Source of the DNA: Spirochaetales bacterium
GTDB taxonomy: Bacteria > Spirochaetota > Spirochaetia > SZUA-6 > RPPD01
Length of the DNA: 64,000 nucleotides
Assembly (NCBI GenBank): GCA_016929065.1
Contig: JAFGJO010000028.1
Span: 1-64,000 of the forward strand
Direction: 5' to 3'
The notes under the pieces were generated by a model. It was not told where the DNA came from. It saw only the letters and a list, made by a program, of their open reading frames with translations, and ran no database searches. Shown piece by piece: positions 1-64,000 of the stretch. How positions within the stretch are numbered: position 1 is the first letter of the stretch; every line of letters starts with the position of its first letter. The position numbers and the translations under genes were made by a program.

Positions 1-94
1 AAGTATACGAAAGTACCAAAAGGGTTTCCGTAAAGGCCGGCTGCACTCTTTGTATAACCGGCCTCGCAAACAGCCTATAATTTCTACTTTCAGT

Positions 95-904
95 TCAGCG
101 AATAAGAAACTCCCCCTCTTTGGTTAATACAATCCTCTCCCTATAGACAGAATCTCCGTTTTCTTTTTCAAGGAATCCTTTACAGATTAATTTGTCATCA
201 ACAAAAGTACATTCTGTGATGCCCAGCTTTTTGCCCTCTATTTCAAAAATCCCTTTTATGGTCCCAGCAGGGTTTTCAACCAGTTCACCATCTGCATAAA
301 AATGCAGTGTTTCAAACATAATGGTATTATCACTACCAGGTATCACTAATGATGCGTCAAATAAAGAAAAGGTAGAGGAGTGATCAAAATTCACCCGCAC
401 TCCTGTTTGTATTAATTTTGCATTCACCTTAAAACCAAAAAGAATTATAGAAAAATCTTCAGGTAACGAATAATAAATATGTGCTCTCCCATTTTCATCA
501 AGGTATATTATTTTTTCAGGAATGGATAGTGTCGTTCCATCGGAACCTTTTACATTCAAATTGAGTTCTCCGGATAGCATTAAACCTTGACTGGAAAATT
601 GATAATTTTTTGCTTTAATAGAAATCCCATTCGTTGATAACATCTCAACTTCTTTGCTTCCCTCACCACAATCTACCAAATCATCCCGATCATCGATAAC
701 AATATAAGGAAACTCAAGTATTCCAAATCCCATGAGCGAATATAATTCCACTGTCGGTGATTTCAAAACGTAATTTCCATCTTTCATTTCTTTATCCGTA
801 TAATTCACGCGCCACCCATCAATCCTTATGGACCCTTTTTCAGCGAAAAGTGAACATGGTATTATGAAACAAACGAAAATAATAATAATTCTTTTCGTTA
901 TCAT
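95..904 (-). CDS. Secreted protein of unknown function
   Basis: Residues 1-21 form a Sec signal peptide: basic MITKR, a long Ile/Val/Phe core, and a likely cut after SLFA. The mature part has no membrane segment. It alternates short hydrophobic strands with Gly/Asp/Asn turns, as extracytoplasmic beta-rich proteins do. I recognise no family. The start is fixed by aaggag five bases before the ATG. A 7-bp inverted repeat at 34-64 (AGGCCGG/CCGGCCT) with a short T run on the minus strand may be its terminator. The gene stands alone: about 490 bases without a gene lie upstream of it. Confidence 0.75.
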   Translation of the reverse strand: MITKRIIIIFVCFIIPCSLFAEKGSIRIDGWRVNYTDKEMKDGNYVLKSPTVELYSLMGFGILEFPYIVIDDRDDLVDCGEGSKEVEMLSTNGISIKAKNYQFSSQGLMLSGELNLNVKGSDGTTLSIPEKIIYLDENGRAHIYYSLPEDFSIILFGFKVNAKLIQTGVRVNFDHSSTFSLFDASLVIPGSDNTIMFETLHFYADGELVENPAGTIKGIFEIEGKKLGITECTFVDDKLICKGFLEKENGDSVYRERIVLTKEGEFLIR

Positions 905-1199
905 GAATGCTCCTTATAAAATATTTTATGCTTACAAACAAAAATTATAAGACGTTGTATCTCCGGCGTCAATATCAGTTTTTTTATGATTTGAAGTATT
1001 TTGGGGTGTATCAATTATCCATTCAGGAGAGTTGTCACAGAACAGTGTTTGGGTAATATGGTTCTCTATACCTCTGAGGGAATTAACGGCTCTCTATGCA
1101 AAGCTCAAACATATAGAGCTATAGTGTTGTGATAGAAGCGGAGAACAGGTTCCCGGGATATTGATTGATAATTTCTTATCGTTTAAAAGATATGGTTAC

Positions 1200-1350
1200 C
1201 GCTGAATTCGCTGATTGACGCGAATGAAGAGGGAGAAGTATTTCTCGCAAAGAACGCAGAGGACACGGAGAGAAAAAGGATGTAACCGCGAATTACACGA
1301 ATGGGCTCGGATTAAAAAGAGAAGAAGAAAAAAATGGGTTAACCACCGAC
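1200..1350. repeat. Dispersed-repeat debris in a gene-free gap (905-1392)
   Basis: The 490 bases between the first two genes hold no convincing gene. They contain degenerate short phrases: gctgattgacgcgaatgaag, tctcgcaaagaacgcagagg, aaccgcgaattacacgaatg and gttaaccaccgac. The same kind of phrase recurs near 2234-2396, 3131-3190, 20249-20277 and 32020-32126. They resemble low-complexity intergenic repeats seen in many environmental bacterial genomes. I see no clean terminal inverted repeats or target-site duplication. Confidence 0.5.
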
Positions 1351-1392
1351 TGGTCATGGCTGCAACACGCTGTGCCGGGTGCGGGAAGATGT

Positions 1393-1887
1393 CTATGACA
1401 CATACTTATTTACAAATCGCCAGAGGTATTCTGTTCCGTACGCATCAAATTTGCCTTCCTCGAGGTCTTTTTTTATCAAGGGTGCACCTGAAACGCAGTC
1501 CAGACTTTTCATAAGGTCTGCAAGATCAAATCTGATGTTTGTTGATTTATAGGCTGCTATTAATGCCGGGAATGCCTTTTCTCCCAACACCTTTAAAGCA
1601 TTTTCAGCACCCAGTTTATCAATTGTGTGCCGGCTTAAGGCATACAATATGGACTGTATCGCATCTTCACCGCCCACCATTACAAGAGATTTTGCAGCAG
1701 TATTCGCAACAAAATCCTCTTCATCATTCATTGCCTTTTGCAGGAAATCAAAGGATTCTTTTTCTCCCAATTCGCCAAGAGCAGCTGCTGCTCTCAATCT
1801 TTGACTTGAATCTTTGCTTTTAAGCAGTAATTTGGCTAATGCTTTGATGTCTCTTTTCGCTTTGGCTTTTTCTATTTTTTTATCCAT
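1393..1887 (-). CDS. HEAT-repeat protein
   Basis: A small, fully helical cytoplasmic protein of 164 residues. Residues 1-20 are Lys/Ala rich. From about residue 28 there are at least three HEAT/PBS-lyase-like helix pairs: QRLRAAAALGELGEKES, then VANTAAKSLVMVGGEDA, then LGAENALKVLGEKAFPAL. The A-LG--G/A pattern at the helix turn is typical of HEAT_2 scaffolds. Such proteins mediate protein contacts, so no enzymatic role can be assigned. gagagg nine bases before the ATG supports the start. It stands alone on the minus strand between two repeat-rich gaps. Confidence 0.75.
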   Translation of the reverse strand: MDKKIEKAKAKRDIKALAKLLLKSKDSSQRLRAAAALGELGEKESFDFLQKAMNDEEDFVANTAAKSLVMVGGEDAIQSILYALSRHTIDKLGAENALKVLGEKAFPALIAAYKSTNIRFDLADLMKSLDCVSGAPLIKKDLEEGKFDAYGTEYLWRFVNKYVS

Positions 1888-2229
1888 ACATGCAAACCTC
1901 TCATCACCTTCTATAATAAAAACAAGTATATTAACTACTCAATTCTTGTACAAGACATTCTCATCACCGAATCAAGTATCTTTTTTTTTCTGCAAGCAAT
2001 CCGCGCTGCGATGAGCATAGAGTTTCACAAGAAGCGCTCTGTTTTCCATACCAGAATTGAGCCGCCTGGATATCTTTGATACAGTGAATTCAAAAGGTTT
2101 TTGACACGGGTCGCGCGCCATACAGAGCTTTGGTGCCAATTCATTTTTCAGAGGATTTCACACAATTAATAGTCTTTTTTCCAATTTATTTTGGACAGCA
2201 GTGATGATAAATGGTGAATTAGGAATAAG

Positions 2230-2400
2230 GAATTAACCGCGGAGGAAAGAAATATCAGACAGGAGCAACAGTATGAAGGAGAAGAAGAAGTAACCACAGA
2301 TTCCCGCCCGTTCATCCGGGCGTACGCGGATGGGCGCGGGGAAAGAAGAAATAAGAATTTCACACGAAGGACACGAAGAGCACAAAGAAAAGAAGAAAGG
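2230..2400. repeat. Dispersed repeats with nested hairpin (gap 1888-2412)
   Basis: The 525-base gap upstream of the HEAT gene holds no supported gene. Its end carries the repeat phrases ttaaccgcggaggaaag (2234), taaccacagattcccgc (2290) and acacgaaggacacgaagagc (2361). Between the second phrase and gtacgcggatgggcgcgg sits a hairpin, CGCCC-gttcatcc-GGGCG (near 2305), as if a palindrome had been inserted into the repeat unit. Confidence 0.5.
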
Positions 2401-2412
2401 AGCTCCGTCATT

Positions 2413-2958
2413 TTATTCCAGCATATTCCATAACCTCCTGATTTCAGGGATTGATTTTTTTAACAACCGCATCTGTTGTTTTGCGGTTTTATCAAAAGTA
2501 TCCTTGTCCATTTCCAGCTGTTTAATTAAATTCTCCTTTGTCAGCTTGAAGAAACCTACTGGTCCAAGAATATTTGTTAACCGGTCTTTATTTTGTTGAA
2601 GCATCTCCTTGTCCCATATAACCATGCCGAGATTAAATCCTTCTGCCCAGTTTTCCATCCCGTCCTCATCTCCGCCGGCATACGGTTTAAAATTTCCGGA
2701 TTGGATATCATTGTTGAGTTCATTATATAACCGGAGTAAAAGGCCGGTTTTTTCCTCTGCGTCCCGGTGTGTTTTGAATTCATATTGTTCATCGTTGTCT
2801 TTCAGATGAAGAATAACATCCATCCATAGTGAAGGAGGAATTACCTGCGGTGCACATACGACAGCACAAATAAAGCCATGCCAATACGGCAGTCTGAATT
2901 CAGGTTCATGAAACCGTCCCAGCCATTGCTCAAGTGTCTCCATTGCAATAATGTCCAT
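2413..2958 (-). CDS. UPF0149 (YecA/YgfB-like) family protein
   Basis: About 181 residues, helical and cytoplasmic. The N-terminal block PYWHGFICAVVCAPQVIPPS and the later WAEGFNLGM match the UPF0149 pattern, in which a 'xxGfl.al.caP..i.p..Wl' helix is followed by an 'Wa.GF..g' helix. The usual YecA C-terminal SEC-C zinc motif is absent: the protein ends RRLWNMLE. Three in-frame ATGs lie close together (2985, 2964, 2958). The last is best placed, six bases after aaagg. The biochemical role of the family is unknown. It lies 0.5 kb from its neighbours and I see no operon. Confidence 0.7.
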   Translation of the reverse strand: MDIIAMETLEQWLGRFHEPEFRLPYWHGFICAVVCAPQVIPPSLWMDVILHLKDNDEQYEFKTHRDAEEKTGLLLRLYNELNNDIQSGNFKPYAGGDEDGMENWAEGFNLGMVIWDKEMLQQNKDRLTNILGPVGFFKLTKENLIKQLEMDKDTFDKTAKQQMRLLKKSIPEIRRLWNMLE

Positions 2959-3140
2959 ATGCATCCTTTCCTGCTTCAGCTTCAAAAGAAAATTATTTCA
3001 GTTATTATTCATTTTTTTTGTTTTCCAAAACCATGCAAAACAAAATATACATTAATTTTTTCTTACATGCCAATAGCGGCCAGTGGAATCATTTTATATT
3101 TCGAATTGATACAGATGGGAAGAAGATTAATTAACCGCCC

Positions 3141-3168
3141 CCGAGCACTCAACGCTTTGAGTGCTCGG
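3141..3168. repeat. Palindrome copy 1 (CGAGCACTCAA arms) inside a dispersed repeat
   Basis: CCGAGCACTCAA and TTGAGTGCTCGG form an 11-12 bp perfect stem with a short loop. The same arms occur at 4333-4358 and 57789-57819. Here the hairpin interrupts a repeat phrase: ttaaccgcc lies on the left and gatgaacccagatgaacgcg on the right. No T run follows on either strand, so it is not an obvious terminator. The rest of the gap 2959-3474 holds no gene I can support. Confidence 0.8.
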
Positions 3169-3470
3169 TCGATGAACCCAGATGAACGCGGATTTATTGC
3201 TTGATACGGCACCGATGCTGACACTTTTTTCCGCAAATGACTGAAACGCGAGTTAATTCTACTCCAAGCCACCCCATAAATCAATCACTTGAGAGTTACT
3301 ACATCCGGACCATTCTCTCACTGGTGTTTTAGCGACAGTTCCTATTATAGCATTGTTGATTTTTATAATAATAAAGTACATGGCTGGAATGAACCGGAGT
3401 AAGTATCTGATATTATTGCTATTCAATAATATCAATTTCCCAGTATTCCTCCCCCGCCTCCATGAAAGCA

Positions 3471-3502
3471 AAAAAAAGAAGCAGCGGTCAAAGACCGCTG
3501 CT
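3471..3502 (-). terminator. Intrinsic terminator overlapping the stop of the GxxExxY gene
   Basis: AGCAGCGGTC-ttt-GACCGCTGCT (3480-3502) is a perfect 10-bp stem, followed on the minus strand by tcttttttttgc. The left arm encodes the last codons (Ser-Ser-Gly-Leu) of the gene at 3488-3871, and the TGA falls in the right arm. Confidence 0.85.
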
Positions 3503-3871
3503 ATTAACAAACCGCTGAAATTCCAATCGCACAGCGTTAAAGTTTAAAAGATAGCCAACAGGTATTTTGGACAGCTTAAGATAATTGATAAGCTGCGCCT
3601 GCATTAATTCATTCAACTTTTTAACCGATTTAATTTCAAGTATCACCTTATTGTCTAAAACCAAATCCGCGATGTAGGAACTGATGTAATCCCCTTTGTA
3701 AATGAGCGGGTAAACGTGCTGACGCGTAAAGGGTATACCTGCGTGCCGAAACTCCCAGCAGAGGGCTTCCTCATAAGCCGATTCGAGGAGCCCGGGACCG
3801 AGTGCTTTATGCACGGTGAAAGCCAGGTCGACGACCAAATCTGAGAATTCTTTTTGGATAATCGTGTTCAT
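3488..3871 (-). CDS. GxxExxY protein
   Basis: A 127-residue member of the GxxExxY family (TIGR04256 type), a compact PD-(D/E)XK-like fold of unknown function common in environmental bacteria. Visible motifs are GPGLLESAYEEAL near the N-terminus (the family's G-x-x-L-E-x-x-Y), the strand pair YIADLVLDNKVILEIKSV with the D...ExK residues expected of the nuclease-like core, then the helix AQLINYLKLSKIPVGYLLNF. aggaggtattac places the ATG at 3871, not at the ATG six codons upstream. It stands alone between a large hairpin upstream and its own terminator. Members are usually single genes that move readily between genomes. Confidence 0.88.
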   Translation of the reverse strand: MNTIIQKEFSDLVVDLAFTVHKALGPGLLESAYEEALCWEFRHAGIPFTRQHVYPLIYKGDYISSYIADLVLDNKVILEIKSVKKLNELMQAQLINYLKLSKIPVGYLLNFNAVRLEFQRFVNSSGL

Positions 3872-3900
3872 GTAATACCTCCTGAACAATTAAGTTGTAT

Positions 3901-3952
3901 TTTTTCCGGAGCCTTTGCCCCCCGCAAATTTGCGGGGCAAAGCGGAGGAAAA
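3901..3952. repeat. Long imperfect hairpin upstream of the GxxExxY gene
   Basis: CTTTGCCCC(c)CGCAAATTTGCG(g)GGCAAAG is a near-perfect palindrome at 3913-3942. Outer arms tttttccgga/ggaggaaaaa extend it to about 50 bases. It lies 30 bases before the start codon at 3871. With flanking T/A tracts it could be a terminator for either direction or a miniature palindromic element. Confidence 0.6.
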
Positions 3953-4180
3953 AAGGTTCACGTATCAGTACCGGAGGTTTTTATGACACAGTCTGCTCAA
4001 TACTTCGTGTATCTCGCAGCCATTGCAGAAACTATCTGCTGGTTTAATAAAGTCTTAAGTTTATGCTTTATTATTGCTATTAAATATCTCTTGTTTCTGC
4101 CTTGCAGCATTTCAGCTGAGTTTGTGGATGTTTCAAAATATTCCTTTATGATATTTAGGATATTTTGAAACTCCCAATTT

Positions 4181-4211
4181 ACCGGGCACTCAATTTACTT
4201 GAAAGCCCGGT
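4181..4211. repeat. Palindrome related to the CGAGCACTCAA family
   Basis: accgggcactcaa and ttgaaagcccggt form a stem with a mismatched middle. It shares the inner CACTCAA/TTG core and a following TAAAACG with the element at 4333-4358. It lies in the gene-free gap 3953-4445. Confidence 0.5.
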
Positions 4212-4332
4212 AAAACGTACCTTCCATGTCCAAAGAAGGGCGTAGCTGCCCCTTTTCCTTCGAGAACTTATCAGCATTACATGGCTTGGCAACCAGTTAC
4301 CATACCTGACACCAGATTCGCGTCGAGCACTT

Positions 4333-4358
4333 CGAGCACTCAACGCCTTGAGTGCTCG
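4333..4358. repeat. Palindrome copy 2 (CGAGCACTCAA arms)
   Basis: CGAGCACTCAA-CGCC-TTGAGTGCTCG is a perfect 11-bp stem with the same arms as copies at 3141-3168 and 57789-57819 but a different loop. It is preceded by a partial direct repeat, tcgagcactt. The 570-base gap 3872-4445 contains only these palindromes and no gene. Confidence 0.8.
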
Positions 4359-4445
4359 ATAAAACGGTATTCGTAGTTACCCCATCTTCTTGTCTTCTGC
4401 TCTCCTTCTTTTTATATCCGTGCAATCCGCAGTATCCCCATTCTT

Positions 4446-5117
4446 TCAGTAAAATAACCGGAACTTGATGTCGATTTCCAGGTCGCCTCCCGTTGACCCG
4501 GCCGGCAAGAACAGGAAGGAATGCGTGACGACCACCGAAAATATCGTTTCGGTCGGGCCTGAGTATCCGATCGAGGAGAATTCGAAGTATAACCCGGCGC
4601 CGATGCCGGCATGAGGGATGAGAACGGTATCCTGAAAGAGCACGCCGCCTTCCGCCTGCACCGAAAACCAGGAGACAACAGGAACATACACCCTGCCGGA
4701 AATCCCGTACAGTAACCCGGGATCCAAGTTCGTGAGGATAATCTCCGGCAGTATTTCAAGGCGGAGCGCGTTGAATCCCGCCAGATCATTGTAGACATCG
4801 CCGAAATTAAGCCGGGGGCTGAACAGATAGAAACCGAACGATTCAGTGTAATCGGCGTCAAGAAAAGTGACCCCGAAGGGGAGCTTCCAGCCGATCCCGT
4901 GCCGGACCTCCGTGCCGGTAAACAGCACGTGATAATCGGGGACCATCGGTGCCACAAATTCCAGTACCTGTACGGGGAGGACTACACCGCAGTATGCACC
5001 GATCAGACAGCACGCCTGGCCCTCGGAGAGTTCGAAAAAACCGTAGCCGCATGTGCAGACAGCAAGAATAAGGATTGCGCCGATCAGGGCGTTTTTTTTA
5101 AAGGCAGATATGGTCAC
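4446..5117 (-). CDS. Small outer-membrane beta-barrel protein
   Basis: 223 residues. It begins with a basic stretch and a hydrophobic helix (residues 10-27), which may act as an uncleaved or cleaved export signal. The remainder is a series of 8-12 residue amphipathic strands with aromatic girdles (GWKLPFGVTFL, ESFGFYLFSPRL, VSWFSVQAEGGVLF, TIFSVVVTHSFLF). It ends in the strand DIKFRLFY, and a terminal aromatic residue is the usual BAM recognition signal. It looks like an 8-10 strand barrel. I do not recognise a specific family. It diverges from the lipoprotein gene at 5278. Confidence 0.7.
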   Translation of the reverse strand: MTISAFKKNALIGAILILAVCTCGYGFFELSEGQACCLIGAYCGVVLPVQVLEFVAPMVPDYHVLFTGTEVRHGIGWKLPFGVTFLDADYTESFGFYLFSPRLNFGDVYNDLAGFNALRLEILPEIILTNLDPGLLYGISGRVYVPVVSWFSVQAEGGVLFQDTVLIPHAGIGAGLYFEFSSIGYSGPTETIFSVVVTHSFLFLPAGSTGGDLEIDIKFRLFY

Positions 5118-5277
5118 CGGTTTTCCCCCACGAGTTCCAATCTATATACATTGACGCGATATGACAATTATAACGGGTAAAAAAACAGCAATCAGCAGCA
5201 GATTCTTCTTGCTACAGATTTCTGAAAATGCTACCATTTGTACGGGTTCACGTTTATAAAAAAAAAGAGGAAACCAG

Positions 5278-5859
5278 ATGAATATTAATAAAGCTGCCTG
5301 TATCTTCATGTCACTCATCCTTCTATTCCTTGCAGTCTCATGCGATACTCCCGGTTCACCGGGATCACTGGCTTCAAGCACTACTGGTTCCAGCCAGGTG
5401 TGGATGGGATTTGATCCTGGAAGTATGACCGGTACCCTGGTATGTCAGGGCTTTACACTCGACAATACCGCCACCGTAACAGGAATACGGCTCTTCATCA
5501 CCACAAAAACGGGAACACCCACCGGCGACTACATTGTCAGCATTAAAACGGATAATGCCGGGAAACCGTCAGCAACGAACGCTGACGCAAATGCGACGCT
5601 TTCCAAAAACGCGGCTTCGATAACCCAGAACGCCTGGAACACCTGGACATTCCCCGCATCCTTTTCTCTTTCCGGAAGTACACAGTACTGGGTTGTGGTT
5701 ACAACAAATGAGAATGACATGACCGGCGCCAATGGTATTTATTTCGGATATGACAATGCGGGAAGCTATGCAGGCGGAGCAATGGGTACCTACGACAGCA
5801 TGGTGACATTCACCTGGACTATCAACACGGCAAACGATCTTAAATTCATCGTTCAATAG
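5278..5859 (+). CDS. Lipoprotein with a choice-of-anchor-R-like beta domain
   Basis: 193 residues. The signal peptide ends in LAVSC with Cys22 as the lipidation site, followed by a Gly/Ser/Pro/Thr linker. Residues 45-190 read as one beta-sandwich: GFTLDNTATVTGIRLFI, GDYIVSIKTDNAGKPS, then FSLSGSTQYWVVVTTN. This resembles the 'choice-of-anchor R' domain found on exported bacterial proteins, in which an extended beta unit ends in a 'l.aGttYw.vv' strand. The role is unknown and surface exposure is likely. aagaggaaaccag supplies the ribosome site. It is transcribed alone. Confidence 0.7.
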   Translation: MNINKAACIFMSLILLFLAVSCDTPGSPGSLASSTTGSSQVWMGFDPGSMTGTLVCQGFTLDNTATVTGIRLFITTKTGTPTGDYIVSIKTDNAGKPSATNADANATLSKNAASITQNAWNTWTFPASFSLSGSTQYWVVVTTNENDMTGANGIYFGYDNAGSYAGGAMGTYDSMVTFTWTINTANDLKFIVQ

Positions 5860-6086
5860 CCGAAAAGAACGCTGTTGACAATTTTAAATGATAGCTCATA
5901 CCGGATTGATGAGGCATTTCCAATGGATGCCGCTGTGAAACAGTTACCTTATCCAACAACAATTCGGCGCTTTCGGCGGTTAACCCATCTTCCTCAAAAA
6001 CTTAAATCCAAATAGATTGCTTCACTCCGCCCGCAATGACACCTGCAAAAAGGGCCGATCCATGCTTTGTGTCCGACACGATATTC

Positions 6087-6115
6087 TTGAGTTTACACCC
6101 GCACATAATTATAAT
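6087..6115 (+). promoter_or_regulatory. Sigma-70 promoter for the propeller gene
   Basis: TTGAGT (6087-6092), a 17-base spacer, then TATAAT (6110-6115). Predicted transcription starts near 6122, giving a leader of about 64 bases with a normal aaggag site. The rest of the gap 5860-6185 shows no gene. Confidence 0.65.
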
Positions 6116-6185
6116 AGAAGAAGATCCCTGCAATGTTGTTAAAACCCCTGTTGGGGGGGGGCAACAATCCGATCAAGGAGCTGTC

Positions 6186-7313
6186 ATGAAACCCGATTTG
6201 TCTGTTCTTTTTTCGCCATACACCGATCCCGAAAGCGGTATCACCAATTATCTGCTGAACAAACGGGTCGCACCGGTTCAGCAGGGCTTCTATTTCGTGA
6301 ACACCTCATTCTCTGCCGACAACCGGTTTCTCTGGTTTTACTGTGCGTTCCCGCCTGCCGGCCATATCGATTGGGGTAGAACGCTTGGCGTGATCGATTT
6401 CAAAGAGCAGACCGTCAACCATTTTCCCGAGACCGCGTTCGGGGCATGCTCGCCTTTGGTGGATAAAGACGGGACCGTCTACTGGGCAACCCAACGGGTC
6501 ATCTGCAGGCGGGGCCCGCTTCCAGACGACACGGTTGAAATTATCGGTGAGCTGCCCGAAGAGTATTTCGGCGAACGGGCAATAAAATGTGTCTCCACCC
6601 ATCTTACCTTTTCCGCTGACAAGAAGGAACTTTTCCTGGACTGCCATGCAGGGAATCTGTTTTTTGTCGGAACAATTGCTGTTGCAACGAAAGAATTCCG
6701 GCTGTGGAAAACCTTTGACCGCTTTTATAATCACGGGCAGATGCATCCATCAGACAACGACCTTGTACTTGTTGCACAGGATCATTTTCATGATGTCTGT
6801 ACCGGAGTGAAAACCGTCTATGAAGACCGTCTCTGGCTATTGCAGCGGAGCGGAGATTTCAGGCCGATATTCCCCTCCCCCACAAAAGTCACCCATGAGT
6901 TCTGGGATTCCAATGGAAAATATATATACGCGATCAACAACCATGACCAGTTCGGCGGGCCGGGCATTGTGCGCATTACCCCCGATCCCCTTGCCGTCGA
7001 AATTGTCTGGAAAGGATATCACTGGCACGCAAAGGACTTCAACCATGGCCAGTATTTTGTCTGCGACCGGACACTGAAAGGGTTTTTCCGGGGCTGTCCG
7101 TCGAGCGTGCATTTTCTCAACTGCGTCACACAAAAAGAAGTGACAATGATCAGCCACAATCCGGAATTTCATACAACGGGGAGCATGTATCATGTTGATC
7201 CGCATCCGCACTTTTCCCCGGATGGAAGCCTGATTGCCTTCACCACGACAGTAAACGGCAGGGCCGACCTTGCCGTGGCATTCACCAAAGACTGTATTGC
7301 GGCTACTACATAG
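6186..7313 (+). CDS. Beta-propeller protein, oligogalacturonate-lyase (PL22)-like
   Basis: 375 residues from the ATG at 6186, chosen because aaggag lies five bases upstream. No signal peptide, so cytoplasmic. The chain is a series of four-strand blades, with Asp-box-like turns (FSADKKELFL, WDSNGKYIYAI, HFSPDGSLIAF). His residues fall in THEFW, HWHAKDFNHGQYF and VDPHPHFSPDG. In the PL22 family, which cleaves short pectin fragments inside the cell, a seven-bladed propeller binds Mn through His and Gln residues in similar positions, and the last HPHF-PDG block is the closest match. This could instead be a non-catalytic propeller, because the assignment rests on motif resemblance. Uronate-type genes at 30-35 kb fit a pectin role. 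Confidence 0.5.
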   Translation: MKPDLSVLFSPYTDPESGITNYLLNKRVAPVQQGFYFVNTSFSADNRFLWFYCAFPPAGHIDWGRTLGVIDFKEQTVNHFPETAFGACSPLVDKDGTVYWATQRVICRRGPLPDDTVEIIGELPEEYFGERAIKCVSTHLTFSADKKELFLDCHAGNLFFVGTIAVATKEFRLWKTFDRFYNHGQMHPSDNDLVLVAQDHFHDVCTGVKTVYEDRLWLLQRSGDFRPIFPSPTKVTHEFWDSNGKYIYAINNHDQFGGPGIVRITPDPLAVEIVWKGYHWHAKDFNHGQYFVCDRTLKGFFRGCPSSVHFLNCVTQKEVTMISHNPEFHTTGSMYHVDPHPHFSPDGSLIAFTTTVNGRADLAVAFTKDCIAATT

Positions 7314-7402
7314 GGATGTTCATATCATAACACCGGTCGGTTGCGGACGGTTTCCTATGGAAATGATGACAAATATTTTGAAAATCACTGCATATTTTTC
7401 GC

Positions 7403-7431
7403 ATGACATTCATTTTTAATTCGACTATAGT
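7403..7431 (+). promoter_or_regulatory. Sigma-70 promoter at the ECF gene, leaderless geometry
   Basis: ATGACA (7403-7408), a 17-base spacer, then TATAGT (7426-7431). Predicted transcription begins about 7436-7438, exactly at the ATG at 7436. The in-frame ATG at 7403 is the -35 box itself, so it is unlikely to start translation. Confidence 0.6.
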
Positions 7432-7435
7432 AAGT

Positions 7436-8005
7436 ATGGTGATCATTTTCATTATATTTACAGAACAGGAATTTTCGCGCTTCAAAAACAGGGACAACGG
7501 GGTACTGGAACAGGTATTTCATGAGTACAATGAACGCCTGTTCAATTATCTGGTGATCAAGGTAAACGGGGACACGCATCTCGCAGAAGAATTACTCAGC
7601 GATACATTTCATTCCATAATTGTATCAGCTCCAAAACTCAAGGACAGCAAACGGCTGTATTCATGGATGCTCACCATCGCTGACCGCAGATTCATGGATA
7701 TGCTCCGGAAAAAATACCGCCGTCGCAAACATGAAACCGAAGCAGAACTGGAGCAGGCAGCCGGAAACGTTCACATTGAGAAAGAATATGAAGAAAATGA
7801 AAAAGTCATCATGATGCAGACTGCCATGGAGCAGCTCAAGCCGGTATACAGGGAAATTCTGACATTCAAATATTTTGACAATCTCCCCCAGACGGAAATT
7901 GCCAAAAAGACCGGCAAAACCGAATCATCTGTAGAGAGTCTGCTGTTTCGGGCCCGCAACGCATTAAAAAAACAGCTCGAAAAGATTGCACAGGGCATGG
8001 TATGA
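7436..8005 (+). CDS. ECF-family RNA polymerase sigma factor
   Basis: About 189 residues. Region 2 spans FHEYNERLFNYLVIKVNG through DTFHSIIVSAPKLKDSKRLY, with the -10 recognition helix SWMLTIADRRFMDMLRKK. After an acidic linker, region 4 reads LKPVYREILTFKYFDNLPQTEIAKKTGKTESSVESLLFRAR in outline, a standard helix-turn-helix. The start is uncertain: the promoter at 7403-7431 argues for the ATG at 7436 on a leaderless message. The last four bases overlap the ATG of the FecR-domain gene (ATGA), so the two are translationally coupled and very likely functionally paired. Confidence 0.88.
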   Translation: MVIIFIIFTEQEFSRFKNRDNGVLEQVFHEYNERLFNYLVIKVNGDTHLAEELLSDTFHSIIVSAPKLKDSKRLYSWMLTIADRRFMDMLRKKYRRRKHETEAELEQAAGNVHIEKEYEENEKVIMMQTAMEQLKPVYREILTFKYFDNLPQTEIAKKTGKTESSVESLLFRARNALKKQLEKIAQGMV

Positions 8006-10038
8006 AGCAAAACAAAACCAGATTTGACTGGATCAAACATCTTGATGACCCCGAAATCAACAGATTAATTAAAAAAACCGGAAACCCCCTCCCCTATAAG
8101 GTTCCCGGAGTGCTGAAAACCAGAGTCCTCGGCATGATCGGTTCCGTTGCTGAAATAACGCCGCGGTTTTTCACCCTGCCGCGTCTTGTGATCGCTTCAT
8201 GTGGAACCGCTGCCATTGTCATTGCAATTGTCTTGTCTGGGCTGCTGTATCAGCAAGGCCCCCCGGCCGCTGCTGATCTTGAATGTACGGTCGCTTTTCT
8301 CTCGGGTTCTGCATCAGCACTCCGGCCGGGTGACGCCGCGCCGGTATCCCTCGCTGCGGGAGACCGGGTCATACCGGGGATGACGGTCAGCAGTGACACA
8401 AACGCCTTCCTTGGACTGTCAATTGCCGAGACCGCATCAGTGCTGGTAAAACAGAATTCTGGATTGATGATCGAACAGCTTTCACAGGAAGACTATTCCA
8501 AAGCAATAGTGATGAACCTGGAACAGGGCGCCCTTACTGCTGATGTCTTTGCCCTGGAGAAATCCGGCAGCTTTACGGTCACAACAGATAACCTGACCGC
8601 CGCAGTGCACGGGACGCAATTCAACGTGACCGCGACCGAAAAAAGCTCCGCTGTTTCTGTGCTGAAAGGCGAGGTAACGGTACGGCTTCGATTACCAAAA
8701 GAAACAGAGAAGATTCTCGCAGAACTAAAACCTGCCGAACAGCTGAAAATACAAAACAGCCTTAAACTTGCCGCGACTGTGAAAAACGGAGAACGGCTCG
8801 AACTTCACATCGATGAGCACCGCGGGGCAATTGACCGGATCAATACCATTACAGCCGGTATCAGGGATTCCGCAGCCGATAATCCCGCGTACGCAACTCC
8901 GCCGGATATCCTGTTGGAGTTGAACGTGACAATGAAGCATGCGGTTACCTCACGTTCACTGGACAAGGCTGAAATCGGGCTGTTGACATCAGACATCGCT
9001 GCACTCGGTGTTGGCAAACAGCACCAAAAACCGGACTCGCCGCAAACCGGCGAATCTGTTGACAACACGTCGGAAAAAAACGTAATGACCATTGACACCC
9101 TGACAGAAAATTCCGCCCCTCCACTCATCATCAGCACAGAGGCCTACGAGTACTATGCCAAAGGTCTTCAACTTGAAATTACCAATCCGCGTGACGCATT
9201 GGCATGGTTTGAAAAGGCCTTGAACGAAGAAAAAAAATATACCGATGCGAAAATAAAAATATGCGACATGTATACTCTACTCGGCATGACGGCCAAAGCG
9301 CAGGCACAGCTGCTTGAGATTCTCGGGGAACTGGATAATAAAGGCCAAAAAGAACGTATCGCTGCAGCGTCTGCTTTTTCATCCCTTGCATCGGCCTACA
9401 CACAACAGGGCAATCTTTCGAAGGCAAAAGCATACCTCCTCGAGGCGCAATCAGTTCTGGACAAAATGGGATTAAAGGATACCCTTCCCTACGCTCATGT
9501 GTTAAGGAAACAGGGGGCTGTGTATATTGAGATCCCGGATATCTCAGCTGCAAGAATAGTTCTCCAAAAGGCGCAGCATATCTATTCCGGATTTGGCATG
9601 ACAAACAGCCCTGAAAATATTGAAATTATTGCATTAATGTGTATTATAGACCGACAGGCAGGGAATGTTCAGAAATCTCTCGATTTGTTTCAACAGTCAA
9701 TGGCGGTGACAAACAGCCGGGGTTTAGACAACTCGACGGTATACACGACCGTTGCAATCGCCGGGGTTCCAACCTTGCTGGCTCTTTCCAGAACCACAGA
9801 GGCGCTGCAGGTGCTTGAAAACGCTGACAAGGTATTCAAGAATATGGGGCTTGAATCCACAAAATCCTACGCTGATCTGCTTTTCCTTTTTGGAAGCTAT
9901 TATGAGACAAAGAAAGATCGCCTGAAAGCAGGCTCCCATTACATTGCCGCAAGCGATCTTTATACACAATTGGGGTATACAGGCGCTGCGAAAACCAGGG
10001 TCCGCACGAAGTTGGACCGATTAACCCAACCGGAGTAA
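8002..10038 (+). CDS. FecR-domain, TPR-repeat membrane protein (putative anti-sigma/sensor)
   Basis: 678 residues. Residues 1-60 are cytoplasmic and likely bind the adjacent ECF factor. A single membrane helix lies at 61-83. A FecR domain spans about 95-228 (VAFLSGSASALRPGD, then the repeat-like LEQGALTADV and TDNLTAAVHGTQFNV, VSVLKGEVTV). A spacer follows, and from about residue 380 a run of tetratricopeptide repeats (YYAKGLQLEI, ALAWFEKALNEEK, FSSLASAYTQQGNLSKAKAY, LLFLFGSYYETKKDRLKAGS). FecR domains pass envelope signals to ECF factors. The periplasmic TPR array would then be the part that senses or docks a partner. Gene overlap on the 5' side and a 4-base gap to the next gene make it the centre of a three-gene unit. 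Confidence 0.85.
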   Translation: MKQNKTRFDWIKHLDDPEINRLIKKTGNPLPYKVPGVLKTRVLGMIGSVAEITPRFFTLPRLVIASCGTAAIVIAIVLSGLLYQQGPPAAADLECTVAFLSGSASALRPGDAAPVSLAAGDRVIPGMTVSSDTNAFLGLSIAETASVLVKQNSGLMIEQLSQEDYSKAIVMNLEQGALTADVFALEKSGSFTVTTDNLTAAVHGTQFNVTATEKSSAVSVLKGEVTVRLRLPKETEKILAELKPAEQLKIQNSLKLAATVKNGERLELHIDEHRGAIDRINTITAGIRDSAADNPAYATPPDILLELNVTMKHAVTSRSLDKAEIGLLTSDIAALGVGKQHQKPDSPQTGESVDNTSEKNVMTIDTLTENSAPPLIISTEAYEYYAKGLQLEITNPRDALAWFEKALNEEKKYTDAKIKICDMYTLLGMTAKAQAQLLEILGELDNKGQKERIAAASAFSSLASAYTQQGNLSKAKAYLLEAQSVLDKMGLKDTLPYAHVLRKQGAVYIEIPDISAARIVLQKAQHIYSGFGMTNSPENIEIIALMCIIDRQAGNVQKSLDLFQQSMAVTNSRGLDNSTVYTTVAIAGVPTLLALSRTTEALQVLENADKVFKNMGLESTKSYADLLFLFGSYYETKKDRLKAGSHYIAASDLYTQLGYTGAAKTRVRTKLDRLTQPE

Positions 10039-10042
10039 TATT

Positions 10043-11671
10043 TTGAATTTTCAATATATTTCACGATGCATCCTTTTTATTTTATTTGGAATGATTCTTG
10101 GGAACCTGGCATTTTCTGATCAGGATAAAATCATTGTTGCAGATTTTCTGATCCAAACCGAAAACCCTTCATTCAAAAATCTCGGCAAGGGATTTGCCGA
10201 GTTCATCGCCGTCAAACTCGCTTCATCAGGAGATATTCTGGTTGTGGACCGTGCCGAGAGAAATAAGGCATTAAAGAAACTTGAGATAAATCTTACGGGA
10301 ATCATGAATGAACCCATCCAATTCCTGCTGGGAGAACAGCTCGGAGCACAATATCTGGTACGCGGCACCATCGTCGACAGGGAAAACCTTGAAGTAACCG
10401 TCGAACTGCTCGATATACACAAGCGCACAATTATTTTTACGACCCAGGTACATGCATCTCCGGGAGCATATGAATATATTGCCGCGGCGATTGCCGGAAG
10501 AATACTGCAGCATCTGGAATTAAGCAAAACTGAAACCACTGCTGAAAATGAAAATCCGCCCGAGGAATTTCCCGAAGAGGCTGCAAAACGCTTCTCCGAT
10601 GCAGTCGACGACCTGGATAAAAAAGACACCGAAAGCGCTGCCCGGAATCTGGCAGAGGCCTCAAGGCTTGATCCTGAAAATGAAGCGATTAAAACGTATC
10701 TCGCCAGCCTTATGGTCAATACGGCAAAATTCAATTTCCTGAGCAATCACTATCTCCCGAAAAACAATCCCGCGTATTTGGGCATCATCCATGCCGATGA
10801 GATTTCTGCATCTGCAATAATAAACTCACCATACATTGCCGGAATCATTCAGGGCTCATCTGAAGTTTCAGCATTAGTATCGATGGGATTTTGCTTCCCT
10901 GTCGGAGACCGTTTCGGCATCGGGCTTGAGACGCTCACTCCGTCTATGATGAGCAACTCAGTATGGGATGAAGATACTTCCTTCAATGCGCTTCTTTCTT
11001 ATACCAGCTGGGGCGGAATCGCAAGCTTCGGCTGGACAGTGACCGATCATATTTCTTTAGGAACATCGCTATCGGTTTTTTATCAGTACAAACATTCATA
11101 TCTGGATTCACCAGCTACCGGCATTGTCGAGTTAAATAATAAATTCACAACGTTTGCACTTACCGCCGGCATGGTATTCAGGAATAAGGATGATTCGTTT
11201 CTCTATGACCTCCTTATCGGGTATCCCTTTGTCAGCCTTTTTTATGCTTATCTCGAGAACGAAACATCTGACGATATCAGCTCACCAGTCTCTGTCAACA
11301 ATACGCTCACCTGGGCCTTCAATGACAGAACCCTGTTTTTGATTTTCAAACAGCTGAATGGCATTACCCTGAGCCGGTTTAATTATGTTACCGAACTGTT
11401 GGCAGCAGTTGAGGTTTGGCCGGCTGACTGGCTGTCATTTCAGCTTTCTGCAGAGGTGTCTGCGAGTCTTTTTGAAGGACGATTCCAGGGCGGGTTCGGC
11501 GGGAAAGCCGGGATAACCCTCCGCATCCCCGGCACCGGCTGGGGAGGCTGGGATTTTGAATTTACGGTCGCCTACCGGAAACGCCCCTCCTCAATAGCAG
11601 TAAAGATGTTTTATGATGACTTTATTTTATCTCTCAGCATCTCCAAATCCGGCAGCTTTATAATCCGTTAA
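10043..11671 (+). CDS. Outer-membrane protein with CsgG/FlgO-like domain plus beta-barrel
   Basis: 542 residues, starting at a TTG preceded by cggag at a good distance. Signal peptide 1-25 (ends LAFSD). Residues 28-155 resemble the TolB-N/CsgG-like fold of FlgO and LpoB (IIVADFLIQTENPSFKNLGKG, SSGDILVVDRAE, LGAQYLVRGTIVDRE, VTVELLDIHKRTIIF). Residues 180-225 are a charged helix pair. From about 235 to the end the chain alternates amphipathic strands (GRFQGGFGGKAGITLRI, WDFEFTVAYRK, FILSLSISKSGSFIIR), consistent with a C-terminal barrel. It follows the FecR/TPR gene by 4 bases and is the probable envelope output of that ECF unit. A stem CGCAGG/CCTGCG at 11685-11708 lies just after it and lacks a T run. 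Confidence 0.72.
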   Translation: MNFQYISRCILFILFGMILGNLAFSDQDKIIVADFLIQTENPSFKNLGKGFAEFIAVKLASSGDILVVDRAERNKALKKLEINLTGIMNEPIQFLLGEQLGAQYLVRGTIVDRENLEVTVELLDIHKRTIIFTTQVHASPGAYEYIAAAIAGRILQHLELSKTETTAENENPPEEFPEEAAKRFSDAVDDLDKKDTESAARNLAEASRLDPENEAIKTYLASLMVNTAKFNFLSNHYLPKNNPAYLGIIHADEISASAIINSPYIAGIIQGSSEVSALVSMGFCFPVGDRFGIGLETLTPSMMSNSVWDEDTSFNALLSYTSWGGIASFGWTVTDHISLGTSLSVFYQYKHSYLDSPATGIVELNNKFTTFALTAGMVFRNKDDSFLYDLLIGYPFVSLFYAYLENETSDDISSPVSVNNTLTWAFNDRTLFLIFKQLNGITLSRFNYVTELLAAVEVWPADWLSFQLSAEVSASLFEGRFQGGFGGKAGITLRIPGTGWGGWDFEFTVAYRKRPSSIAVKMFYDDFILSLSISKSGSFIIR

Positions 11672-11762
11672 TTTTTTAATAAAACGCAGGAAATTTAATT
11701 CCCCTGCGACTCTATAAACAAACAGGAGGCAAAAAAAACCTGTAATGTTTAAGGAGTTGAAA

Positions 11763-13124
11763 ATGAACAAAATCAGAAAATCAAAATGGGCATGGCTTTT
11801 GGGGCTCGGATTAATCGCTTCCCTGCTCGTGTTTAACTGTGATGCGCCAGGAGCAGGCCCGGAGGACCCGGACACGCTGGAAGTAAGCCTTGCAGAAGGC
11901 ACCTACTATGCAATGCAGGATATCGAGATCACTGTTCCTGAAGCGGGTGCAACAGTGCGTTATACCACAAACGGCACCGAACCGACCGAAGTATCAGGAG
12001 AATTGTACACCGGTCCGATTACCATCGCATATACCTGTGAGTTTACCGCGGTTGCATTCAAAGACGGCGCAGAGATTGCCCGCTGCCACAACAACTATAC
12101 ACTCCCGCTTGTTGTCAGCGCGGGCAGTTATTCAAACGGCGTACGCTTCAATCCTTGCTTCTGGCTGGAAGGAATACGGTATGATCTCCCGGTTGCAGAC
12201 GGCTATGAAGCAAACGCCTTCCGGTCTGTTCCCTATGCAGGAAAAATCTATACCGTGGGCAGTCTTTCCTCAATCGACGGCGAGTATACAACGCATGCAT
12301 GCTACTGGATCAATCAGACACTCGTTGATCTTGATGATGAAGGCGGTATCAGTAATGCGTATGGTATTGCCATCGATAAAACTGACGGGACGGTATATAC
12401 CGCGGGTATATATCAGACCGGAACCGGCGAAGATGAATACAGAACTGCCTGCTACTGGAGAAATACCGAACGGATCGACCTCCCTTCCGGCACAGAAGGC
12501 TATGCCGCTGCAGCAGGAATTTGTTTATACAACGGCACCGTATATACTTCCGGCCTGTATCAGATTGCAGAAGATATTGTCTTACCCTGCTTCTGGATCG
12601 GCACAACCCGGCAGGATCTTCCCGGGTATGCGTACTATCCCGTATATCCTGATCCTGAACCGGCCCTCTGGTTTCCTCCCGGAAATGCATGGTCAATTAC
12701 TGTTGCAGATGACACAGTATATTGCGGCGGTTCGGTGAAAAACATCGCAACCGGTCTGATGGGCGCCTGTTACTGGGAACAAACCCTGCGGCATGATCTG
12801 GATTCAGAAAGTTTTGAAAATTCGATGGGATACCAGATATATGTTAATGGCTCGGATGTGTACCTTGCCGGTGGCTATTCCGATGGTGAATACGGGTATT
12901 CCTGCTACTGGAAAAATGGTTCACTGGTCACCCTTCCCGGACAAAATCCCGGTGCCGTTATGGCAACAGACTTGTGCGTCAGCAAGGGGAAAGTATATAC
13001 CGCCGGGGCGTATCATGACGGTTCAAAACTGGTTCCCTGCTACTGGATTGACAGCATCCGTCATGATCTTTACGGAGATGGAGTACATTCCGCATGGGTG
13101 TACTCGATTTATCTTGAAGAATAA
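11763..13124 (+). CDS. Lipoprotein with chitobiase-C-like domain and seven C-[YF]-W repeats
   Basis: 453 residues from the ATG at 11763, preceded by aaggag (the upstream in-frame ATG at 11745 has none). Lipobox LLVFNC, Cys26. Residues 40-110 match the CHB_HEX_C_1/FN3-like module (AGATVRYTTNGTEPTEVSGE, then FTAVAFKDG). The remainder holds seven units, each with a Cys-Tyr/Phe-Trp followed by a turn and 'r.DLp' and then 'VYTaG.y' (CFWLEG, CYWINQ, CYWRNT, CFWIGT, CYWEQT, CYWKNG, CYWIDS). Seven units of beta-strand character suggest a seven-bladed propeller. The layout resembles the lipoprotein at 15289-16368. It may be co-transcribed with the upstream barrel gene. Confidence 0.75.
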   Translation: MNKIRKSKWAWLLGLGLIASLLVFNCDAPGAGPEDPDTLEVSLAEGTYYAMQDIEITVPEAGATVRYTTNGTEPTEVSGELYTGPITIAYTCEFTAVAFKDGAEIARCHNNYTLPLVVSAGSYSNGVRFNPCFWLEGIRYDLPVADGYEANAFRSVPYAGKIYTVGSLSSIDGEYTTHACYWINQTLVDLDDEGGISNAYGIAIDKTDGTVYTAGIYQTGTGEDEYRTACYWRNTERIDLPSGTEGYAAAAGICLYNGTVYTSGLYQIAEDIVLPCFWIGTTRQDLPGYAYYPVYPDPEPALWFPPGNAWSITVADDTVYCGGSVKNIATGLMGACYWEQTLRHDLDSESFENSMGYQIYVNGSDVYLAGGYSDGEYGYSCYWKNGSLVTLPGQNPGAVMATDLCVSKGKVYTAGAYHDGSKLVPCYWIDSIRHDLYGDGVHSAWVYSIYLEE

Positions 13125-13147
13125 AAAACACAATCAATAATAACTTC

Positions 13148-13179
13148 AAACCGGCGCAGAACCGCGCCGGTTTTTTTTT
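13148..13179. terminator. Terminator after the C-[YF]-W lipoprotein
   Basis: ACCGGCGC-agaacc-GCGCCGGT followed by nine Ts on the plus strand. The stop codon of the opposing marC-like gene touches its end. Confidence 0.9.
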
Positions 13180-13765
13180 ACGGCGTCATCCCCAGCCAAA
13201 GCATGATCCCCTTTCTGATGAGCATCACCGCGATGGCGGCCAGAAACAAATGCGTCACCTTGCTCATGGCCCGTGCGCCGGTTTGGCCGATTATTTTTAT
13301 AATAAACTCCGAGGCAAGAAAAATGAGTCCTGCGAGAAGCACATTGACGACAATTGAAATAAGTGTCGAAACGATCCCGTACTGGTCATTTAAAATTAAT
13401 GTAGTAGCAAGGACCGCGGGTCCGGCAATAAGGGGGGTGCCCAACGGTACGGCACCGAAGTCTTTTCCCGGCAGACGTGTATATTTTTTTTGGGTAATCA
13501 GGTCGATGACCGCAATGGCAAATAAAATGACACCGCCTGCAATCATGAAATCGCTCATGGTGATTCCCAAAAAATCAAACAAAAGTCTGCCCAAAAACAA
13601 AAACGCCACAGCAATAACAATTGCGGTGATCACCGACTGGATTACAATCCGTATTTTTTCCTTTCGGGTGCATTCCGCGGTTATCGACATGTAAATGGGG
13701 AGTACTCCAATCGCATCAACTGCGACGAAAATCGGAATAAAGGCAAGTAACATCTGTTCAAGCAT
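13178..13765 (-). CDS. MarC family (UPF0056) inner-membrane protein
   Basis: 195 residues with six hydrophobic helices, the size and topology of MarC/YchE proteins. Diagnostic stretches are AFIPIFVAVDAIGVLPIYM at the N-terminus (family 'f...fv.iDp.G..p.f'), a middle segment with GGVILFAIAVIDLI, and PLGTPLIAGPAVLATTLIL, the conserved 'P.aiPliaGPgai' motif. The transported substrate is unknown, and the old link to multiple antibiotic resistance is not supported for E. coli MarC. It lies 12 bases after the aldolase gene on the same strand, so the two are probably co-transcribed. Confidence 0.92.
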   Translation of the reverse strand: MLEQMLLAFIPIFVAVDAIGVLPIYMSITAECTRKEKIRIVIQSVITAIVIAVAFLFLGRLLFDFLGITMSDFMIAGGVILFAIAVIDLITQKKYTRLPGKDFGAVPLGTPLIAGPAVLATTLILNDQYGIVSTLISIVVNVLLAGLIFLASEFIIKIIGQTGARAMSKVTHLFLAAIAVMLIRKGIMLWLGMTP

Positions 13766-13777
13766 CTGCGTATCCTC

Positions 13778-14446
13778 TTACTGCCCAAACAAGGCAAGCA
13801 GCTCTTTCACCTGTTTTTTTGAAAGCTGTTTTGGTTTTCCCATAAGCCCGGTAATAAAGGTCATGCGCGCCGCTTCCTCAAGCACCTCCACACGGTGAAA
13901 CGCCTCAAGCAGTGTCGTCCCCAGGCAGACCACCCCATGGTTTTCGAGCAGAAACACATTGCTTTTTTTTGCTGCGGCTGCGGCTTCCTTTTCCAGCTGT
14001 TGTGTTCCGGACAGGGCGTATCGTGTTTTTGCCGGTTCTCCCAATATCACCCGTGCTTCAGCGGTGAGCAGTGTATTCACCGGGATCCTTAGGGCGGTAA
14101 ACGCCGATGCGAAGACCGGATGGGCATGAACAATTGCGTGGATCTCCGGACGGGTTTTATAGATGGCCATGTGAATTGCCGTTTCTATACTTGGTTTGTT
14201 TTTTTGGGTTTTGTTTAAACCGCCCATCGTAAGCACACACATATCCTGGGGTTTTAAATCTGCCTTGTCCTTTGCAGATGGGGTAATGCACAACATGCCG
14301 CCGGACAGCCGGACGCTGATGTTTCCGCCAAGGCTCGTGGTAAGTCCCCTGCCGTACAGTCTTTTTGAGATTACCGCGATCTGTTTTTTTGTTTCATTAT
14401 TTTTTCTATACACGTTTTGTTCCACTTTCAATTTTCCGGGAGACAT
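13778..14446 (-). CDS. Class II aldolase/adducin family protein
   Basis: About 222 residues. The core follows the L-fuculose-phosphate aldolase pattern: ISKRLYGRGLTTSLGGNISV at the start (phosphate-binding Gly-Asn), the acidic catalytic region PSIETAIHMAIYKTRPEIHA with the zinc motif HAHP (VHAHPVFASA), and a third ligand in LLENHGVVCLG. The family cleaves or forms sugar phosphates in a Zn-dependent way; the substrate cannot be told. The ATG at 14446 follows cgggagaag closely. Class II aldolases usually start about 15 residues later, so the GTG inside AAAGTGGAA is an alternative start. The 5' end overlaps the 3' end of the flavin-reductase gene by about 40 bases. Confidence 0.83.
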   Translation of the reverse strand: MSPGKLKVEQNVYRKNNETKKQIAVISKRLYGRGLTTSLGGNISVRLSGGMLCITPSAKDKADLKPQDMCVLTMGGLNKTQKNKPSIETAIHMAIYKTRPEIHAIVHAHPVFASAFTALRIPVNTLLTAEARVILGEPAKTRYALSGTQQLEKEAAAAAKKSNVFLLENHGVVCLGTTLLEAFHRVEVLEEAARMTFITGLMGKPKQLSKKQVKELLALFGQ

Positions 14447-15008
14447 CTTCTCCCGGTATTTTTTTGGCGATAAATGCGGGCCCAAGATTCCGGCCAAGGC
14501 CGTAATATCGTTTTGCCCCGCCCGCGTAAATAATGGGGTCAATTTTGTCAGGAATGAGTTTCCCGTCTATAAAGCAGTCTTCATTGATATAGGTATCCAT
14601 AATCTCGCCGACAACAAGAATATGACTTCCCAAATCAATATACTGGCGCACACTGCATGCATGGGAAAGAGGCGCTTCTTTAATAAGTGGAATATGTTCA
14701 TCATTATCAAAATAGACCCCGAACAACATTGATTTGTCTACTTCTTTTCCGGAAAACACGCCGGCGTAATCTGTCTGCTTTACCATTTCCGCAGAAGGGA
14801 TGTTCAGGGAAAAACGGTTATGCGCCTGAATGCCGATAAATGTATAACGATGCGGACGGAGGGCAACCGCAATCGACGGAGGTTCAGCGGCAACAACACC
14901 CGCATATCCGATGGTTATGAAATTCGGCTTTCCGTCGACCATCGCGCCGACAAGAACTGCGGGCTCGGGATACAGCCAGGCCCTGGGCGGTAACTTTTTC
15001 TTTTTCAT
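14406..15008 (-). CDS. Flavin reductase-like (FMN-binding split barrel) protein
   Basis: 200 residues from the ATG at 15008, which is seven bases after a perfect aggagg; the open frame continues upstream but lacks support there. The chain fits the flavoredoxin/flavin reductase-like family: PEPAVLVGAMVDGKPNFITI (loop contacting FMN phosphate), YAGVVAAEPPSIAVALRP, the NRFSLNIPS strand, and ILVVGEIMDTYINEDCF. It probably binds FMN and moves electrons from NAD(P)H or a partner protein; acceptors are unknown. It overlaps the aldolase gene downstream. Confidence 0.82.
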   Translation of the reverse strand: MKKKKLPPRAWLYPEPAVLVGAMVDGKPNFITIGYAGVVAAEPPSIAVALRPHRYTFIGIQAHNRFSLNIPSAEMVKQTDYAGVFSGKEVDKSMLFGVYFDNDEHIPLIKEAPLSHACSVRQYIDLGSHILVVGEIMDTYINEDCFIDGKLIPDKIDPIIYAGGAKRYYGLGRNLGPAFIAKKIPGEDVSRKIESGTKRV

Positions 15009-15288
15009 GGGCTGCCTCCTGTTACATGATTGTATCAGAGAATGGAATTCAAGAAAAGAAAAGTTATAAAAAAAGAACAGCGGGTGTGCGATGTCGTTGA
15101 TGTATTGCACACAGGCAATCTCGCTGCAGGCGAGCATTTAACTGCATTGGACGGCAGAAACTCCGGCGGCAGGATCGCGGCACGGGGACCTATTAAGTCA
15201 AAATTATTGGTCCCGATAGCAACCAGATGCGCAAGGTTTTGGTGGTGAAGTAAGGTATTTGTCAGGTTCTCAATTATCCTCTCACTCC
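15009..15288. other. Intergenic stretch open in two frames, no assigned gene
   Basis: The minus strand has about 90 codons without a stop from just inside the end of the lipoprotein gene (readable pieces: NLAHLVAIGTNNFDLIGPRA and AILPPEFLPSNAVK) but no usable ATG, GTG or ribosome site. The plus strand is also open across 15030-15248. A GTGTGC/GCACAC stem lies near 15085-15115. It could be the relic of a gene, or a chance open frame. I do not call a gene. Confidence 0.35.
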
Positions 15289-16368
15289 CTATTTGCTTAT
15301 AATCACCAGACTATTAATTTGGGAAGATTTTGCAGGATCAATTCTGCTGAGGCCATGCCATGCCCCGTTTCTCCAGTACCCGGGGACTTGAACATCTGAA
15401 GAATTCATACTGTACCCCGCAGCATAGACAATTGATCCTGATACCACCAAATCATTTACCACTGAAGATTTTGTCGCATCAAGCGGAGCAAGTCCTTGCC
15501 ATAGCCCGTTTTTCCAAAAACCAGCAACAACAACACCCGATGTATTCATACTATAACCTGATACATAGATATCTTCTTCCAATACCCGAACAGTCTTGGC
15601 ATATGAATTTTTTGTTGCATCAAGTAAGGAAAGACCGTTCCAGGCCCCGTTTAACCAATACCCGGGAACCAAAACATCTGATGAATTATAACCATATCCG
15701 GAACCATAGACATCTGTACCAGACACTACCAAACCGGTAATTGCAGCGTTTTTTGCCGGATCAAGCGGAGAAAGCCCGTTCCACACCCCGTTGAACCAAT
15801 ATCCGGGAACTTGAATATCAGAGGCATTCGTCGAGTACCCTGCAACGTATACATCAGTACCTGATACCACCAGGCTGGACACATAGGAGTGTTTGGCAGC
15901 ATCAAGCGGAGGAAGCCCGTTCCAAACTCCGTTTAACCAATATCCGGGAACTTGAATATCAGAGGCATTCGTGGAATATCCTGCAGCGTATACATCTGTA
16001 TCTGACACCACCAGACTGAAAACATAGGAATGTCTGGTAACATCAAGCGGGGGAAGCCCATTCCAAACTCCATTCAGCCAGTAGCCGGGCACAAAGACAT
16101 TTGAAGAATTAACACAAAACCCGGCGACATAGATATCAGTTCCCGATACAACCAGACTTCTGACGAAATTATTTTTTGTTTCATCAAGTGCAGGAAGCTC
16201 ATTCCAGACACCGTTCAGCCAATATCCGGGGATATAGACATCTGAGGCATTCGTGGAGTAACCTGCAGCATATACATCATTGGTTTCAGTAACGGGTACA
16301 GAGCAGCTTATAATTATACTCACCAGCATTGCACCAGGACAGATCTTGAACAGATTCCAAAACTTCAT
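15289..16368 (-). CDS. Lipoprotein built of seven exact 47-residue repeats
   Basis: 359 residues from the ATG at 16368 (aaaggagcaaga before it). Signal peptide with lipobox SIIISC, Cys22. Residues 31-359 are exactly seven units of 47 residues with no insertion or deletion. Each unit has the outline [DI]-[VI]-Y-x-x-G-[YF], then a Ser/Asn turn, then V-P-G-Y-W-x-N-G-x-W-x-x-L, then D-x-[TA]-K and a hydrophobic strand (VVSGT). Four short strands per unit and seven units fit a seven-bladed beta-propeller held on the outer or surface membrane. It is related in design, though not closely in sequence, to the lipoprotein at 11763-13124. Function unknown. The last unit ends the protein without the usual velcro strand. 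Confidence 0.82.
   Translation of the reverse strand: MKFWNLFKICPGAMLVSIIISCSVPVTETNDVYAAGYSTNASDVYIPGYWLNGVWNELPALDETKNNFVRSLVVSGTDIYVAGFCVNSSNVFVPGYWLNGVWNGLPPLDVTRHSYVFSLVVSDTDVYAAGYSTNASDIQVPGYWLNGVWNGLPPLDAAKHSYVSSLVVSGTDVYVAGYSTNASDIQVPGYWFNGVWNGLSPLDPAKNAAITGLVVSGTDVYGSGYGYNSSDVLVPGYWLNGAWNGLSLLDATKNSYAKTVRVLEEDIYVSGYSMNTSGVVVAGFWKNGLWQGLAPLDATKSSVVNDLVVSGSIVYAAGYSMNSSDVQVPGYWRNGAWHGLSRIDPAKSSQINSLVIISK
15292..16278 (-). repeat. Seven tandem 141-bp coding repeats
   Basis: The 987 bases encode seven in-register 47-codon units. Units 3 and 4 (about 15715-15996) are the most alike at DNA level, sharing phrases such as aatatccgggaacttgaata. The outer units have drifted. The tract is a good substrate for recombination that adds or removes whole blades. 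Confidence 0.85.
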
Positions 16369-16523
16369 TCTCTTGCTCCTTTTTTTTTCATCATCAAATA
16401 ATAATACCATAATTCTTTTTATTTCACAATATAAATAGATTAAATGCAACCGGTTACGATTCACTCAACAGTCCTCCTGTTCTCACTCCAGACAAACACG
16501 TATTACATAAAATAAAAATCAAT

Positions 16524-16553
16524 TTGACACATTACCCGGTTTGACAGTACCTT
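16524..16553 (+). promoter_or_regulatory. Candidate promoter for the transketolase pair
   Basis: TTGACA (16524-16529), an 18-base spacer, then TACCTT. A second TTGACA lies at 16541-16546. The ATG at 16563 follows only about 10 bases after the -10 and has no Shine-Dalgarno sequence. The -10 box is weak, so this is tentative. Confidence 0.4.
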
Positions 16554-16562
16554 CAGTCTGAT

Positions 16563-17387
16563 ATGACAAACGAACGACTGAAAAAATTACAAAAGCACGC
16601 GCTTGCCGCACGCAGGACGGTCATTTCAATGGCGACCGGCGGGGGATGTTTTGTCGGTGCATCGCTTTCCTGTACGGACTTATTTATCAGTCTCTATTTC
16701 AGTGAAGCGAACATCAATCCAAACAACAAAAAGAACCCCGACCGCGATTATGTTCTCCTCTCCAAAGGGCATGCGGTCCCTGCCTGGTATGCGGTTCTTG
16801 CTGAAGCGGGATTCTTTGACAGGAACCTGCTGAAAGATTACATGAAGCCTGGCTCGCATTTGTATCTGCATCCAAACACGCATATACCCGGAATCGAGTT
16901 TCATGCAGGCTCCCTGGGGCAGACACTCGCAGTCGCCGCGGGCATTGCCTATGACCAGAAGGTGTCGGACAATACCGGCCGCGTTTTCGTCATCCTCGGG
17001 GACGGGGAACTCAACGAAGGATCAATCTGGGAAACACTGTTGTTTATTGCCGCGAAAAAACTGAACAATCTTGTTATTATTATAGATAGAAACGAACTGC
17101 AGGCGAACTTCACCACAGAGGAAGTAATTCCCATTGAGCCGATTCCGGATAAATTTACTGCCTTCGGGTTTTCATGCCTTGAAACAGACGGGCATGACTT
17201 TGAAAAACTCGAAGAAGCATTTGCCCTGGCTCGAGGCAGTGAAAAGCCGGCGGTCATTATTGCCAAAACAGTCCGGGGCAAGGGAATACCCGGCATCGAA
17301 CGCAGGGCGGACAAATGGTTTATGCAGGTAACCGAACATGAACGGGATCAGCTCATCCGGGAACTCGAACAACAGGAAAGCAGATAA
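16563..17387 (+). CDS. Transketolase, N-terminal subunit
   Basis: 274 residues, the usual size for the N-terminal half of split transketolases. It carries the thiamine-diphosphate site: GDGELNEGSIWETLLFIAAK is the canonical GDG-x(20+)-N motif, ending in IIIDRNELQ. Before it are SKGHAVPAWYAVLAEAGFF and PGIEFHAGSLGQTLAVAAGI, which bind cofactor and phosphate. The enzyme moves two-carbon units between sugar phosphates in the non-oxidative pentose-phosphate pathway. Its stop lies one base before the ATG of the C-terminal subunit, so the two are made together. Confidence 0.95.
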   Translation: MTNERLKKLQKHALAARRTVISMATGGGCFVGASLSCTDLFISLYFSEANINPNNKKNPDRDYVLLSKGHAVPAWYAVLAEAGFFDRNLLKDYMKPGSHLYLHPNTHIPGIEFHAGSLGQTLAVAAGIAYDQKVSDNTGRVFVILGDGELNEGSIWETLLFIAAKKLNNLVIIIDRNELQANFTTEEVIPIEPIPDKFTAFGFSCLETDGHDFEKLEEAFALARGSEKPAVIIAKTVRGKGIPGIERRADKWFMQVTEHERDQLIRELEQQESR

Positions 17388-17388
17388 T

Positions 17389-18300
17389 ATGACATACGAA
17401 GAACTTCTTGCATCAGAGGCAAATAAAAATTCAAATCTGTATGTTCTCACCGCCGAAAACCGCGCGGCTATCCGCAATCTTCATACGGTCATGAAAGACC
17501 GGTTCATTGATGTGGGCATCGCGGAGCAGACCATGATCGGCCTTGCAGCGGGACTTGCTGCGCGCGGCCGACGGCCTGTGGTCCACGCGTTATCAGCGTT
17601 TCTGACAATGCGCGCGTTCGAGTTTATCCGAAGTACTGCGGGCCTGCCGAACCTGCCGGTCGTGCTTGTCGGCGCGATTCCCGGTTTTTTATCCGAGGCA
17701 AACGGCCCCACTCACCAGGCAATCGAGGATATCGCACTCATGCGGATGATCCCGGGAATGCAGGTCTTTGCTCCGTCATCAAACGATGAACTGCTTGAAT
17801 CCATGAGACTGGCTCTGGCCGCGGACACGCCGTCGTATATCCGGTTTTTTGCGGGGGATGCTCCTTTAGAGAAACCGATTTACGGCTCGGTACCCGAAGG
17901 ATGCTGGTATTCGGAAGGTACAGATATCACCCTGATTACAACAGGATTTCTTCTGCATGAAACATTCAAGGCGAAAGCATTGCTTGAGAATACCGGAAAA
18001 TCTGTCGGCATCCTTTCGCTTCCGCAGCTGTCACCCGCTCCCGCGAAAGCAGTACTGAAAGCATTGCAATCCTCAAAGAAAATCGTTGCCATCGAAGACC
18101 ACTTTGAAACCGGCGGGCTCTCCTCGATAGTCAGGGAAGTATTTGCAGAAAATTCTTCCTTAATAAAAATACCACAGCCGGTGATTCATTGCATTTCATT
18201 AAAGACGAAATGGTTTGAGCCGCTGCTGTTGCCGGATGTGCTGGAGCACGAAGGATTTACCGGTAAAAAACTGGCAGAGCGAATATTGAAAAATGAATAA
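17389..18300 (+). CDS. Transketolase, C-terminal subunit
   Basis: 303 residues from the ATG at 17389, preceded by caggaaag. It contains the pyrimidine-binding domain: RFIDVGIAEQTMIGLAAGLA has the catalytic Glu that activates thiamine diphosphate, followed by the LVGAIPGFLSEANGPTHQAI loop. A transketolase C-terminal fold completes it (DITLITTGFLLHETFKA, VAIEDHFETGGLSSIVREV). Together with the preceding gene it forms a heterotetramer-type enzyme. Related split enzymes can use DXP-like or apiose-like sugars, so pentose phosphates are the default and not a proven substrate. Confidence 0.93.
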   Translation: MTYEELLASEANKNSNLYVLTAENRAAIRNLHTVMKDRFIDVGIAEQTMIGLAAGLAARGRRPVVHALSAFLTMRAFEFIRSTAGLPNLPVVLVGAIPGFLSEANGPTHQAIEDIALMRMIPGMQVFAPSSNDELLESMRLALAADTPSYIRFFAGDAPLEKPIYGSVPEGCWYSEGTDITLITTGFLLHETFKAKALLENTGKSVGILSLPQLSPAPAKAVLKALQSSKKIVAIEDHFETGGLSSIVREVFAENSSLIKIPQPVIHCISLKTKWFEPLLLPDVLEHEGFTGKKLAERILKNE

Positions 18301-18565
18301 AAAACCGGGAATATAATTTGGGGCAGCATTGTGAGCAATGTATCTACAATTGTCTTACATAATGTTGTATGTTTCTTTAATTAGTCACAGATAATTTTTT
18401 TGTTGTGTTCATCTGTGAAATAATCTTTCCCTGCCGATACTTGCATGAATTATTTTTTCCCGCTACATTCTTACTATTCTGTACTTACAACAATAAAAGG
18501 CTGAGAAGAAACCGTATAAAACAATCATTCCAGCCGGAGACATGATAATCGAAGGAGATAAAACC

Positions 18566-20227
18566 ATGAGAAGTGATGAAGCCAAAAAGGGTCTTGAACG
18601 GAGCGCGAACCGCTCCCTGCTCTACGCCACCGGAGTGACCAAAAGCGATATGAAAAAGCCGTTCGTCGGCGTCTGTTCCAGTTTTACCGACCTCATTCCC
18701 GGCCATATCGGCATGCGCAGACTTGAACAGTTTATCCGCGAGGGCGTGATTGAAGGCGGCGGGATGCCGTTTGTCTTTTGCATTCCCGGTATCTGCGACG
18801 GCATTGCCATGGGACACACCGGCATGCACTATTCTTTACCCTCGCGTGAATTGATTGCAGACATGGTTCAATCGATTACCGAAGCACACCGTCTTGACGG
18901 GCTGGTGCTTCTGACCAACTGCGACAAGATCACCCCGGGCATGCTGATGGCAGCGGCCAGGCTGGATATTCCTACGGTTGTCGTCACTGCCGGGCCAATG
19001 CATTCCGGCATTTACCGCGGCAGAAAATTATCCATGGTGCGCGACACCTTTGAGGCGGTCGGCAAAGTACAGGCCGGCACCATGACCGAGGCCGAAGCCG
19101 AGCAACTCGAATGCGAAGCCTGTCCCGGCGAAGGAGCGTGTCAGGGATTGTACACAGCGAATACCATGGCCTGTCTCACCGAGACAATGGGACTTTCTCT
19201 TCCCGGGTGCGCCACCGCACTTGCAGGATCTGCAAGAAAAACACGCATTGCCAAGGATTCGGGCAAACGGGTAATGGAGCTGATCCGCAAAAATGAAACC
19301 GCGAGAAAGTTCATGTCCAAAGAAGCCTTTGAAAACGCTATAAGAATGGACATGGCCTTGGGCGGATCGACCAACACGACCCTTCACATCCCGGCGATTG
19401 CCCATGCAGCCGACGTTGACATCACCCTTGATGATTTCGACCGCCTCTCCCGCTCAACACCGAATATCACCAAACTCCGGCCCTCGGGCGAACACATGAT
19501 GGAGGATTTTGACTATGCGGGCGGAATCCCCGCATCCTTGCACATCCTGAAAGATAAAATTCACAATACACCGACAGTCTCGGGGCACTCAACCCATGAC
19601 ATTGCCGATGCAGTCCAGTGGATTGATTACGATGTCATCCGCAAAACCGATAATGCCTATTACCCCGAAGGCGGGATCGCGGTGTTAAAGGGATCTCTCG
19701 CACCGGAAGGCGCGGTGGTAAAACAGTCCGCGGTTGAAAAAAAGCTGCTGCAGTTCAGGGGCAAGGCAAAGGTCTATGAATGCGAGGAAGACGCAATCAA
19801 GGCGCTCTTTGACAAAAAAATAAAGGAGATGGATGTGATCATCATCCGAAACGAAGGGCCCAAGGGCGGACCGGGTATGCGTGAGTCGCTTGCACTCACC
19901 TCTGCGATCGCGGGCGTCGGCCTGGGCGGCAGTGTTGCGCTCGTTACCGACGGCAGGTTCTCCGGCGGCACAAAAAACCTTTCGATCGGGCATGTATCAC
20001 CCGAAAGTTTTGACTGCGGCCCCATTGGCCTGGTCAAAGACGGCGATGAAATAGAGATTGACCTCCCGAACCGCAAACTGAACCTTTTGGTGGATGACGC
20101 GGAAATTGAAAAACGCAAAGCCGCATGGAAAAAACCGGCGCCCAAGTTCACCACCGGATGGCTCTCCCGGTATACGTCACTGGTTGAATCCGCTGCAAAA
20201 GGTGCGGTGCTGAAGAATGGAGTGTAA
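18566..20227 (+). CDS. ilvD: Dihydroxy-acid dehydratase
   Basis: 553 residues from the ATG at 18566, with aaggag eight bases ahead. It is a full-length IlvD/Edd-family Fe-S enzyme: Cys in [12 protein letters not shown] and [19 protein letters not shown] hold the cluster, [17 protein letters not shown] is family-typical, and [20 protein letters not shown] is near the C-terminus. It makes 2-oxo acids for valine, isoleucine and pantothenate synthesis. Some relatives act on sugar acids, but these motifs fit IlvD. No other branched-chain gene is adjacent. The 265-base upstream gap contains only a degenerate cacagata/catctgtg repeat trace. Confidence 0.93.
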
Positions 20228-20299
20228 GATTTAACTGTCGGGAAAGAAGTTTTCTCGCGAAGAACGCGAAAATAATAAGATAAATATTACATTATATTT

Positions 20300-20334
20300 G
20301 GCCGGAGGGGCATTTGCCTTTCCGGCTTTTTTTT
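20300..20334 (+). terminator. Terminator after ilvD
   Basis: GCCGGAggggcatttgccttTCCGGC followed by eight Ts. A dispersed-repeat fragment, ttctcgcgaagaacgcgaaa, lies just upstream at about 20250. Confidence 0.85.
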
Positions 20335-20431
20335 GAATTGTATTTAAGGAGTTTCACCCAGTCCCCGGTAAACATTCCTTGATTGAGCACGGAATAATCG
20401 GACCCATAAAAGAAAGATGGAGTGATCATAG

Positions 20432-20759
20432 ATGATAAATCATCAAATTGTTGATTTGCGCAGCCTGGAAATGGCAAAGGAAATCGTTAAAAAAATAGAA
20501 GCCGATCCCCAAAAAAAGGTATTCAATAAGCGATTACAGTCTGCACTCACTGGAAAAACTTGCATGGAACTGAGGCAGGACAGGAATAGATCGGTATTTT
20601 GCATGAAAATGACCGGGTAGATATCAAGGCAATTCTGCTTGATACATAGAGGAAGGAAGAAGACTCCGTCAACACAGTCCTTTTTACGGCATCCTTACTC
20701 CAAAAGAGCGGTGGAGTATATACAAGAGGTATACTATATTTTACAAGACCACAGCTTGA
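20432..20759 (+). pseudogene. Frameshifted small antitoxin-like gene
   Basis: Three reading frames in order resemble pieces of one approximately 110-residue protein. Frame A from the ATG at 20432 reads VDLRSLEMAKEIVKKIEADP. Frame B near 20590-20650 reads GILHENDRVDIKAILLDT then a stop. Frame C at 20652-20759 reads EGRRLRQHSPFYGILTPKER and ends TGA. This order (a helix 'lrsLe.a..iv.ki...P', then 'eil....v..i...Ll', then 'eg.rLRqssPF.GiLt..ER') matches a widespread small family that often sits beside nucleotidyltransferase-like toxin genes. The family link is from memory. No partner gene is present. Poly-A runs (ccccaaaaaaagg) may have caused one slip. Confidence 0.6.
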
Positions 20760-20850
20760 GTATATTATCCGCGCAACAGGCAATTATTAATAGATATTTG
20801 TTTTCAATCGGAAAATAAATTTCTTTTTCGATCTTTTTGTTCCACTGCCT

Positions 20851-20906
20851 CTCCTTTCCTGTTTTCATGGATTCCTTATAAATTCTTTTTCTCCTTTCCT
20901 GTTTTC
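20851..20906 (+). promoter_or_regulatory. Two 16-base direct repeats 40 bases apart upstream of the ECF-caspase operon
   Basis: CTCCTTTCCTGTTTTC occurs at 20851-20866 and again at 20891-20906, identical and spaced by exactly 40 bases (about four helical turns). It lies 50-100 bases before the -10 box at 20955, where an activator might bind. The gap 20760-20983 holds no gene. Confidence 0.5.
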
Positions 20907-20931
20907 CAGGTAATTTTCCTCATATGAGGTA

Positions 20932-20960
20932 ACAGTTTTCCGTACGATTTGTGTTATACT
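20932..20960 (+). promoter_or_regulatory. Promoter -10 element for the ECF-caspase operon
   Basis: TATACT at 20955-20960 is a strong -10 box, while the -35 region (20932-20937, acagtt) is poor, as in activated promoters. Transcription would begin near 20967. That rules out the upstream in-frame GTG at 20951 and supports the GTG at 20984. Confidence 0.5.
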
Positions 20961-20983
20961 ATACGAGAAAGGAAAGGGAAAAC

Positions 20984-21469
20984 GTGGCAGTAGATGTTGA
21001 AGCGCTGTACAGGAGGTACGGCCCCATGGTAATCCGCAGATGCAGACAGCTCCTCAATGATGAAGAGCAGGCGATTGACGCGGCACAGGATACATTCGTA
21101 AAGGTAATCCGCTATAAGGAAAAACTTGACGCGAAAGCACCGTCGAGTCTTTTATACCGGATTGCTACCAATGTGTGCCTCAATGTAATACGGTCACGGG
21201 GAAAAAAGGCGATTCCAACCGATCGTGAGTATCTGGAAACCATTGCGGTTTCACAGGGACATGAGGAACGAATTGTCGCAGGAGAGGTCCTGAAGGCGGT
21301 CTTTCGGGGGGAAAAAAAGTCGACACGCGAAATCGCGGTTTTTTACTACGTCGACAACATGACCCTCGAACAGGTTGCCGACACCGTGGGTCTCTCGGTA
21401 TCCGGTGTACGCAAGCGGCTTCGCAATCTTGCCGGCCGGGTACAAGAGCGTAAGGAGGCATTTCTATGA
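20984..21469 (+). CDS. ECF-family RNA polymerase sigma factor
   Basis: 161 residues from a GTG at 20984, preceded by aaaggaaaggg. Region 2 is clear: VEALYRRYGPMVIRRCRQLL, DAAQDTFVKVIRYKEKL, and SSLLYRIATNVCLNVIRSRG, which melts and reads the -10. Region 4 reads IAVFYYVDNMTLEQVADTVG then SGVRKRLRNLAGRV, the -35 helix-turn-helix. It overlaps the next gene by four bases (ATGA). It probably directs its own operon and perhaps surface genes, and is held by the membrane anti-sigma encoded next. Confidence 0.92.
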   Translation: MAVDVEALYRRYGPMVIRRCRQLLNDEEQAIDAAQDTFVKVIRYKEKLDAKAPSSLLYRIATNVCLNVIRSRGKKAIPTDREYLETIAVSQGHEERIVAGEVLKAVFRGEKKSTREIAVFYYVDNMTLEQVADTVGLSVSGVRKRLRNLAGRVQERKEAFL

Positions 21470-22374
21470 ACAAAACGACATCCCTTCCCGATTTAATCCT
21501 TGAACAGTATGTGCTGCACGAACTGGATGAGAGGGAAATGAAGGAAATCGGGCAGCTTGAAAAAGAGAATCCGGATGTAAAGAAACGGATTGATGCAATA
21601 CGGCAATCCAACGAAGAGATACTATCGATGTATCCGGTTTCCATAATGGCCGAATCAATTGAAACAAAAAAAGCAAAAGCCCGTTTTACAAACTGGAAAC
21701 CCGGTTCCCCGGCTACCATGTCTTTCATCGGCGTTGCAGGGCTTGCAGCTGCTGCTGCAGTGACAGTCTTTTTTACCCCGGTGCTTCGCCAGAATGAAAT
21801 TCCAACGGAAAGCATCTCTGCCACAGCAGCCAATCCTGACACGTCCGGAAATCAGGCAAACAATGGCAATCCGAATATTGTCCTGCCGTCGCAGGCTCCC
21901 GACACAACACGATTAAAGGGATCAGAATATATCAATACACCGCGGATTGCCCTGTTTAAAAAGATCATTGACGAAGAACAGGAAACCGCAAAACAGCTTC
22001 TCCCAAAAGAAGTGCTGCATCAGGGTGATGAGATACAGGTCCGGTATTATTCCGGAAAATATTCCCACGGGATCATCATTTCGATCGACGGGCGAGGTGC
22101 GGTCACCCTTCACTCTCCGTCCCCGCGCACAGAGAGCACAGAACTTGTGAAATACAAAGACACATTTATCAAAAACTCGTTCAAACTCGATGACGCGCCC
22201 TATTTTGAACGGTTCTTTTTTATTCTCGGCAATACGCCGATACAGTCAATTGACGGGATTCTCCTCTCTGCGGAGAAACTCGGATCGGATCCCGTGAATG
22301 CAGAAAAAGCAGATTTAGAACTTCCAAAAGAATTCACCGTCACCTCGATTATTGTCTACAAGGAGGAACGATAA
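21466..22374 (+). CDS. Membrane anti-sigma-like protein with DUF4384-like outer domain
   Basis: 302 residues. The N-terminal 60 residues are helical and charged (LPDLILEQYVLHELDEREMK), like the zinc-free anti-sigma domains that clasp ECF factors. One membrane helix lies at about 85-104. After a Ser/Asn/Pro linker, residues 155-300 form an envelope domain with the DUF4384 outline: LHQGDEIQVRYYSGKYSHGI, IISIDGRGAVTLHSPS, ELVKYKDTFIKNSFKLDDAP, FERFFFILGNTPI. DUF4384 is often found beside or fused to caspase-like domains. Translation is coupled at both ends: ATGA overlap with the sigma gene, and TAATG overlap with the caspase gene. Confidence 0.78.
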   Translation: MNKTTSLPDLILEQYVLHELDEREMKEIGQLEKENPDVKKRIDAIRQSNEEILSMYPVSIMAESIETKKAKARFTNWKPGSPATMSFIGVAGLAAAAAVTVFFTPVLRQNEIPTESISATAANPDTSGNQANNGNPNIVLPSQAPDTTRLKGSEYINTPRIALFKKIIDEEQETAKQLLPKEVLHQGDEIQVRYYSGKYSHGIIISIDGRGAVTLHSPSPRTESTELVKYKDTFIKNSFKLDDAPYFERFFFILGNTPIQSIDGILLSAEKLGSDPVNAEKADLELPKEFTVTSIIVYKEER

Positions 22375-24566
22375 TGGTTACCTTTTCACAATCAGTATAT
22401 AAAATATTTCGTATTGCCGGTTTCATCCTGATTCTGTTTTTTCTGAGTGCCGTGGCCGCATTTTCCAGTGATCCGGCAGGGGTAGGACGATATGCGCTTA
22501 TTATCGGGAAAAACAACGGCGGCAATGAACGGGTCATGCTCAAGTATGCTGCCACTGATGCAGCCGCATTCTCCCAGGTATTGCAGGAAATGGGGGGGCT
22601 GCAGCAGGCCCGCCAGGTTTTATTGCTTGATCCCTCTGTCCGGGAAATTGAAGAGGGATTCGATGCCATTTCAAAACGGATCGAACTCGAAAAAGAATCA
22701 TTGCGGCGGAGCGAGTTTATTGTTTATTATTCGGGGCATTCCGATGAAAATGGGCTTTTAATCAGCAACAACTCTCTTTCCTATAAAAAACTGAGAGATT
22801 ATATCACCAATGTTCCCGCTGATGTGCGCATCGCGATCATCGATTCATGCGCATCGGGCGTGTTTATCCGCACAAAAGGCGGAACACAGCAGCCGCCATT
22901 TCTGGTGGATTCATCCACAGAAATGAAAGGCTATGCCTTTCTCACCTCCAGTTCGGAAAACGAATCCGCCCAGGAATCCGACCGGCTGGCCGCATCGTTT
23001 TTTACGCACTATCTTGTTTCCGGTTTGCGCGGCGGCGCTGATGCGACCCAGGACAGCGTGGTCACCTTAAATGAGGCGTATCATTACGCGTTCAAGGAAA
23101 CGCTTGCCAAAACAGAAAAAACCCGATATGGAGCGCAGCATCCGTCATACGACATTCAGCTGACCGGCACCGGCGACCTCATTCTCACCGATCTGCGTGA
23201 AACCACCTCCGGCGTGGTTTTCCATGAAGCTTTAAACGGAATCATCTATATCCGCAACCACCGAGGTGATTTGATTGTTGAACTCAACAAATCCCCGGGC
23301 ACCCCGATGGAAATCGGTTTGACGCCGGGCACCTATAAAATTCTTATCGAAACCGAAAACAAACTTCTCGAAGCATCAGTCCAGCTGTCAAAGGGAAGCC
23401 GGACCCGTGTGTCACTTACCGACATGGCCCGGGCGCATCCCGAAGGAACGACCGCCCGCGGCAGCAGTGATGAGTTGATTCTGGAACCCGGTTCCGAAGA
23501 GTTGTTGTTCACTCCGTTTTCTGTTTCCCTGTTCCCCATGGGAGGACACACAAATACGGAAACCGCGATTTCGCTGAACCTCACTGTTGGATTGCAATAC
23601 AGGGTTCGGGGCTTTATGTTCTCGATGACGGGATCTATCATCAATGAAAATCTGTCCGGAGGCAATTTCGCCGGCGTTTTTTCCATCATGAATGGAAACC
23701 TGAAAGGGGGAACATTCAGCGGCGTATTCAATATGGTCAGCGGCGATACTTCATTCTTCTCCGGTGCCGGCGTGTTTAATATCGGCGGCGGAAAAGTAGC
23801 CGGCGTCCAGTTCGGCGGTGTCTTCAATATTGCGGGAGCGGATGTACTTGGAGCCCAGCTTTCCGGTGTTTGGAACATTTGCGGGAAAGACCTGCGGGGC
23901 GGACAGGCAGCAGGCGTGGTCAATATGGCGGGAGATGTGGAAGGCGTTCAGGTAGCGGGTGTGTTCAACATGGCAGAAGATGTCAAGGGAGCCCAGGTTG
24001 GACTGGTGAATACAGGAGGAAGAATTGACGGTGTCCAGGTGGGCCTGATTAATATTTCCGATGAAAACCATGGAGCTTCGATTGGCCTTGTTACGATCAG
24101 CAAAAACGGCATCCATAATTTTGAACTCTGGGCGGACACCGATTCCATGAGCTATGCTGCTTTCAAATCCGGCACCGAATATTTTTATTCGATCTTTCTG
24201 GCAGGCTACGACCTGTTTGGAGATTCAGGACGATGGGCATATGGTATCGGGCTTGGTGCGCATATTCCGCTTGATCCGGTATTTATCGACACGGATATTC
24301 TGATCACCTCTGTTCATACTGTAAACGAAAGTCCGGGTGCGATTCCCTACCAGAAAACACTCCTGCCGAAATTCCGGTCAAAAGTGGGGGCATCCTTTTT
24401 CAATACCATCGGCGTGTTCGCTGGTGTAGAATTGCAGTTTCATTACACCGATATGTACTATGGTGAAAATGCAGCTGCAAATGCCCTGTTTGAGTTCCCT
24501 GTACAGGCAGGCAATACCTGCAGTGTTGTTCCGGGATTTGTATTCGGCGTCCAGCTGCTGAATTAA
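22374..24566 (+). CDS. Secreted caspase-like (C14) protein with LA_2272-type repeats
   Basis: 730 residues. The signal sequence or anchor spans 8-30. A peptidase C14 domain covers 38-270: RYALIIGKNNGG, the catalytic His122 in VYYSGHSDENG, the catalytic Cys159 in AIIDSCASGVF, and a C-terminal HPSYDIQLTGTGDLILTDL. A short beta domain (280-350) follows. Residues 425-575 hold about nine 18-20 residue units of the form G-[VG]-F-N-[IM]-x-G-x-x-x-G-x-Q, the pattern of LA_2272-type surface repeats. The C-terminal 150 residues look like beta-strands and end in FVFGVQLLN. Both catalytic residues are present, so it is probably active outside the cytoplasm. It is the third gene of the ECF unit. Confidence 0.85.
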   Translation: MVTFSQSVYKIFRIAGFILILFFLSAVAAFSSDPAGVGRYALIIGKNNGGNERVMLKYAATDAAAFSQVLQEMGGLQQARQVLLLDPSVREIEEGFDAISKRIELEKESLRRSEFIVYYSGHSDENGLLISNNSLSYKKLRDYITNVPADVRIAIIDSCASGVFIRTKGGTQQPPFLVDSSTEMKGYAFLTSSSENESAQESDRLAASFFTHYLVSGLRGGADATQDSVVTLNEAYHYAFKETLAKTEKTRYGAQHPSYDIQLTGTGDLILTDLRETTSGVVFHEALNGIIYIRNHRGDLIVELNKSPGTPMEIGLTPGTYKILIETENKLLEASVQLSKGSRTRVSLTDMARAHPEGTTARGSSDELILEPGSEELLFTPFSVSLFPMGGHTNTETAISLNLTVGLQYRVRGFMFSMTGSIINENLSGGNFAGVFSIMNGNLKGGTFSGVFNMVSGDTSFFSGAGVFNIGGGKVAGVQFGGVFNIAGADVLGAQLSGVWNICGKDLRGGQAAGVVNMAGDVEGVQVAGVFNMAEDVKGAQVGLVNTGGRIDGVQVGLINISDENHGASIGLVTISKNGIHNFELWADTDSMSYAAFKSGTEYFYSIFLAGYDLFGDSGRWAYGIGLGAHIPLDPVFIDTDILITSVHTVNESPGAIPYQKTLLPKFRSKVGASFFNTIGVFAGVELQFHYTDMYYGENAAANALFEFPVQAGNTCSVVPGFVFGVQLLN

Positions 24567-24627
24567 TCCGGATATTTTATGGAATTGGATATAAATTTTA
24601 ATTGAGAGTCAGACTGACTTTTTAATA

Positions 24628-24668
24628 GAGGGAGTTTGTGCCGGCCTTGCCTTGCTCCCTCCTTTTCT
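24628..24668 (+). terminator. Probable terminator of the ECF-caspase operon
   Basis: GAGGGAG and CTCCCTC pair across a 20-base loop and are followed by cttttctg. It sits between the caspase gene and the opposing lipoprotein gene. Confidence 0.6.
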
Positions 24669-24672
24669 GTGT

Positions 24673-25380
24673 TTATTGTTCGGGACTGTAGTAATACGGC
24701 CCGTTTGTATAATAGTAATATCCATCCTGGTCTTTTCCGCTGATATAATAGGAAAATCCGGAGTTCAGTTCGGCGTTTTTTGAAGTAATTGTCGCTAACG
24801 GAAGCTGCATCTGCTGGACAGGCAGACTGAACAGAAAGTTGTCATTGGCATCGTAAATCCACAATTCAGCGGAATCGGCTGTCCCGACTACACTGATCGT
24901 ATCCCCCCGGACAGCTGCACTTGGCATTCGTGCAGATTTTGTTTCAATATTCTGCCGCTTCAGAAAAAATGATGTTTCAACGATTTTCCCGCTCTTGTCT
25001 TCCAACAGAACCCGGTACAATCCAATCGGGAACGGGCTGGAATCAGGCATGACGATGCTGTTTGTCCCCACCCAGGGATTTCCCCGCTTCTGGACGCTTT
25101 CCCAGTTTTCTGCTTCAAAGGTCCAGACAAGTTCAGCATCATCATTGATCACATGCATCGCGGCAAGGTCATCAGTTCCGTCCTTGTCCTCGGCCCGTAT
25201 AAATACTGAAAGCTTTTGATACGTGACCCCCAGGATTCGGTTCTGAAACAGGGTAAGCCGCCATTCATTTTCCAAAATCGCCGGCGGATTATCAGAGCAG
25301 GAAAGTCCCAAAATCCCGGATACAGCAAGGACTATCGCGGCGGCCAGTAATTTCAAATTCAATTTCATCTTCTGTTTCAT
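24673..25380 (-). CDS. Lipoprotein of unknown function
   Basis: 235 residues with lipobox GILGLSC, Cys28. The mature part is one beta-rich domain: residues 45-130 with VFIRAEDKDGTDDLAAMHV and IGLYRVLLEDKSGKIVETSF read as an Ig/FN3-like sandwich, and residues 155-230 as a second small one (GDTISVVGTADSAELWIYDA). It ends YYYSPEQ. I recognise no family. The ATG follows gagga and lies 10 bases after the hisC stop, so it is probably transcribed with hisC, although the functions do not obviously connect. Confidence 0.7.
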   Translation of the reverse strand: MKQKMKLNLKLLAAAIVLAVSGILGLSCSDNPPAILENEWRLTLFQNRILGVTYQKLSVFIRAEDKDGTDDLAAMHVINDDAELVWTFEAENWESVQKRGNPWVGTNSIVMPDSSPFPIGLYRVLLEDKSGKIVETSFFLKRQNIETKSARMPSAAVRGDTISVVGTADSAELWIYDANDNFLFSLPVQQMQLPLATITSKNAELNSGFSYYISGKDQDGYYYYTNGPYYYSPEQ

Positions 25381-25390
25381 GGTTTGGTCC

Positions 25391-26497
25391 TCATTGTTGT
25401 TTCAGGGCACGGTCAAGCGCGGTAAAAAACCGGACGTTCTGCTCATGGATGCCAATGGTGACCCGGATAAATGAAGGAAGGCCATAATTGGCGCAGGGCC
25501 GGACGATGACGCCGCTGTCAAGCATTGCATCAGCTATTGCCATGCAGTCAGATTTGACATCGATCAAAATAAAATTTGTTGCACTGGGCAGATAAAAAAG
25601 TTTCCGTGTTGCACATTCCTGATAATAATATTCCTTTTCGCTTCGGGTGAGTTCCAGAGTTTTGTTATAAAATTCATCATCTTCAAGCGCGGCAACCCCG
25701 GCAAGTTCCGCCAACACAGAGACATCAAACGGCGGGCGCACCCGGTACATCATGGAAACAAGATCGGGATCGCCGATCCCATATCCAAGCCGGACACCGG
25801 CCAGCCCGTATATTTTGGAACAGCTCCGTATAAGAAACAGGTTTTCCCGTCTGCTCCGGATCATTTCCAGAGTATCAGGGAATGCTTGAAGGTCAGCAAA
25901 ATCAGCATACACTTCATCATGGATCACGAACACCTGTTCAGGAACCCTGTCAAGAAACCGGTTTATCTCCTCTTTATTAATCTGCAATCCGGTTGGATTG
26001 TTGGGATTGCACAGCCAGATCATTTTTGTTTTTGGTGTTATCTTTTGAAGGATATCCTCCAGATCGATCGCATATTCTTTCATCGCAGAAGACACCACGT
26101 TCCCCCGCATCATCCGGACGGCGATTTCATAATAGGGAAAGGTAATTTCAGGAATAATCGCTTCATCTCCCTCATTGAGCAGGGTCATCGCGAGTGCGTA
26201 GATAATGCCGTCGCCGCCGTTCCCGGTGATGATTGCGTTTGCTGCAATACCGAGTTTTTCTGCAAGACGGGTGCGGAACTTCTCGGTGGTGACTTCGGGA
26301 TACGCAAACCCGGCTGCCGCATCCCGGGACAGCCTGTCTTTCGCCTTGCCGGCCATTCCGAACGGATTTTCATTTGAAGCGAGTTTGATGATGTTGTTCA
26401 CTCCTCGTTCTCTGGCAACCTCATACACCGTTTTTCCCGGTACATACGGTTTGATGCCGAGAATGCCTTTATTGACGCGGTCCTCAATATTTTTCAT
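25391..26497 (-). CDS. hisC: Histidinol-phosphate aminotransferase
   Basis: 368 residues from the ATG at 26497; an upstream in-frame ATG would add 17 residues with no family support. It is a fold-type I PLP enzyme: SNENPFG (substrate phosphate), WLCNPNNPTG, the HDEVYADF strand and the PLP lysine in IRSCSKIYGLAGVRLGYGIG, then PCANYGLPSFIRVTIG. It converts imidazole-acetol phosphate to histidinol phosphate. Relatives act on other keto acids, and no other his gene is nearby, so aromatic or phenylpyruvate activity is possible. The ribosome site is poor. Confidence 0.87.
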   Translation of the reverse strand: MKNIEDRVNKGILGIKPYVPGKTVYEVARERGVNNIIKLASNENPFGMAGKAKDRLSRDAAAGFAYPEVTTEKFRTRLAEKLGIAANAIITGNGGDGIIYALAMTLLNEGDEAIIPEITFPYYEIAVRMMRGNVVSSAMKEYAIDLEDILQKITPKTKMIWLCNPNNPTGLQINKEEINRFLDRVPEQVFVIHDEVYADFADLQAFPDTLEMIRSRRENLFLIRSCSKIYGLAGVRLGYGIGDPDLVSMMYRVRPPFDVSVLAELAGVAALEDDEFYNKTLELTRSEKEYYYQECATRKLFYLPSATNFILIDVKSDCMAIADAMLDSGVIVRPCANYGLPSFIRVTIGIHEQNVRFFTALDRALKQQ

Positions 26498-26537
26498 AGG
26501 TGTACAGACTATTATTTTTTTATTGATTTGTATAGTA

Positions 26538-26570
26538 GGGAGCGTCATGAGCTGCGCTCATGACGCTCCC
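26538..26570. repeat. Perfect 15-bp stem hairpin between kinase and hisC
   Basis: GGGAGCGTCATGAGC-tgc-GCTCATGACGCTCCC is a flawless stem with a three-base loop. No T run follows on either strand, so it is not a classic terminator. It may be a palindromic repeat element or an mRNA processing/stabilising site between the kinase and hisC transcripts. Confidence 0.8.
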
Positions 26571-26578
26571 TGCAGAGG

Positions 26579-28513
26579 TTAATTGTTAATCCCCAAAATC
26601 TCCGAGATTTTTTTTGCCAATTCCGCCTTGCGGAATGGCTTTTGAATGAACCCCTGCACCCCGGCATCGATGATTGCCTGGGCAGCTCCGTCAAGACTGT
26701 ACCCCGAGGCAAGCAGCGCCTTGATCTCCGGATTTATTTTGCGCATCGCCAGGTAGGCCTCCTTGCCGTCCATGATCGGCATGACCATGTCAATAATTAC
26801 CATATCTATTTTTTTCCAGTGCACTGCATAGAACTGGACCGCCTGCTCTCCGTCACTGAATACAGTGACATGATATCCAAGCCGTTCGAGCATTTGTGTA
26901 GTAATATTCCGAACGACTTCTTCGTCCTCCACGAACAGAATATGTGCAGCCCCTGTACTGTCGTCCTGAACCGATTCAATCTCTGCTTTTTTCTGTAGTT
27001 CTTCTTTCGAGACAGGAAGATAAATGGTAAATGTACTTCCGTGCCCGGGTGTACTTTCAACCTGAATCGCACCCTTGTGGCTCTTTATTGTACCGTAGAC
27101 CGCAGCAAGCCCAAGCCCTGTTCCCTTGCCGGTTTCTTTCGTGGTAAAAAACGGTTCGAATACATGACTCAGCGTGACAGTGTCCATTCCCACACCGGTA
27201 TCGGAAATTACAAGTTCCAGATACTCTCCGGGCTCAATTTGGAACAATTCGGCATCATCCTGATTAAAAACAAAAGTGCGAGTGGAAAAAGAGAGCAGAC
27301 CGCCTTCGGGCATGGCATCGCGGGCATTGAGTGCGATATTCAGAAATGCCGACTGAAGCAATGTCGGGTCGCCGGTCACTGTTGAATTCCCGGCTGTCAG
27401 TTTTTGCTGAATCGAAATCTTTTTGTCTATGCTGCGTTGTAAAAGCAGAATGACTTCTGATATAATTTTGTGGAGATCCAGCGGCGATGAAAGGAATTTG
27501 CCCTTCCGCGAAAATGCCAAAAGCTGGGAGGTCAATTCTGCCGCACGTTTGATAATATTGATTGCATTATCACAATAATCCAGGCAATTCTCGTTGTCTT
27601 TCAACTCATCACGGATAATTTCTATATACCCCAAAATCCCCGCAAGCTGATTGTTGAAATCGTGGGCAATTCCACCGGCAAGCTGGCCCACTGCCTGCAT
27701 TTTATCTGAATGGCGCAGACTCTTTTCCATTTCAAGCTGTTCGGTGATATCCTGGCCGATAAACAGCACTGCACTGCTCATGCCGTTCTCGTCTTTCAGC
27801 ACCTTGTTATACCAGACAATTTGCAATATTTGGTTATTTTTTGTTTTAATGGGAATGATTGTCCCCCTGACAAGCTTGTTTTCCTTTGTTTTGAGAAAAA
27901 CCTCATTAAACTTTTCCTGCCGTTCTTGCGGGATAAACAGGCTGCACCAGTCCCTGTTCTGGACATCTTCAAGAGAATATCCGGAAAGCTGCTCTATATA
28001 TTTGTTCAGCCTCAGAATGTGGCCATCAGTATCCAGCAAAAGGATGATCATTTGTGCGATTTCAACCAGACCCTCTGCAAAATCCCGCTGCTGCGTCAAT
28101 TCCTGCTCATACTTTTTCCGCTGGGTAATTTCCCGGGTAATTTCAGAAAACCCGGCAACATTTCCGTCTTTTATAATCGGAGTAAATGAAACACTGAAAT
28201 GCCGGGTATCATCCTCTCTGAACATATGGGTATACTCAACGGTGAACTGTTCACCGCCCAGAGCCCGAACATGCAGGCTGTCCCAGAACGCAACTGCATT
28301 TTTATCCGTCAATTCCTTGTGCGGTTTGATCCCCGGCTGCATCTCCCGGCCAAGAGCTTTGGTCATTATTTCCTTGTAGACTTTGTTAAAATAAACCGGG
28401 AAACCGTCTTTGTCTGCGATCATGATGAAGTCGGTGCTGTTTTCTGTAAGCGCGTCAAGAAATTCTGCCGCTTTTTGCAGATTCAGGGATTCTCCATTAT
28501 TTGATTTGTTCAT
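26579..28513 (-). CDS. Hybrid sensor histidine kinase (PAS-PAS-HisKA-HATPase-REC)
   Basis: 644 residues, no membrane helix, so a cytoplasmic sensor. PAS 1 covers about 15-130 (STDFIMIADKDGFPVYFNKV) and PAS 2 about 145-265 (LLLDTDGHILRLNKYIEQLS). The H-box AGGIAHDFNNQLAGILGYIE resembles the NtrB/FixL 'AHDFNN' group. The N-box is NIALNARDAMPEGG, then DTGVGMD and GKGTGLGLAAVYGTIKSHKG. A receiver follows from about 520, with acidic HILFVEDEE, phospho-acceptor in VIIDMVMPIMDG, and Lys in FIQKPFRKAE. No output regulator is adjacent. The start is supported by aagga. The signal is unknown; cytoplasmic PAS pairs often bind ligands or flavins. Confidence 0.93.
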   Translation of the reverse strand: MNKSNNGESLNLQKAAEFLDALTENSTDFIMIADKDGFPVYFNKVYKEIMTKALGREMQPGIKPHKELTDKNAVAFWDSLHVRALGGEQFTVEYTHMFREDDTRHFSVSFTPIIKDGNVAGFSEITREITQRKKYEQELTQQRDFAEGLVEIAQMIILLLDTDGHILRLNKYIEQLSGYSLEDVQNRDWCSLFIPQERQEKFNEVFLKTKENKLVRGTIIPIKTKNNQILQIVWYNKVLKDENGMSSAVLFIGQDITEQLEMEKSLRHSDKMQAVGQLAGGIAHDFNNQLAGILGYIEIIRDELKDNENCLDYCDNAINIIKRAAELTSQLLAFSRKGKFLSSPLDLHKIISEVILLLQRSIDKKISIQQKLTAGNSTVTGDPTLLQSAFLNIALNARDAMPEGGLLSFSTRTFVFNQDDAELFQIEPGEYLELVISDTGVGMDTVTLSHVFEPFFTTKETGKGTGLGLAAVYGTIKSHKGAIQVESTPGHGSTFTIYLPVSKEELQKKAEIESVQDDSTGAAHILFVEDEEVVRNITTQMLERLGYHVTVFSDGEQAVQFYAVHWKKIDMVIIDMVMPIMDGKEAYLAMRKINPEIKALLASGYSLDGAAQAIIDAGVQGFIQKPFRKAELAKKISEILGINN

Positions 28514-28663
28514 TCAACTACATCCTTGTGCTGTTACTTTATGGTATAGGACGCTGTAACGTAATATTGTTATTAGTATAAAATGAACCGGAATAAAACG
28601 CAAATTTTTCATATCCATGATTTTACTGCATATAAATCTAACCGGAATCAGCTGGTTCTAATG

Positions 28664-28704
28664 TAAAAAAAACACAGGCTGCAGACATGACAACAGCCTG
28701 TGTG
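28664..28704 (-). terminator. Terminator after the secreted protein gene
   Basis: ACACAGGCTG and CAGCCTGTGT form a 10-bp stem with a 13-base loop, followed on the minus strand by eight Ts. Confidence 0.9.
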
Positions 28705-28723
28705 TCATAATTTCTCCTGCGGC

Positions 28724-29386
28724 TTATTTTCCCCCAAGCACTTTGACAAACTCATCCATGGCCATAAATTGCAGAAATGCATTTTCGAACGTTCCATAGA
28801 AGAGAGCTTCTCCGTCTTCAATCTTCTTGTCATCATAATACAAACCGGTTGTTGTCTTTTTCAAGACGATCTTGTCGTTTATGCTGTCATAGATCTGCCA
28901 CTCAATATCCATATACATCGAAGTCACAGCATTAATACTGTTGAATAAGCCGCCGCAGCACCCGACATAACCGGAAAACACTCTTGAAATGTACATGTCT
29001 GTCACAACCCCGGCAATCTGGAAACGGGCCTTGGCGGAGCCGCCGGTTCCGAACAGGTCATCCGAGTCTTCAATGACATCGTACCCGTAATTGCGAAGCA
29101 GTTTTGCCACGATTTCAGGATACTGTTTTTCGCCTTCGACCGTTGCCTTTTTCCAGTCAAACTCTTCTTCCTTGCCGTATAGATTAATAACCTTTACGAC
29201 CTTCTTCCCGACCGGGATTTTAAAAATAATGCGTGTCACCCCGACCTTTTCCGATTTCTCAACCATTTTCACTGCGGGAATTACGGGTTTTCGCACCTCC
29301 TCCTGAGCGAACCCAGCTGCTGCTGCAAGAAAAAGCAAACATACTGCAAGTAGATACTTTCCTGATTTTCCGATAAAAAAATTCAT
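28724..29386 (-). CDS. Secreted protein of unknown function
   Basis: 220 residues. Signal peptide cut after GFAQ (residue 27 or so). The mature domain begins with strands RIIFKIPVGKKVVKVINLYG, then an amphipathic helix (YPEIVAKLLRNYGYDVIEDS), then QIAGVVTDMYISRV, a CCGG turn and MYMDIEWQIYDSINDKIVLK. This strand-helix-strand order, with a DIEW-IYD strand in the middle, resembles the N-terminal unit of some exported bacterial peptidase-associated proteins, but I recognise no named family. ggagg six bases before the ATG fixes the start. It has its own terminator, so it is monocistronic. Confidence 0.7.
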   Translation of the reverse strand: MNFFIGKSGKYLLAVCLLFLAAAAGFAQEEVRKPVIPAVKMVEKSEKVGVTRIIFKIPVGKKVVKVINLYGKEEEFDWKKATVEGEKQYPEIVAKLLRNYGYDVIEDSDDLFGTGGSAKARFQIAGVVTDMYISRVFSGYVGCCGGLFNSINAVTSMYMDIEWQIYDSINDKIVLKKTTTGLYYDDKKIEDGEALFYGTFENAFLQFMAMDEFVKVLGGK

Positions 29387-29552
29387 GATTCCTCCAAATT
29401 GTCGATCACACTATTCAATGATTCGACGGTAAATAATATCTGTTTCTGGTGTTCCTTTGTAACTATTATAATTCAAAAAACACGGTTTTGTTGCATAAGA
29501 GATACTTTTTTATGTAAATTGACGAATTATAATAGGTGTTTTTTTTGACCTG

Positions 29553-29990
29553 TCATGCAGAATACTGTGATTCCAACAGCTGCACAGCATCCTTTATATA
29601 TACTTCACACTTCTGCTGTTTCATGTCCTGCTCTGTAAATGCCGCCTGCCCTTCCTTCGTCATCAGGTCAACACCCAGCAGTTCCCTGCAGCAGCATGTT
29701 GCATGTATTTCGGTAAAATTGTCCATAAACTCCCTGACTTTGGTATATACCGCTTCCCTGCTCGCAGAGATATCGCTATTGCTGAAATGCCTCAGGCCAA
29801 TGACCATACATCCGCCGGTAACCGCCCCGCAGGTTTCCTGTTTTCGGCCGAGGCCCGCCCCGAACCCGGAAGCTATTTTTTCCGCTATGTCCAGCGGTAC
29901 GGCCGCATTCGCGGCAAATGCAGACAATACTGCCTGGGCACAATTAAAACCGCTGCTGAATTTTTCCACTGCTGTTGATATTTTATCCAT
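29553..29990 (-). CDS. C_GCAxxG_C_C family protein
   Basis: 145 residues from the ATG at 29990 (aaggaggaga beside it; an upstream in-frame ATG lacks a site). It has the defining cysteine pattern: FNCAQAVLSAF, then GLGRKQETCGAVTGGCMVIG, then HATCCCRELLG and QQKCEVYIKDAV. The family (TIGR01909-like) is thought to bind a redox or metal centre, often beside oxidoreductases. Here it diverges from a Gfo/Idh/MocA oxidoreductase gene across 55 bases, so the two may share regulation. Function unproven. Confidence 0.9.
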   Translation of the reverse strand: MDKISTAVEKFSSGFNCAQAVLSAFAANAAVPLDIAEKIASGFGAGLGRKQETCGAVTGGCMVIGLRHFSNSDISASREAVYTKVREFMDNFTEIHATCCCRELLGVDLMTKEGQAAFTEQDMKQQKCEVYIKDAVQLLESQYSA

Positions 29991-30010
29991 TCTCCTTCCT
30001 TTCGAAGTTC

Positions 30011-30039
30011 TTTCCAAAAAGTATTGTTTTGAGTATACT
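30011..30039 (+). promoter_or_regulatory. Promoter of the Gfo/Idh/MocA gene, leaderless geometry
   Basis: TTTCCA (30011-30016), a 17-base spacer, then TATACT (30034-30039). The ATG at 30046 lies six bases beyond, where transcription should begin, and no ribosome site is present. Confidence 0.6.
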
Positions 30040-30045
30040 CATATC

Positions 30046-31275
30046 ATGCAGAAAACACCAGTAGCGGTCGCAGTCATCGGCGCAGGCGGATATGCTGCAA
30101 CGCACATCGGATTTATCACCGAATTGGAAAAACAGGACGATGCGCAGCTTTCGGCGGTAGTCATCCGCGACCCTTCCAAACCGGTGTACGGGGAAATCAC
30201 CGCGGAACTGAAACAACGAAATGTACGAATTTATCGTACTGCTTCTGAATTATTTGCCGGTGAACAACAACGAACAGATCTTGTCGTCATTCCCTCACCC
30301 ATCGATTCTCATGCAGATCTCACGATTAAAGCCCTCGAAGCCGGATTTCATGTGTTGTGCGAAAAGCCTGCTGCCGGAACGACACAGGAAGCCATGGCGA
30401 TGAAGGCAGCGTCTGACAAAACAGGAAAAGTCTGTGCGATCGGGTACCATTATATTTTTTCACCCGGTGTGCAGGAAATGAAAAAAGCAGCTGTGTCAGG
30501 CCAATTCGGGAAACTGGTCAGCGCCCGGACCATAGGGCTTTTGCCCCGGACACGCTCCTATTATACCCGAAATGACTGGGCGGGAAAAATTAATGCATTC
30601 GGCCATGAGATTTATGACTCCCCCCTTCAAAACGCAACCGGGCATTATCTGAATACCATGCTTTATATTGCAGGGAAAAAACCGGATGAGTCGGCACGTA
30701 TTACCTCGGTCTATGGTGAAAATTACCGCGCAAAACCGATTGAATCGGCGGATACCCAGTACCTGCGCATCGCCACCTCCACCGGCGCCATCCTGCACCA
30801 ATACGCAACCCACGCGTGCAGCGAGCGTGTCGAGCCGCTTCAGGAATTCTTTTTTGAAAACGGGAAAATGGAATGGCAGGCAGGAAGCCCGGTCATTATC
30901 CGGCTGTATGGGAAACGGGGATCAGAATATATTCTTCAAAAAGAAATAAAGGATACATTCGATACGACCAGGCACCTCTTGTATCTGGATATTTTTCGGG
31001 CCATGAAGGAAAACAAAAAGCCCCTCTCTACAATTGAGAACTCGTGGCAGCAGACATTTGCCGTTGAAAAGTGTTTCCTCTCATCGAATGGTGTGATACA
31101 ATTGCCCTCTGATATTATGGAAATAGTTCCTGTTTCTTCCGATGAAAATGTTCACGACACCATTACCGTCATCCGGGATATAATTCCGTTAATGCAGGAA
31201 TTGTATGCAACAGGCAAAAGTTTTTCGGAAAAAGGCCTTTCCTGGGCAAAACAGGGCAAAGTAATTTCAGCGTAA
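30046..31275 (+). CDS. Gfo/Idh/MocA family oxidoreductase
   Basis: 409 residues. The frame is open far upstream, but the protein begins at the ATG at 30046, right before the Rossmann motif VAVIGAGGYAATHIGFI. The second family motif is VLCEKPAAGTTQEA, with the EKP that positions the nicotinamide and substrate. The C-terminal half holds the alpha/beta substrate domain (PLQNATGHYLNTMLYIAG). It likely oxidises or reduces a sugar or inositol derivative with NAD(P). It is 60 bases before the aldolase gene and both run into the sugar-acid cluster. Confidence 0.9.
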   Translation: MQKTPVAVAVIGAGGYAATHIGFITELEKQDDAQLSAVVIRDPSKPVYGEITAELKQRNVRIYRTASELFAGEQQRTDLVVIPSPIDSHADLTIKALEAGFHVLCEKPAAGTTQEAMAMKAASDKTGKVCAIGYHYIFSPGVQEMKKAAVSGQFGKLVSARTIGLLPRTRSYYTRNDWAGKINAFGHEIYDSPLQNATGHYLNTMLYIAGKKPDESARITSVYGENYRAKPIESADTQYLRIATSTGAILHQYATHACSERVEPLQEFFFENGKMEWQAGSPVIIRLYGKRGSEYILQKEIKDTFDTTRHLLYLDIFRAMKENKKPLSTIENSWQQTFAVEKCFLSSNGVIQLPSDIMEIVPVSSDENVHDTITVIRDIIPLMQELYATGKSFSEKGLSWAKQGKVISA

Positions 31276-31335
31276 AACGAAACAGCACATAACGGAAACA
31301 GTATTCCGAATAATTATAATTTTATGGAGGAGAGA

Positions 31336-32016
31336 ATGGCACGCTATTCAAAGCTGCAAGTATTGACAAAAATGGAAGAAACCGGTCTTGTTCCTGTATT
31401 TTACAATCCGGATATCGAGACGGCAAAATCAATTTTAAAGGCATGTGCCGACGGCGGCGCCCATACAATAGAAATGACAAACCGCGGCGATCATGCGATT
31501 GATGTGTTTACGGAACTTGAAAAATATGCCGCAAAGGAATTCCCCGAACTCATCCTGGGAGTCGGGTCAATTGTGGACGCGCCGACTGCGGCAATGTATA
31601 TCGCTCATGGTGCCTGCTTTATTGTCGGGCCCTGTCTGGATAAAGAGACCGCATTCATGTGCAACAAAAGAAATGTCCCCTACATGCCCGGCTGCGGCAC
31701 AGCAACAGAGATTCATGAAGCACAGACTTTGGGAGTGGATATCTGCAAGATATTTCCCGGCCGGATTGTCGGCGGCCCCGAGTTTGTCAAAGCAGTCCGC
31801 GCACCAATGCCGTGGACAAAGATCATGCCGACCGGCGGGGTCAACCCCACAGCAGAATCGATCAAGGAATGGTTTTCATCGGGCATATCGGCTGCGGGAA
31901 TCGGTTCAAACCTCATCACCAAAGAGCTGATGGCCAAAAAAGATTATACTACAATGGCAGCCAATATCAAAAAGACCATCGAGATGATCGCCGATGTGCG
32001 AAGGAATATGAAATAA
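31336..32016 (+). CDS. KDPG/KHG-type aldolase (Eda family)
   Basis: 226 residues from the ATG at 31336, inside ggaggagaga; the ATG at 31324 is part of that ribosome site. TIM-barrel aldolase: catalytic Glu in AHTIEMTNRG, glycine-rich LILGVGSIVDAPTAAMYI, the Schiff-base Lys138 in DICKIFPG, and phosphate-binding MPTGGVNPT. It cleaves 2-keto-3-deoxy-6-phosphogluconate or a related 2-keto-acid to pyruvate and an aldehyde, the last step in sugar-acid catabolism. It is slightly longer than E. coli Eda. A TATAAT at 31315-31320 may give it its own start. Confidence 0.87.
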   Translation: MARYSKLQVLTKMEETGLVPVFYNPDIETAKSILKACADGGAHTIEMTNRGDHAIDVFTELEKYAAKEFPELILGVGSIVDAPTAAMYIAHGACFIVGPCLDKETAFMCNKRNVPYMPGCGTATEIHEAQTLGVDICKIFPGRIVGGPEFVKAVRAPMPWTKIMPTGGVNPTAESIKEWFSSGISAAGIGSNLITKELMAKKDYTTMAANIKKTIEMIADVRRNMK

Positions 32017-32019
32017 AAA

Positions 32020-32126
32020 AAACCACAGATTACACGGAATACAGCTTTTCTGTGTAATCTGTATTTCATAAAGAAATAATTACTCAGATTATTAAAAATC
32101 TGAGTAATCGGTGAAATCTGTGGTTT
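32020..32126. repeat. Branched inverted-repeat element between convergent genes
   Basis: Outer arms AAACCACAGATT (32020-32031) and AATCTGTGGTTT (32115-32126) enclose a hairpin CAGATTACAC/GTGTAATCTG (32026-32061) and another AATTACTCAGATT-like stem (32080-32107). The outer arm and the first hairpin share bases, so two folds compete. It separates the aldolase gene from the opposing hydrolase and could end transcription from both sides. It belongs to the accacagatta dispersed-repeat type. Confidence 0.8.
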
Positions 32127-32142
32127 GTGCTGTTCAGTTCGA

Positions 32143-33294
32143 TCAGTATTCCATGGCACTCGACGCAAATAATATCGCTGCATAGCCATGGGCAGAGTTT
32201 GTCAGCCGTGACTGGGAAACATATTCCTTGTAGCTCGACTTGATCCCCATCCCCTGCACCGCTCCGGAAATCCGCGGTTTCCCTCCGGGAAAACTCACCA
32301 TTGTTTTTACCCCTGCCCAGCCTTTTTCAGCCACGACAAGATAATCCGCTGGAATATACCCCCGGTCAACCGCATTCTTGATTGCGTAGACAAACATCGC
32401 GCTGCCGGATGTTTCGAACCAGTTATCGGAAGCATCGGGACGGTCCATCACCTGATACCAGAGCCCGGTCTTCAGGTCCTGGGTTTTTTTAAGCCCCTCG
32501 ACAACCTGATTCAAAAAAGCGAGTATCTTCGGGTAATCCTTGTGATCTTTTGGCAGGTATTCAAGAATATCGACAAGGGCCATGGCGAACCACCCCATGC
32601 CGCGGCTCCAGATTATTTTTGATACACCGGTTTTACTGTCGACCCAGACCGCATTTTTATCCCAGTCCCAGCCATGGTATAAAAGGTTGGTACGGGAATC
32701 CAGGGTATGTTGTGCAATCAGCAAAGTCTGTAATGTTGCTTCATCAGCGGACTTCTCTTCCTCACCAAACAGGGCGCCGTATTTCATAATAAACGGTTCA
32801 CCCATATAGATGCCATCCACCCACATCTCGTTGGGATACCTCTGCTTGTGCCAGAATCCTCCGTCCCCGTTTCGCGGCTGGTCGTCAAACTCTTTGCGGA
32901 TATCCTCTGCTGCAAGTTTGTATTTTTCCTCTTTTGTCTCTTCCCATAAAAACAACAGCAGGATACCGGGATGGAGATAATCAAGGTTCCGCGCGGCTCT
33001 ATCCAGCCTGACCTTCCCGTTATCGGAAACATAATTGTCAACCCATTTTTTTATATATTCCAGATATACTGGATTTTTGGTTTTTTTATACACCTTTTCC
33101 ATTCCGTGCAGAATAATGCTTGTATTGTATTCCCATCCCTTGTTGACTATAAATACCGGATTCGGATATGTACTCATAATATGGTCTGCAAATGCAGTTG
33201 AAAGTTTTGACTGGTCGATTGCAGGTTCCGGAGTACCCAGGCACGCAAAAAACAACACGATCAATACAATGAACAGTATACTGATTTTCTTCAT
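32143..33294 (-). CDS. Lipoprotein GH88/GH105-type unsaturated uronyl hydrolase
   Basis: 383 residues. Lipobox LFFAC, Cys18, so it is membrane-anchored outside the cytoplasm. The alpha/alpha barrel of the YteR/YesR group follows: NPVYLEYIKKWVDNYVSDNG, RNLDYLHPGILLLFLWEETK, then the catalytic acid in NEMWVDGIYMGEPF, and WSRGMGWFAMALVDILEYLP. Such enzymes hydrate the double bond at the non-reducing end of unsaturated galacturonyl or glucuronyl oligosaccharides made by lyases. aaggag sets the start. It lies 93 bases downstream of a cytoplasmic paralogue. Confidence 0.87.
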   Translation of the reverse strand: MKKISILFIVLIVLFFACLGTPEPAIDQSKLSTAFADHIMSTYPNPVFIVNKGWEYNTSIILHGMEKVYKKTKNPVYLEYIKKWVDNYVSDNGKVRLDRAARNLDYLHPGILLLFLWEETKEEKYKLAAEDIRKEFDDQPRNGDGGFWHKQRYPNEMWVDGIYMGEPFIMKYGALFGEEEKSADEATLQTLLIAQHTLDSRTNLLYHGWDWDKNAVWVDSKTGVSKIIWSRGMGWFAMALVDILEYLPKDHKDYPKILAFLNQVVEGLKKTQDLKTGLWYQVMDRPDASDNWFETSGSAMFVYAIKNAVDRGYIPADYLVVAEKGWAGVKTMVSFPGGKPRISGAVQGMGIKSSYKEYVSQSRLTNSAHGYAAILFASSAMEY

Positions 33295-33387
33295 TTTTAT
33301 CTCCTTTTCTTTCTGCAGTGAAAACAGAAAAAGGCAGCAACCACTGCCGCACTGATTATCGGTTTTGTCTGGTAAAAATATTTTTTG

Positions 33388-34497
33388 TTATTTCAAGGCA
33401 TGGGCAAATTCAATACAGGAAAGTGCAAATGCACCAACACCATGAAGGTCATTGGTTTTACGAGGCCTGTTTATATAGTGAATATAATCACCGACACCGG
33501 TTCCGATGCAGATATCTTCGATCTCGAGAATGCCCTGCCCGTTTTCCTTTGCTTTCGAGGTCATACCACGAAAGCCCGATTCGGCATAGTTCATGTACTC
33601 GCTTCCAAGCAGTCCGGTTCGAACACCCTTTGCATATGCATAAACAAACAGTGAAGTGCATGATGTCTCGAGCCAGTTGTCGGCCCGATCGCCCTTGTCC
33701 AAAACCTGATACCACAACCCGGTTTCCGGCTCCTGATATTTCACCAGTGATTTCATCAATTCAATAAAAACAGCTTCAAGCCGTTTCCGATCTTTGTGAT
33801 CAGCCGGCAGAACATCCAGAATATCGAGCACCGCAACAGGGTACCAGCCCATCGCCCGGCCCCAATGTTCGGGAGAAAGACCTGTCTGGGGATCTGCCCA
33901 GGCAACTTGCCGGCTCTCATCCCATGCATGACGCAACAGTCCGGTTTTTTCATCGAGGATGTTTTCGTACATCAGAATCGCCTGTTTCGCCACCTCGTCA
34001 TAAAATGCCGGTTTGTCAAACAGCTTTGCATAGTTCACGGCAAACGGCCCCTGCATGTAAATACCGTCAAGCCACATCTGGTTTGGATAAATATCCTTGT
34101 GCCAGTACCCGCCGATTGAGTTTTTTTTCCATCCGGTCCAGAAATGGATCAGTGTATCCATGGCAATCTTGTATCGTTTGTCGTTTGTTTTTTCATAGAG
34201 CGGAAATAAAAGCATCCCGGCCATGATTGAATCGAGTTCGCCGGGCCGCATTTCAAACTTCCCGTCAGCATCAATACAGGTATCTGTATATTCTTTTGTA
34301 TACTCAAAAAAAGTGTTATCGCCGGTTTCGTGCCACAGGCGGATCATTCCCAGAAGAAAAACCCCCTGGTGGTAATGCCATCCGCCTGCAGGCGGGAGTT
34401 CTTTCGGAGTATATGTTTTCATGATGGCATCACAGGCCTTGACAGCCCATGAAAGTGCCTCTTTATGAGTGATCGACGTTTCTGTTGTGCTTTTCAT
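33388..34497 (-). CDS. Cytoplasmic GH88/GH105-type unsaturated uronyl hydrolase
   Basis: 369 residues from the ATG at 34497; the in-frame ATG six codons upstream overlaps the -10 box. No signal peptide. It has the same fold and motifs as the paralogue at 32143: GGWHYHQGVFLLGMIRLWHE, PNQMWLDGIYMQGPFAVNYA with the catalytic Asp, WGRAMGWYPVAVLDILDVLP, and YQEPETGLWYQVLDKGDRAD. A secreted and an internal copy side by side would let the cell process oligosaccharides on both sides of the inner membrane. Promoter geometry suggests a leaderless message. Confidence 0.88.
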   Translation of the reverse strand: MKSTTETSITHKEALSWAVKACDAIMKTYTPKELPPAGGWHYHQGVFLLGMIRLWHETGDNTFFEYTKEYTDTCIDADGKFEMRPGELDSIMAGMLLFPLYEKTNDKRYKIAMDTLIHFWTGWKKNSIGGYWHKDIYPNQMWLDGIYMQGPFAVNYAKLFDKPAFYDEVAKQAILMYENILDEKTGLLRHAWDESRQVAWADPQTGLSPEHWGRAMGWYPVAVLDILDVLPADHKDRKRLEAVFIELMKSLVKYQEPETGLWYQVLDKGDRADNWLETSCTSLFVYAYAKGVRTGLLGSEYMNYAESGFRGMTSKAKENGQGILEIEDICIGTGVGDYIHYINRPRKTNDLHGVGAFALSCIEFAHALK

Positions 34498-34506
34498 ATC
34501 GAATAA

Positions 34507-34534
34507 TGTATACATGATGGATGCCAGATGTCAA
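34507..34534 (-). promoter_or_regulatory. Promoter for the two hydrolase genes
   Basis: On the minus strand TTGACA (34529-34534), a 16-base spacer, then TATACA (34507-34512). The ATG at 34497 is about nine bases past the -10 box and lacks a ribosome site. Confidence 0.6.
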
Positions 34535-34628
34535 GAACAAGAATTTGTCTGCTTGAGTTTTTTACTTACAGCTGGTATTATTCTTTTTGTCTTTTTTTAT
34601 CATATTATTCTGATCAGGGGGAAAAATC

Positions 34629-35474
34629 ATGCTCAATCTTGGTGTTCGGCTGCACGATCTGGGGAAAGCATCTGCAGAAGAAATGGCAAAACGTGCCTGT
34701 GAATACGGATTCAGGAGTATTCAGCTCGCATTACACAAGTCCATTGAAGGATGCGAGTTTCGGCCCGGATACCTCTCTCCCGGATTTGCCAAATATATGC
34801 GGGATACATTTAAAAACAGGGGCGTGCAAATTGCCGTGCTTGGCTGTTACATTAACCCGATCCATCCTGACCCTGTTGTCAGAAAAAAACACCTCGATTT
34901 TTTCAGGGAACACATAGCGTTTGCACACGATTTCGGCTGCACATTGGTCGCAACAGAAACAGGATCAGCGAATCCTGACTGTTCATTTAATCCCACAACC
35001 GGTGACAAAGAACACTTCGAGGATTTTGTCGGTGAAATCGCGGAACTTGTTGCCACAGCCGAACAGTTCGGCGTGTTTGTCGGAATTGAAGGCGTGTCCC
35101 CCCAGCATACCATCAATACCTATGAAAAGATGAGGACTTTAATAGAAGAAATCGATTCTCCAAACCTGCGGGTTTTGTACGATCCGGTGAATTTCCTGCC
35201 GCATGATGATACAAAAAACCAGGAGCAGCATGTTTCACGGGCATTCGAATTATTCAAGGACCGAATGGCGGCTATTCATTTAAAAGACTTCACGGTGGAA
35301 AACAATATGAAAAAGGGAGGGCTTCCGGCGGGCGAAGGAATGTTTAACTTTAAACACCTGTTCTCCCTGCTGAAAAAAGAAAAACCCTATATTGAATGTC
35401 TGCTGGAAAACGGCACACCGGAAACCATGCAGAGAATTTCCGGGCATTTGAATGAAATCTGGGATTCCGCATAA
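34629..35474 (+). CDS. Sugar phosphate isomerase/epimerase family protein (TIM barrel)
   Basis: 281 residues of the AP-endonuclease-2/xylose-isomerase-like fold. Strands and metal ligands are recognisable: MLNLGVRLHDLGKASAEEMA, EYGFRSIQLALHKSI, LVATETGSANPDCSFNP (Glu ligand), VFVGIEGVSPQHTINTYEKM (Glu), LRVLYDPVNFLPHDD (Asp, His), MAAIHLKDFTV (His), and ECLLENGTPE (Glu). It likely isomerises or epimerises a keto-sugar or inositol derivative with a divalent metal. ggggg six bases before the ATG is the ribosome site. It diverges from the GH105 gene across 130 bases and fits the sugar-acid cluster. Confidence 0.87.
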   Translation: MLNLGVRLHDLGKASAEEMAKRACEYGFRSIQLALHKSIEGCEFRPGYLSPGFAKYMRDTFKNRGVQIAVLGCYINPIHPDPVVRKKHLDFFREHIAFAHDFGCTLVATETGSANPDCSFNPTTGDKEHFEDFVGEIAELVATAEQFGVFVGIEGVSPQHTINTYEKMRTLIEEIDSPNLRVLYDPVNFLPHDDTKNQEQHVSRAFELFKDRMAAIHLKDFTVENNMKKGGLPAGEGMFNFKHLFSLLKKEKPYIECLLENGTPETMQRISGHLNEIWDSA

Positions 35475-35495
35475 ACAGAGTAATGAACGGATTGT

Positions 35496-35528
35496 AAAAA
35501 AACGGCGGGTTTTCCCGCCGTTTTTTTT
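35496..35528. terminator. Bidirectional terminator
   Basis: AACGGCGGG-tttt-CCCGCCGTT, with eight Ts on the plus side and seven As before it. It serves the isomerase gene and, in reverse, the RRM gene, whose stop codon lies inside the T run. Confidence 0.92.
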
Positions 35529-35790
35529 AATACCGCTGAGGTCTGCTTTTAAAGTTTGTTTGAGGCCTCGCTTCATCAATTTTCAGGGGCCTGCCCTGAA
35601 AATCCTGGCCGTTCAAGGCGTTTTGCGCTTCTTCTGCTTCGGCCTCGGTTGACATTTCAATAAACCCGAAACCTTTTCGTTCAATTACCTTCGCACTCTC
35701 TACGGTGCCGTACGTTGAAAACAGCTCTTGAAGCTGCTCAGACGTACAATCATAGTTGAGATTGCCGACATAAAGCTTTTTCCCTTTCAT
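35527..35790 (-). CDS. RNA-recognition-motif (RRM) protein
   Basis: 87 residues at most, from the ATG at 35790 after agaggagctt (an in-frame ATG 27 bases upstream lacks a site). A single RRM: RNP-2 is KLYVGNLNYD and RNP-1 is KGFGFIEM, with EAQNALNGQDFQGRPLKIDE closing the fold and a short basic Gln/Arg tail. Bacterial RRM proteins of this size (cyanobacterial RbpA type) bind single-stranded RNA, and some are cold-induced. Upstream is a 360-base gap (35791-36152) with no gene; it contains the palindrome ATTCAATTGAAT near 35974. Confidence 0.93.
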   Translation of the reverse strand: MKGKKLYVGNLNYDCTSEQLQELFSTYGTVESAKVIERKGFGFIEMSTEAEAEEAQNALNGQDFQGRPLKIDEARPQTNFKSRPQRY

Positions 35791-36065
35791 AAGCTCCTCT
35801 AAATAATTTTTTGCCACAACCCGTAGAAACCGCGAGAACGGCTCTTACACGCCCTCTGACTGTAGCAACGCAAAGTATCAAGGACATCATGAGGCGGCAA
35901 GTTCACATATTTTACCTTTTTTATTCCTGTATATCAAGCAGATTTATTTTTTTTACAACCCCGGAGATGGTGATTCAATTGAATTTTCCATCATGTATGC
36001 CAAAAAACCCGACAAACACATTTCTTTTCCATGCTCAGAAAGCAAAAGACCAGCCTCATGTTTTT

Positions 36066-36095
36066 TTCACGCTGGATATTCAGGATAATTATAAT
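36066..36095 (+). promoter_or_regulatory. Candidate promoter of the vWA lipoprotein gene
   Basis: TTCACG, about 18 bases, then TATAAT (36090-36095). A second -10-like TATACT lies at 36116. The gene has a normal ribosome site, acaggaggaattt. Confidence 0.5.
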
Positions 36096-36152
36096 GGAAA
36101 TGTCCCGTTTTCAGTGTATACTTGATAAATGACTGGAAAACAGGAGGAATTT

Positions 36153-37766
36153 ATGGATAAAAAAGCGTTCGGAATTTGTTTGATCGTTGTTGTTATGTCA
36201 GTGATGCTGGGTATATCATGTACGAGTGATGCCGGCCTGGAGAGTTTATACGCGCCCAAAGAAGCGTATCCATCGACCGCGATGAAGGAAAGAGACATTT
36301 CCGGCCTTCAGTATCAGCCGGATGACCGGCCCGGCCCGGTGATGAATACCGAAGACTACAAAAAAATTGATGAAAACCCTTTCCTTGGCGTCAAAGACAA
36401 TCCCCTTTCTACTTTTTCAATAGATGTTGACACCGCTTCGTATTCAAATGCAAGACGGTTTTTAAACCAGGGAACCCTTCCCTACAAGGATGCTGTCCGT
36501 ATAGAAGAACTGGTCAATTATTTTCCATATGATTATGAAGAACCCAAAACAGATGCTCCATTCAATTTCATTACCGAGCTCTCCTCTTGTCCATGGAACA
36601 GCACTCACAAACTGCTGATGATCGGCATGAAGGCAAAAAATATTTCACTTGAAAAGCTTCCTGCCAGCAATATTGTATTCCTTCTGGATGTCTCCGGCTC
36701 CATGAACAGTCCCGACAAACTGCCGCTTCTTCAACGGGCATTTTCACTGTTGACGCAGGAGCTCCGTCCCCAGGACACGGTGAGCATTGTCGTCTATGCA
36801 GGGGCTGCCGGCATGGTACTGCCCTCCACTCCGGGAAGCAAAAAAGAAAAAATCCTTGCCGCCCTTGATAAACTTGAAGCCGGCGGGTCAACCGCAGGCG
36901 GTGCGGGCATACAGCTCGCGTATAACACTGCGAAAGCGAACTTTATCAAATCCGGAAATAACCGGGTTATTCTGGCAACAGACGGTGATTTTAATGTTGG
37001 GGCTTCAAGCGAAGGGGAACTTGTCCGTCTAATTGAACAAAAACGCGAAGAAGGTATTTTTCTTACAGTGCTTGGTTTTGGAACCGGGAATCTGAAGGAC
37101 TCAAAAATGGAGATGCTTGCAGACAAGGGAAACGGAAATTATGCCTATATCGACAGCCTGCTCGAAGCAAAAAAAGTACTGGTTACCGAGCTTGGCGGGA
37201 CACTGGTGACCATTGCGAAAGATGTCAAACTCCAGCTCGAATTCAATCCGCTGAAAATAAAAGAATACCGTTTAATCGGCTATGAAAACCGCATGCTCCG
37301 TGCAGAGGATTTTGACAATGATAAAAAAGATGCCGGGGAACTCGGTGCGGGACACACTGTCACTGCTTTTTATGAACTGGTGATGGCAGACGGCGCAGCG
37401 CCGGATGGTATTGACCGGCGATATACAGCCACCGAGATTAAACCGGAAGCGGGAAAGGGAAACGAACTTCTGTTTATCAAATTCCGATACAAAAAACCCG
37501 ACAGTGATACAAGCATTCTGATTACCCAGCCGGTTATGCATGAGGAATTCAGCCCTGAAAAGACCTCTGAAAGTTTCCGGTTCGCGTCCGCGGTGGTAGA
37601 GTTTGGATTATTGCTGCGCGAATCAGAGCATAAAGGCAATGCGTCCTGGGAAAGAATGCTCAAAAGGGCGGAGGCATCCAAAGGCAAAGATGAACAGGGG
37701 TACCGCAAGGAATTTGTGTATCTGGCAGAAAAAGCGAAGAAGCTCGCTGAACTGAATAAACAGTGA
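36153..37766 (+). CDS. von Willebrand factor A lipoprotein (YfbK-like)
   Basis: 537 residues from the ATG at 36153. Lipobox LGISC, Cys23. The N-terminal vWF_A module (residues 75-150: NPLSTFSIDVDTASYSNAR, then IEELVNYFPYDY) precedes the vWA domain, which has an intact MIDAS motif D179-V-S-G-S at FLLDVSGSMN, a Thr/Gly loop (LEAGGSTAGGAGIQLAY) and ILATDGDFNVG. The C-terminal 200 residues match DUF3520 (AGHTVTAFYELV, FIKFRYKKPDSD). Proteins of this layout bind partners through Mg at the cell envelope. E. coli YfbK is the closest known design and its role is unclear. Probably monocistronic. Confidence 0.92.
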   Translation: MDKKAFGICLIVVVMSVMLGISCTSDAGLESLYAPKEAYPSTAMKERDISGLQYQPDDRPGPVMNTEDYKKIDENPFLGVKDNPLSTFSIDVDTASYSNARRFLNQGTLPYKDAVRIEELVNYFPYDYEEPKTDAPFNFITELSSCPWNSTHKLLMIGMKAKNISLEKLPASNIVFLLDVSGSMNSPDKLPLLQRAFSLLTQELRPQDTVSIVVYAGAAGMVLPSTPGSKKEKILAALDKLEAGGSTAGGAGIQLAYNTAKANFIKSGNNRVILATDGDFNVGASSEGELVRLIEQKREEGIFLTVLGFGTGNLKDSKMEMLADKGNGNYAYIDSLLEAKKVLVTELGGTLVTIAKDVKLQLEFNPLKIKEYRLIGYENRMLRAEDFDNDKKDAGELGAGHTVTAFYELVMADGAAPDGIDRRYTATEIKPEAGKGNELLFIKFRYKKPDSDTSILITQPVMHEEFSPEKTSESFRFASAVVEFGLLLRESEHKGNASWERMLKRAEASKGKDEQGYRKEFVYLAEKAKKLAELNKQ

Positions 37767-37768
37767 TT

Positions 37769-38026
37769 TTACTTTTTTTTCTTTAAATGTGAGGGAATCA
37801 TGCGGTTTCGGGCAACCTTGAAGGCGAACCGCATGATGGTCTCTGTGTCTACATCCGGTCCGTGCTTTTTTTTCATGAGCAGAACACAGGCCTTGAGCGC
37901 ATCTTCGCTTAATACAAGGTAGATGAGGCGGTCGCGTTCATCCGGCGTCATGTCATCCCATTGAACCATAGAGAGCAGTATAAAGCCAAATAACAGGAAA
38001 GACAATATTGCGAATTCACGTGACAT
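37769..38026 (-). CDS. Small membrane-anchored protein of unknown function
   Basis: 85 residues: an N-terminal hydrophobic helix (EFAILSFLLFGFILLSMV), then a soluble helical part with DDMTPDERDRLIYLVLSEDA and a basic end HLKKKK. Codon use looks normal for the window and no shadow explains it. I recognise no family. It converges with the vWA gene two bases away, so the two transcripts overlap. I see no convincing ribosome site. Confidence 0.5.
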   Translation of the reverse strand: MSREFAILSFLLFGFILLSMVQWDDMTPDERDRLIYLVLSEDALKACVLLMKKKHGPDVDTETIMRFAFKVARNRMIPSHLKKKK

Positions 38027-38064
38027 GAATTATATTTCGGGATATATTACTAAAATAATAGGAG

Positions 38065-38227
38065 ATGAAACGCATTTTGCGACAAAGAATACCTGGAATT
38101 ATTGCGGCAATAGTATGCACACTGTCACTCCTGCCCGCTGTCTCTGCCTATGGTGACCCATGATCCGGAGAATATCAAATGGGCCAAAAAAGTAATAAAT
38201 CTGCGTGACGGAATAATCGAAAACTGA
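38065..38227 (+). pseudogene. Tiny secreted gene broken by a frameshift
   Basis: An ATG at 38065 with aggag right before it opens a 32-codon frame that is almost purely a signal peptide (GIIAAIVCTLSLLPAVSAYG) and stops at TGA 38161. The next frame reads on as THDPENIKWAKKVINLRDG and ends TGA 38225, so a one-base slip joins the two into an approximately 52-residue exported peptide. A strong terminator follows, which means the locus keeps a gene-like 3' end. It could be a decayed gene or a real small peptide with a sequencing error. Confidence 0.5.
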
Positions 38228-38235
38228 AAGTGTCA

Positions 38236-38268
38236 AGGATGTCCTGTTGCCTGCGGGACATCCTTTTT
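38236..38268 (+). terminator. Terminator after the tiny secreted gene
   Basis: GGATGTCC-tgttgcctgc-GGGACATCC followed by tttttatg. Confidence 0.85.
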
Positions 38269-38363
38269 ATGCTGTGAAATAAACCATTAATTCAATCTGC
38301 CATGCAAAATAATTTTTATTTTCCGGATATTTTCACGTTTCAATCAATAATTTTTCAATCTGT

Positions 38364-38392
38364 TTGATAGTGTCTGTATTTGGTGCTATACT
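38364..38392 (+). promoter_or_regulatory. Promoter of the serine hydrolase gene, leaderless geometry
   Basis: TTGATA (38364-38369), a 17-base spacer, then TATACT (38387-38392). The ATG at 38400 is seven bases further on, at the predicted transcription start. No ribosome site is present. Confidence 0.75.
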
Positions 38393-38399
38393 TCCTGAT

Positions 38400-40247
38400 A
38401 TGAAAACAATTACCAAAACCGGCCTTTTTGGCATCGCTATTATTTCTATTTTCTTTTTCAATTTCATGTCATGCAGTACCGAGCCTGTGGCTCCGGATAT
38501 AATTATAAAAGACAATTTTGTGTATGCAAATGAGTATCTGGACTGGTGTATAAAAACCTCCCTGGACCGCTACAACATCCCGGGCTGTTCCGTGGCAGTG
38601 GTGAGCCGGGACGGGATTCTGTTTCAGAAATCCTACGGCAGGGCGAGTACAACAGAGAATATCGCGGTCGCCAATGATACATTTTTCCGCGCCGCATCCA
38701 TTTCAAAGCCGCTCGTGGCCATGGGCATCATGAAACTGGCGGAACAGGGAAAGGTGGATATCGATGCACCGATTACCCGCTACATTCCCGAGTTCAGCAT
38801 GAAAACCCGCTTCCCCGATGCAAAAAAGATCACGCTGCGTCATATTTTAAGTCACCGCTCCGGTATTCAGGGTGATTATATCCGCGGAATCATGGGAGAA
38901 AACCGGTTTTCGAACAGAGAGCTGATTCAGGCGCTTGCCGATGAGTACACCTGTTTCCCGCCGGAAGAGGTATATTATTATTCCAATACAGCGTATTCCC
39001 TGCTGGAAACAGTCATTGTCCGCCAAAGCGGCATGCCTTTTGAGCTGTTTATGCAGAAAGAACTGCTTGATCCGCTGGGGATGACCGGCAGTTCGTTTCA
39101 ACTGCCGCAAGAAATGACCGGAACTTTTGCTGCCGGGCATATGAAAGCATCTCTCGGAATGCTTCCTGGCGGACAGTCACGGGTTGCCGAGGTTCCGTAT
39201 ATGGCCATTCGGGATATCGCTGCCGGGGGACTCCATTCCAATACCGATGAGCTTGCCCGTCTTCTGCAATATTTTCTTGCAGATAAAGACACTGCTGTGC
39301 CCCATATTGTCAGTGAAAAATCTTTTTCAGAGATGACCCGCATTCATTATCCCGAATCAAAAAAAAGCCTTCTGGTGGCAAGTGATTACGGCCTTGGGTT
39401 CATGATAAATAAACTGAAATACACCGGTGTGCATGATGTTTTCCAGCATACGGGAAATGTCAACGGGTTTTTCTCGTTTCTGGTCTTCTCCCCTTCACAG
39501 AATATCGGCATGATTCTGTGCACCAATTCAAATGACGGATTCTTTGCAACCTATTCGGTCGTCTCCCGGGCCCTGAAAAAATATTTTGAAGCGCGCATCG
39601 GCCACCCCGTCGAGAGTATTCTTCCTGCAGACCAGGACATCCGGCTTACAAAAAAGGAACTGCTCCAGTATGAAGGAAACTATGCGATGATCGGCGTCAC
39701 GGCAAAAGTAAAGGCAACCGACAGCCGCCTTGTGGTGTCTGTCCCGGGCATCGACCAGCAGCTTGAACTTATCCCGAAGGGGAATAACCGCTTTCAGCCT
39801 GTTGCACGATTTCTTTTATGGGATATTGATATCGCCCCGCTGGCAAACCTTGAGAAAGCATACATTCAGTTTATCATGGGCCAGAACCGGCCTGTCGGGC
39901 TGCATGTGGAAGCAATCGCCGGAGAAGGCATGATAAAGATCGCCGCACTCGCCGACAGTCCGCAAAAATCGTCTCTCGACACATCGCAGTTTGCCGGCAC
40001 CTATGCCATCGAACCGGATCCACGCATAGAAGAACCGCTTCACGCCTATATCCCGATCACCAGAATCGAACTGGCCGGCCAGCGGAATTATGTGGTGCTG
40101 AAGTCCGATGAATTGAAATCAGCACCGAACCTGCTCATGTATCCGTTATCGGAAAACCGGCTTTTGGTCATGGGAACACATGAAACAGTTGAAATTATTG
40201 ACGGTGTGCTGACCTTTTCCGGAATAAAGGCGCGCAAAATCAAATAG
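38400..40247 (+). CDS. Beta-lactamase-family serine hydrolase lipoprotein
   Basis: 615 residues. Lipobox NFMSC, Cys25. Residues 42-395 are a class C beta-lactamase/PBP-fold domain with all three active-site motifs: S100-I-S-K103, Y194-S-N196 in VYYYSNTAY, and HTGNVNG in place of KTG, the form used by esterases and D-aminopeptidases of this fold. Residues 415-615 hold two beta-rich units (YEGNYAMIGVTAKVKATDS, then FAGTYAIEPDPRIE), like the lipocalin-type C-terminal domains of this family. Likely a peptidase or esterase outside the cytoplasm; substrate unknown and antibiotic hydrolysis is not implied. Confidence 0.9.
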   Translation: MKTITKTGLFGIAIISIFFFNFMSCSTEPVAPDIIIKDNFVYANEYLDWCIKTSLDRYNIPGCSVAVVSRDGILFQKSYGRASTTENIAVANDTFFRAASISKPLVAMGIMKLAEQGKVDIDAPITRYIPEFSMKTRFPDAKKITLRHILSHRSGIQGDYIRGIMGENRFSNRELIQALADEYTCFPPEEVYYYSNTAYSLLETVIVRQSGMPFELFMQKELLDPLGMTGSSFQLPQEMTGTFAAGHMKASLGMLPGGQSRVAEVPYMAIRDIAAGGLHSNTDELARLLQYFLADKDTAVPHIVSEKSFSEMTRIHYPESKKSLLVASDYGLGFMINKLKYTGVHDVFQHTGNVNGFFSFLVFSPSQNIGMILCTNSNDGFFATYSVVSRALKKYFEARIGHPVESILPADQDIRLTKKELLQYEGNYAMIGVTAKVKATDSRLVVSVPGIDQQLELIPKGNNRFQPVARFLLWDIDIAPLANLEKAYIQFIMGQNRPVGLHVEAIAGEGMIKIAALADSPQKSSLDTSQFAGTYAIEPDPRIEEPLHAYIPITRIELAGQRNYVVLKSDELKSAPNLLMYPLSENRLLVMGTHETVEIIDGVLTFSGIKARKIK

Positions 40248-40264
40248 GGGAATTGTTCAGAAAG

Positions 40265-42655
40265 CTATGTTCCCGGTTTTTGAAAAGAGATGCAAAAACG
40301 TGTCCCATGAGTGCAGTCAAGGGTTACCGATCCCTCGAGCTGGCCTTCAGCAAGAATTTTTACCAGTTCAAGTCCAAGGCTGGAGACTTTCTGCACTCTC
40401 ACCTTTTCGGGAAGCCCAATGCCGTTGTCGCTGACCGTAAAGCTGATCATCCCGCTGTCGTTTATTTTTAAAAGAACCTGTATTTTCTTTTCTCCCTTGA
40501 ACGTTTCGGGGAATGCATACTTGAGTGAATTGGAGAGCAGTTCATTCAAAATAATCCCGCAGGGCACCGCAAAATCGATGCCGAGAGAAATCTCGTCAAT
40601 TTCAATAACAAGATTCAACTCCCGCATGGAAACCTGATACGACCGAACCAGAAAAAATGCGAGCGCACGCAGATAATCAGGAAAACTGATATCAACAAGA
40701 TTATCGGAGGCATACAGTTTTTCATGGATTAGAGCCATTGCCTTGATCCGGTGTTGACTTTCCTTGAACATCATGTTCAGTCGTTTGTCGCCGATATGCT
40801 GGGACTGCAGGTTGAGAAGGCTCGAGATGACCTGCAGATTGTTTTTCACCCGATGGTGAATCTCTTTCAGCAATACTTCTTTTTCCTTGAGCGAAACCCG
40901 CAGCTGCATCTCTGCCTTGACCCGTTCAGAAATGTCAAGAATACTCAATAAGTGCGCCGTATTTCCCCGGTAGACAATCTGTTTTGAAACCACCTCAAAC
41001 CATTTGTATTTCCCCGAGAATGTTTTTACTTTCATTGAACAGGACCGGTATTGTTCTACGGCTGCCGGCTGCCCGGACAAGTGCGGATCAACTTCTTCAA
41101 GCGAATCCGGTTCGATCATTTTTGCATATTCAAAATCATCCCACATTATCAGCTCGTCGCGAGAATATTCACACATCTTTGCAAATGCATCATTTGCAAA
41201 GATAATTTGCCTGTTCTGCACAACAACAATCCCCATGTATGACTGTTCCGAAATCATACGGAACTTTTCTTCAGAGACTTCGAGTGCATCGGCATTCTCT
41301 TTCTGCACTGAAATATCCTGACACACCACCGTGATGGTATCCATTTTTATATCCGGGCTACGGCGAGCAGAGATATTGACAATCACATCCAGTATTTTGC
41401 CGCCATTTCCGAGGAGCTTGCATTCACAGGAAATTGCATCTGAGGTCGAAGTGACATCCAGAAATTTTGCCTGAAGCCGGAGGATATCATCGCGATGAAT
41501 AAAATCAATCAGGTTCGCGCGCAGCAGCTGCTCCTTCGGGTATCCAAGATATTTCATTGCAAAAGGATTGGAGTCAATTATTTTCCCCGCAGAATCAATA
41601 ATCAATATCATGACCGGTGCAGTATCCAGAAGGGCCTGGTATTTCGCCTTTCGTTCCGCAAGCCCGTGTTCATACTGCCAGCGCTGAAGGCCGATACTGT
41701 AAAGCCGCACCAGCCGGAGGACAGCATCCATTTTTTCCTGTGTAAAATCCGATGATGAATCGGCGAGTGCAATAAATCCAATTCGATCCTCATTATGCAG
41801 AATGGGGACAAAAAGAAAATTGTCGACCGGGAGTACGCCAATGTCATGAAACAGGTCATTTTCGTCCGGCCGGTTGACAAAAAACGGCTTCCCGTATTCA
41901 AGCGCCTTTCCTGTAAGCCCGGGGATATCTCCCTGTATTGTTGAAGGAAAAATCACAGACGTATCAGCACCATAAATTGAATAGCCTTTCATAAACCCGT
42001 CGGAAATGGAATGGCCCTTCATGTCGCCGGTCATCGGATCAAGATAGGAAACAGTACCATAATGGCTCCGGGTCAATTCCATCACCATCACGAGCATGAG
42101 CTCGCTTTGCACCTGCATGCTCTGCGTGGCGTCGCTGATGGAATCCAGCAGGCGGTTAAAGCTTGACTGGACATGCTCATCCCATACCAGCACTTTTTTC
42201 TCGTCATCCTGCTTTTTATAAAAATCGATATGAAGAACCACGGTATTCTCAGAGAGTGGAATAGCAGTCAACAGACTGCCGGACTTTATATCCGGGCCGG
42301 TATACCGCCTTGTTTCCCCGGTTAAAAGCGCCTGGAGCAGAAGCCCGCTGACTGCGCTCAGAGGCTCGGACATGGGAATTTGCTTCAATGAACGGCCATA
42401 CAGGGAATGTGCACCCGGTTCAAAATATTTCCTCGCTGCCGGATTAAAATCAACACAGATGATATCCGTACCCGAGAGAGGATCTCCTATTGACTGAAAA
42501 AACAAAACCGGGTCGGAGAGCGAATAGGCAAAATGCTGATAACAAAAAGAGGGAAGACTGTTGCTGTTGTCTGTCTGTCTGTTTTCAACAGACAGCTGGG
42601 TGAGATTAAAAAGATTCCCTTCGGTGTTATCCGGGATATTTAAAAAATTGGCCAT
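40265..42655 (-). CDS. Multi-domain sensor histidine kinase (GAF, PAS, HisKA_2)
   Basis: 796 residues from the ATG at 42655 (an earlier in-frame ATG adds 11). No membrane segments. N-terminal PAS-like region about 30-125. GAF domain about 145-300 (VMELTRSHYGTVSYLDPMTG, LFVPILHNEDRIGFIALADS). PAS about 310-430 (APVMILIIDSAGKIIDSNPF) and PAS about 440-555 (MGIVVVQNRQIIFANDAF). The dimerisation/phosphorylation helix is HisKA_2 type: LKEIHHRVKNNLQVISSLLN. The HATPase has LNELLSNSLKYAFP and SDNGIGLPE. HisKA_2 kinases usually pair with separate regulators; none is beside it. The MATE gene precedes it on the same strand. Confidence 0.92.
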   Translation of the reverse strand: MANFLNIPDNTEGNLFNLTQLSVENRQTDNSNSLPSFCYQHFAYSLSDPVLFFQSIGDPLSGTDIICVDFNPAARKYFEPGAHSLYGRSLKQIPMSEPLSAVSGLLLQALLTGETRRYTGPDIKSGSLLTAIPLSENTVVLHIDFYKKQDDEKKVLVWDEHVQSSFNRLLDSISDATQSMQVQSELMLVMVMELTRSHYGTVSYLDPMTGDMKGHSISDGFMKGYSIYGADTSVIFPSTIQGDIPGLTGKALEYGKPFFVNRPDENDLFHDIGVLPVDNFLFVPILHNEDRIGFIALADSSSDFTQEKMDAVLRLVRLYSIGLQRWQYEHGLAERKAKYQALLDTAPVMILIIDSAGKIIDSNPFAMKYLGYPKEQLLRANLIDFIHRDDILRLQAKFLDVTSTSDAISCECKLLGNGGKILDVIVNISARRSPDIKMDTITVVCQDISVQKENADALEVSEEKFRMISEQSYMGIVVVQNRQIIFANDAFAKMCEYSRDELIMWDDFEYAKMIEPDSLEEVDPHLSGQPAAVEQYRSCSMKVKTFSGKYKWFEVVSKQIVYRGNTAHLLSILDISERVKAEMQLRVSLKEKEVLLKEIHHRVKNNLQVISSLLNLQSQHIGDKRLNMMFKESQHRIKAMALIHEKLYASDNLVDISFPDYLRALAFFLVRSYQVSMRELNLVIEIDEISLGIDFAVPCGIILNELLSNSLKYAFPETFKGEKKIQVLLKINDSGMISFTVSDNGIGLPEKVRVQKVSSLGLELVKILAEGQLEGSVTLDCTHGTRFCISFQKPGT

Positions 42656-42784
42656 GGCCGTCTCTTTGATTATTGTTGAGCAGCACAATTACCATTTTTG
42701 AAATAATTACAGGATATAAAGAACTGCTCCGTGTCTATAATAATTATAGAAAGAATTTTGAAAAATGAAAGCGTTTTTATGCTT

Positions 42785-44200
42785 TTATTCATTTTCAGTG
42801 ATCGGTTCGATCTTCACCCCGGTTTTCGACATCAGGGAATTGATACTCATCCATGCCCAGGCAACCCCTATAATACTTGATGAAATCGTCGCGGCAACCA
42901 TCCCCGCATAAACGCCCCGCACTCCATATCCAAGAGCAATTCCGAACAGCCAGGCAAAGAACAGGGTGAATATTACAGTTCTCAAGAGCGTCACCGTGAG
43001 CCCTTTAAACGGCATTCTGATCCCCTGGAATAATGATTGAGAAATGATCCCGCCCGCGGCAACCGGAAAATAAAGCCAGATTGTTCTGAAAAAAATGGTA
43101 ATATCATCAACCAGCAGCGCGGTCTCCGGAGAGAGTGCGAACATCAGGGCAATAACCGGTGCGGCAAGCAGGGTAAAGGCGGCAATGACTATTTCAATAC
43201 ACAGGCCAATGGTAAATGAAAAGGAAAACGCGGTCCGGGCCTTGCGGTAATCCTTTGCACCAAATGCCGCAGCTGTCACGGAAATAACCGCAGTAGCAAT
43301 CCCCAACACCGGCAGAACGGCAAATGCAACAATTGTCCACCCGGCGGTAAACACTGCGATTGCCCGGTCATCCGCAATTGAATTGAGAATCATGACGATA
43401 AAAAACATCATAATGGACATTGACCCCTGGGAGAGAATGGTCGGGAAGCCGATAACCCATATTTCTTTTGCTGTCTTTTTTTCAAAACGGAACGCACGCG
43501 GGTCAAATGCAAGATAACTTTTCTTTTCGACAAAAAGCCAGTACAAAAGAAGGAGCGCGGATACAGCCATTGAAATGACAGTGGCAACCGCGGCGCCGGC
43601 AACGCCCATATTGAATCCATAAATGAATAACGGATCAAGGAAAATATTGAGGACGGTACCGACAACCATGGCCCCCATTGCCTTTTTTGCATTTCCTTCG
43701 CTCCGCAGCAATGAATTGGCTGTATTCCCGAAAAACAGAAAGATGATGCCCGAAAACATGATTGTGCCGTAGCTGGTTGCATCGTTCAGTGAGTTCGAGG
43801 CACCCATCAGCCTGAAGATAAACGGGGAAAGAAAAATAAGCGGAACAGTAAAAAGTACCGCAGCAAGCACCGAAAACAGAATAGTGTGCAGAGCAGCAGA
43901 TTCTGCTCCGGTCTTGTCTTTCGCCCCGATCCTTCTCGACACTACGGCCCCGCCGCCAACACCGATTCCGGTTGCGACCGCCATTGCCAGAAAGAAAAAC
44001 GGCATAAAGAATCCGGTCGCAGCAAGCGCGTTTTCACCAAGGCTTGACACCCACAACCGGTCAACAAAATTGTACAGGGAATTAAGCGACAAGGCGGCAA
44101 TCATGGGAAGTGACAGTTGGATAATCGCTTTCTTGGGATCTCCCATAAGAGTCTGGACCCCTTTGGTCATGCCCTGCATGGTTGTTTTTTCAGTGCTCAT
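42785..44200 (-). CDS. MATE family efflux transporter
   Basis: 471 residues with about 12 membrane helices in two halves. Family signatures are IIQLSLPMIAALSLNSLYNFVD in outline, WVSSLGENALAATGFFMPF, GVGGGAVVSRRIGAKD, and the repeat-two equivalent WVIGFPTILSQGSMSIMM with GIATAVISVTAAAFGAKDYR. MATE pumps export cationic drugs or metabolites driven by Na or H gradients. The start is set by aaggag ahead of the ATG at 44200. A charged C-terminus (KIEPITENE) follows the last helix. It diverges from glyA. Confidence 0.94.
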   Translation of the reverse strand: MSTEKTTMQGMTKGVQTLMGDPKKAIIQLSLPMIAALSLNSLYNFVDRLWVSSLGENALAATGFFMPFFFLAMAVATGIGVGGGAVVSRRIGAKDKTGAESAALHTILFSVLAAVLFTVPLIFLSPFIFRLMGASNSLNDATSYGTIMFSGIIFLFFGNTANSLLRSEGNAKKAMGAMVVGTVLNIFLDPLFIYGFNMGVAGAAVATVISMAVSALLLLYWLFVEKKSYLAFDPRAFRFEKKTAKEIWVIGFPTILSQGSMSIMMFFIVMILNSIADDRAIAVFTAGWTIVAFAVLPVLGIATAVISVTAAAFGAKDYRKARTAFSFSFTIGLCIEIVIAAFTLLAAPVIALMFALSPETALLVDDITIFFRTIWLYFPVAAGGIISQSLFQGIRMPFKGLTVTLLRTVIFTLFFAWLFGIALGYGVRGVYAGMVAATISSSIIGVAWAWMSINSLMSKTGVKIEPITENE

Positions 44201-44352
44201 TGAATATCACTCCTTGTATTATCGCGCGACCATTCATTGTTACAGGGAAAAAGGAAGGACGATTGTTAAAAGATAACAGCAAAGCATGGTTAAAATCAAG
44301 GAAAAAACCGGGTCGGCCATATCAGGACAGTCTGCCCGGCGGGTTCATCCCC

Positions 44353-44381
44353 TTGCTTTCACAAAATATTTTTGGTACAAT
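44353..44381 (+). promoter_or_regulatory. Promoter of glyA
   Basis: TTGCTT (44353-44358), a 17-base spacer, then TACAAT (44376-44381). Transcription would start near 44388, just before the riboswitch. Confidence 0.65.
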
Positions 44382-44395
44382 AGTATTATCAAAAA

Positions 44396-44470
44396 CAATG
44401 CAACTGGCGCTTTTAGGTGGACAGACCACCGGGGAGCTCTTGTCTTTCGCTGTCGCGCGCCTGGGCAGCC
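44396..44470 (+). ncRNA. ZTP (pfl-motif) riboswitch
   Basis: All conserved parts of the pfl/ZTP aptamer occur in order. ACTGGCG is at 44403-44409. The stem GGTGG-acaga-CCACC is at 44416-44430 and runs straight into GGGGAGC. The 3' hairpin GCTGTC...GGGCAGC-type stem (44449-44469) has the loop GCGCGCCTG. The CGCC in that loop (44458-44461) can pair with GGCG at 44406-44409 to form the pseudoknot. ZTP/ZMP reports low folate one-carbon supply, and glyA is a known target of this RNA class. No T run follows, so control is probably at translation; the glyA ribosome site is about 20 bases downstream. Confidence 0.88.
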
Positions 44471-44503
44471 GATCCACTATTACAACAGATAAAGGAGTTC
44501 CTT

Positions 44504-46009
44504 ATGTCACAATCACAGGCACTGGTCAATTATTTATCCAACACAAAACCGCAGGACGTCAATCCCGAATATCTGGCGTATCTCTCGAATTTGGCCTCGG
44601 TCAAGGCAGTTGCCCCGGCAGTTGCTGCCGGAATCATCGGGGAACTGGAATCCCAGCGGTTGAACCTGAAACTCATTGCAAGTGAAAACTATTCCTCGCT
44701 TGCAAGCCAGTCAGCTATGGGAAACCTGTTGACCGACAAGTACGCTGAAGGCTACGTTGATCACCGGTTTTATGCCGGATGCGACAATGTCGATGCCATT
44801 GAAGGATATGCCGCCGCAAAAGCATGCGAGATATTCGGTGCTGATTTTGCCTATGTCCAGCCGCATTCAGGTGCAGACGCAAACCTGATCGCCTACTGGG
44901 CCATATTATCCACAAAAATCGAAACACCGGCGCTTGATAAAATCGGCGATACAAACCTGTCGCACCTTTCCCGGGAACAATGGGAAACACTTCGTCAGGC
45001 GATGGGAAACCAGCGGTTGATGGGGCTGGACTACTATTCCGGCGGGCACCTCACCCATGGATACCGCAACAATGTCAGCGCCCGCATGTTCGATGCCTAT
45101 ACCTACAGTGTCAATCCCGAAACAAATCTGCTCGATTACGATGCCATTGAAAAAATGGCGATGGAGATCAAGCCGCTGATCCTGCTTGCCGGCTACAGTG
45201 CATATCCCCGGCTGATTGATTTCAAGCGGATGCGCGAAATCGCCGACAAATGCGGCGCAGTTTTTATGGTGGATATGGCGCACTTTGCAGGCCTTGTCGC
45301 CGGCAAGGTCTTTACCGGCAATTACAACCCGGTTGCCCACGCACAGGTGGTGACAACGACGACGCACAAAACCCTGCGCGGCCCCCGAGGCGGGATGGTG
45401 CTGTGCACCAAAGAATTCCAGGAGGCAATGGAAAAAGGCTGCCCGCTGGTCATCGGCGGCCCGCTCCCGCATATCATGGCCTCCAAGGCTGTTGCGTTTA
45501 CCGAGGCGGCACAGCCCTCGTTTAAAACCTATGCACAGAACATTGTCTTGAATGCAAAAACACTGGCTGCGGAACTGGTTGCACAGGGCAATACCCTGTC
45601 AACCGGCGGCACCGATAACCACCTGATGCTCATCGATGTGCGTCAGTATGACATCAACGGCCGTCAGGCAGAAAACGCAATGCGTGAGTGCGGCATCACC
45701 CTGAACCGCAATTCCCTCCCGTTTGACCCAAACGGCCCGTGGTACACAAGCGGCCTGCGGATCGGGACCCCCGCCGTGACCACCCTTGGGATGGGGACGG
45801 AGGAAATGAAGGAAATTGCATCGATCATTACCCTTGTGCTGAAAAACATCAAAGCAGCCGTGAAAAAGGACGGTGAACAAAGCAAGGCAAAGTATATCCT
45901 TGATGAAAATGCCAAAAATGAGGCGAGCAAACGCGTCCACACCTTACTCGACAAATATCCGGTGTATCCACAACTGGATCTTGTATTTTTGAAAAAAGAG
46001 TTCACATAG
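44504..46009 (+). CDS. glyA: Serine hydroxymethyltransferase
   Basis: 501 residues from the ATG at 44504 (aaaggagttcctt). The frame opens earlier, but that part is the riboswitch. Fold-type I PLP enzyme: LKLIASENYSSLASQSAMGN, YAEGYVDHRFYAGCDNVDAI, MVDMAHFAGLVAG, and the PLP lysine in VVTTTTHKTLRGPRGG. It is longer than the usual 415-420 residue enzyme because of an N-terminal extension and an inserted segment near residues 135-165. It makes glycine and 5,10-methylene-THF from serine, the main one-carbon source. That fits ZTP control. Confidence 0.96.
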   Translation: MSQSQALVNYLSNTKPQDVNPEYLAYLSNLASVKAVAPAVAAGIIGELESQRLNLKLIASENYSSLASQSAMGNLLTDKYAEGYVDHRFYAGCDNVDAIEGYAAAKACEIFGADFAYVQPHSGADANLIAYWAILSTKIETPALDKIGDTNLSHLSREQWETLRQAMGNQRLMGLDYYSGGHLTHGYRNNVSARMFDAYTYSVNPETNLLDYDAIEKMAMEIKPLILLAGYSAYPRLIDFKRMREIADKCGAVFMVDMAHFAGLVAGKVFTGNYNPVAHAQVVTTTTHKTLRGPRGGMVLCTKEFQEAMEKGCPLVIGGPLPHIMASKAVAFTEAAQPSFKTYAQNIVLNAKTLAAELVAQGNTLSTGGTDNHLMLIDVRQYDINGRQAENAMRECGITLNRNSLPFDPNGPWYTSGLRIGTPAVTTLGMGTEEMKEIASIITLVLKNIKAAVKKDGEQSKAKYILDENAKNEASKRVHTLLDKYPVYPQLDLVFLKKEFT

Positions 46010-46015
46010 AAAATA

Positions 46016-46052
46016 TCAGGGACGGAGGTTTACATTATTCCTCCGTCCCCCT
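46016..46052 (+). terminator. Terminator after glyA
   Basis: GGGACGGAGG and CCTCCGTCCC form a 10-bp stem with a loop of about 11 bases, followed by cctttatg; the T run is weak. Confidence 0.65.
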
Positions 46053-46075
46053 TTATGTATATAAGGAGCCTGGTT

Positions 46076-46510
46076 ATGGAACATACCAGTAGTGTCACCT
46101 TTACAGGGGGAATGAGCTTTGACGTTGAAGCAGACGGGCATCATTTTGCTGTTGATGCGGATGAGCAGTTCGGCGGAAAAGACCTTGGCCCAAAACCAAA
46201 AAAGCTTCTTCTGTCGGCCCTGGCCGGGTGTACCGGCATGGATGTTGTCTTGATACTGACAAAAATGAGAATGCCCTTTGACAAATTCTGGCTTGAGGTA
46301 TCTGCCGAGCTTGATGAATTACAAGAACCGGCTGTCTACACGGCCTTTCGAATCCGTTACTGCTTTACCGGAACAGAATTGGACAGGGAGAAAATTGAAA
46401 AAGCGGTGAATCTCTCCGAAGAAAAATACTGCGGAGTGTCGGCCATGTTCAAAAGTTTTGCATCGGTCTCCACAGAAATTATCCTTAATCCAAAGCTCAT
46501 GGAAAAATAA
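46076..46510 (+). CDS. OsmC family protein
   Basis: 144 residues from the ATG at 46076 (aaggagcctggtt). OsmC/YhfA-type fold: EADGHHFAVDADEQFGG, then PKKLLLSALAGCTGMDVVLI with the first redox Cys, and SEEKYCGVSAMFKS with the second. OsmC proteins reduce organic hydroperoxides with these two cysteines. The stop touches the start of rdgB, and the two are probably one operon. Confidence 0.92.
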   Translation: MEHTSSVTFTGGMSFDVEADGHHFAVDADEQFGGKDLGPKPKKLLLSALAGCTGMDVVLILTKMRMPFDKFWLEVSAELDELQEPAVYTAFRIRYCFTGTELDREKIEKAVNLSEEKYCGVSAMFKSFASVSTEIILNPKLMEK

Positions 46511-47134
46511 ATGAAAATAGAACAGATTGTCATCGCGACAAATAATGCACACAAGAAGGATGAGATTGCAGCTGCATTATCGGGGACAACGGTACTCCTG
46601 CCCGGAGATTTTGGAATTAGTTTCAATCATGAGGAAACGGGCACAGCATTTGTGGAGAATGCGATCGGAAAAGCACTGACCCTTTACAAACAGGTAAATA
46701 AACCGGTCATTGCAGATGATTCGGGGATTTGTGTCCCCGTTCTGGACGGGAAACCGGGCATCTACTCTGCCCGTTTCGGCTCAGAACTTCAAAACCCTCC
46801 CCAAAATGACAATGAAAGAAATAGCTACCTGCTCTCACTTTTGCCTGCCGGCGGCCCTCACGAGGCCTTTTTTGTCTGTTCCATGGTATTGATGCTGAAT
46901 GAATACCGCTTTTTTGTTGTTCAGGAGACAGTACATGGAGAGCTCATTCACCAGCCAAAAGGCAACAAAGGTTTTGGATATGACCCGATATTCTTTATTC
47001 CGGAACTGGGAAAAACAGCTGCGGAACTCACAATGGAAATAAAAAATCAATATTCGCACCGGGGCCGGGCAGTAAAAAAAATCAAATCACTGATAGAATC
47101 CGAAATTGAACAGAAGACCTTGAAGAATCCGTGA
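46511..47134 (+). CDS. rdgB: XTP/dITP diphosphatase
   Basis: 207 residues of the Ham1/RdgB family: IVIATNNAHKKDEI at the N-terminus (phosphate loop), GTAFVENAIGKALTLYK, the metal site VIADDSGICVPVLDGKPGIY, and GFGYDPIFFIPELGKTAAEL. It removes pyrophosphate from inosine and xanthosine triphosphates to keep deaminated bases out of DNA. It starts directly after the osmC-like stop and is followed 22 bases later by alr. Confidence 0.95.
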   Translation: MKIEQIVIATNNAHKKDEIAAALSGTTVLLPGDFGISFNHEETGTAFVENAIGKALTLYKQVNKPVIADDSGICVPVLDGKPGIYSARFGSELQNPPQNDNERNSYLLSLLPAGGPHEAFFVCSMVLMLNEYRFFVVQETVHGELIHQPKGNKGFGYDPIFFIPELGKTAAELTMEIKNQYSHRGRAVKKIKSLIESEIEQKTLKNP

Positions 47135-47148
47135 AACCATAGTACTAT
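47120..47148 (+). promoter_or_regulatory. Promoter of alr, leaderless geometry
   Basis: TTGAAG (47120-47125), a 17-base spacer, then TACTAT (47143-47148). The ATG at 47157 lies eight bases beyond, with no ribosome site. The promoter overlaps the end of rdgB. Confidence 0.55.
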
Positions 47149-47156
47149 CCCAGACT

Positions 47157-48269
47157 ATGAGAGCAACACGGGCAGAAATCAGACTGGACAACCTTCGTCA
47201 CAATATTCGTCTCATCAGGGAGCGAGTGGGGACGGAGGTACAAATCTCCATGGCAGTAAAGGCTGATGCCTACGGCCATGGGGCTGTCCATGTGGTAAAA
47301 ACCGCTTATGAGGAGGGCGTACACTCGTTTGGGGTGGCCACTGTTGAAGAAGGGGTGGAACTGCGCAATGTCGGGACCTCCGTCCCCATCATGCTTTTGG
47401 GGTTCCCGGTCCCGGAAGAAATCCCCGAGGCAGTGGCAGCATATCTCACCCCGTATGTCGGTAGCCTCGAATTGGTCAAACTTTTTGAACAGGAAGCCAA
47501 AAAACAGAAAAAAACGATTAATGTGCATATCAAAGTGGACACAGGGATGGGGCGTATCGGCTGTACTCCATCCTCCGTCCCCGACCTGGCAGAATACATT
47601 ACCGGTTCAAAATTCCTTACCTTTGAGGGATTAGCCACCCATTTCCCCCTCTCCGATATTGCCGATCCGGCGTTTACAATTCAGCAGACAGACGAAATGA
47701 ACAATGTGATCAAGAAGCTCAAAAAAAAGAACCTTTGTCCCCCTGTTATCTCTGCTGCCAACTCAGGCGCAATCATCAATATTCCTGAAACCTACTTTAC
47801 CATGGTACGTCCGGGCATTATGGCGTACGGGTATTACCCTTCAACCGGGCAGCCGAGAGAGCTTTCCCTGAAACCGGTCATGGAACTGAAAAGCAAAATC
47901 ACGTTCCTGAAAAAAATATCAAAAGGAACCTCGATTTCCTATGGCCATACATGGACTGCCGGCAAAGATACATGGATCGCCACCCTCCCTGTCGGATACG
48001 GCGACGGCTATTCGCGGTTATTGTCCAACTGCGGATTCATCAATATTGGCGGCAAGCGGTTTCCTGTCCGGGGGCGTGTGTGCATGGACCAGACTTTAGT
48101 CGAGATTGGGCCGCACTGCACGGTAAAACCGTATGATGATGTAGTGCTCTTTGGCGATTGTGAATCCGGGCCCAATGCAGAAGAAGTGGCCGGCCTCATG
48201 AACACCATTCCCTATGAAGTCACCTGCCTGATCACCCGCAGGGTCCCCCGAATCTATAAAGACAGCTGA
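47157..48269 (+). CDS. alr: Alanine racemase
   Basis: 370 residues. The PLP lysine is in ISMAVKADAYGHGAVHV. The opposite-face tyrosine is in GTSISYGHTWTAGKD, with TLPVGYGDGYSRLLSN and GRVCMDQTLVEIG around it. VKVDTGMGRIGCTP is the carbamylated-lysine/substrate strand. It supplies D-alanine for peptidoglycan. No Shine-Dalgarno precedes the ATG; a promoter overlapping rdgB suggests a leaderless message, with read-through from rdgB also possible. Confidence 0.96.
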   Translation: MRATRAEIRLDNLRHNIRLIRERVGTEVQISMAVKADAYGHGAVHVVKTAYEEGVHSFGVATVEEGVELRNVGTSVPIMLLGFPVPEEIPEAVAAYLTPYVGSLELVKLFEQEAKKQKKTINVHIKVDTGMGRIGCTPSSVPDLAEYITGSKFLTFEGLATHFPLSDIADPAFTIQQTDEMNNVIKKLKKKNLCPPVISAANSGAIINIPETYFTMVRPGIMAYGYYPSTGQPRELSLKPVMELKSKITFLKKISKGTSISYGHTWTAGKDTWIATLPVGYGDGYSRLLSNCGFINIGGKRFPVRGRVCMDQTLVEIGPHCTVKPYDDVVLFGDCESGPNAEEVAGLMNTIPYEVTCLITRRVPRIYKDS

Positions 48270-48293
48270 GAGACGGAGGCCGCAAAGTCATCT

Positions 48294-49202
48294 ATGAAAA
48301 TCGGCTATGCTTGCATTAATGAAACACTCTCCTGCCGTTCATCGCGGACGTTCCGGCTGAAATCCTATTCAGAACAACTGATCAAAGAGAAAATATCCTC
48401 GAACCTGTCCTGTCTGCTGGAAATACTGCAATGGAATCTGCATCACCATATTTATTTCTTTAGAATCAGCTCGGATTTGATCCCCTTTGCATCCCATCCT
48501 GTCTGCGCCTTTCCATGGCAAATGGAGTTTAAAAAACAGTTCAGGGAGATTGGTGCATTTATTTCGGCACACGCCATGCGTGTTGCCATGCATCCCGATC
48601 AGTTTGTCTTGCTCAATGCCAAAGATCCGGAAATCGTCCGTAAAAGCATTGCCGAATTGAAATATCATGCAGAGGTGCTGGATTTACTGGGATGTGATGA
48701 ATCTGCAAAAATTCAGATTCATACAGGGGGCGTCTACAATGACAAACCCGTGGCAATAAAGCGGTTTTGCGATGCATACAATACATTGCCGGATTCAATT
48801 ACCAGAAGGCTGGTCATAGAGAACGATGAACGGCTGTATTCCCTGCAGGATGTTATGGGAATTCATACACAGACCCTTGTCCCTGTGCTGCTGGATGTTT
48901 TTCACCATACACTTTTCAACAACAATGAACCCCTTGACACTGCCCTCAGACAGGCCGCAGCAACATGGACAAAGCGGGACGGCCTGCCGATTGTCGACTT
49001 CAGCACCCAAAAACCAGAATCGCGTATCGGCAGTCACGCAGTATCTCTTGACAGGGGGGAATTCAGCCGGTTTCTGAAGGAAAGCAGGGGCTTTGATTTT
49101 GATGTCATGCTGGAGATCAAAAATAAGGAAAAAAGTGCTCTTGCGGCAATTGCACTGGCAAAAAAAGAATCACGGTTGTATACAGGGCATCCACAAAAAT
49201 GA
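48294..49202 (+). CDS. uvsE: UV damage endonuclease
   Basis: 302 residues of the UVDE TIM-barrel family: MKIGYACINETLSCRSSRTF, then FRISSDLIPFASHP, AMRVAMHPDQFVLLNA, HTGGVYNDKPVAIKRF, RLVIENDERLYSLQDV, and LLDVFHHTLFNN with the expected His, Glu and Asp metal ligands. It nicks DNA 5' of UV photoproducts and abasic sites, a repair route independent of UvrABC and photolyase. It lies 24 bases after alr. Present in some Gram-positives, archaea and fungi and scattered elsewhere, so horizontal gain is plausible. Confidence 0.93.
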   Translation: MKIGYACINETLSCRSSRTFRLKSYSEQLIKEKISSNLSCLLEILQWNLHHHIYFFRISSDLIPFASHPVCAFPWQMEFKKQFREIGAFISAHAMRVAMHPDQFVLLNAKDPEIVRKSIAELKYHAEVLDLLGCDESAKIQIHTGGVYNDKPVAIKRFCDAYNTLPDSITRRLVIENDERLYSLQDVMGIHTQTLVPVLLDVFHHTLFNNNEPLDTALRQAAATWTKRDGLPIVDFSTQKPESRIGSHAVSLDRGEFSRFLKESRGFDFDVMLEIKNKEKSALAAIALAKKESRLYTGHPQK

Positions 49203-49228
49203 CTGTATTGCTTCTTTTTTACGTCTCC

Positions 49229-49257
49229 TTGACCAGCAAGAGATTCCTCGCTATATT
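49229..49257 (+). promoter_or_regulatory. Promoter of the thioredoxin-like gene
   Basis: TTGACC (49229-49234), a 17-base spacer, then TATATT (49252-49257). The agaagg site before the ATG at 49278 gives a short leader. Confidence 0.6.
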
Positions 49258-49277
49258 ATATAGAAGGTTTCTTATAT

Positions 49278-49640
49278 ATGATTATTATTAATTTTCTTGC
49301 TGATACTGATGCACAATTTGCCATGGACAATGGCGAGTTTGACTCAACGGTTATTCACTCCAACGGCAATGCTGCCGTGATTCTCTCCCAAAACTGGTGT
49401 TCCCAATGGAAATATCTTGAGAAAGACCTGGAAAATTTAAAGAAAACACAGGATATTGAGCTTGCAGTGTATATATTTCTCTATAACCGCTCACCGCTTT
49501 TTCAAAGCTTTATGAATTTCAAGGAAACGGTATTTAAAAACAAACAGATTCCCTATATCCGCTGCTACAAAAACGGCCGTTTGATCCGGGAATCAAACTT
49601 TGTTCCGGGAAAAAACCTGATAGATTTCTTTAAGGAATAA
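49278..49640 (+). CDS. Thioredoxin-like protein with a single active-site cysteine
   Basis: 120 residues with a thioredoxin beta-alpha-beta pattern: AAVILSQNWCSQWKYLEKDL in place of the usual W-C-G-P-C block, then VYIFLYNRSPLF, and PYIRCYKNGRLIRE as the cis-Pro strand ending in FVPGKNLIDFFK. The second catalytic cysteine is replaced, giving C-S-Q-W. It cannot run a normal dithiol cycle alone, so it may bind a partner or act through one thiol. Promoter and ribosome site are its own. It sits just upstream of dnaE. Confidence 0.72.
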   Translation: MIIINFLADTDAQFAMDNGEFDSTVIHSNGNAAVILSQNWCSQWKYLEKDLENLKKTQDIELAVYIFLYNRSPLFQSFMNFKETVFKNKQIPYIRCYKNGRLIRESNFVPGKNLIDFFKE

Positions 49641-49658
49641 CCTTCATGGCTGTTCCTA

Positions 49659-49687
49659 TTTACACACACGCACTTCCTCATTATAGT
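49659..49687 (+). promoter_or_regulatory. Promoter of dnaE, very short leader
   Basis: TTTACA (49659-49664), a 17-base spacer, then TATAGT (49682-49687). The predicted start near 49694 leaves about 10 bases before the ATG at 49704, with no ribosome site. Confidence 0.65.
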
Positions 49688-49703
49688 AAAAGCAACGAAT
49701 CCC

Positions 49704-52700
49704 ATGGCAGACTTTGTACATCTTCATACACATTCAGATTATTCGCTTCTTGATGCAATTACCTCGATCCCGAAACTTGTCACCAAAGCCAAAGAATCGG
49801 GGATGCACGCGCTCGCCCTCACCGACCACGGAAACATGTTCGGAATACCCAAGTTCTACAAAGAATGCAAAAAGCAGGGAGTCAAACCGATTATCGGTTC
49901 GGAGTTTTATGTTGCCCCCGGCTCCCGTTTTGTGAAAAGCGGCCAGGAAAGCGGGGCACGGTACCACCATCTCGTGTTGATCGCACGGGACGCCGAAGGC
50001 TACCGGAATCTGCTTGAACTCTCTTCAAAAAGCTTCCTTGAAGGATTTTATTACCGTCCCCGAATTGATGAAGAACTCCTGAAAGAACATTCAAAAGGGA
50101 TCACCTGTCTTACCGCATGCCTGGCCGGAAGCATTCCATCGCTCATCCTGCAGGACAAGGAAGCCGAGGCCGGGAAAAAAGCACATGAATACCGCGATAT
50201 TTTCGGGAAAGAACATTTTTTTCTGGAAATGCAATATCACGGCATTGCCGAACAAAAAAAGGCAAATGAGGGGCTGGTCAAACTCAGTAAAAACAGCGGT
50301 ATTCCTCTGGTCATTACCAATGACATCCATTACCTCAACCGGGAGGATGCACGCGCCCAGGATGTCGCCATCTGCATTGGAACAAACAAAAAAATAAACG
50401 AAGGGAAACGGATGAAGTTCGATTTCCCCGAGTTTTATTTTAAAACTGCGGAGGAAATGCAGGCTGTTTTTCCGGATCACCAGCAGGCGATGGCAAACAC
50501 CAGGCTGATTGCCGACCAATGCAATTTCGAGATTCCACTCCCCGGTCCACTTCTGCCGCACTACCAGGTTCCCGCGGGATTTACCCTCGAGAGCTATCTT
50601 GAGGCAAAATCCATGGAGGGGCTCACCCAGCGGTACAAGAATGTTTCCACTGAAATGATGGAACGTCTGAAATTTGAAATGGATGTGATTACCTCGATGG
50701 GATTCACCGGGTATTTTCTCATTGTCTGGGATTTTATCAGCTTTGCACGCACGCACGGAATCCCTGTCGGCCCCGGCCGCGGTTCTGGTGCGGGTTCGCT
50801 CGTTGCCTACTGTCTGGGCATTACCGATATCGACCCGCTGAAATACGGGCTGCTCTTTGAACGGTTTTTGAATCCCGAGCGTATCTCGATGCCGGATTTT
50901 GACATCGATTTCTGCTTCGAACGCCGCGGCGAAGTCATTGACTACGTCAGCGCAAAATACGGCAATGACCGTGTCGCACAAATCATCACCTTCGGAACCC
51001 TGAAAGCACGGGCGGTGATCCGTGATGTGGCACGGGTCCTGGATATTCCCTATGACGAGGCGGATGCCATCGCAAAACTTGTCCCGACGGGTCCAAAAAT
51101 CGACCTCGAAAAAGCCCTTGAAATGGAACCAAAACTCAAGGCGGTCGAGGAACGCGGCAGTACCTTCGCGGAACTCATTTCTGTCAGCAGAAAACTGGAG
51201 GGCCTGCGCCGTCATGCATCCACCCATGCGGCCGGAATTGTCATCGGCAGGGAACCATTAACCCATTACGTCCCGCTGTACCGGGACCCAAAAACAGGAT
51301 CAACCGCAACTCAGCTCACCATGGATTATCTTGAGGAATGCGGCCTGGTAAAAATGGACTTCCTGGGGCTGAAAACCCTCACGTTAATTCAAAACACCCT
51401 GAATCTCCTCAAACGGCGCGGAATTGAAATCGACATTTCCACAATCCCCGAACAGGATGAAAAGACCTTTAAAATGCTCAGCCTGGGGAAGAGTACCTGT
51501 ATCTTTCAGTTTGAAAGCACCGGCATGCAGAACATATTAAAGCGGGCACGTCCTGAAAAAATCGAGGATCTGATCGCCTTGAATGCACTGTACCGGCCCG
51601 GCCCAATGGAAAATATCGACCAGTTCGTCACCGGGAAACACAACTGGGCACAAATCAAATACCCCCTTCCTGAACTTGAACCCATCCTCAGGGAAACCTA
51701 CGGGGTCATTGTGTACCAGGAACAGGTCATGCAGATCGCCCAGACAATTGCCGGCTTTTCTCTTGGACAGGCGGATATCCTTCGCCGTGCAATGGGGAAA
51801 AAGAAAATCGAGGTCATGGGGGAACAAAAAGAAAAGTTCATCTCGGGCGCGGTCAAAAAAGGCTATCCAAAGGAAACCGCCGACAAGCTCTTTGAACTGC
51901 TCGTCCCGTTTGCGGGATATGGATTCAACAAATCACATGCAGCCGCTTATTCCCTGCTCGCCTATCAGACTGCCTTTCTGAAAGCCAATTATCCGGCCGA
52001 ATTTATGGCTGCAAACCTGACCAATGAAATTCAGGATATCGACAAGCTTGCCCATTATATCAAGGAATCCAGAGACATGGGCATTGACATCCTGCCTCCG
52101 GATATCAACCTCTCTGAAAAAGAATTCACTGTTTCGGGCGGAAAAATTATCTACGGGCTGATCGGCATAAAAAATGTCGGCGGGGCCGCGGTCGAAGAGA
52201 TTATCCAGGAACGGATTAAACGCGGGCCGTTCAAATCTTTGTTTGATTTTCTTGAACGGGTCAGCCTGAAAACAGTCAATAAAAAAACAGTCGAAGCCCT
52301 GATCCTTGCCGGCGTGCTTGATGTATTCGGCGAAACACGGGCGACCATTGCCCACAACATCGAGCAGATCATGCAGATCGCCTCAAAACGGCATGACCAG
52401 CGCGAAGGCGGCCAGGGGCTGTTGTTCGAGGACATGCAGAGTGATGATTTCCAGACACTCAATCTCGAACAGATTGAGGAGTGGCCGAAAATGAAACTCC
52501 TTATGGATGAACGCGATACACTCGGATTTTTCTTTTCGGGACATCCGCTCGATGACTACAAAAAATACATCACAAAATACTCGAACATGCCCATGGGTGA
52601 TCCTGACACGCTTTCCACCGACCGCATGTATACAGTAATCGGCCTTCTGAAAAACATCAAGGAAATCATCACCAAAACGGGAAAACGCATGGCATTTGCC

Positions 52701-53123
52701 GAAATAGAAGACGCATCCGGAAGCATTGAATGCATCTTCTTCTCTGACATTTTCGAGAAATCCAGGGAAATGCTGAAAGAAAGCGCTGTGGTGGCACTCC
52801 GCGGCAAAATCGACAAGAGCCGGGGAGAAGCAAAACTTAAAGTGGAAGAAACACTCAGTCCGGAGCATCTGGCGAAACGGAGTGTCAATACCGTCCATAT
52901 ACGGCTTTCCCGAAAAATGATCGATGAAGAAAGCTCCTACAAACTGCGCGATTTTCTGTCAGCGCAGAGCGGCAGCTGCCGGGTGGTCTTTCATATCGAG
53001 AAGAATGGTACGCAGGCAGAAACAGTCATCCGCGCAACCAATGAGCTCGCCATTGCAGCGAATCCCGATATATTCTTCAAACTGAAGCAATACCCGCAGG
53101 TGATCGAGGTATGGAGTGAATAA
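49704..53123 (+). CDS. dnaE: DNA polymerase III subunit alpha
   Basis: 1139 residues. The N-terminal PHP domain is intact in metal ligands: VHLHTHSDYSLLDAI, ALTDHGNMFG, IIGSEFYV and IHYL. The palm carries the catalytic triad: GPGRGSGAGSLVAYCLG and PDFDIDFCFERRGEVIDYV. Later blocks are NALYRPGPM, YGFNKSHAAAYSLLAYQTA, a helix-hairpin-helix region, and an OB-fold (GKRMAFAEIEDASGSIECIF) near residues 995-1070. It is the replicative DnaE1-type enzyme. It starts at an ATG with no Shine-Dalgarno, unusual for a gene needed at a steady level. Confidence 0.97.
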   Translation: MADFVHLHTHSDYSLLDAITSIPKLVTKAKESGMHALALTDHGNMFGIPKFYKECKKQGVKPIIGSEFYVAPGSRFVKSGQESGARYHHLVLIARDAEGYRNLLELSSKSFLEGFYYRPRIDEELLKEHSKGITCLTACLAGSIPSLILQDKEAEAGKKAHEYRDIFGKEHFFLEMQYHGIAEQKKANEGLVKLSKNSGIPLVITNDIHYLNREDARAQDVAICIGTNKKINEGKRMKFDFPEFYFKTAEEMQAVFPDHQQAMANTRLIADQCNFEIPLPGPLLPHYQVPAGFTLESYLEAKSMEGLTQRYKNVSTEMMERLKFEMDVITSMGFTGYFLIVWDFISFARTHGIPVGPGRGSGAGSLVAYCLGITDIDPLKYGLLFERFLNPERISMPDFDIDFCFERRGEVIDYVSAKYGNDRVAQIITFGTLKARAVIRDVARVLDIPYDEADAIAKLVPTGPKIDLEKALEMEPKLKAVEERGSTFAELISVSRKLEGLRRHASTHAAGIVIGREPLTHYVPLYRDPKTGSTATQLTMDYLEECGLVKMDFLGLKTLTLIQNTLNLLKRRGIEIDISTIPEQDEKTFKMLSLGKSTCIFQFESTGMQNILKRARPEKIEDLIALNALYRPGPMENIDQFVTGKHNWAQIKYPLPELEPILRETYGVIVYQEQVMQIAQTIAGFSLGQADILRRAMGKKKIEVMGEQKEKFISGAVKKGYPKETADKLFELLVPFAGYGFNKSHAAAYSLLAYQTAFLKANYPAEFMAANLTNEIQDIDKLAHYIKESRDMGIDILPPDINLSEKEFTVSGGKIIYGLIGIKNVGGAAVEEIIQERIKRGPFKSLFDFLERVSLKTVNKKTVEALILAGVLDVFGETRATIAHNIEQIMQIASKRHDQREGGQGLLFEDMQSDDFQTLNLEQIEEWPKMKLLMDERDTLGFFFSGHPLDDYKKYITKYSNMPMGDPDTLSTDRMYTVIGLLKNIKEIITKTGKRMAFAEIEDASGSIECIFFSDIFEKSREMLKESAVVALRGKIDKSRGEAKLKVEETLSPEHLAKRSVNTVHIRLSRKMIDEESSYKLRDFLSAQSGSCRVVFHIEKNGTQAETVIRATNELAIAANPDIFFKLKQYPQVIEVWSE

Positions 53124-53150
53124 CAGCAGAGAGCAAAAAGGGAGGCGGCC

Positions 53151-53744
53151 ATGAGTGTTGTGCTATTTTTTTTAAGCGGTGTACTCACGATATACAGCTT
53201 CGTTATCATATTCCGTATCATTCTTGCATGGTTTTCCGGCACCGAACAGCATTCCGGGGCACTCTCTGTGCTGCAGCGAATCACCGATCCGTATCTCAAT
53301 ATCTTCCGCCGCATCAAATTCCTGAGCCGCGGAGCTTTCGATTTCTCCATTATTCTCGCAATTCTGGTATTGAATATCCTCTCCTTTGTTTTGCGCTATC
53401 TCGCGACTACTGTTTTTTTCAATATCGTCACCGTAATCGGCGCCATTGCACTGGCAGTCTGGCAAACCGTCTTCTTTCTCCTTGTCTTTTTTGCCATTGT
53501 GATCATTATTCTCATCATCATCACCAATGTCACACGGCGCACGTATTCACAGATATATTTCACCCTGTCAGCAATTACTGAACCATTCACCTCGTTTATC
53601 CGCCGCTGTATTCCCGGAGGGAAAAACCTGTCCGCAACTCCTGTTCTGGTCGTTACCCTTGTCTTTATCAGCGCGCTCTGCCTGTTCGGCATATTTGTTA
53701 TCGAGCCGTGCCTGCAGCAGCTTCTATTATGGACCTACATATAA
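53151..53744 (+). CDS. YggT family membrane protein
   Basis: 197 residues with four or more membrane helices in two YggT units. Unit one: VYSFVIIFRIILAWF in outline (ILTIYSF...IILAWFSG), then ITDPYLNIFRRIKFLSRG and DFSIILAILVLNILSFVLR. Unit two: ITNVTRRTYSQIYFTLSAIT, EPFTSFIRRCIPGGKNLSAT, then PVLVVTLVFISALCLFG. The family is linked to osmotic or ion balance and to cell-division clusters in other bacteria; its activity is unknown. It starts 27 bases after dnaE (ggaggcggcc) and is probably co-transcribed. Confidence 0.9.
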   Translation: MSVVLFFLSGVLTIYSFVIIFRIILAWFSGTEQHSGALSVLQRITDPYLNIFRRIKFLSRGAFDFSIILAILVLNILSFVLRYLATTVFFNIVTVIGAIALAVWQTVFFLLVFFAIVIIILIIITNVTRRTYSQIYFTLSAITEPFTSFIRRCIPGGKNLSATPVLVVTLVFISALCLFGIFVIEPCLQQLLLWTYI

Positions 53745-53777
53745 AAAAAAAAGCTGATTCCCTTTTTGGAAATCAGC
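53743..53777 (-). terminator. Terminator at the end of the minus-strand ferritin-like gene
   Basis: GCTGATTTCC-aaaaa-GGGAATCAGC with ten Ts following on the minus strand. Confidence 0.9.
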
Positions 53778-53802
53778 CCGAATAAACATTTTTACGGGAA
53801 GG

Positions 53803-54291
53803 CTACAACTGGGCTTTTACCTGCTGCAGCTGCGCGACATGGTTTTTTTCTTCATTGATGATGGTTTCAAGGTGCTCTTTTCCAAGTCGTTCCGGAACCA
53901 GATCTTTCAATCCCGTATAATACAGAATCGATTTTTTTTCAAGCCCCAAAGCAATATCCAGTATTTCCTGTATTGTTTCCTTTCCCGTCAGGGCATCCGC
54001 AGCAGAGGGACTTCCCTCACCGCCATGTGCATCTGCCATTGCGTTGAGATATAACATCGCCTCCTGGTATGGGTCAAAACTCTTTTCTGCTGAATACACG
54101 GCGGCAAGAGAATCTTTCATCTCCAGAAAGATCTTTTTATGGACATCTTCCATTTTTGCCAGGTTTTCAAGCAGTGATGCATGGCTGTCTCCCTTATGAA
54201 TTTCCGCTGCTTTCCGGTAAAACGCGGCGCCATTTTCCTCGATTTTTACTGCTACTGAAAATATTTCATCTGCATTAAACTGTATTCCCAT
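53803..54291 (-). CDS. Ferritin-like (rubrerythrin-type) di-iron protein
   Basis: 162 residues, four-helix bundle. The iron ligands follow the E...ExxH pattern: EIFSVAVKIEENGAAFYRKA, then LLENLAKMEDVHKKIFLEMK, then EILDIALGLEKKSILYYTGL, then HLETIINEEKNHVAQLQQV. There is no C-terminal rubredoxin domain, so electron supply would come from another protein. Such proteins detoxify peroxide or store iron in anaerobes. It follows the small CxxC gene on the same strand. Confidence 0.9.
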   Translation of the reverse strand: MGIQFNADEIFSVAVKIEENGAAFYRKAAEIHKGDSHASLLENLAKMEDVHKKIFLEMKDSLAAVYSAEKSFDPYQEAMLYLNAMADAHGGEGSPSAADALTGKETIQEILDIALGLEKKSILYYTGLKDLVPERLGKEHLETIINEEKNHVAQLQQVKAQL

Positions 54292-54333
54292 AGTCCCTCA
54301 CTTTCAAGAGATTCTGTGCTCTCCTGCCGGTTT

Positions 54334-54507
54334 CTATTCGAGCGGCATCGGGTTGCAAAGATTTTCCTTGTTGTCTGCCACTCGGCCGCAGTTAAAACAA
54401 ATATATTTTGGTGCAGAGGTAATCTGTTTGATCTCTTCAAACATCTGTTTGCTTGCCAAAACGCAAAGATGTCCTTTATGATCCCCTGTGCATGTTTCAT
54501 TTGCCAT
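54334..54507 (-). CDS. Small cysteine-rich protein near the rubrerythrin gene
   Basis: 57 residues from the ATG at 54507 after tggagg. Cys residues occur in ETCTGDHKGHLCVL and YICFNCGRVADNKENLCNPM, the latter a C-x-x-C knuckle with a distal Cys. This order, C-x-G-x-H-K-G-H-x-C-V-L then KYIC-NCGR, recurs as a short conserved protein in anaerobic bacteria, often next to rubrerythrin-like genes. It probably holds Zn or Fe. The function is unassigned; an electron carrier or iron-handling role would fit the neighbour. Confidence 0.78.
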   Translation of the reverse strand: MANETCTGDHKGHLCVLASKQMFEEIKQITSAPKYICFNCGRVADNKENLCNPMPLE

Positions 54508-54590
54508 TCTGTTCCTCCAGATAAAAGACTCTACAAAAATTATCAAGCAAAAGATTCGCTGAAATTGCGAACAATGTCAAGAGGCAGTGC

Positions 54591-55175
54591 TTACTCTGTT
54601 GTCAGTTCACGCACAATCGGGCCGGGATACCCCATATCAGCGAGAATTTGTCTCGCCGCATCCAGATTGTCCCTGCTTACATGCTTCACAAACGTCCGGG
54701 TATATCCGGCAGCAGTGACCTCGTAATACACCGAGAAGCCTTTCGCTTTTAATTTTTCTCCAAGAACAAAGGCATTGTCCTTGTTCCGGAATGATGCAAC
54801 CTGAATGATATAATGGTTCGCCGGTTCCGGGCGGGTAAGGATCTCAAGGCGCACACGGGCAGTCCCGGCGCCCACCATTCCGATTTCTTCGGCAGCGATC
54901 CTTGACAAATCAATAATACGGCCTGCGACAAACGGCCCGCGGTCATTAATCCGTACTGTTGTACTCTGGCTGGTTTCAAGACTGGTTACTTTTACCATTG
55001 TCCCGAACGGAAGCGTTTTATGTGCAGCCGTATGTTTTTCGGTATCAAATATTTCCCCATTGGCGGTTTTTCGGCCCTGAAATTTTCCGCCGTACCAGGA
55101 TGCGTACCCTTCTTCTGCAGAGAGGCATACAATGCCCCCGAGCAGAAAAACAGACAACAATAAAATCCATTTCAT
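54591..55175 (-). CDS. rlpA: RlpA-family protein (DPBB + SPOR)
   Basis: 194 residues. Signal peptide ends CLSA. The double-psi beta-barrel is EGYASWYGGKFQGRKTANGE, then HKTLPFGTMVKVTSL and VRINDRGPFVAGRIIDLS, with the Asp of NDRGP used by active lytic transglycosylases. A C-terminal SPOR domain (HYIIQVASFRNKDNAFVLGE, GFSVYYEV) binds denuded glycan at the division site. Cleavage of peptidoglycan at the septum is the known role in Pseudomonas. It lies 19 bases after the PilZ gene. No strong ribosome site, so coupling to PilZ is likely. Confidence 0.9.
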   Translation of the reverse strand: MKWILLLSVFLLGGIVCLSAEEGYASWYGGKFQGRKTANGEIFDTEKHTAAHKTLPFGTMVKVTSLETSQSTTVRINDRGPFVAGRIIDLSRIAAEEIGMVGAGTARVRLEILTRPEPANHYIIQVASFRNKDNAFVLGEKLKAKGFSVYYEVTAAGYTRTFVKHVSRDNLDAARQILADMGYPGPIVRELTTE

Positions 55176-55194
55176 ATTCTGTTTATCGGCAGGA

Positions 55195-55530
55195 TTATTC
55201 GGCTTCAACACTGCCGATCGAAAATTCCTCTATCAGCTGACGGTGTTTATCTGATATTTTTGTAAACATGAGGCCATTGTCATAAAGTCCGTCATTGGGC
55301 TTTGACCACATAACCTTTGCATGTGCGATAATTTCTTCTGCGGTTTTCGGGAGGGAAAAAATAATGACGACCAGATCATTTTTTGCCATAGGCGTATCGG
55401 ATGTCGTAATGCAGACCCCCCCAAGGCTGATATCCTTTGATGTGGAAAACGCTGCTTTTTTATCCTTGACAGATTGATAGCTTATCCTGGTGTGAAGAAG
55501 AAACCGGTGATATTCCCTGCGTTCATTCAT
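55195..55530 (-). CDS. PilZ-domain protein
   Basis: 111 residues, a single PilZ domain. The c-di-GMP motifs are recognisable: the N-terminal Arg pair in MNERREYHRFLL (R-x-x-x-R) and D-I-S-L-G-G in TSKDISLGGVCITTSDTPM (the [DN]-x-S-x-x-G box), followed by GLMFTKISDKHRQLIEEF. It probably binds c-di-GMP and passes the signal to an envelope or motility partner. It lies 61 bases after the RpoS-like sigma gene and shares its strand. Confidence 0.9.
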   Translation of the reverse strand: MNERREYHRFLLHTRISYQSVKDKKAAFSTSKDISLGGVCITTSDTPMAKNDLVVIIFSLPKTAEEIIAHAKVMWSKPNDGLYDNGLMFTKISDKHRQLIEEFSIGSVEAE

Positions 55531-55591
55531 GACAGCACCTCCTGACAGACATGGTGTTTAAACGCACTGTATCCATATCCGGGAATATCTA

Positions 55592-56596
55592 TTACACGCA
55601 ATCTTTCAATTCGCGGATCAGCTTGAAATGCCGGAGTTTCGCAATGGCCTTTTCCTGGATTTGGCGGACCCGTTCCCTGGTAATGCCGAGCATTTTTCCT
55701 GTTTCTTCCAGGGTAAAGGGGCCTTCCCCTGCCAGTCCAAAACGGAGCTGTATAATGCGCATTTCCCGGTCGGAAAGCTGGCGAAGTACTCTGCGGATGG
55801 TATTCTGAAGAGTTACAGAAAACACGCTTTCAAACGGCATTTTTGAATTGTCGTCCGGAATTAAATCGGAAAGCCGGGTGACATTTTCGTCGTCAACAGT
55901 TGTATCCAAAGAGGTTGTTTCCTGGGAGAGCTTGACGATGTCTTTAATCTTTGTAATCGGAAGGTTCATGTATTGGGCAAGTTCTTCGTCGCGCGGGTCT
56001 CGGCCAAGTTCCTGGGCAAGATGTTTTGCCACAAAATAGCATTTTTTTATCATGTTCAGCATATGAACGGGAATGCGAATGACGCGCCCCTTGTCTGCCA
56101 GGGATTTTATAATTGCCTGCTTGATCCACCAGGTACCATACGTGGAAAATCTGCAGCCTTTTCGGTAATCGAACCGTTCTACCGCTTCGATCAGCCCTAT
56201 ATTTCCCTCATCGATGAGATCCAGGAGACTCAATCCCCGGTGTTTATATTGTTTTGCAATCGATACAACAAGCCGGAGATTCGAATTGATCATCTTGTTT
56301 TTCAGGGAAGCAAGACGGGATTCCATTTTATCGGATTCACTCAGATACACTGATTTTGTGATCTTTTTTCTCCGCAGGGAGCTGATCAGACCATTCAGTT
56401 TTTTTCTGGTCATTGAAATCTTTTTGCCGATATCCTTTTCTTCTTCACCAAGAAGAAGAGGATATCGGGAGATTTGCTTGAGATACAATGCGAGCGGATC
56501 GGTCTCGAACGTACCGGAATGATACTCTTCATGCCCGTCAAATATTTTGGTTTTAATCAAATCAAAAGTCTTTGGAAGGAGGAGTTGTTTGCTCAT
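55592..56596 (-). CDS. Sigma-70 factor, RpoS-like group 2
   Basis: 334 residues, close to the size of RpoS. No region 1.1. Region 1.2: DPLALYLKQISRYPLLLGEE. Region 2: NLRLVVSIAKQYKHRGLSLL, DEGNIGLIEAVERFDYRKGC, RFSTYGTWWIKQAIIKSLAD. Region 3: GRVIRIPVHMLNMIKKCYF. Region 4: LSDREMRIIQLRFGLAGEG and LEETGKMLGITRERVRQIQE, ending in a -35 helix. It has a non-standard spacer insertion of Lys/Arg residues near 45-65 (LNGLISSLRRKKITKSVYL). An NlpD-like gene lies directly upstream. The start is set by ggggg cacaATG. Confidence 0.9.
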   Translation of the reverse strand: MSKQLLLPKTFDLIKTKIFDGHEEYHSGTFETDPLALYLKQISRYPLLLGEEEKDIGKKISMTRKKLNGLISSLRRKKITKSVYLSESDKMESRLASLKNKMINSNLRLVVSIAKQYKHRGLSLLDLIDEGNIGLIEAVERFDYRKGCRFSTYGTWWIKQAIIKSLADKGRVIRIPVHMLNMIKKCYFVAKHLAQELGRDPRDEELAQYMNLPITKIKDIVKLSQETTSLDTTVDDENVTRLSDLIPDDNSKMPFESVFSVTLQNTIRRVLRQLSDREMRIIQLRFGLAGEGPFTLEETGKMLGITRERVRQIQEKAIAKLRHFKLIRELKDCV

Positions 56597-56634
56597 TGTG
56601 CCCCCAATCTATTATTTATATCAAATTTGAATAA

Positions 56635-56663
56635 AATCTATAATATCTTTAAATAAATGTCAA
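56635..56663 (-). promoter_or_regulatory. Promoter of the RpoS-like gene
   Basis: On the minus strand TTGACA (56658-56663), a 17-base spacer, then TAGATT (56635-56640). The surrounding 130 bases are very AT-rich, with ATATCTTTAAA twice (about 56643 and 56687). Confidence 0.65.
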
Positions 56664-56730
56664 GACTAAATATACAAAAAATATAAAATATCTTTAAAAT
56701 ATTCATTAATTTCAAGTTTTTTGGAGATTT

Positions 56731-57543
56731 TTAGTTTCTGGAGGAGAGAATTGCAGCAGGATCCATATAGGTTCGTTTGGCAGCGTGCCAGACAATAAAC
56801 AGGAGAGAGGACTTTGTTTCATGGAACCACGTCCCCATTCTGCCGATTGCACTGCCGGTTTCCACTTCTTCACCCACTGTTACCACGAGGTCATTGTTGC
56901 CGAGGTATCCGTAGACATACCCGTCCTCTGACTGAACAAGGACCACATTTCCATATCCGCGGTACGGATTTGCCCAAATGACGCGGCCGCTGCTCGAAGA
57001 ATACACCAGGTCGCCCCTCGTCCCTTCGATGAGGATTCCCTGCATTTTTCCATTATAGGATTCACGGGCCCCCGGATGCGGCCAGCTCAACCTGTTTTTG
57101 GGATCGAAAGAGGCCGTTGTCCCGGTTGTGCCTGCTGCCGCCTTTGAATCATTTCCGGAATCTGCAGCTTTTCCTCCCGGAATGACGATTGTCTGCCCGG
57201 TTCTCAATGAAGCCGCATCTTTAATATTATTTGCGGACATGAGGTCATTGACATCAATATCATAGTGGCGGGCGATACTGTAAAAAGTATCTCCTTTTTT
57301 CACTGTGTAGCGGGACATTGAGGGGATGATTATTTTTGTCCCGACCCTTACAGACTGCACATTCGTTATTTTGTTGTATTCCATCAAAACATCGACAGGA
57401 ATATCATATTTCAGGGAAATCCGGTAAAGTGTATCGCCTTTCTGGACGGTATAGGTTGTTTCATCTGCACCAAGAAGCATGCTGCAGGAGAAAAGAAAGG
57501 TGATTAAAAATAGTATGCAACGGTTAATCTTCATAACGTTCAT
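56731..57543 (-). CDS. NlpD-like protein: two LysM domains and a degenerate LytM/M23 domain
   Basis: 270 residues. Signal peptide 1-25 (CSMLLGA). LysM 1 at about 30-75 (YTVQKGDTLYRISLKYDIPV) and LysM 2 at about 80-122 (YTVKKGDTFYSIARHYDIDV) bind peptidoglycan. A linker with Gly/Thr/Ala follows. The M23 fold spans 155-268 (GILIEGTRGDLVYSSSSGRV, PYRGYGNVVLVQSEDGYVYG). Every zinc ligand is missing: the H-x-x-x-D site reads MQGILI, the H-x-H site reads SLLFIVW, and YAHL is YGYLG. It therefore resembles the amidase-activating NlpD/EnvC group. The start at 57543 or 57534 lacks a strong ribosome site. Confidence 0.9.
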   Translation of the reverse strand: MNVMKINRCILFLITFLFSCSMLLGADETTYTVQKGDTLYRISLKYDIPVDVLMEYNKITNVQSVRVGTKIIIPSMSRYTVKKGDTFYSIARHYDIDVNDLMSANNIKDAASLRTGQTIVIPGGKAADSGNDSKAAAGTTGTTASFDPKNRLSWPHPGARESYNGKMQGILIEGTRGDLVYSSSSGRVIWANPYRGYGNVVLVQSEDGYVYGYLGNNDLVVTVGEEVETGSAIGRMGTWFHETKSSLLFIVWHAAKRTYMDPAAILSSRN

Positions 57544-57659
57544 TACAATATTCGGCCGGAATTCGACTGAACTAAATGCAAAATACCAAATTTCTTTCAG
57601 GCAGGAAAAAGGAAAAAAGTGCTGAAGAGAGCTTTAGTGAAAAACAGAACGGGAAAAAA

Positions 57660-57732
57660 TCGGGCTGGGGAGACTTGAACTCCCGGCCTCTCGGTCCCGA
57701 ACCGAGCGCGCTAGCCACTGCGCTACAGCCCG
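57660..57732 (-). tRNA. tRNA-Pro (CGG)
   Basis: 73 bases ending in discriminator A. Acceptor CGGGCTG pairs with CAGCCCG. D arm GCGC-agtggcta-GCGC. Anticodon arm CTCGG-TTCGGGA-CCGAG gives anticodon CGG. T arm GGGAG-TTCAAGT-CTCCC. C1-G72 with A73 agrees with proline identity. Confidence 0.95.
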
Positions 57733-57777
57733 TATTCAAACGGTTTAACAGTATACTATTATTTAAACAGTTTAATC

Positions 57778-57819
57778 AATTAAAAAAAACCGAGCACTCA
57801 ATAAATTTGAGTGCTCGGT
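57778..57819 (-). terminator. Terminator after tRNA-Asp; palindrome copy 3
   Basis: ACCGAGCACTCAA-atttat-TTGAGTGCTCGGT, followed on the minus strand by eight Ts. The arms are the same as in the dispersed palindromes at 3141 and 4333, so an element of that family serves here as a transcription stop between the two tRNAs. Confidence 0.85.
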
Positions 57820-57821
57820 AA

Positions 57822-57895
57822 CGGGAGTGACGGGACTTGAACCCGCGATCCCCGGCTTGACAGGCCGGTGCGATAACCAACTTCGCCACACCCCC
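57822..57895 (-). tRNA. tRNA-Asp (GTC)
   Basis: 74 bases. Acceptor GGGGGTG pairs with CACTCCC (one G-T pair), discriminator G. D arm GGCG-aagttggttat-CGCA-like. Anticodon arm CCGGC-CTGTCAA-GCCGG gives GTC. T arm GCGGG-TTCAAGT-CCCGT (one G-T). It reads towards tRNA-Pro. Confidence 0.95.
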
Positions 57896-58206
57896 TTTTC
57901 ATGCACAAAGTACACGCCTCATCCGGCTGTTTGCCCTGACACCTGAGGTATCACCGGAGCCGGAAGAAAGCACAGTATAACTTTTTTTTTCAAAATGTCA
58001 AGTAGGCGAAAACATTTTGAAATGAAAATAGTATAATTCTCATACCGGCCGGAAAACATATTTATGTCCTATAATTGACAATTTAGGGCTTCCATGGTAA
58101 TTTTTAACACCGCTCATACAATGCGGGAGCATAACAGGAATAGTTCAAGGATCCGGTGAAGACCGTCCTGAAAATAACAATAAATTTAACAGAAAAGGGA
58201 ACGACA

Positions 58207-59784
58207 ATGGCCTCACGTGAAATACGACGAAGTAAAGAACGAATAACAAAAAATAAAAAAGAAGAAACCTCGATTACCAAAAAATTACTGCCGATTCCAA
58301 CGCTCATTATTATCGGCCTGGTTTTGTTCGGCCTGGTTTTCGGCCTGGGCAGCGGGAGTCAGCAATGGTTTAATTTCAATGAGCTCGGATTTGCCGAATA
58401 CGACGGGCATCAGATTGCCTGGAAACCCGGCAATTATTTTGCCCTGAAAATCGGCGAACTCATGAACCGGCGGGCCCAATATTCAGAAGAAGCGGCATTC
58501 AGAGCTATTCTTCCCTATATGATTTTCCACACTGCGGTCATGATTGAAGCCGAAAAAAGCGGCATTATGCTTTCGAGGGAAGAAGTTGAACAATACATTA
58601 AAAACAGCCAGATTACCTCACGGTACAATAATGCAACACCGGCAGAACGGGTCCGCATGTTCAACAATATAAAAGAACAGGCAACGGAGCTCAAGTTTTT
58701 ATATACCATGTTTTCTCTCGACACTGAGCAAAATACCTCTTTGACCGATTTTATCAAACAGATGGGCGCTTATGAAAGAAAATTCCGCTATGTGCAGTGG
58801 AGTTATGAAAATTATCCGGCTTCACAGATTATACAGTATGCCGGGGAGAACGCAGACCAGTTTAAAAAAATAAAACTGAACAGGATCTCCACGAAAGAAG
58901 AAGCAAAGGCAAGGGAAGCACTCGGAAAAATCAGAAGTTCCGCCTCTTCGTTCGAAGAACAACAGGCAGAACTCCAGGCTGATGCGGCGAATGCAGAAGC
59001 CACCTGGCAGCCCTATTACCGGCTGCTCGCGGTGATCGGCAGCAAAGAAGCAGTGGACACGATCTATACCCTGAAACGGGGTGAAGTGAGTGAACCCGTA
59101 CAGGTCGGAAGCGACTGGGTTATCTATAAATGTGAAGAAGAATCTGTTGCTGCTGACCTCAAAGACATGGCAGTGATCGAGGAAATCAAGTCCTATGTCT
59201 ATGATTACGAAAAAGGACGAATCCAGGAGTATTTTGAAGAAAAGGCAAGAGAGTTCAAGACAAGGGCGGAAGCGACCAGTTTTGCGGCCGCGGCCCGGGA
59301 GTTCGGCCTTAAGGAGTACACAACTGACTATTTCCCATTGAATGTGAACGGTCTTTCTTTCCTGAAACCGCTTCCGCAGCCGGTTGACGAAAAGGCTTCT
59401 CTTTCCGCTGCCCAGTCGGATATTGCTTTTTTCACCGAAGCGTTTTCAATTAATAAGGATGAAATGACCTCACCGGTGCTGCTCTCCGAGAAGGTCGCAG
59501 TACTCCAGTTTATGGAAGACCGGCAGGTCCCCGAATATGAGCTTGATAAAATCGGAACCGATTTTACCGCGAACATGCAGCAGCAGGCCAATTCGTTTCT
59601 TCAAATATTACAGCATGTTTTTCACTCACCGTCACAGCCGTTGTATTACAGCCCGGAATCATTCCAGCAGCTGCCCTACTATTCCCTTTTTGTGGATTCA
59701 TCAAAAATGGGCACTCCGGCAGAACAGGATGAACAGTTTCAAAAAGCACTTGCAGTGTATCAAAAAGCCCTTCGGGGAGAATAA
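58207..59784 (+). CDS. PpiD/SurA-like membrane-anchored peptidyl-prolyl isomerase
   Basis: 525 residues from the ATG at 58207 (aaaaggga before it); an ATG 51 bases upstream lacks support. A basic N-terminus precedes one membrane helix at about 34-53 (LIIIGLVLFGLVFGLGSG), so the bulk faces the periplasm. Residues 60-230 form the SurA_N-like chaperone helices (FRAILPYMIFHTAVMIEAEK, REEVEQYIKNSQ). Around 240-335 is a rotamase-like unit with AREALGKIRSSASSFEEQQ, TIYTLKRGEVSEPVQVGSDW. The rest is helical. It likely helps fold outer-membrane proteins. The 300-base gap before it holds tRNA-Asp's start and nothing else visible. Confidence 0.8.
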   Translation: MASREIRRSKERITKNKKEETSITKKLLPIPTLIIIGLVLFGLVFGLGSGSQQWFNFNELGFAEYDGHQIAWKPGNYFALKIGELMNRRAQYSEEAAFRAILPYMIFHTAVMIEAEKSGIMLSREEVEQYIKNSQITSRYNNATPAERVRMFNNIKEQATELKFLYTMFSLDTEQNTSLTDFIKQMGAYERKFRYVQWSYENYPASQIIQYAGENADQFKKIKLNRISTKEEAKAREALGKIRSSASSFEEQQAELQADAANAEATWQPYYRLLAVIGSKEAVDTIYTLKRGEVSEPVQVGSDWVIYKCEEESVAADLKDMAVIEEIKSYVYDYEKGRIQEYFEEKAREFKTRAEATSFAAAAREFGLKEYTTDYFPLNVNGLSFLKPLPQPVDEKASLSAAQSDIAFFTEAFSINKDEMTSPVLLSEKVAVLQFMEDRQVPEYELDKIGTDFTANMQQQANSFLQILQHVFHSPSQPLYYSPESFQQLPYYSLFVDSSKMGTPAEQDEQFQKALAVYQKALRGE

Positions 59785-59813
59785 CCGCACATTCGGTCTG
59801 ATCAAAATATAAT

Positions 59814-59843
59814 CTATCGGCAGCAGGAAATTGCTGCCGATAG
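59814..59843 (+). terminator. Hairpin after the PpiD-like gene
   Basis: CTATCGGCAGCA-ggaaat-TGCTGCCGATAG is a perfect 12-bp stem. Only a weak T tract (tagtattt) follows, so it may be a weak terminator. Confidence 0.55.
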
Positions 59844-59889
59844 TATTTACATGGAAACTCCTTGCCAGTCAAAAGGGATAAATATATAA

Positions 59890-61554
59890 ATGGACAAGAC
59901 AAACGGATTTCCGCAGCTGGTTGAAACCCCCGCGGGAACAACCATTGTGTACAATGATGTCTATCTGTATTCCACCCGTGATCCCCGAAAAAGACCCTGC
60001 ACAATAATCAGGCAGACAGAGTTTCTGCCGCAAACCCTTGTGTTTATTCCCTCGATCGGGCTTGGGTACGGTATTTCTGAACTCCTGAACACACTTCCCG
60101 GCCAGTGCCATGTCCTCTGCATGGAACGGGATGAAAAGCTCATGAAGCTGGCGAAAGAGTGTATTCCCGCAGATTTTTTCCAAAACAGGAATCTGACTGT
60201 AGTGCGGGCAGACACTCCCTCTGCCGCAGTTTCCGTGTTAAACAAATTCCCACCGGGAATGTTCCGCAGGGTCGTCTCGCTGACGTTATGTGCCGGGTTC
60301 AGGATGGACAAAGCGTTCTATAATCAGGCTGAACTGTATTTGAGAGAAAAAATACAAGCATACTGGAAAAACAGGATGACACTCATTCACATGGGCCGCC
60401 TGTACACCAGAAATCTTGTTGACAATACAACCATTCTTCCCCATACCCGCGATATTTCCCGGCTCTCGCTTGAAAAGCCCGTACTCGTAGCCGGGGCAGG
60501 CCCGTCTCTTGAAAAAAGCATCGGGATAATCAGGGCAGTCAGAAATGATATCATCATTATCGCTGTTGATACCGCTGTGCCGGTACTCTGCGCCTCAAAC
60601 CTGTATCCCGACTTCATTCTCGCATTGGAAGGCCAGTTTATCAATATTCTTGATTTCCTGGCAGATATCCCCGACTCGGTGTCCCTGATTGCGGATATCG
60701 CCTCCATCCCGCAGGCAATCAGACTTTTCACCTCTCCCGGAAAACACAATACCTATCTGTTTTCCTCGGCATTTCACCCGTTATCAATTTTCCCACGTAT
60801 GGAAACGGCAGGGATGCTCCCGTCATCCATACCGCCCCTGGGATCGGTGGGGGTCACCGCAGTATACCTCGCGCTTCGGCTCACCTGCCACAAGGTTCTG
60901 GTGACCGGTCTTGATTTCAGCTATCCGTTTTCAAAAAGTTATTCTGCCGGGGCGCCGATCCCCCTGCAGATGCTGTCCGGTTCCCGCCGTGAATACGCAG
61001 TCGGCCAGCTGGAATATTCGCTGTTGTTGTCACGCCCCGGATATGTGACAACAGACAAGGCGGGCAAACCGCTGAAAAGCGATATGGTGCTCGCTGCATA
61101 CGCGGAAAATGTCAAAACACTGGCAGCGGAATCCGGAAGAATTATCGAAATATCGCCGTTCGGCATGGACCTGGGCGGAATGAAATGCTATGAGGCGGCA
61201 TCATTAAAGAATATTTTTTCCCTGAACAAGAGGAATACCGGGCAGATCAAACAAAACACCCGTTTTGGGGCGACGCCGGAATCAATTATTTCATTTATTG
61301 AGAAAGAGCAGGCCATGATTGGGGAGGCTGCAGATAAAATCGGATCAATACTCAAAGACACTGCCGCTGAATCCGGCGTACTGACAGAAGAAGAAAATAA
61401 AATATTTTTAAAAACCGATTATGCCTGGTTTCATCTTCCGCATAAAAAACAGTTTCCAGATTATTCTACAGCATTTCTTACCCAGGCCCTGCTTCATTAC
61501 CGCTATTTCGAGAAACGATTCGCCAGGGCAAAAGCCGCCTTGCTGCGGAAATAA
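59890..61554 (+). CDS. DUF115 (MptE-like / Maf) protein
   Basis: 554 residues, cytoplasmic, no signal. The central DUF115 domain is clear: PVLVAGAGPSLEKSIGIIRA, IAVDTAVPVLCASNLYPDFI, a nucleotide-type pocket, and VLVTGLDFSYPFSKSY. The N-terminal third has ILVYSIPSIGLGYGISELL-like segments (VFIPSIGLGYGISELLN, CHVLCMERDEKLMKLAKE) as in motility accessory factor proteins. In Campylobacter, Clostridium and Aeromonas, Maf proteins add nonulosonic acids to flagellin. A similar role in modifying periplasmic flagellins is plausible. aaaaggg precedes the ATG. Confidence 0.88.
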   Translation: MDKTNGFPQLVETPAGTTIVYNDVYLYSTRDPRKRPCTIIRQTEFLPQTLVFIPSIGLGYGISELLNTLPGQCHVLCMERDEKLMKLAKECIPADFFQNRNLTVVRADTPSAAVSVLNKFPPGMFRRVVSLTLCAGFRMDKAFYNQAELYLREKIQAYWKNRMTLIHMGRLYTRNLVDNTTILPHTRDISRLSLEKPVLVAGAGPSLEKSIGIIRAVRNDIIIIAVDTAVPVLCASNLYPDFILALEGQFINILDFLADIPDSVSLIADIASIPQAIRLFTSPGKHNTYLFSSAFHPLSIFPRMETAGMLPSSIPPLGSVGVTAVYLALRLTCHKVLVTGLDFSYPFSKSYSAGAPIPLQMLSGSRREYAVGQLEYSLLLSRPGYVTTDKAGKPLKSDMVLAAYAENVKTLAAESGRIIEISPFGMDLGGMKCYEAASLKNIFSLNKRNTGQIKQNTRFGATPESIISFIEKEQAMIGEAADKIGSILKDTAAESGVLTEEENKIFLKTDYAWFHLPHKKQFPDYSTAFLTQALLHYRYFEKRFARAKAALLRK

Positions 61555-61567
61555 CAGGCGGGGTTCG

Positions 61568-63370
61568 TTAGTCATCATCAGTTTTGAGTACCGAGAGAAA
61601 GGCTGACTGCGGGAGCTCGACATTGCCTACCATTTTCATCCGCTTTTTTCCTTCTTTCTGTTTCTCAAGAAGTTTTCTTTTCCTGGTAATATCACCGCCG
61701 TAACATTTTGCCGTGACATCCTTTCGCAATGCCGAAATTGTTTCCCGGGCGATAATGGTACTGCCGATTGCCCCCTGTATGGGGATTTTAAACTGATGAC
61801 GCGGAATTTCCTGTGAGAGTTTTTTGCAGATCTGACGGGAACGGGCATACGCGTTCCCCTCAAATACCAGCTGTGAGAGTGCATCTACCGGCTTTCCATT
61901 TACCAAAATATCCAGCTTAACCAGCTTTGTATCCTGATATCCGATAATCTCATAATCAAACGAGGCATATCCCCGGCTGATCGACTTTAATTTGTCATAA
62001 AAATCAAACAATACTTCGGCAAGAGGGAGCTCATAGATGACTTCTACCCGTTTTTCATCAAGATAGGTAAGGTTCTGCTGCACCCCTCGTTTCTCCAGGC
62101 AGAGGGTCATGATATTTCCCAGATATTCAGTCGGCGTAATCACCGAAGCGCGGATATACGGTTCCGCCGAGGTATCGATAAGTCCCGGATCGGGGAACTC
62201 AAGCGGATTGTCCAGAAATGATTCGGTACCATTGTTATAGAGAATCCTGTAGCGGACTGACGGTGCGGTCAGCACGATGCTCAGCCCGTACTCGCGTTCA
62301 ATGCGTTCCTGGATAATTTCCAGATGCAGCAATCCCAGAAATCCGCACCGGTAACCGAATCCCAGTGCAGCCGAGGAATCTTTTTCATAAACCAGCGATG
62401 CATCATTCAGTTTTAATTTCTCGAGTGCCGTGGTAAGTTCTTCATAATCGTTCGCGTCAACCGGATAGATCGAGGAAAAAACGACCGGTTTCACTTCACG
62501 GAATCCCTGAAGGGGGGCATCACATGGATGCGTGTTGTCGGTGACCGTATCCCCCACCCGGGTATCCGATATTGTTTTTATTCCTGCAATAAAATATCCG
62601 ACATCCCCCGCCCGCAGGATTTCCGTCTTTTTGAGCTGGATCTGGAAAATACCAACTTCTTCGACCACATAGGCCGAGTCATTCCACCAGAACCGGATTT
62701 CCTGGTTTTTTTTAATTGACCCTTCGAAAACACGGATATGAACAACAACACCGCGGTACGGGTCGTAGTGCGAGTCGAAAATAAGTGCTTTTAACGGATT
62801 TTTTTCGTCTCCGAGTGGTGCCGGAATAAGAGAAATCATGCCTTCCATAAGTTCTTCAATTCCGGTCCCGTTTTTTGCCGATATGGGAAAAGCAATATCG
62901 GAATCAAGCCCCAGGTCATGATCAATCTGCTTTTTCACACTCTCAACATCCGCGGCGGCAAGGTCAATCTTGTTGATCACCGGAATAATCTCGAGGTTGT
63001 GCTCCAGAGCCAGAAACATGTTCGAAAGAGTCTGTGCCTCGACTCCCTGGCTTGCGTCGATCACCAGGAGTGCACCCTCACAGGAGGATATGGCGCGGGA
63101 AACTTCATAGGTAAAATCCACATGACCGGGAGTGTCGACCAGATTTAGAATATAGGTGTTTCCATCCTTCGCGGTGTAGGGCATCGAGATCGCCTGTGAT
63201 TTAATGGTGATGCCGCGTTCCCGTTCAATATCCATGGAATCCAGAAGCTGATCGTGAAAATCACGCGCAGCAATAATATTTGCCCGCTGGATAAAACGGT
63301 CTGCCAGGGTCGATTTTCCATGATCGATATGTGCGATAATACAAAAATTACGAATGAGGGATCTGTTCAT
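61568..63370 (-). CDS. lepA: Elongation factor 4 (LepA)
   Basis: 600 residues from the ATG at 63370 (ggag three bases ahead; a TTG nine bases upstream is the alternative). Translational GTPase: P-loop IIAHIDHGKSTLADRFI, switch I RGITIKSQAISM, LVDTPGHVDFTYEVSRA, NKIDLAAADVESVK. Domains II-IV follow with DSHYDPYRGVVVHIRVFEGS and FRCGFLGLLHLEIIQERIER-like residues (YRCGFLGLLH), and the LepA-specific C-terminus is EKQKEGKKRMKMVGNVELPQ. It acts on stalled ribosomes and in initiation. It diverges from the response-regulator gene across 180 bases. Confidence 0.97.
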   Translation of the reverse strand: MNRSLIRNFCIIAHIDHGKSTLADRFIQRANIIAARDFHDQLLDSMDIERERGITIKSQAISMPYTAKDGNTYILNLVDTPGHVDFTYEVSRAISSCEGALLVIDASQGVEAQTLSNMFLALEHNLEIIPVINKIDLAAADVESVKKQIDHDLGLDSDIAFPISAKNGTGIEELMEGMISLIPAPLGDEKNPLKALIFDSHYDPYRGVVVHIRVFEGSIKKNQEIRFWWNDSAYVVEEVGIFQIQLKKTEILRAGDVGYFIAGIKTISDTRVGDTVTDNTHPCDAPLQGFREVKPVVFSSIYPVDANDYEELTTALEKLKLNDASLVYEKDSSAALGFGYRCGFLGLLHLEIIQERIEREYGLSIVLTAPSVRYRILYNNGTESFLDNPLEFPDPGLIDTSAEPYIRASVITPTEYLGNIMTLCLEKRGVQQNLTYLDEKRVEVIYELPLAEVLFDFYDKLKSISRGYASFDYEIIGYQDTKLVKLDILVNGKPVDALSQLVFEGNAYARSRQICKKLSQEIPRHQFKIPIQGAIGSTIIARETISALRKDVTAKCYGGDITRKRKLLEKQKEGKKRMKMVGNVELPQSAFLSVLKTDDD

Positions 63371-63549
63371 ATTCTCCAACTAAAAGCGGTTATGGACCGT
63401 AAACGATGTGACTTTTTTCCGAAAAAGGCTGCAAAGCAAATTTGCATTATTATCCTTGCGATTATATACTCTATTATAGAATATTGTGCAAGGGGCAGTT
63501 TCTTTGACCGTTCTGCACCCGATTTTCATGTATTGAAAAGGGATGATTC

Positions 63550-64000
63550 ATGCCGAGACACAAGATACTCATTGTGGATGACCAGGATTTTATCTGTGAT
63601 ATTCTCATTCGCTTTGTCAGTAAAGCCGGCTTTGAAGCGATCACCGCTTCAAACGGACTTGAAGCAATAGAACTATACAAAATGGAAAGCCCCGCACTTG
63701 TCATTTCCGATATCATCATGCCCAAAATGAACGGCTTGTCACTACTTTCCGAAATAAAAAAAATTGATCCACAGGCCCTGGTGATACTTATTACCGGATA
63801 TGGGAATGAGGAGATTCTGTTAAAGGCCCTGCGCGGCGGCGCAATAAATTTCTTTCGAAAACCGTTCAGGGTCGAGGAAGTAATCGAAGTCGTCACTCAT
63901 GCAGTTCGGCACAAAAGCGCGCATGAATACAAGGAACTTGTCTGTCCGGATATCACCGAAGACAAAAAAAGCTTCACCATTCCGGTACAAGAAGCGAATA
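63550..64000 (+). CDS. Response regulator, cut off at the window end
   Basis: 150 codons visible, no stop before position 64000. aaaaggg precedes the ATG. A CheY-like receiver spans residues 1-120: KILIVDDQDFICDILIRF (acidic pair), the phospho-acceptor Asp in LVISDIIMPKMNGLSLLSEI, Thr in VILITGYGNEE and Lys in INFFRKPFRVEEV. After it the chain continues (HEYKELVCPDITEDKKSFTI), so an output domain may follow beyond the window. Confidence 0.92.
   Translation, partial: MPRHKILIVDDQDFICDILIRFVSKAGFEAITASNGLEAIELYKMESPALVISDIIMPKMNGLSLLSEIKKIDPQALVILITGYGNEEILLKALRGGAINFFRKPFRVEEVIEVVTHAVRHKSAHEYKELVCPDITEDKKSFTIPVQEAN

Follow-up and report, generated by a model that had tools for sequence, protein, structure and literature searches.

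The nearest named relatives of the protein family described here are the HAF repeats and the Kelch repeats. The strands of a Kelch blade are named A to D, the Kelch_1 definition includes a double glycine that closes strand B, and many Kelch domains are six-bladed. Kelch propellers (PF01344; e.g. Keap1 and SAKe) share with the present protein, L001, the register, the Y and W positions and the fold. They differ in the double glycine: it is missing at the end of strand B in all seven L001 units, each of which has a single glycine there (AG or SG), and L001 stays below the Kelch_1 cut-off. The HAF repeat (TIGR02913) has a similar unit plan; its model, however, covers 39 positions, whereas an L001 unit has 47 residues, and the HAF motif stands where L001 has GYW.

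Lipid-anchored propellers are also described from the cell surface, e.g. BtuG, which is termed seven-bladed (PMC6143338, PMC10404256). On the origin of such folds, the main text of Pereira and Lupas (2022, PMC9218822) presents propellers as continuously re-amplified from single blades. Blade numbers are described there as scattering around the preferred value of a family, with no known counting system. The same main text contains no word starting with Spirochaet or HAF.

L001 is encoded in the window, a stretch of 64,000 nucleotides from a Spirochaetales bacterium (assembly GCA_016929065.1, contig JAFGJO010000028.1, positions 1 to 64,000).

The window gene, its unit array and its predicted fold

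The original prediction placed the gene at 15289–16368, which is right; its strand is minus, with an ATG start at 16368 (Table 1). A plus-strand reading of the interval contains many stops and was discarded. By its lipobox the product is a predicted bacterial lipoprotein: IIIS-C22 follows a hydrophobic signal, and Cys22 would be acylated.

Residues 31–359 are exactly 7 × 47 residues with no insertion or deletion, as had been claimed. Self-identity at a lag of 47 is 0.60 (170/282), whereas 10,000 shufflings of these residues never exceed 0.14, and the elements Y-x-x-G-[YF], G-[YF]-W-x-N-G-x-W-x-x-L and D recur in 7/7 units, again as first described. Protein identity between units has a median of 55% (range 47–79%). 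Aligned as 141-bp units, the DNA is 58–81% identical between pairs. The middle units had been thought the most alike; units 3 and 4 are indeed the closest (80.9%), but the similar block consists of units 1–4 (mutual identity 62–81%) and not of a symmetric middle, with units 5–7 at 58–65% against the rest. Tandem Repeats Finder reports just 2.3 copies of period 141, at 15760–16089. The longest identical run between position-matched units is 38 bp, which makes it unlikely that the assembly collapsed or expanded the array.

Table 1. Positions of the family genes in the window and of the sequence features of L001
Feature	Coordinates	Strand	Basis
Second family member: lipobox-like start, CHB_HEX_C / Fn3-like stalk, seven blade units	11745..13124	+	
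L001 coding sequence: 359 aa, propeller of seven units with a lipid anchor (fold and anchor predicted)	15289..16368	-	
GGAGC, ribosome-binding-site-like, ~6 nt before the L001 ATG	16375..16379	-	read from sequence
L001 signal peptide and lipobox, residues 1–22 (...VSIIIS-Cys22)	16303..16368	-	translation and lipobox-like pattern
Unit 1, residues 31–77	16138..16278	-	
Unit 2, residues 78–124	15997..16137	-	
Unit 3, residues 125–171	15856..15996	-	
Unit 4, residues 172–218	15715..15855	-	
Unit 5, residues 219–265	15574..15714	-	
Unit 6, residues 266–312	15433..15573	-	
Unit 7, residues 313–359, reaches the stop codon	15292..15432	-	
38-bp stretch in unit 3 that recurs identically in unit 4, probably a local conversion tract	15935..15972	-	
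38-bp stretch in unit 4, identical to unit 3	15794..15831	-	

AlphaFold2 with a four-row alignment gives an L001 model with pLDDT 95.4, pTM 0.90 and 28 strands (7 × 4). The rows are mature L001, L021, L022 and the propeller of the 11745–13124 gene, two of them from this window. AlphaFold2 on the L001 sequence alone gives a poor model (pLDDT 50.1), so the confident model depends on the four rows, and the Foldseek matches of the single-sequence model were set aside. The predicted domains are seven four-stranded units and nothing else.

Structural neighbours of the confident model were ranked by VIA-align over Foldseek's best 1000 chains. Propellers rank first, with Z-scores of 20–29 over 226–296 residues, and CylK is at the top (Z 29.0, 295 residues aligned, rmsd 3.0). 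Others include mLST8 (Z 23.5), a periplasmic gluconolactonase (Z 22.8), lactonase-type propellers (Z 21–23), BtuG1 (Z 20.7–21.4) and the Photorhabdus PLL lectins (Z 20–21). The CylK, mLST8, BtuG and PLL chains are seven-bladed. Ordered by Foldseek E-value, Kelch domains come out on top, and the TM-scores against single PDB chains are 0.42–0.49, query-normalised, among the best 50 matches listed. BtuG and the PLL lectins resemble L001 in propeller fold, at Z about 20–21, but differ in sequence (8–12% identity); the likeness seen is one of fold only.

The original prediction of a seven-bladed propeller is strongly supported by structure prediction, both by the strands falling into seven fours at high pLDDT and by propellers being the best structural matches. 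Judged from the model, L001 is very probably a lipid-anchored seven-bladed beta-propeller. A closed ring would fit the pTM value and the alignments, which span nearly the whole chain. The fold itself is ordinary.

Unit number and blade history in the family

Relatives were sought in genome collections with one genome per species. Profile A1 matches 30/297 genomes of the class at E 1e-10 and 28/394 at 1e-20; in another phylum it matches 1/198 genomes, that one being the search centre. The nearest named relative is in a Spirochaetales MAG, of the same order as the window genome. No relatives were found in plasmids or phages, and in viral contigs one query gives a single weak locus and three other queries none. 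In the mostly open-access literature on spirochaete propeller lipoproteins and HAF repeats, no title describes the family.

Unit number was counted in 41 closed ORFs with blade matches, after removal of exact duplicates and contained ORFs and with the control loci L069–L110 skipped. With a blade model derived from family members, on which the counts lean without the number being forced, and at permissive thresholds (domain E up to 5), seven units are found in 32 ORFs, 14 in one, six in two and eight in one. The remaining 5/41 have one to four units, in frames that are short or weak. Both six-unit members have gaps of at least one blade length (spacing 91 in L040; spacing 123 in L008, where the frame is disrupted), and in the eight-unit member one blade match is under 3 bits. 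Free variation of the repeat count among relatives, named at the outset as the result that would speak against a fixed seven, was sought in these ORFs and not seen. Uniform spacing of 47 is seen in 2/36 members, L001 and L111.

The family plan is, as a rule, a lipid anchor, a variable stalk and a C-terminal propeller. A lipobox-like pattern lies ahead of the propeller in 32/36 members, and in these 32 the linker from the cysteine to the first blade has 5 to 430 residues (~9 in L001). The propeller is C-terminal in 36/36, with the last blade match at most 33 residues from the C-terminus. In relatives, the stalks carry Ig-like domains or similar ones (aBig_2, Big_2, CHB_HEX_C, Flg_new, DUF4842).

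The second family gene of the window, the only other member found in its genome, lies 2.2 kb from L001 on the opposite strand and is more diverged. A cysteine stands ahead of [YF]-W in 7/7 of its units. A cysteine directly before Y-W (column 18) occurs in six or seven blades of L006, L017, L030, L034 and the 11745–13124 member; from their sequences, a ring of about seven cysteines is possible in these proteins. Stop-codon-disrupted copies of the family are L118 (G001, contig 7) and L008, and same-strand adjacent gene pairs are found at L062:3110-6561 and L068:5462-8863.

Blade orthology was examined in 35 seven-unit proteins (three of them open-ended) by comparing position-matched blades with all 5040 permutations for each pair of proteins; 10 of 595 pairs had too many gaps and were dropped. 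The permutation fraction is ≤0.01 in 14/585 pairs, with ~6 expected by chance, a result that supersedes an earlier, smaller test (4/136 pairs). Clear blade orthology is found among proteins with diverged blades: L006/L028, L010/L012/L037, L029/L033, L009/L062 and L011/L041. L009/L062 is one of the adjacent pairs and keeps blade-by-blade orthology, so local gene duplication occurs too. L001 and its nearest relative L005 have no clear orthology (matched blades 0.50, permuted 0.48, fraction 0.11), and other symmetric pairs are similar (L030/L119, 0.51 vs 0.51; L031/L113, 0.47 vs 0.48). L001/L029 gives a weak signal (fraction 0.012), which counts against complete loss.

The best match of 245 blades is in the same protein for 64, in another protein at the same position for 84, at another position for 93, and absent for 4. 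Six of the seven L001 blades find their best match within L001. Since symmetric members are without blade orthology and diverged members retain it, the blades appear to have undergone re-amplification or homogenisation with the count staying at seven. The most homogenised column is 18 (within 0.73, between 0.25), then columns 25 and 8, in a comparison of 15/17 proteins that leaves out the near-duplicates L028 and L033. The idea that homogenised positions mark ligand loops found no support: the top columns are in strands, and loops are less homogenised.

Silent differences between L001 units have a median proportion of 0.66, and 0/21 pairs are under 0.3; replacement differences have a median proportion of 0.26. 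The array is therefore old and under purifying selection, and for the full array the earlier suggestion of recent duplication is not supported at these nearly saturated silent sites. Gene conversion, suggested as the other possibility, does find local support in units 3 and 4, where the 38-bp identical run is improbable under a codon-phase shuffle (p = 0.00075). A weaker tract joins units 3 and 5 (p ~0.04, without correction).

There is close to an even chance that the seven blades date from the ancestor and that repeated gene conversion (concerted evolution), not new amplification, has since kept them similar. The tract in units 3/4, the unclear orthology of L001 and L005 and the constancy of the count all favour this history. 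A clear tract is present in one unit pair only, however, and re-amplification followed by trimming to seven looks identical at such distance.

It is very unlikely that the L001 array is a recent amplification, with one blade copied to seven and the number still drifting. High internal identity without indels, best matches inside L001 for 6/7 units and the identical run in units 3/4 would suit such an origin, but near-saturation of silent sites and the absence of free variation in the relatives' unit count argue against it. Uniform spacing of 47 alone is no sign of recent origin, because L111, which belongs to a different family of the class, has a spacing of 47 × 6 and silent differences of 0.78. 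Recent amplification is known within the family: the minimum silent difference is 0.03 in L113, which has seven units, and 0.10 in L117, from the same genome. L117:3158-5182 is a 675-aa frame with 14 regular units, and 27/91 of its unit pairs have silent differences <0.3. Its units seven apart are not more alike (0.61 at lags 1, 6, 7 and 8).

The propellers described in the main text of PMC9218822 resemble the L001 family in that blades within a protein are more alike than to relatives, homology lies at the level of the blade and not of the propeller, and counts of 7 and 14 occur. They differ in median blade identity, which is >60% in that set, a criterion that L001, at 55%, falls below. They also include many larger and smaller counts, whereas the L001 family has almost only seven. 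The family fits the re-amplification cycle, with a number tighter than in that set.

Relation to HAF and Kelch repeats

No Pfam or NCBIfam model passes its cut-off on the L001 propeller. Matches to PsaL, Rubella_E2 and Kelch_FKB95 are sub-threshold and were rejected, as were PHROGs matches, which are partial (16–30 residues) and without function. Whole-protein hhalign comparisons with HAF, Kelch and WD40 proteins were also set aside, being weak and partly due to signal peptides. In the window genome, Kelch_1 matches are found solely on contigs 18 and 65; there are 39 WD40 matches genome-wide, and contigs 44, 50 and 52 carry many WD40 repeats in large frames.

A sister-group relation to the HAF-repeat propellers is plausible, if somewhat short of an even chance. 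The blade model scores 4/5 HAF proteins at 17–27 bits, in one search direction, above a best shuffle of 11.1 bits (264 of 440 shuffles had a reported score), and it places 0/11 Kelch_1 and 0/6 WD40 proteins of the class above that shuffle. The whole-protein comparison, however, is weak, the curated cut-off of TIGR02913 is reached in 0/61 genomes (that of L001 and those of relatives), and among solved structures it is Kelch chains that the family profile matched.

These chains raise the question of whether L001 is a true Kelch-repeat protein, which we regard as unlikely. A profile of eight family members matches solved Kelch chains in the same register at E 1e-7 to 1e-4, including the designed SAKe (E 1e-7) and Keap1 (E 3e-6 over the chain and 0.0035 at the best single stretch). 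Scores to the designed chains are inflated because such chains are internally symmetric. The family Y-x-x-G aligns on the Kelch strand that bears the double glycine, so that strand plan, register and the Y and W positions agree, and sub-threshold matches to Kelch_FKB95 and Kelch_2 point the same way. Against this stand the lack of a Kelch_1 match, the double glycine missing from seven units and the failure of the blade model to raise any of the 11 spirochaete Kelch_1 proteins above shuffles. A search with the L001 sequence alone matched no solved Kelch domain.

Proposed model, location and significance

L001 is probably an exported, lipid-anchored single seven-bladed propeller, its blades re-amplified or homogenised and its count seven. 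The mature propeller would be held near the membrane by its short linker. In the Kelch register, each 47-residue unit would comprise strands B-C-D and strand A of the next blade; the chain would then run B-first and A-last, so that the final strand would complete the first blade (1+3 closure). More tentatively, L001 may be a binding head of the envelope, one face of which would bind a ligand or protein partner as in other propeller lipoproteins and lectins. Relatives would present the same head on stalks of varied length. After the split from its nearest relatives, the L001 blades would have been re-amplified or homogenised under purifying selection, with ring closure holding the count at seven.

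The constant plan of anchor, variable stalk and terminal propeller points to a binding head in the envelope, and suggests the surface more than the periplasm. Neither a ligand nor a partner nor a conserved neighbouring gene was found for L001. Its flanks encode MarC, a class II aldolase, a flavin reductase, transketolase halves and an IlvD-type dehydratase, and no transporter gene adjoins it among the eight neighbours scanned. The neighbours are of ordinary metabolic or membrane type and give no functional lead. Elsewhere in the window, a FecR plus TPR protein (8002–10038, plus strand) is followed by a 542-aa exported-looking protein with no Pfam match (10043–11671, plus strand).

A periplasmic scaffold in place of a surface head is rather unlikely. 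In its favour, only about 9 residues link Cys22 to the first strand, and a propeller lipoprotein such as BamB can face the periplasm; the Ig-like stalks of 80–430 residues in relatives, however, suit display away from the membrane. An enzymatic role of the lactonase or CylK kind is highly improbable for L001: these propellers have the highest Z-scores, but identity is 8–12%, the fold alone is common, and the near-equal units show no obvious blade-specific conserved residues of active-site type.

The part that is moderately worth following is the fixed count despite lost blade orthology. One tentative explanation, which we hold to be possible though less probable than its opposite, is blade turnover at a fixed number, in which blades are independently re-amplified or homogenised in several lineages and closure alone selects seven or 14. 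If true, 14 units would be two rings, and no counting in the DNA would be needed. L113 (seven units) and L117 (14), recently amplified in one genome, would then show this selection acting. The family offers a clean comparative set for how strictly closure sets blade number, and a spirochaete family without a Pfam or NCBIfam model above cut-off gains a predicted fold and a likely location in the envelope.

Follow-up and report, generated by a model that had tools for sequence, protein, structure and literature searches.

Organization and distribution of the operon

The window, a stretch of 64,000 nucleotides from a Spirochaetales bacterium, harbors three consecutive genes, which, like all features described below, are located on the forward strand. 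The first encodes an ECF sigma factor of 161 residues (20984..21469). The second encodes a single-span anti-sigma factor of 302 residues (21466..22374), identified from its ATGA overlap with the sigma gene, an alignment of 134 sequences, and an AF2 model. The third encodes a 730-residue fusion of a C14 caspase and a predicted outer membrane barrel (22374..24566), its start overlapping the end of the anti-sigma gene by TAATG. The initial annotation had described three overlapping open reading frames, and their reality is upheld by conservation of the arrangement. The three genes lay side by side for all 58 close homologues from Spirochaetota and for 124 of 133 non-redundant caspases from all phyla examined; in the latter set, which spans several phyla, the modal gap was −4 to 0. 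These counts answer the question, raised by that annotation, of how often the genes occur together, and rule out chance grouping. Trios were found in Spirochaetota, Myxococcota, Acidobacteriota, Fibrobacterota, Latescibacterota, and other phyla, confirming that the association is far more widespread than the window alone.

Strong anti-sigma matches adjoined a caspase gene wherever the contig extended far enough. Two apparent orphan anti-sigma factors in genome G165 were rejected since both belong to further complete trios. Caspases L159 to L162 are orphan or extra copies. Partner genes were absent for L162 and also for L156 and L163, although the upstream contig is short for the latter two. 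No fourth gene was kept across all operons among the recurrent neighbors of the trio; these are lineage-specific, for example the TonB receptor and ExbBD/TonB genes present in some Treponema.

The first product, already called an ECF factor in the initial annotation, matched TIGR02937 over residues 6–155 (E = 4.7e-19) and Sigma70_r2 (E = 5.3e-14), region 4 scoring slightly under the cut-off. It consists of regions 2 and 4 only and has a predicted bipartite autoregulatory promoter of its own, as expected for group IV sigma factors. The translation start was set from the orthologues in L033 and L034 and from the promoter position. The GTG codon at position 20984 was preferred because the listed start at position 20951 falls within the promoter −10 element.

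Domain architecture and the shared T-R-x-K-G motif

The family alignment and the AF2 model divide the second protein into a cytoplasmic helical domain (residues 1–75), a transmembrane segment (residues ~86–108), a linker, and a DUF4384-like ectodomain (residues 155–301). The protein thus combines the features of membrane anti-sigma factors, namely an ECF gene in the same operon, a cytoplasmic helical domain, and one membrane span, and we propose that it binds and inhibits the ECF factor. Its match to an NCBIfam anti-sigma model was sub-threshold (E = 0.007). The kinship of the outer domain with DUF4384 (PF14326), also put forward in the initial annotation, was recovered in relatives, 21 of 52 family members matching at E ≤ 0.01 (best 5e-6), but not in the window protein itself, which scored 12.5 bits against a gathering threshold of 27 (E = 0.17). 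The ectodomain is related to DUF4384 without being filed as a member, and "DUF4384-like" is a fair label. Structure comparison of the ectodomain returned just middling Ig-like matches (Z ≤ 8.9), and no family was assigned from the fold.

The caspase protein begins with a Sec signal (residues 1–31; 22374..22466) containing a hydrophobic helix at residues 3–30, detected both in the sequence and in the AF2 model. The caspase domain follows (residues 36–276; 22479..23201) and matches PF00656 with an E-value of 6.5e-11 (42.8 bits against a cut-off of 21.4). The initial annotation had described a C14 caspase-like protein keeping His122 (22737-22739) and Cys159 (22848-22850), and this stands: both residues were invariant in 139 of 139 homologues, and the protein displays the p20 fold and His-Cys dyad that define C14. 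A single-sequence search found no solved relatives, and a profile search of solved structures recovered metacaspases. In VIA structure comparison, for which the match list of the whole protein was taken up by the caspase domain, Z-scores were 20.9 with AtMC4 (6w8r; 209 aligned residues, 2.8 Å) and 20.3 with MALT1. The domain therefore resembles metacaspases and MALT1. The S1 pocket is formed by A59/D62, S120, and D157. D62, S120, and D157 are invariant in the 139 homologues and align with metacaspase residues, giving the acidic S1 pocket typical of C14B. The residues of TbMC2 that accommodate a basic P1 side chain, Asp95 and Asp211, correspond to residues of this pocket (PMC6426788). The pocket suggests that the caspase cuts after basic P1 residues.

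Downstream from the caspase domain, the AF2 model contains a β domain (residues 279–346; 23208..23411), a stretch of LA_2272/VC2662-type β repeats (residues ~378–576; 23505..24101), and an eight-stranded barrel of the outer membrane type (residues 580–728; 24111..24557). The NCBIfam model of the LA_2272 repeat, NF047436, matched the window protein (E = 4.9e-10; 39.1 bits against a cut-off of 25) and 43 of 44 family members, and NF047437 matched 39 of 44. The roughly nine G-V-F-N-type repeats reported initially were borne out as a long β-repeat stretch (residues ~378–570 in the AF2 model) matching LA_2272, but not in number, the curated model giving two to three significant units. The β-rich C-terminus, described in general terms in that annotation, is more specifically a probable barrel: its eight long strands were matched by Foldseek to OmpA, NspA, and PagL with a probability of 1.0, at an E-value of only ~0.01. 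Its C-terminus resembles a β-signal, with a terminal Phe in 59 of 134 homologues, and BamA is encoded in the genome. Fusion to an OmpA-like barrel most likely places the protease in the periplasm. Exposure of the repeats at the cell surface is doubtful because an even-stranded barrel would leave them on the periplasmic side; they are more likely to lie in or beside the barrel, with the N-terminal side in the periplasm. Short versions of the caspase of ~550 residues also occur, the AF2 model being that of the longer window protein.

The anti-sigma linker and the loop following the catalytic Cys of the caspase have a T-R-x-K-G motif in common. In the anti-sigma factor, R149-L-K151-G152 (21910..21921), a predicted cleavage site, lies in the disordered linker directly before the ectodomain: pLDDT is <50 immediately upstream from the motif, and the fold begins at residue ~155. 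The juxtamembrane linker is hypervariable apart from this motif, in which R is conserved in 125, K in 132, and G in 128 of 132 aligned sequences. In the caspase, R166-T-K168-G169 (22869..22880), a predicted autoprocessing site, starts the disordered post-Cys loop (pLDDT <50 for residues 167–179), with R in 131 and both K and G in 139 of 139 homologues. Both copies thus sit in stretches modeled as disordered. The pair was the best of 133,340 profile 5-mer pairs, a score reached in 0 of 40 permutations, and the loop motif was not found in 13 unlinked C14 proteins from Spirochaetota. No co-variation between anti-sigma and caspase partners was visible among sequences deviating from the motif. Caspases without partner genes (L162, and L156 and L163 on their short contigs) retain R-x-K-G-G, which means that the loop motif is also used where no anti-sigma factor is linked. 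Conservation of K151-G152 in the linker could have a different cause, for instance a part in docking or in folding at the edge of the ectodomain.

Promoter and predicted regulon

A predicted ECF-type autoregulatory promoter, GTAACA-N16-GTGTTATA (20929..20958), precedes the operon and is the sole exact match in the window. The consensus GTRACA-N16-GTGTYnnA is found before trio operons in many phyla. The core pattern GTRAC-N17-GTGT occurred upstream of the ECF gene in 63 of 117 operons, against 0.14 in shuffles. Genome-wide, 70 sites were found in 15 genomes harboring the trio, against 18 in reversed controls; 15 trio-less genomes had no excess (14 sites against 29 in reversed controls). The exact pattern was not found in Breznakiella (L133), although the trio is present there. 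In the genome of the window, the promoter precedes an ExbB-ExbD-ExbD-TonB receptor-TonB operon. It also precedes a gene for an outer membrane-type protein in three of three family genomes. Matches within coding sequences (EF-Tu and ribosomal protein S9) were discounted as chance. The regulon predicted from these sites comprises outer membrane proteins, ExbB-ExbD-TonB, and TonB receptors. The initial annotation had offered either a sigma-controlled circuit or a surface defence or sensing system. That the trio forms a real ECF circuit is confirmed by the shared promoter and regulon; the second option is not supported, given the outer membrane/TonB regulon and no more than a weak generic caspase match in PADLOC. 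The best model is that of a predicted autoregulated operon with an envelope/TonB regulon.

Proposed pathway and relation to known systems

Starting from the computationally established linkage, architecture, shared motif, promoter, and regulon, we propose that the trio is an autoregulated envelope signaling operon in which the caspase, anchored to the outer membrane, makes the site-1 cut in its anti-sigma factor (probability of about 0.65). We infer the cleavage itself, the site and order of the cuts, the RseP step, the export topology, and the signal as follows. The anti-sigma factor would keep the ECF factor at the inner membrane and display its ectodomain in the periplasm. The exported caspase protein would be seated in the outer membrane through its OmpA-like barrel with the LA_2272 repeats, its metacaspase-like domain hanging in the periplasm beside that ectodomain. 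An outer membrane or TonB-linked signal, sensed by the barrel and repeats, would activate the caspase through a self-cut of the post-Cys loop between K and G of R-x-K-G. The active enzyme would then cut the matching bond in the linker tying the ectodomain to the membrane, and an RseP-type protease (an M50 member is encoded in the genome) would process the stub. The freed sigma factor would transcribe its own operon and the genes for outer membrane proteins, ExbB/ExbD/TonB, and TonB-dependent receptors via GTRACA-N16-GTGTYnnA. Cleavage of the anti-sigma factor by the caspase has strong indirect backing in the near-obligate linkage, the predicted basic-P1 pocket, and the common T-R-x-K-G. Chances are about even that this represents widespread outer-to-inner-membrane signaling, in which one R-x-K-G code, cut before the Gly, governs self-activation and sigma release and controls TonB/ExbBD and outer membrane protein genes.

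The caspase could instead be an output, a sigma-made envelope protease acting on other outer membrane or periplasmic proteins, release of the anti-sigma factor then depending on another signal and another protease. The position of the caspase gene at the end of an autoregulated operon, the orphan and extra copies, and a regulon rich in outer membrane proteins would fit this scheme, which is nevertheless unlikely in view of the near-obligate 1:1 adjacency of caspase and anti-sigma genes across phyla and of a motif common specifically to the caspase and the linker. It is improbable that the anti-sigma factor mainly serves to restrain the caspase, its R-x-K-G strand filling the active site in the manner of an inhibitor or pseudo-substrate and silencing the protease until a trigger reaches the sigma system. 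Mimicry of the caspase loop by the linker and the numerous invariant ectodomain residues, as in a binding surface, would be accounted for; however, the linker that carries the motif is flexible and varies elsewhere, as expected around a cut site, and an invariant Lys-Gly is what usually marks a substrate of a basic-P1 protease. An anti-phage or suicide module with a secreted caspase is highly implausible: caspases are common defence effectors and PADLOC returned a weak match to a generic caspase profile (E = 1.7e-4), but the operon is kept across phyla with an envelope/TonB regulon, neither nucleases nor sensors nor CRISPR genes were recognized among its recurrent neighbors, and the caspase is predicted to be exported.

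To our knowledge, the role of most bacterial caspase homologues is largely unknown, cell death or defence being usually guessed. If the proposed cleavage is correct, a large class of these proteins would gain a defined physiological role, and a substrate, cut site, promoter, and regulon would be specified for one large conserved group among them, all as predictions that are testable together in cultured bacteria (Corallococcus, Archangium, and Breznakiella). Proteolytic sigma control would likewise gain a new protease class and an outer-to-inner-membrane geometry, and would be tied to TonB-dependent uptake in spirochaetes. The trio was not described in our full-text literature search; the ECF re-classification (10.1093/nar/gkaa1229), which was outside its scope, may already list the linkage. 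The literature searched also contained no description of a bacterial caspase cutting an anti-sigma factor to switch on outer membrane genes.

The trio appears to be a new variant of proteolytic ECF signaling, differing from known forms by the caspase as proposed site-1 protease. It resembles DegS-RseA-SigmaE of E. coli in its membrane anti-sigma factor, proposed periplasmic site-1 protease, autoregulated ECF factor, outer membrane protein regulon, and genomic RseP-type protease; unlike DegS, an inner membrane HtrA/PDZ serine protease, the protease proposed here is a caspase with a predicted outer membrane anchor, whose gene belongs to the operon itself. As in FecI-FecR-FecA, one operon encodes an ECF factor, a single-span anti-sigma factor, and an outer membrane β-barrel protein (predicted as such for the trio), and the regulon contains TonB/ExbBD and TonB receptors. 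The linked barrel protein is, however, the caspase, with an OmpA-like/LA_2272 barrel, and not a TonB-dependent receptor with a signaling domain such as FecA; TonB receptors are further targets or, in some Treponema, lie downstream.

In the type III-E CRISPR Craspase (Csx29-Csx30-CASP-sigma), a caspase-family protease cleaves an ECF-sigma inhibitor, as proposed here, but this TPR-CHAT protease is cytoplasmic and RNA-triggered, and the system lacks a signal peptide, a barrel, and a membrane anti-sigma factor (PMC10028731). CalpL-CalpT-CalpS of type III CRISPR is likewise a set of protease, anti-sigma factor, and ECF factor, but CalpL is an intracellular Lon-type protease switched by cyclic tetra-adenylate (PMC11417357). 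Caspase genes also lie near ECF genes in EACC1/EACC2 systems, which differ by their EACC domains, STAND NTPase or TPR partners, and effector tails, and for which neither a membrane anti-sigma factor nor an outer membrane barrel is described (PMC8195603). The corresponding model, caspase_w_EACC1 (NF047832), was the nearest in NCBIfam and scored below its cut-off (73.1 bits against 140; E = 2e-20). With orthocaspases and metacaspases (C14B), the caspase shares the p20 fold, the His-Cys dyad, and an acidic S1 pocket for basic P1 residues; unlike them, it is predicted to be exported and fused to a barrel, and it is linked in an operon to a sigma/anti-sigma pair.

Architecture of the trio and of its caspase

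The initial annotation described a unit comprising genes for an ECF sigma factor, a single-span anti-sigma factor, and a caspase; these are placed here at 20984..21469, 21466..22374, and 22374..24566, respectively, all on the forward strand. The three open reading frames, joined by ATGA and TAATG overlaps, were borne out, and profile searches identified an ECF sigma factor and a C14 caspase bearing LA_2272 repeats, as proposed. Assignment of the outer part of the membrane protein as DUF4384-like held for 21 of 52 relatives, the window protein itself being below threshold. GTG 20984 should be preferred to 20951 as the start of the ECF gene since the latter would fall within the ECF promoter, detected by pattern match at 20929-20958. 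The genome (3.5 Mb, 69 contigs) is closest, among named relatives, to metagenome-derived genomes labelled Spirochaetales bacterium, and also encodes an unlinked second C14 caspase of 985 residues (locus L213, 884-3841, contig C29). At 15289-16464 on the reverse strand, the window encodes an exported protein containing several tandem AGYSTNASDIQVPGYWLNGVWNGLPPLD-type repeats.

In all 139 sequences, the proposed catalytic residues of the caspase, His122 and Cys159, were invariant, and so were D157 and S120; conservation of D62 rounded to 1.00. Together, these residues match the metacaspase pocket accommodating basic P1 residues. In the predicted structure, residues 36-276 superposed on metacaspase 4 (Z 20.9, 209 residues, 2.8 Å) and MALT1 (Z 20.3), and were followed by a beta domain and, after a disordered linker, by a long series of repeats and then eight long strands (580-728). 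Foldseek comparison of the C-terminal part with OmpA, NspA, and PagL returned a probability of 1.0, although with an E-value of about 0.01. The LA_2272 repeat and the VC2662 model were matched by 43 and 39 of 44 relatives, respectively, and a C-terminal Phe was present in 59 of 134 homologues. We infer that the caspase is a protease anchored in the outer membrane by a predicted barrel, with a periplasmic catalytic domain.

Linkage and distribution

The phylum survey covered 393 genomes and two additional genomes of the same family as the window. Genes for the anti-sigma and ECF factors were located directly upstream, on the same strand, at all 58 strong caspase-domain matches, supporting the proposed unit. 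Where the contig extended far enough, strong matches to the anti-sigma profile in the 393 genomes adjoined a caspase; two apparent orphans were rejected, each belonging to a further full trio. Scanning 84,980 species revealed 465 relatives, the best 80 of which include Spirochaetota, Myxococcota, Acidobacteriota, Fibrobacterota, Latescibacterota, and candidate phyla. When the phylum survey and the species scan were combined, 133 non-redundant caspases remained, and for 124 of these the anti-sigma gene was directly upstream, the two reading frames usually overlapping or touching. The nine exceptions comprised one caspase at a contig edge, one with the anti-sigma gene present but an over-long open reading frame, one divergent trio, three second caspases next to a complete trio, and three loci (L156, L162, and L163) for which partner genes were not found in the DNA covered.

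Among 193 genomes sampled from Myxococcota, 151 encoded a homologue at E ≤ 1e-30, paralogues included. Second caspases of the family adjoining a full trio in Latescibacterota (L159, L160, and L161) retained R-x-K-G-G. One genome (G165) harbored four complete trios, L207 and L208 being among its loci. A decayed trio, with both the anti-sigma and caspase genes truncated, was present in one genome (L211, 4299-5591), indicating that the system can be lost.

Promoter and predicted regulon

The core GTRAC-N17-GTGT was found upstream of the ECF gene in 63 of 117 operons, versus 0.14 in shuffled sequence. The longer pattern, GTRACA-N16-GTGTYnnA, gave 70 sites versus 18 for the reversed control in 15 other trio-bearing genomes, and no excess (14 versus 29) in 15 genomes of the same class that lack the trio. 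Just upstream of the ECF promoter, TCTCCTTTCCTGTTTTC occurs twice as a 17-base direct repeat (20850-20866 and 20890-20906, 40 bases apart), which may be a regulator site or a chance occurrence.

Five sites of the longer pattern were detected in the window's own genome. These preceded the trio operon itself, an ExbB-ExbD-ExbD-TonB receptor-TonB operon (L308, C28:25392-33000), a gene for an outer-membrane-type protein whose relatives in both other family genomes have the same promoter, and a small lipoprotein-like gene; the fifth, inside a ribosomal protein gene, was taken as chance. Other genomes gave a similar picture, with sites ahead of genes for ExbB in five genomes and for TonB receptors in three, as well as for DUF4097-type and many small outer-membrane-type proteins. 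In several Treponema (L041, L043, L044, L045, and L074), the trio was directly followed by genes for ExbB/ExbD/TonB-like proteins and for a TonB receptor, with a Plug match at E 9e-11 in L041, suggesting an energised uptake partner. Of the two sites in Archangium, one preceded the gene for an LA_2272-like barrel protein that stands alone and the other that for a GIN-like lipoprotein; these are anecdotal since that genome showed no excess over the control (2 versus 4). Caspase-less stand-alone LA_2272-like barrel proteins encoded downstream of the ECF promoter (L328 and L305) might compete with the caspase's barrel or act as its partners.

A shared motif and a putative proteolytic circuit

The linker of the anti-sigma factor is predicted to be disordered and is hypervariable in sequence, except for R149-x-K151-G152 (conserved in 125, 132, and 128 of 132 sequences, respectively), just ahead of the folded ectodomain, which begins at about residue 155. 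In the caspase, R166-x-K168-G169 (131, 139, and 139 of 139 sequences) opens the disordered loop following the catalytic Cys, a common place of autoprocessing in caspase relatives. Profile-profile comparison of all 5-residue windows of the two proteins ranked this motif pair first of 133,340 (14.7 bits), versus 11.5 bits for the second distinct pair and at best 12.4 bits in 40 column permutations. The motif was absent from thirteen unlinked C14 proteins of the phylum. On these sequence comparisons, the simplest reading is that a single putative cleavage code serves twice, on the caspase itself and on the anti-sigma factor.

Together, the computed linkage, architecture, motif, promoter, and regulon point to a self-amplifying envelope circuit. 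The outer-membrane caspase would sense a signal, cut itself, and then cut the anti-sigma linker; an RseP-type protease, for which a gene is present, would complete processing, and the sigma factor would switch on its own operon, outer-membrane proteins, and TonB-powered uptake.

Our search of the literature returned no account of this system; the gene linkage may nonetheless already be recorded in the main ECF classification, leaving its priority uncertain. The logic is common to DegS-RseA and FecIRA, although the parts are different. Craspase, with a caspase-family protease (PMC10028731), and CalpL/T/S (PMC11417357) are intracellular triads of a protease, an anti-sigma factor, and an ECF factor. 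EACC2 caspases are also accompanied by ECF genes (PMC8195603), but their partners differ from those of the trio caspase.
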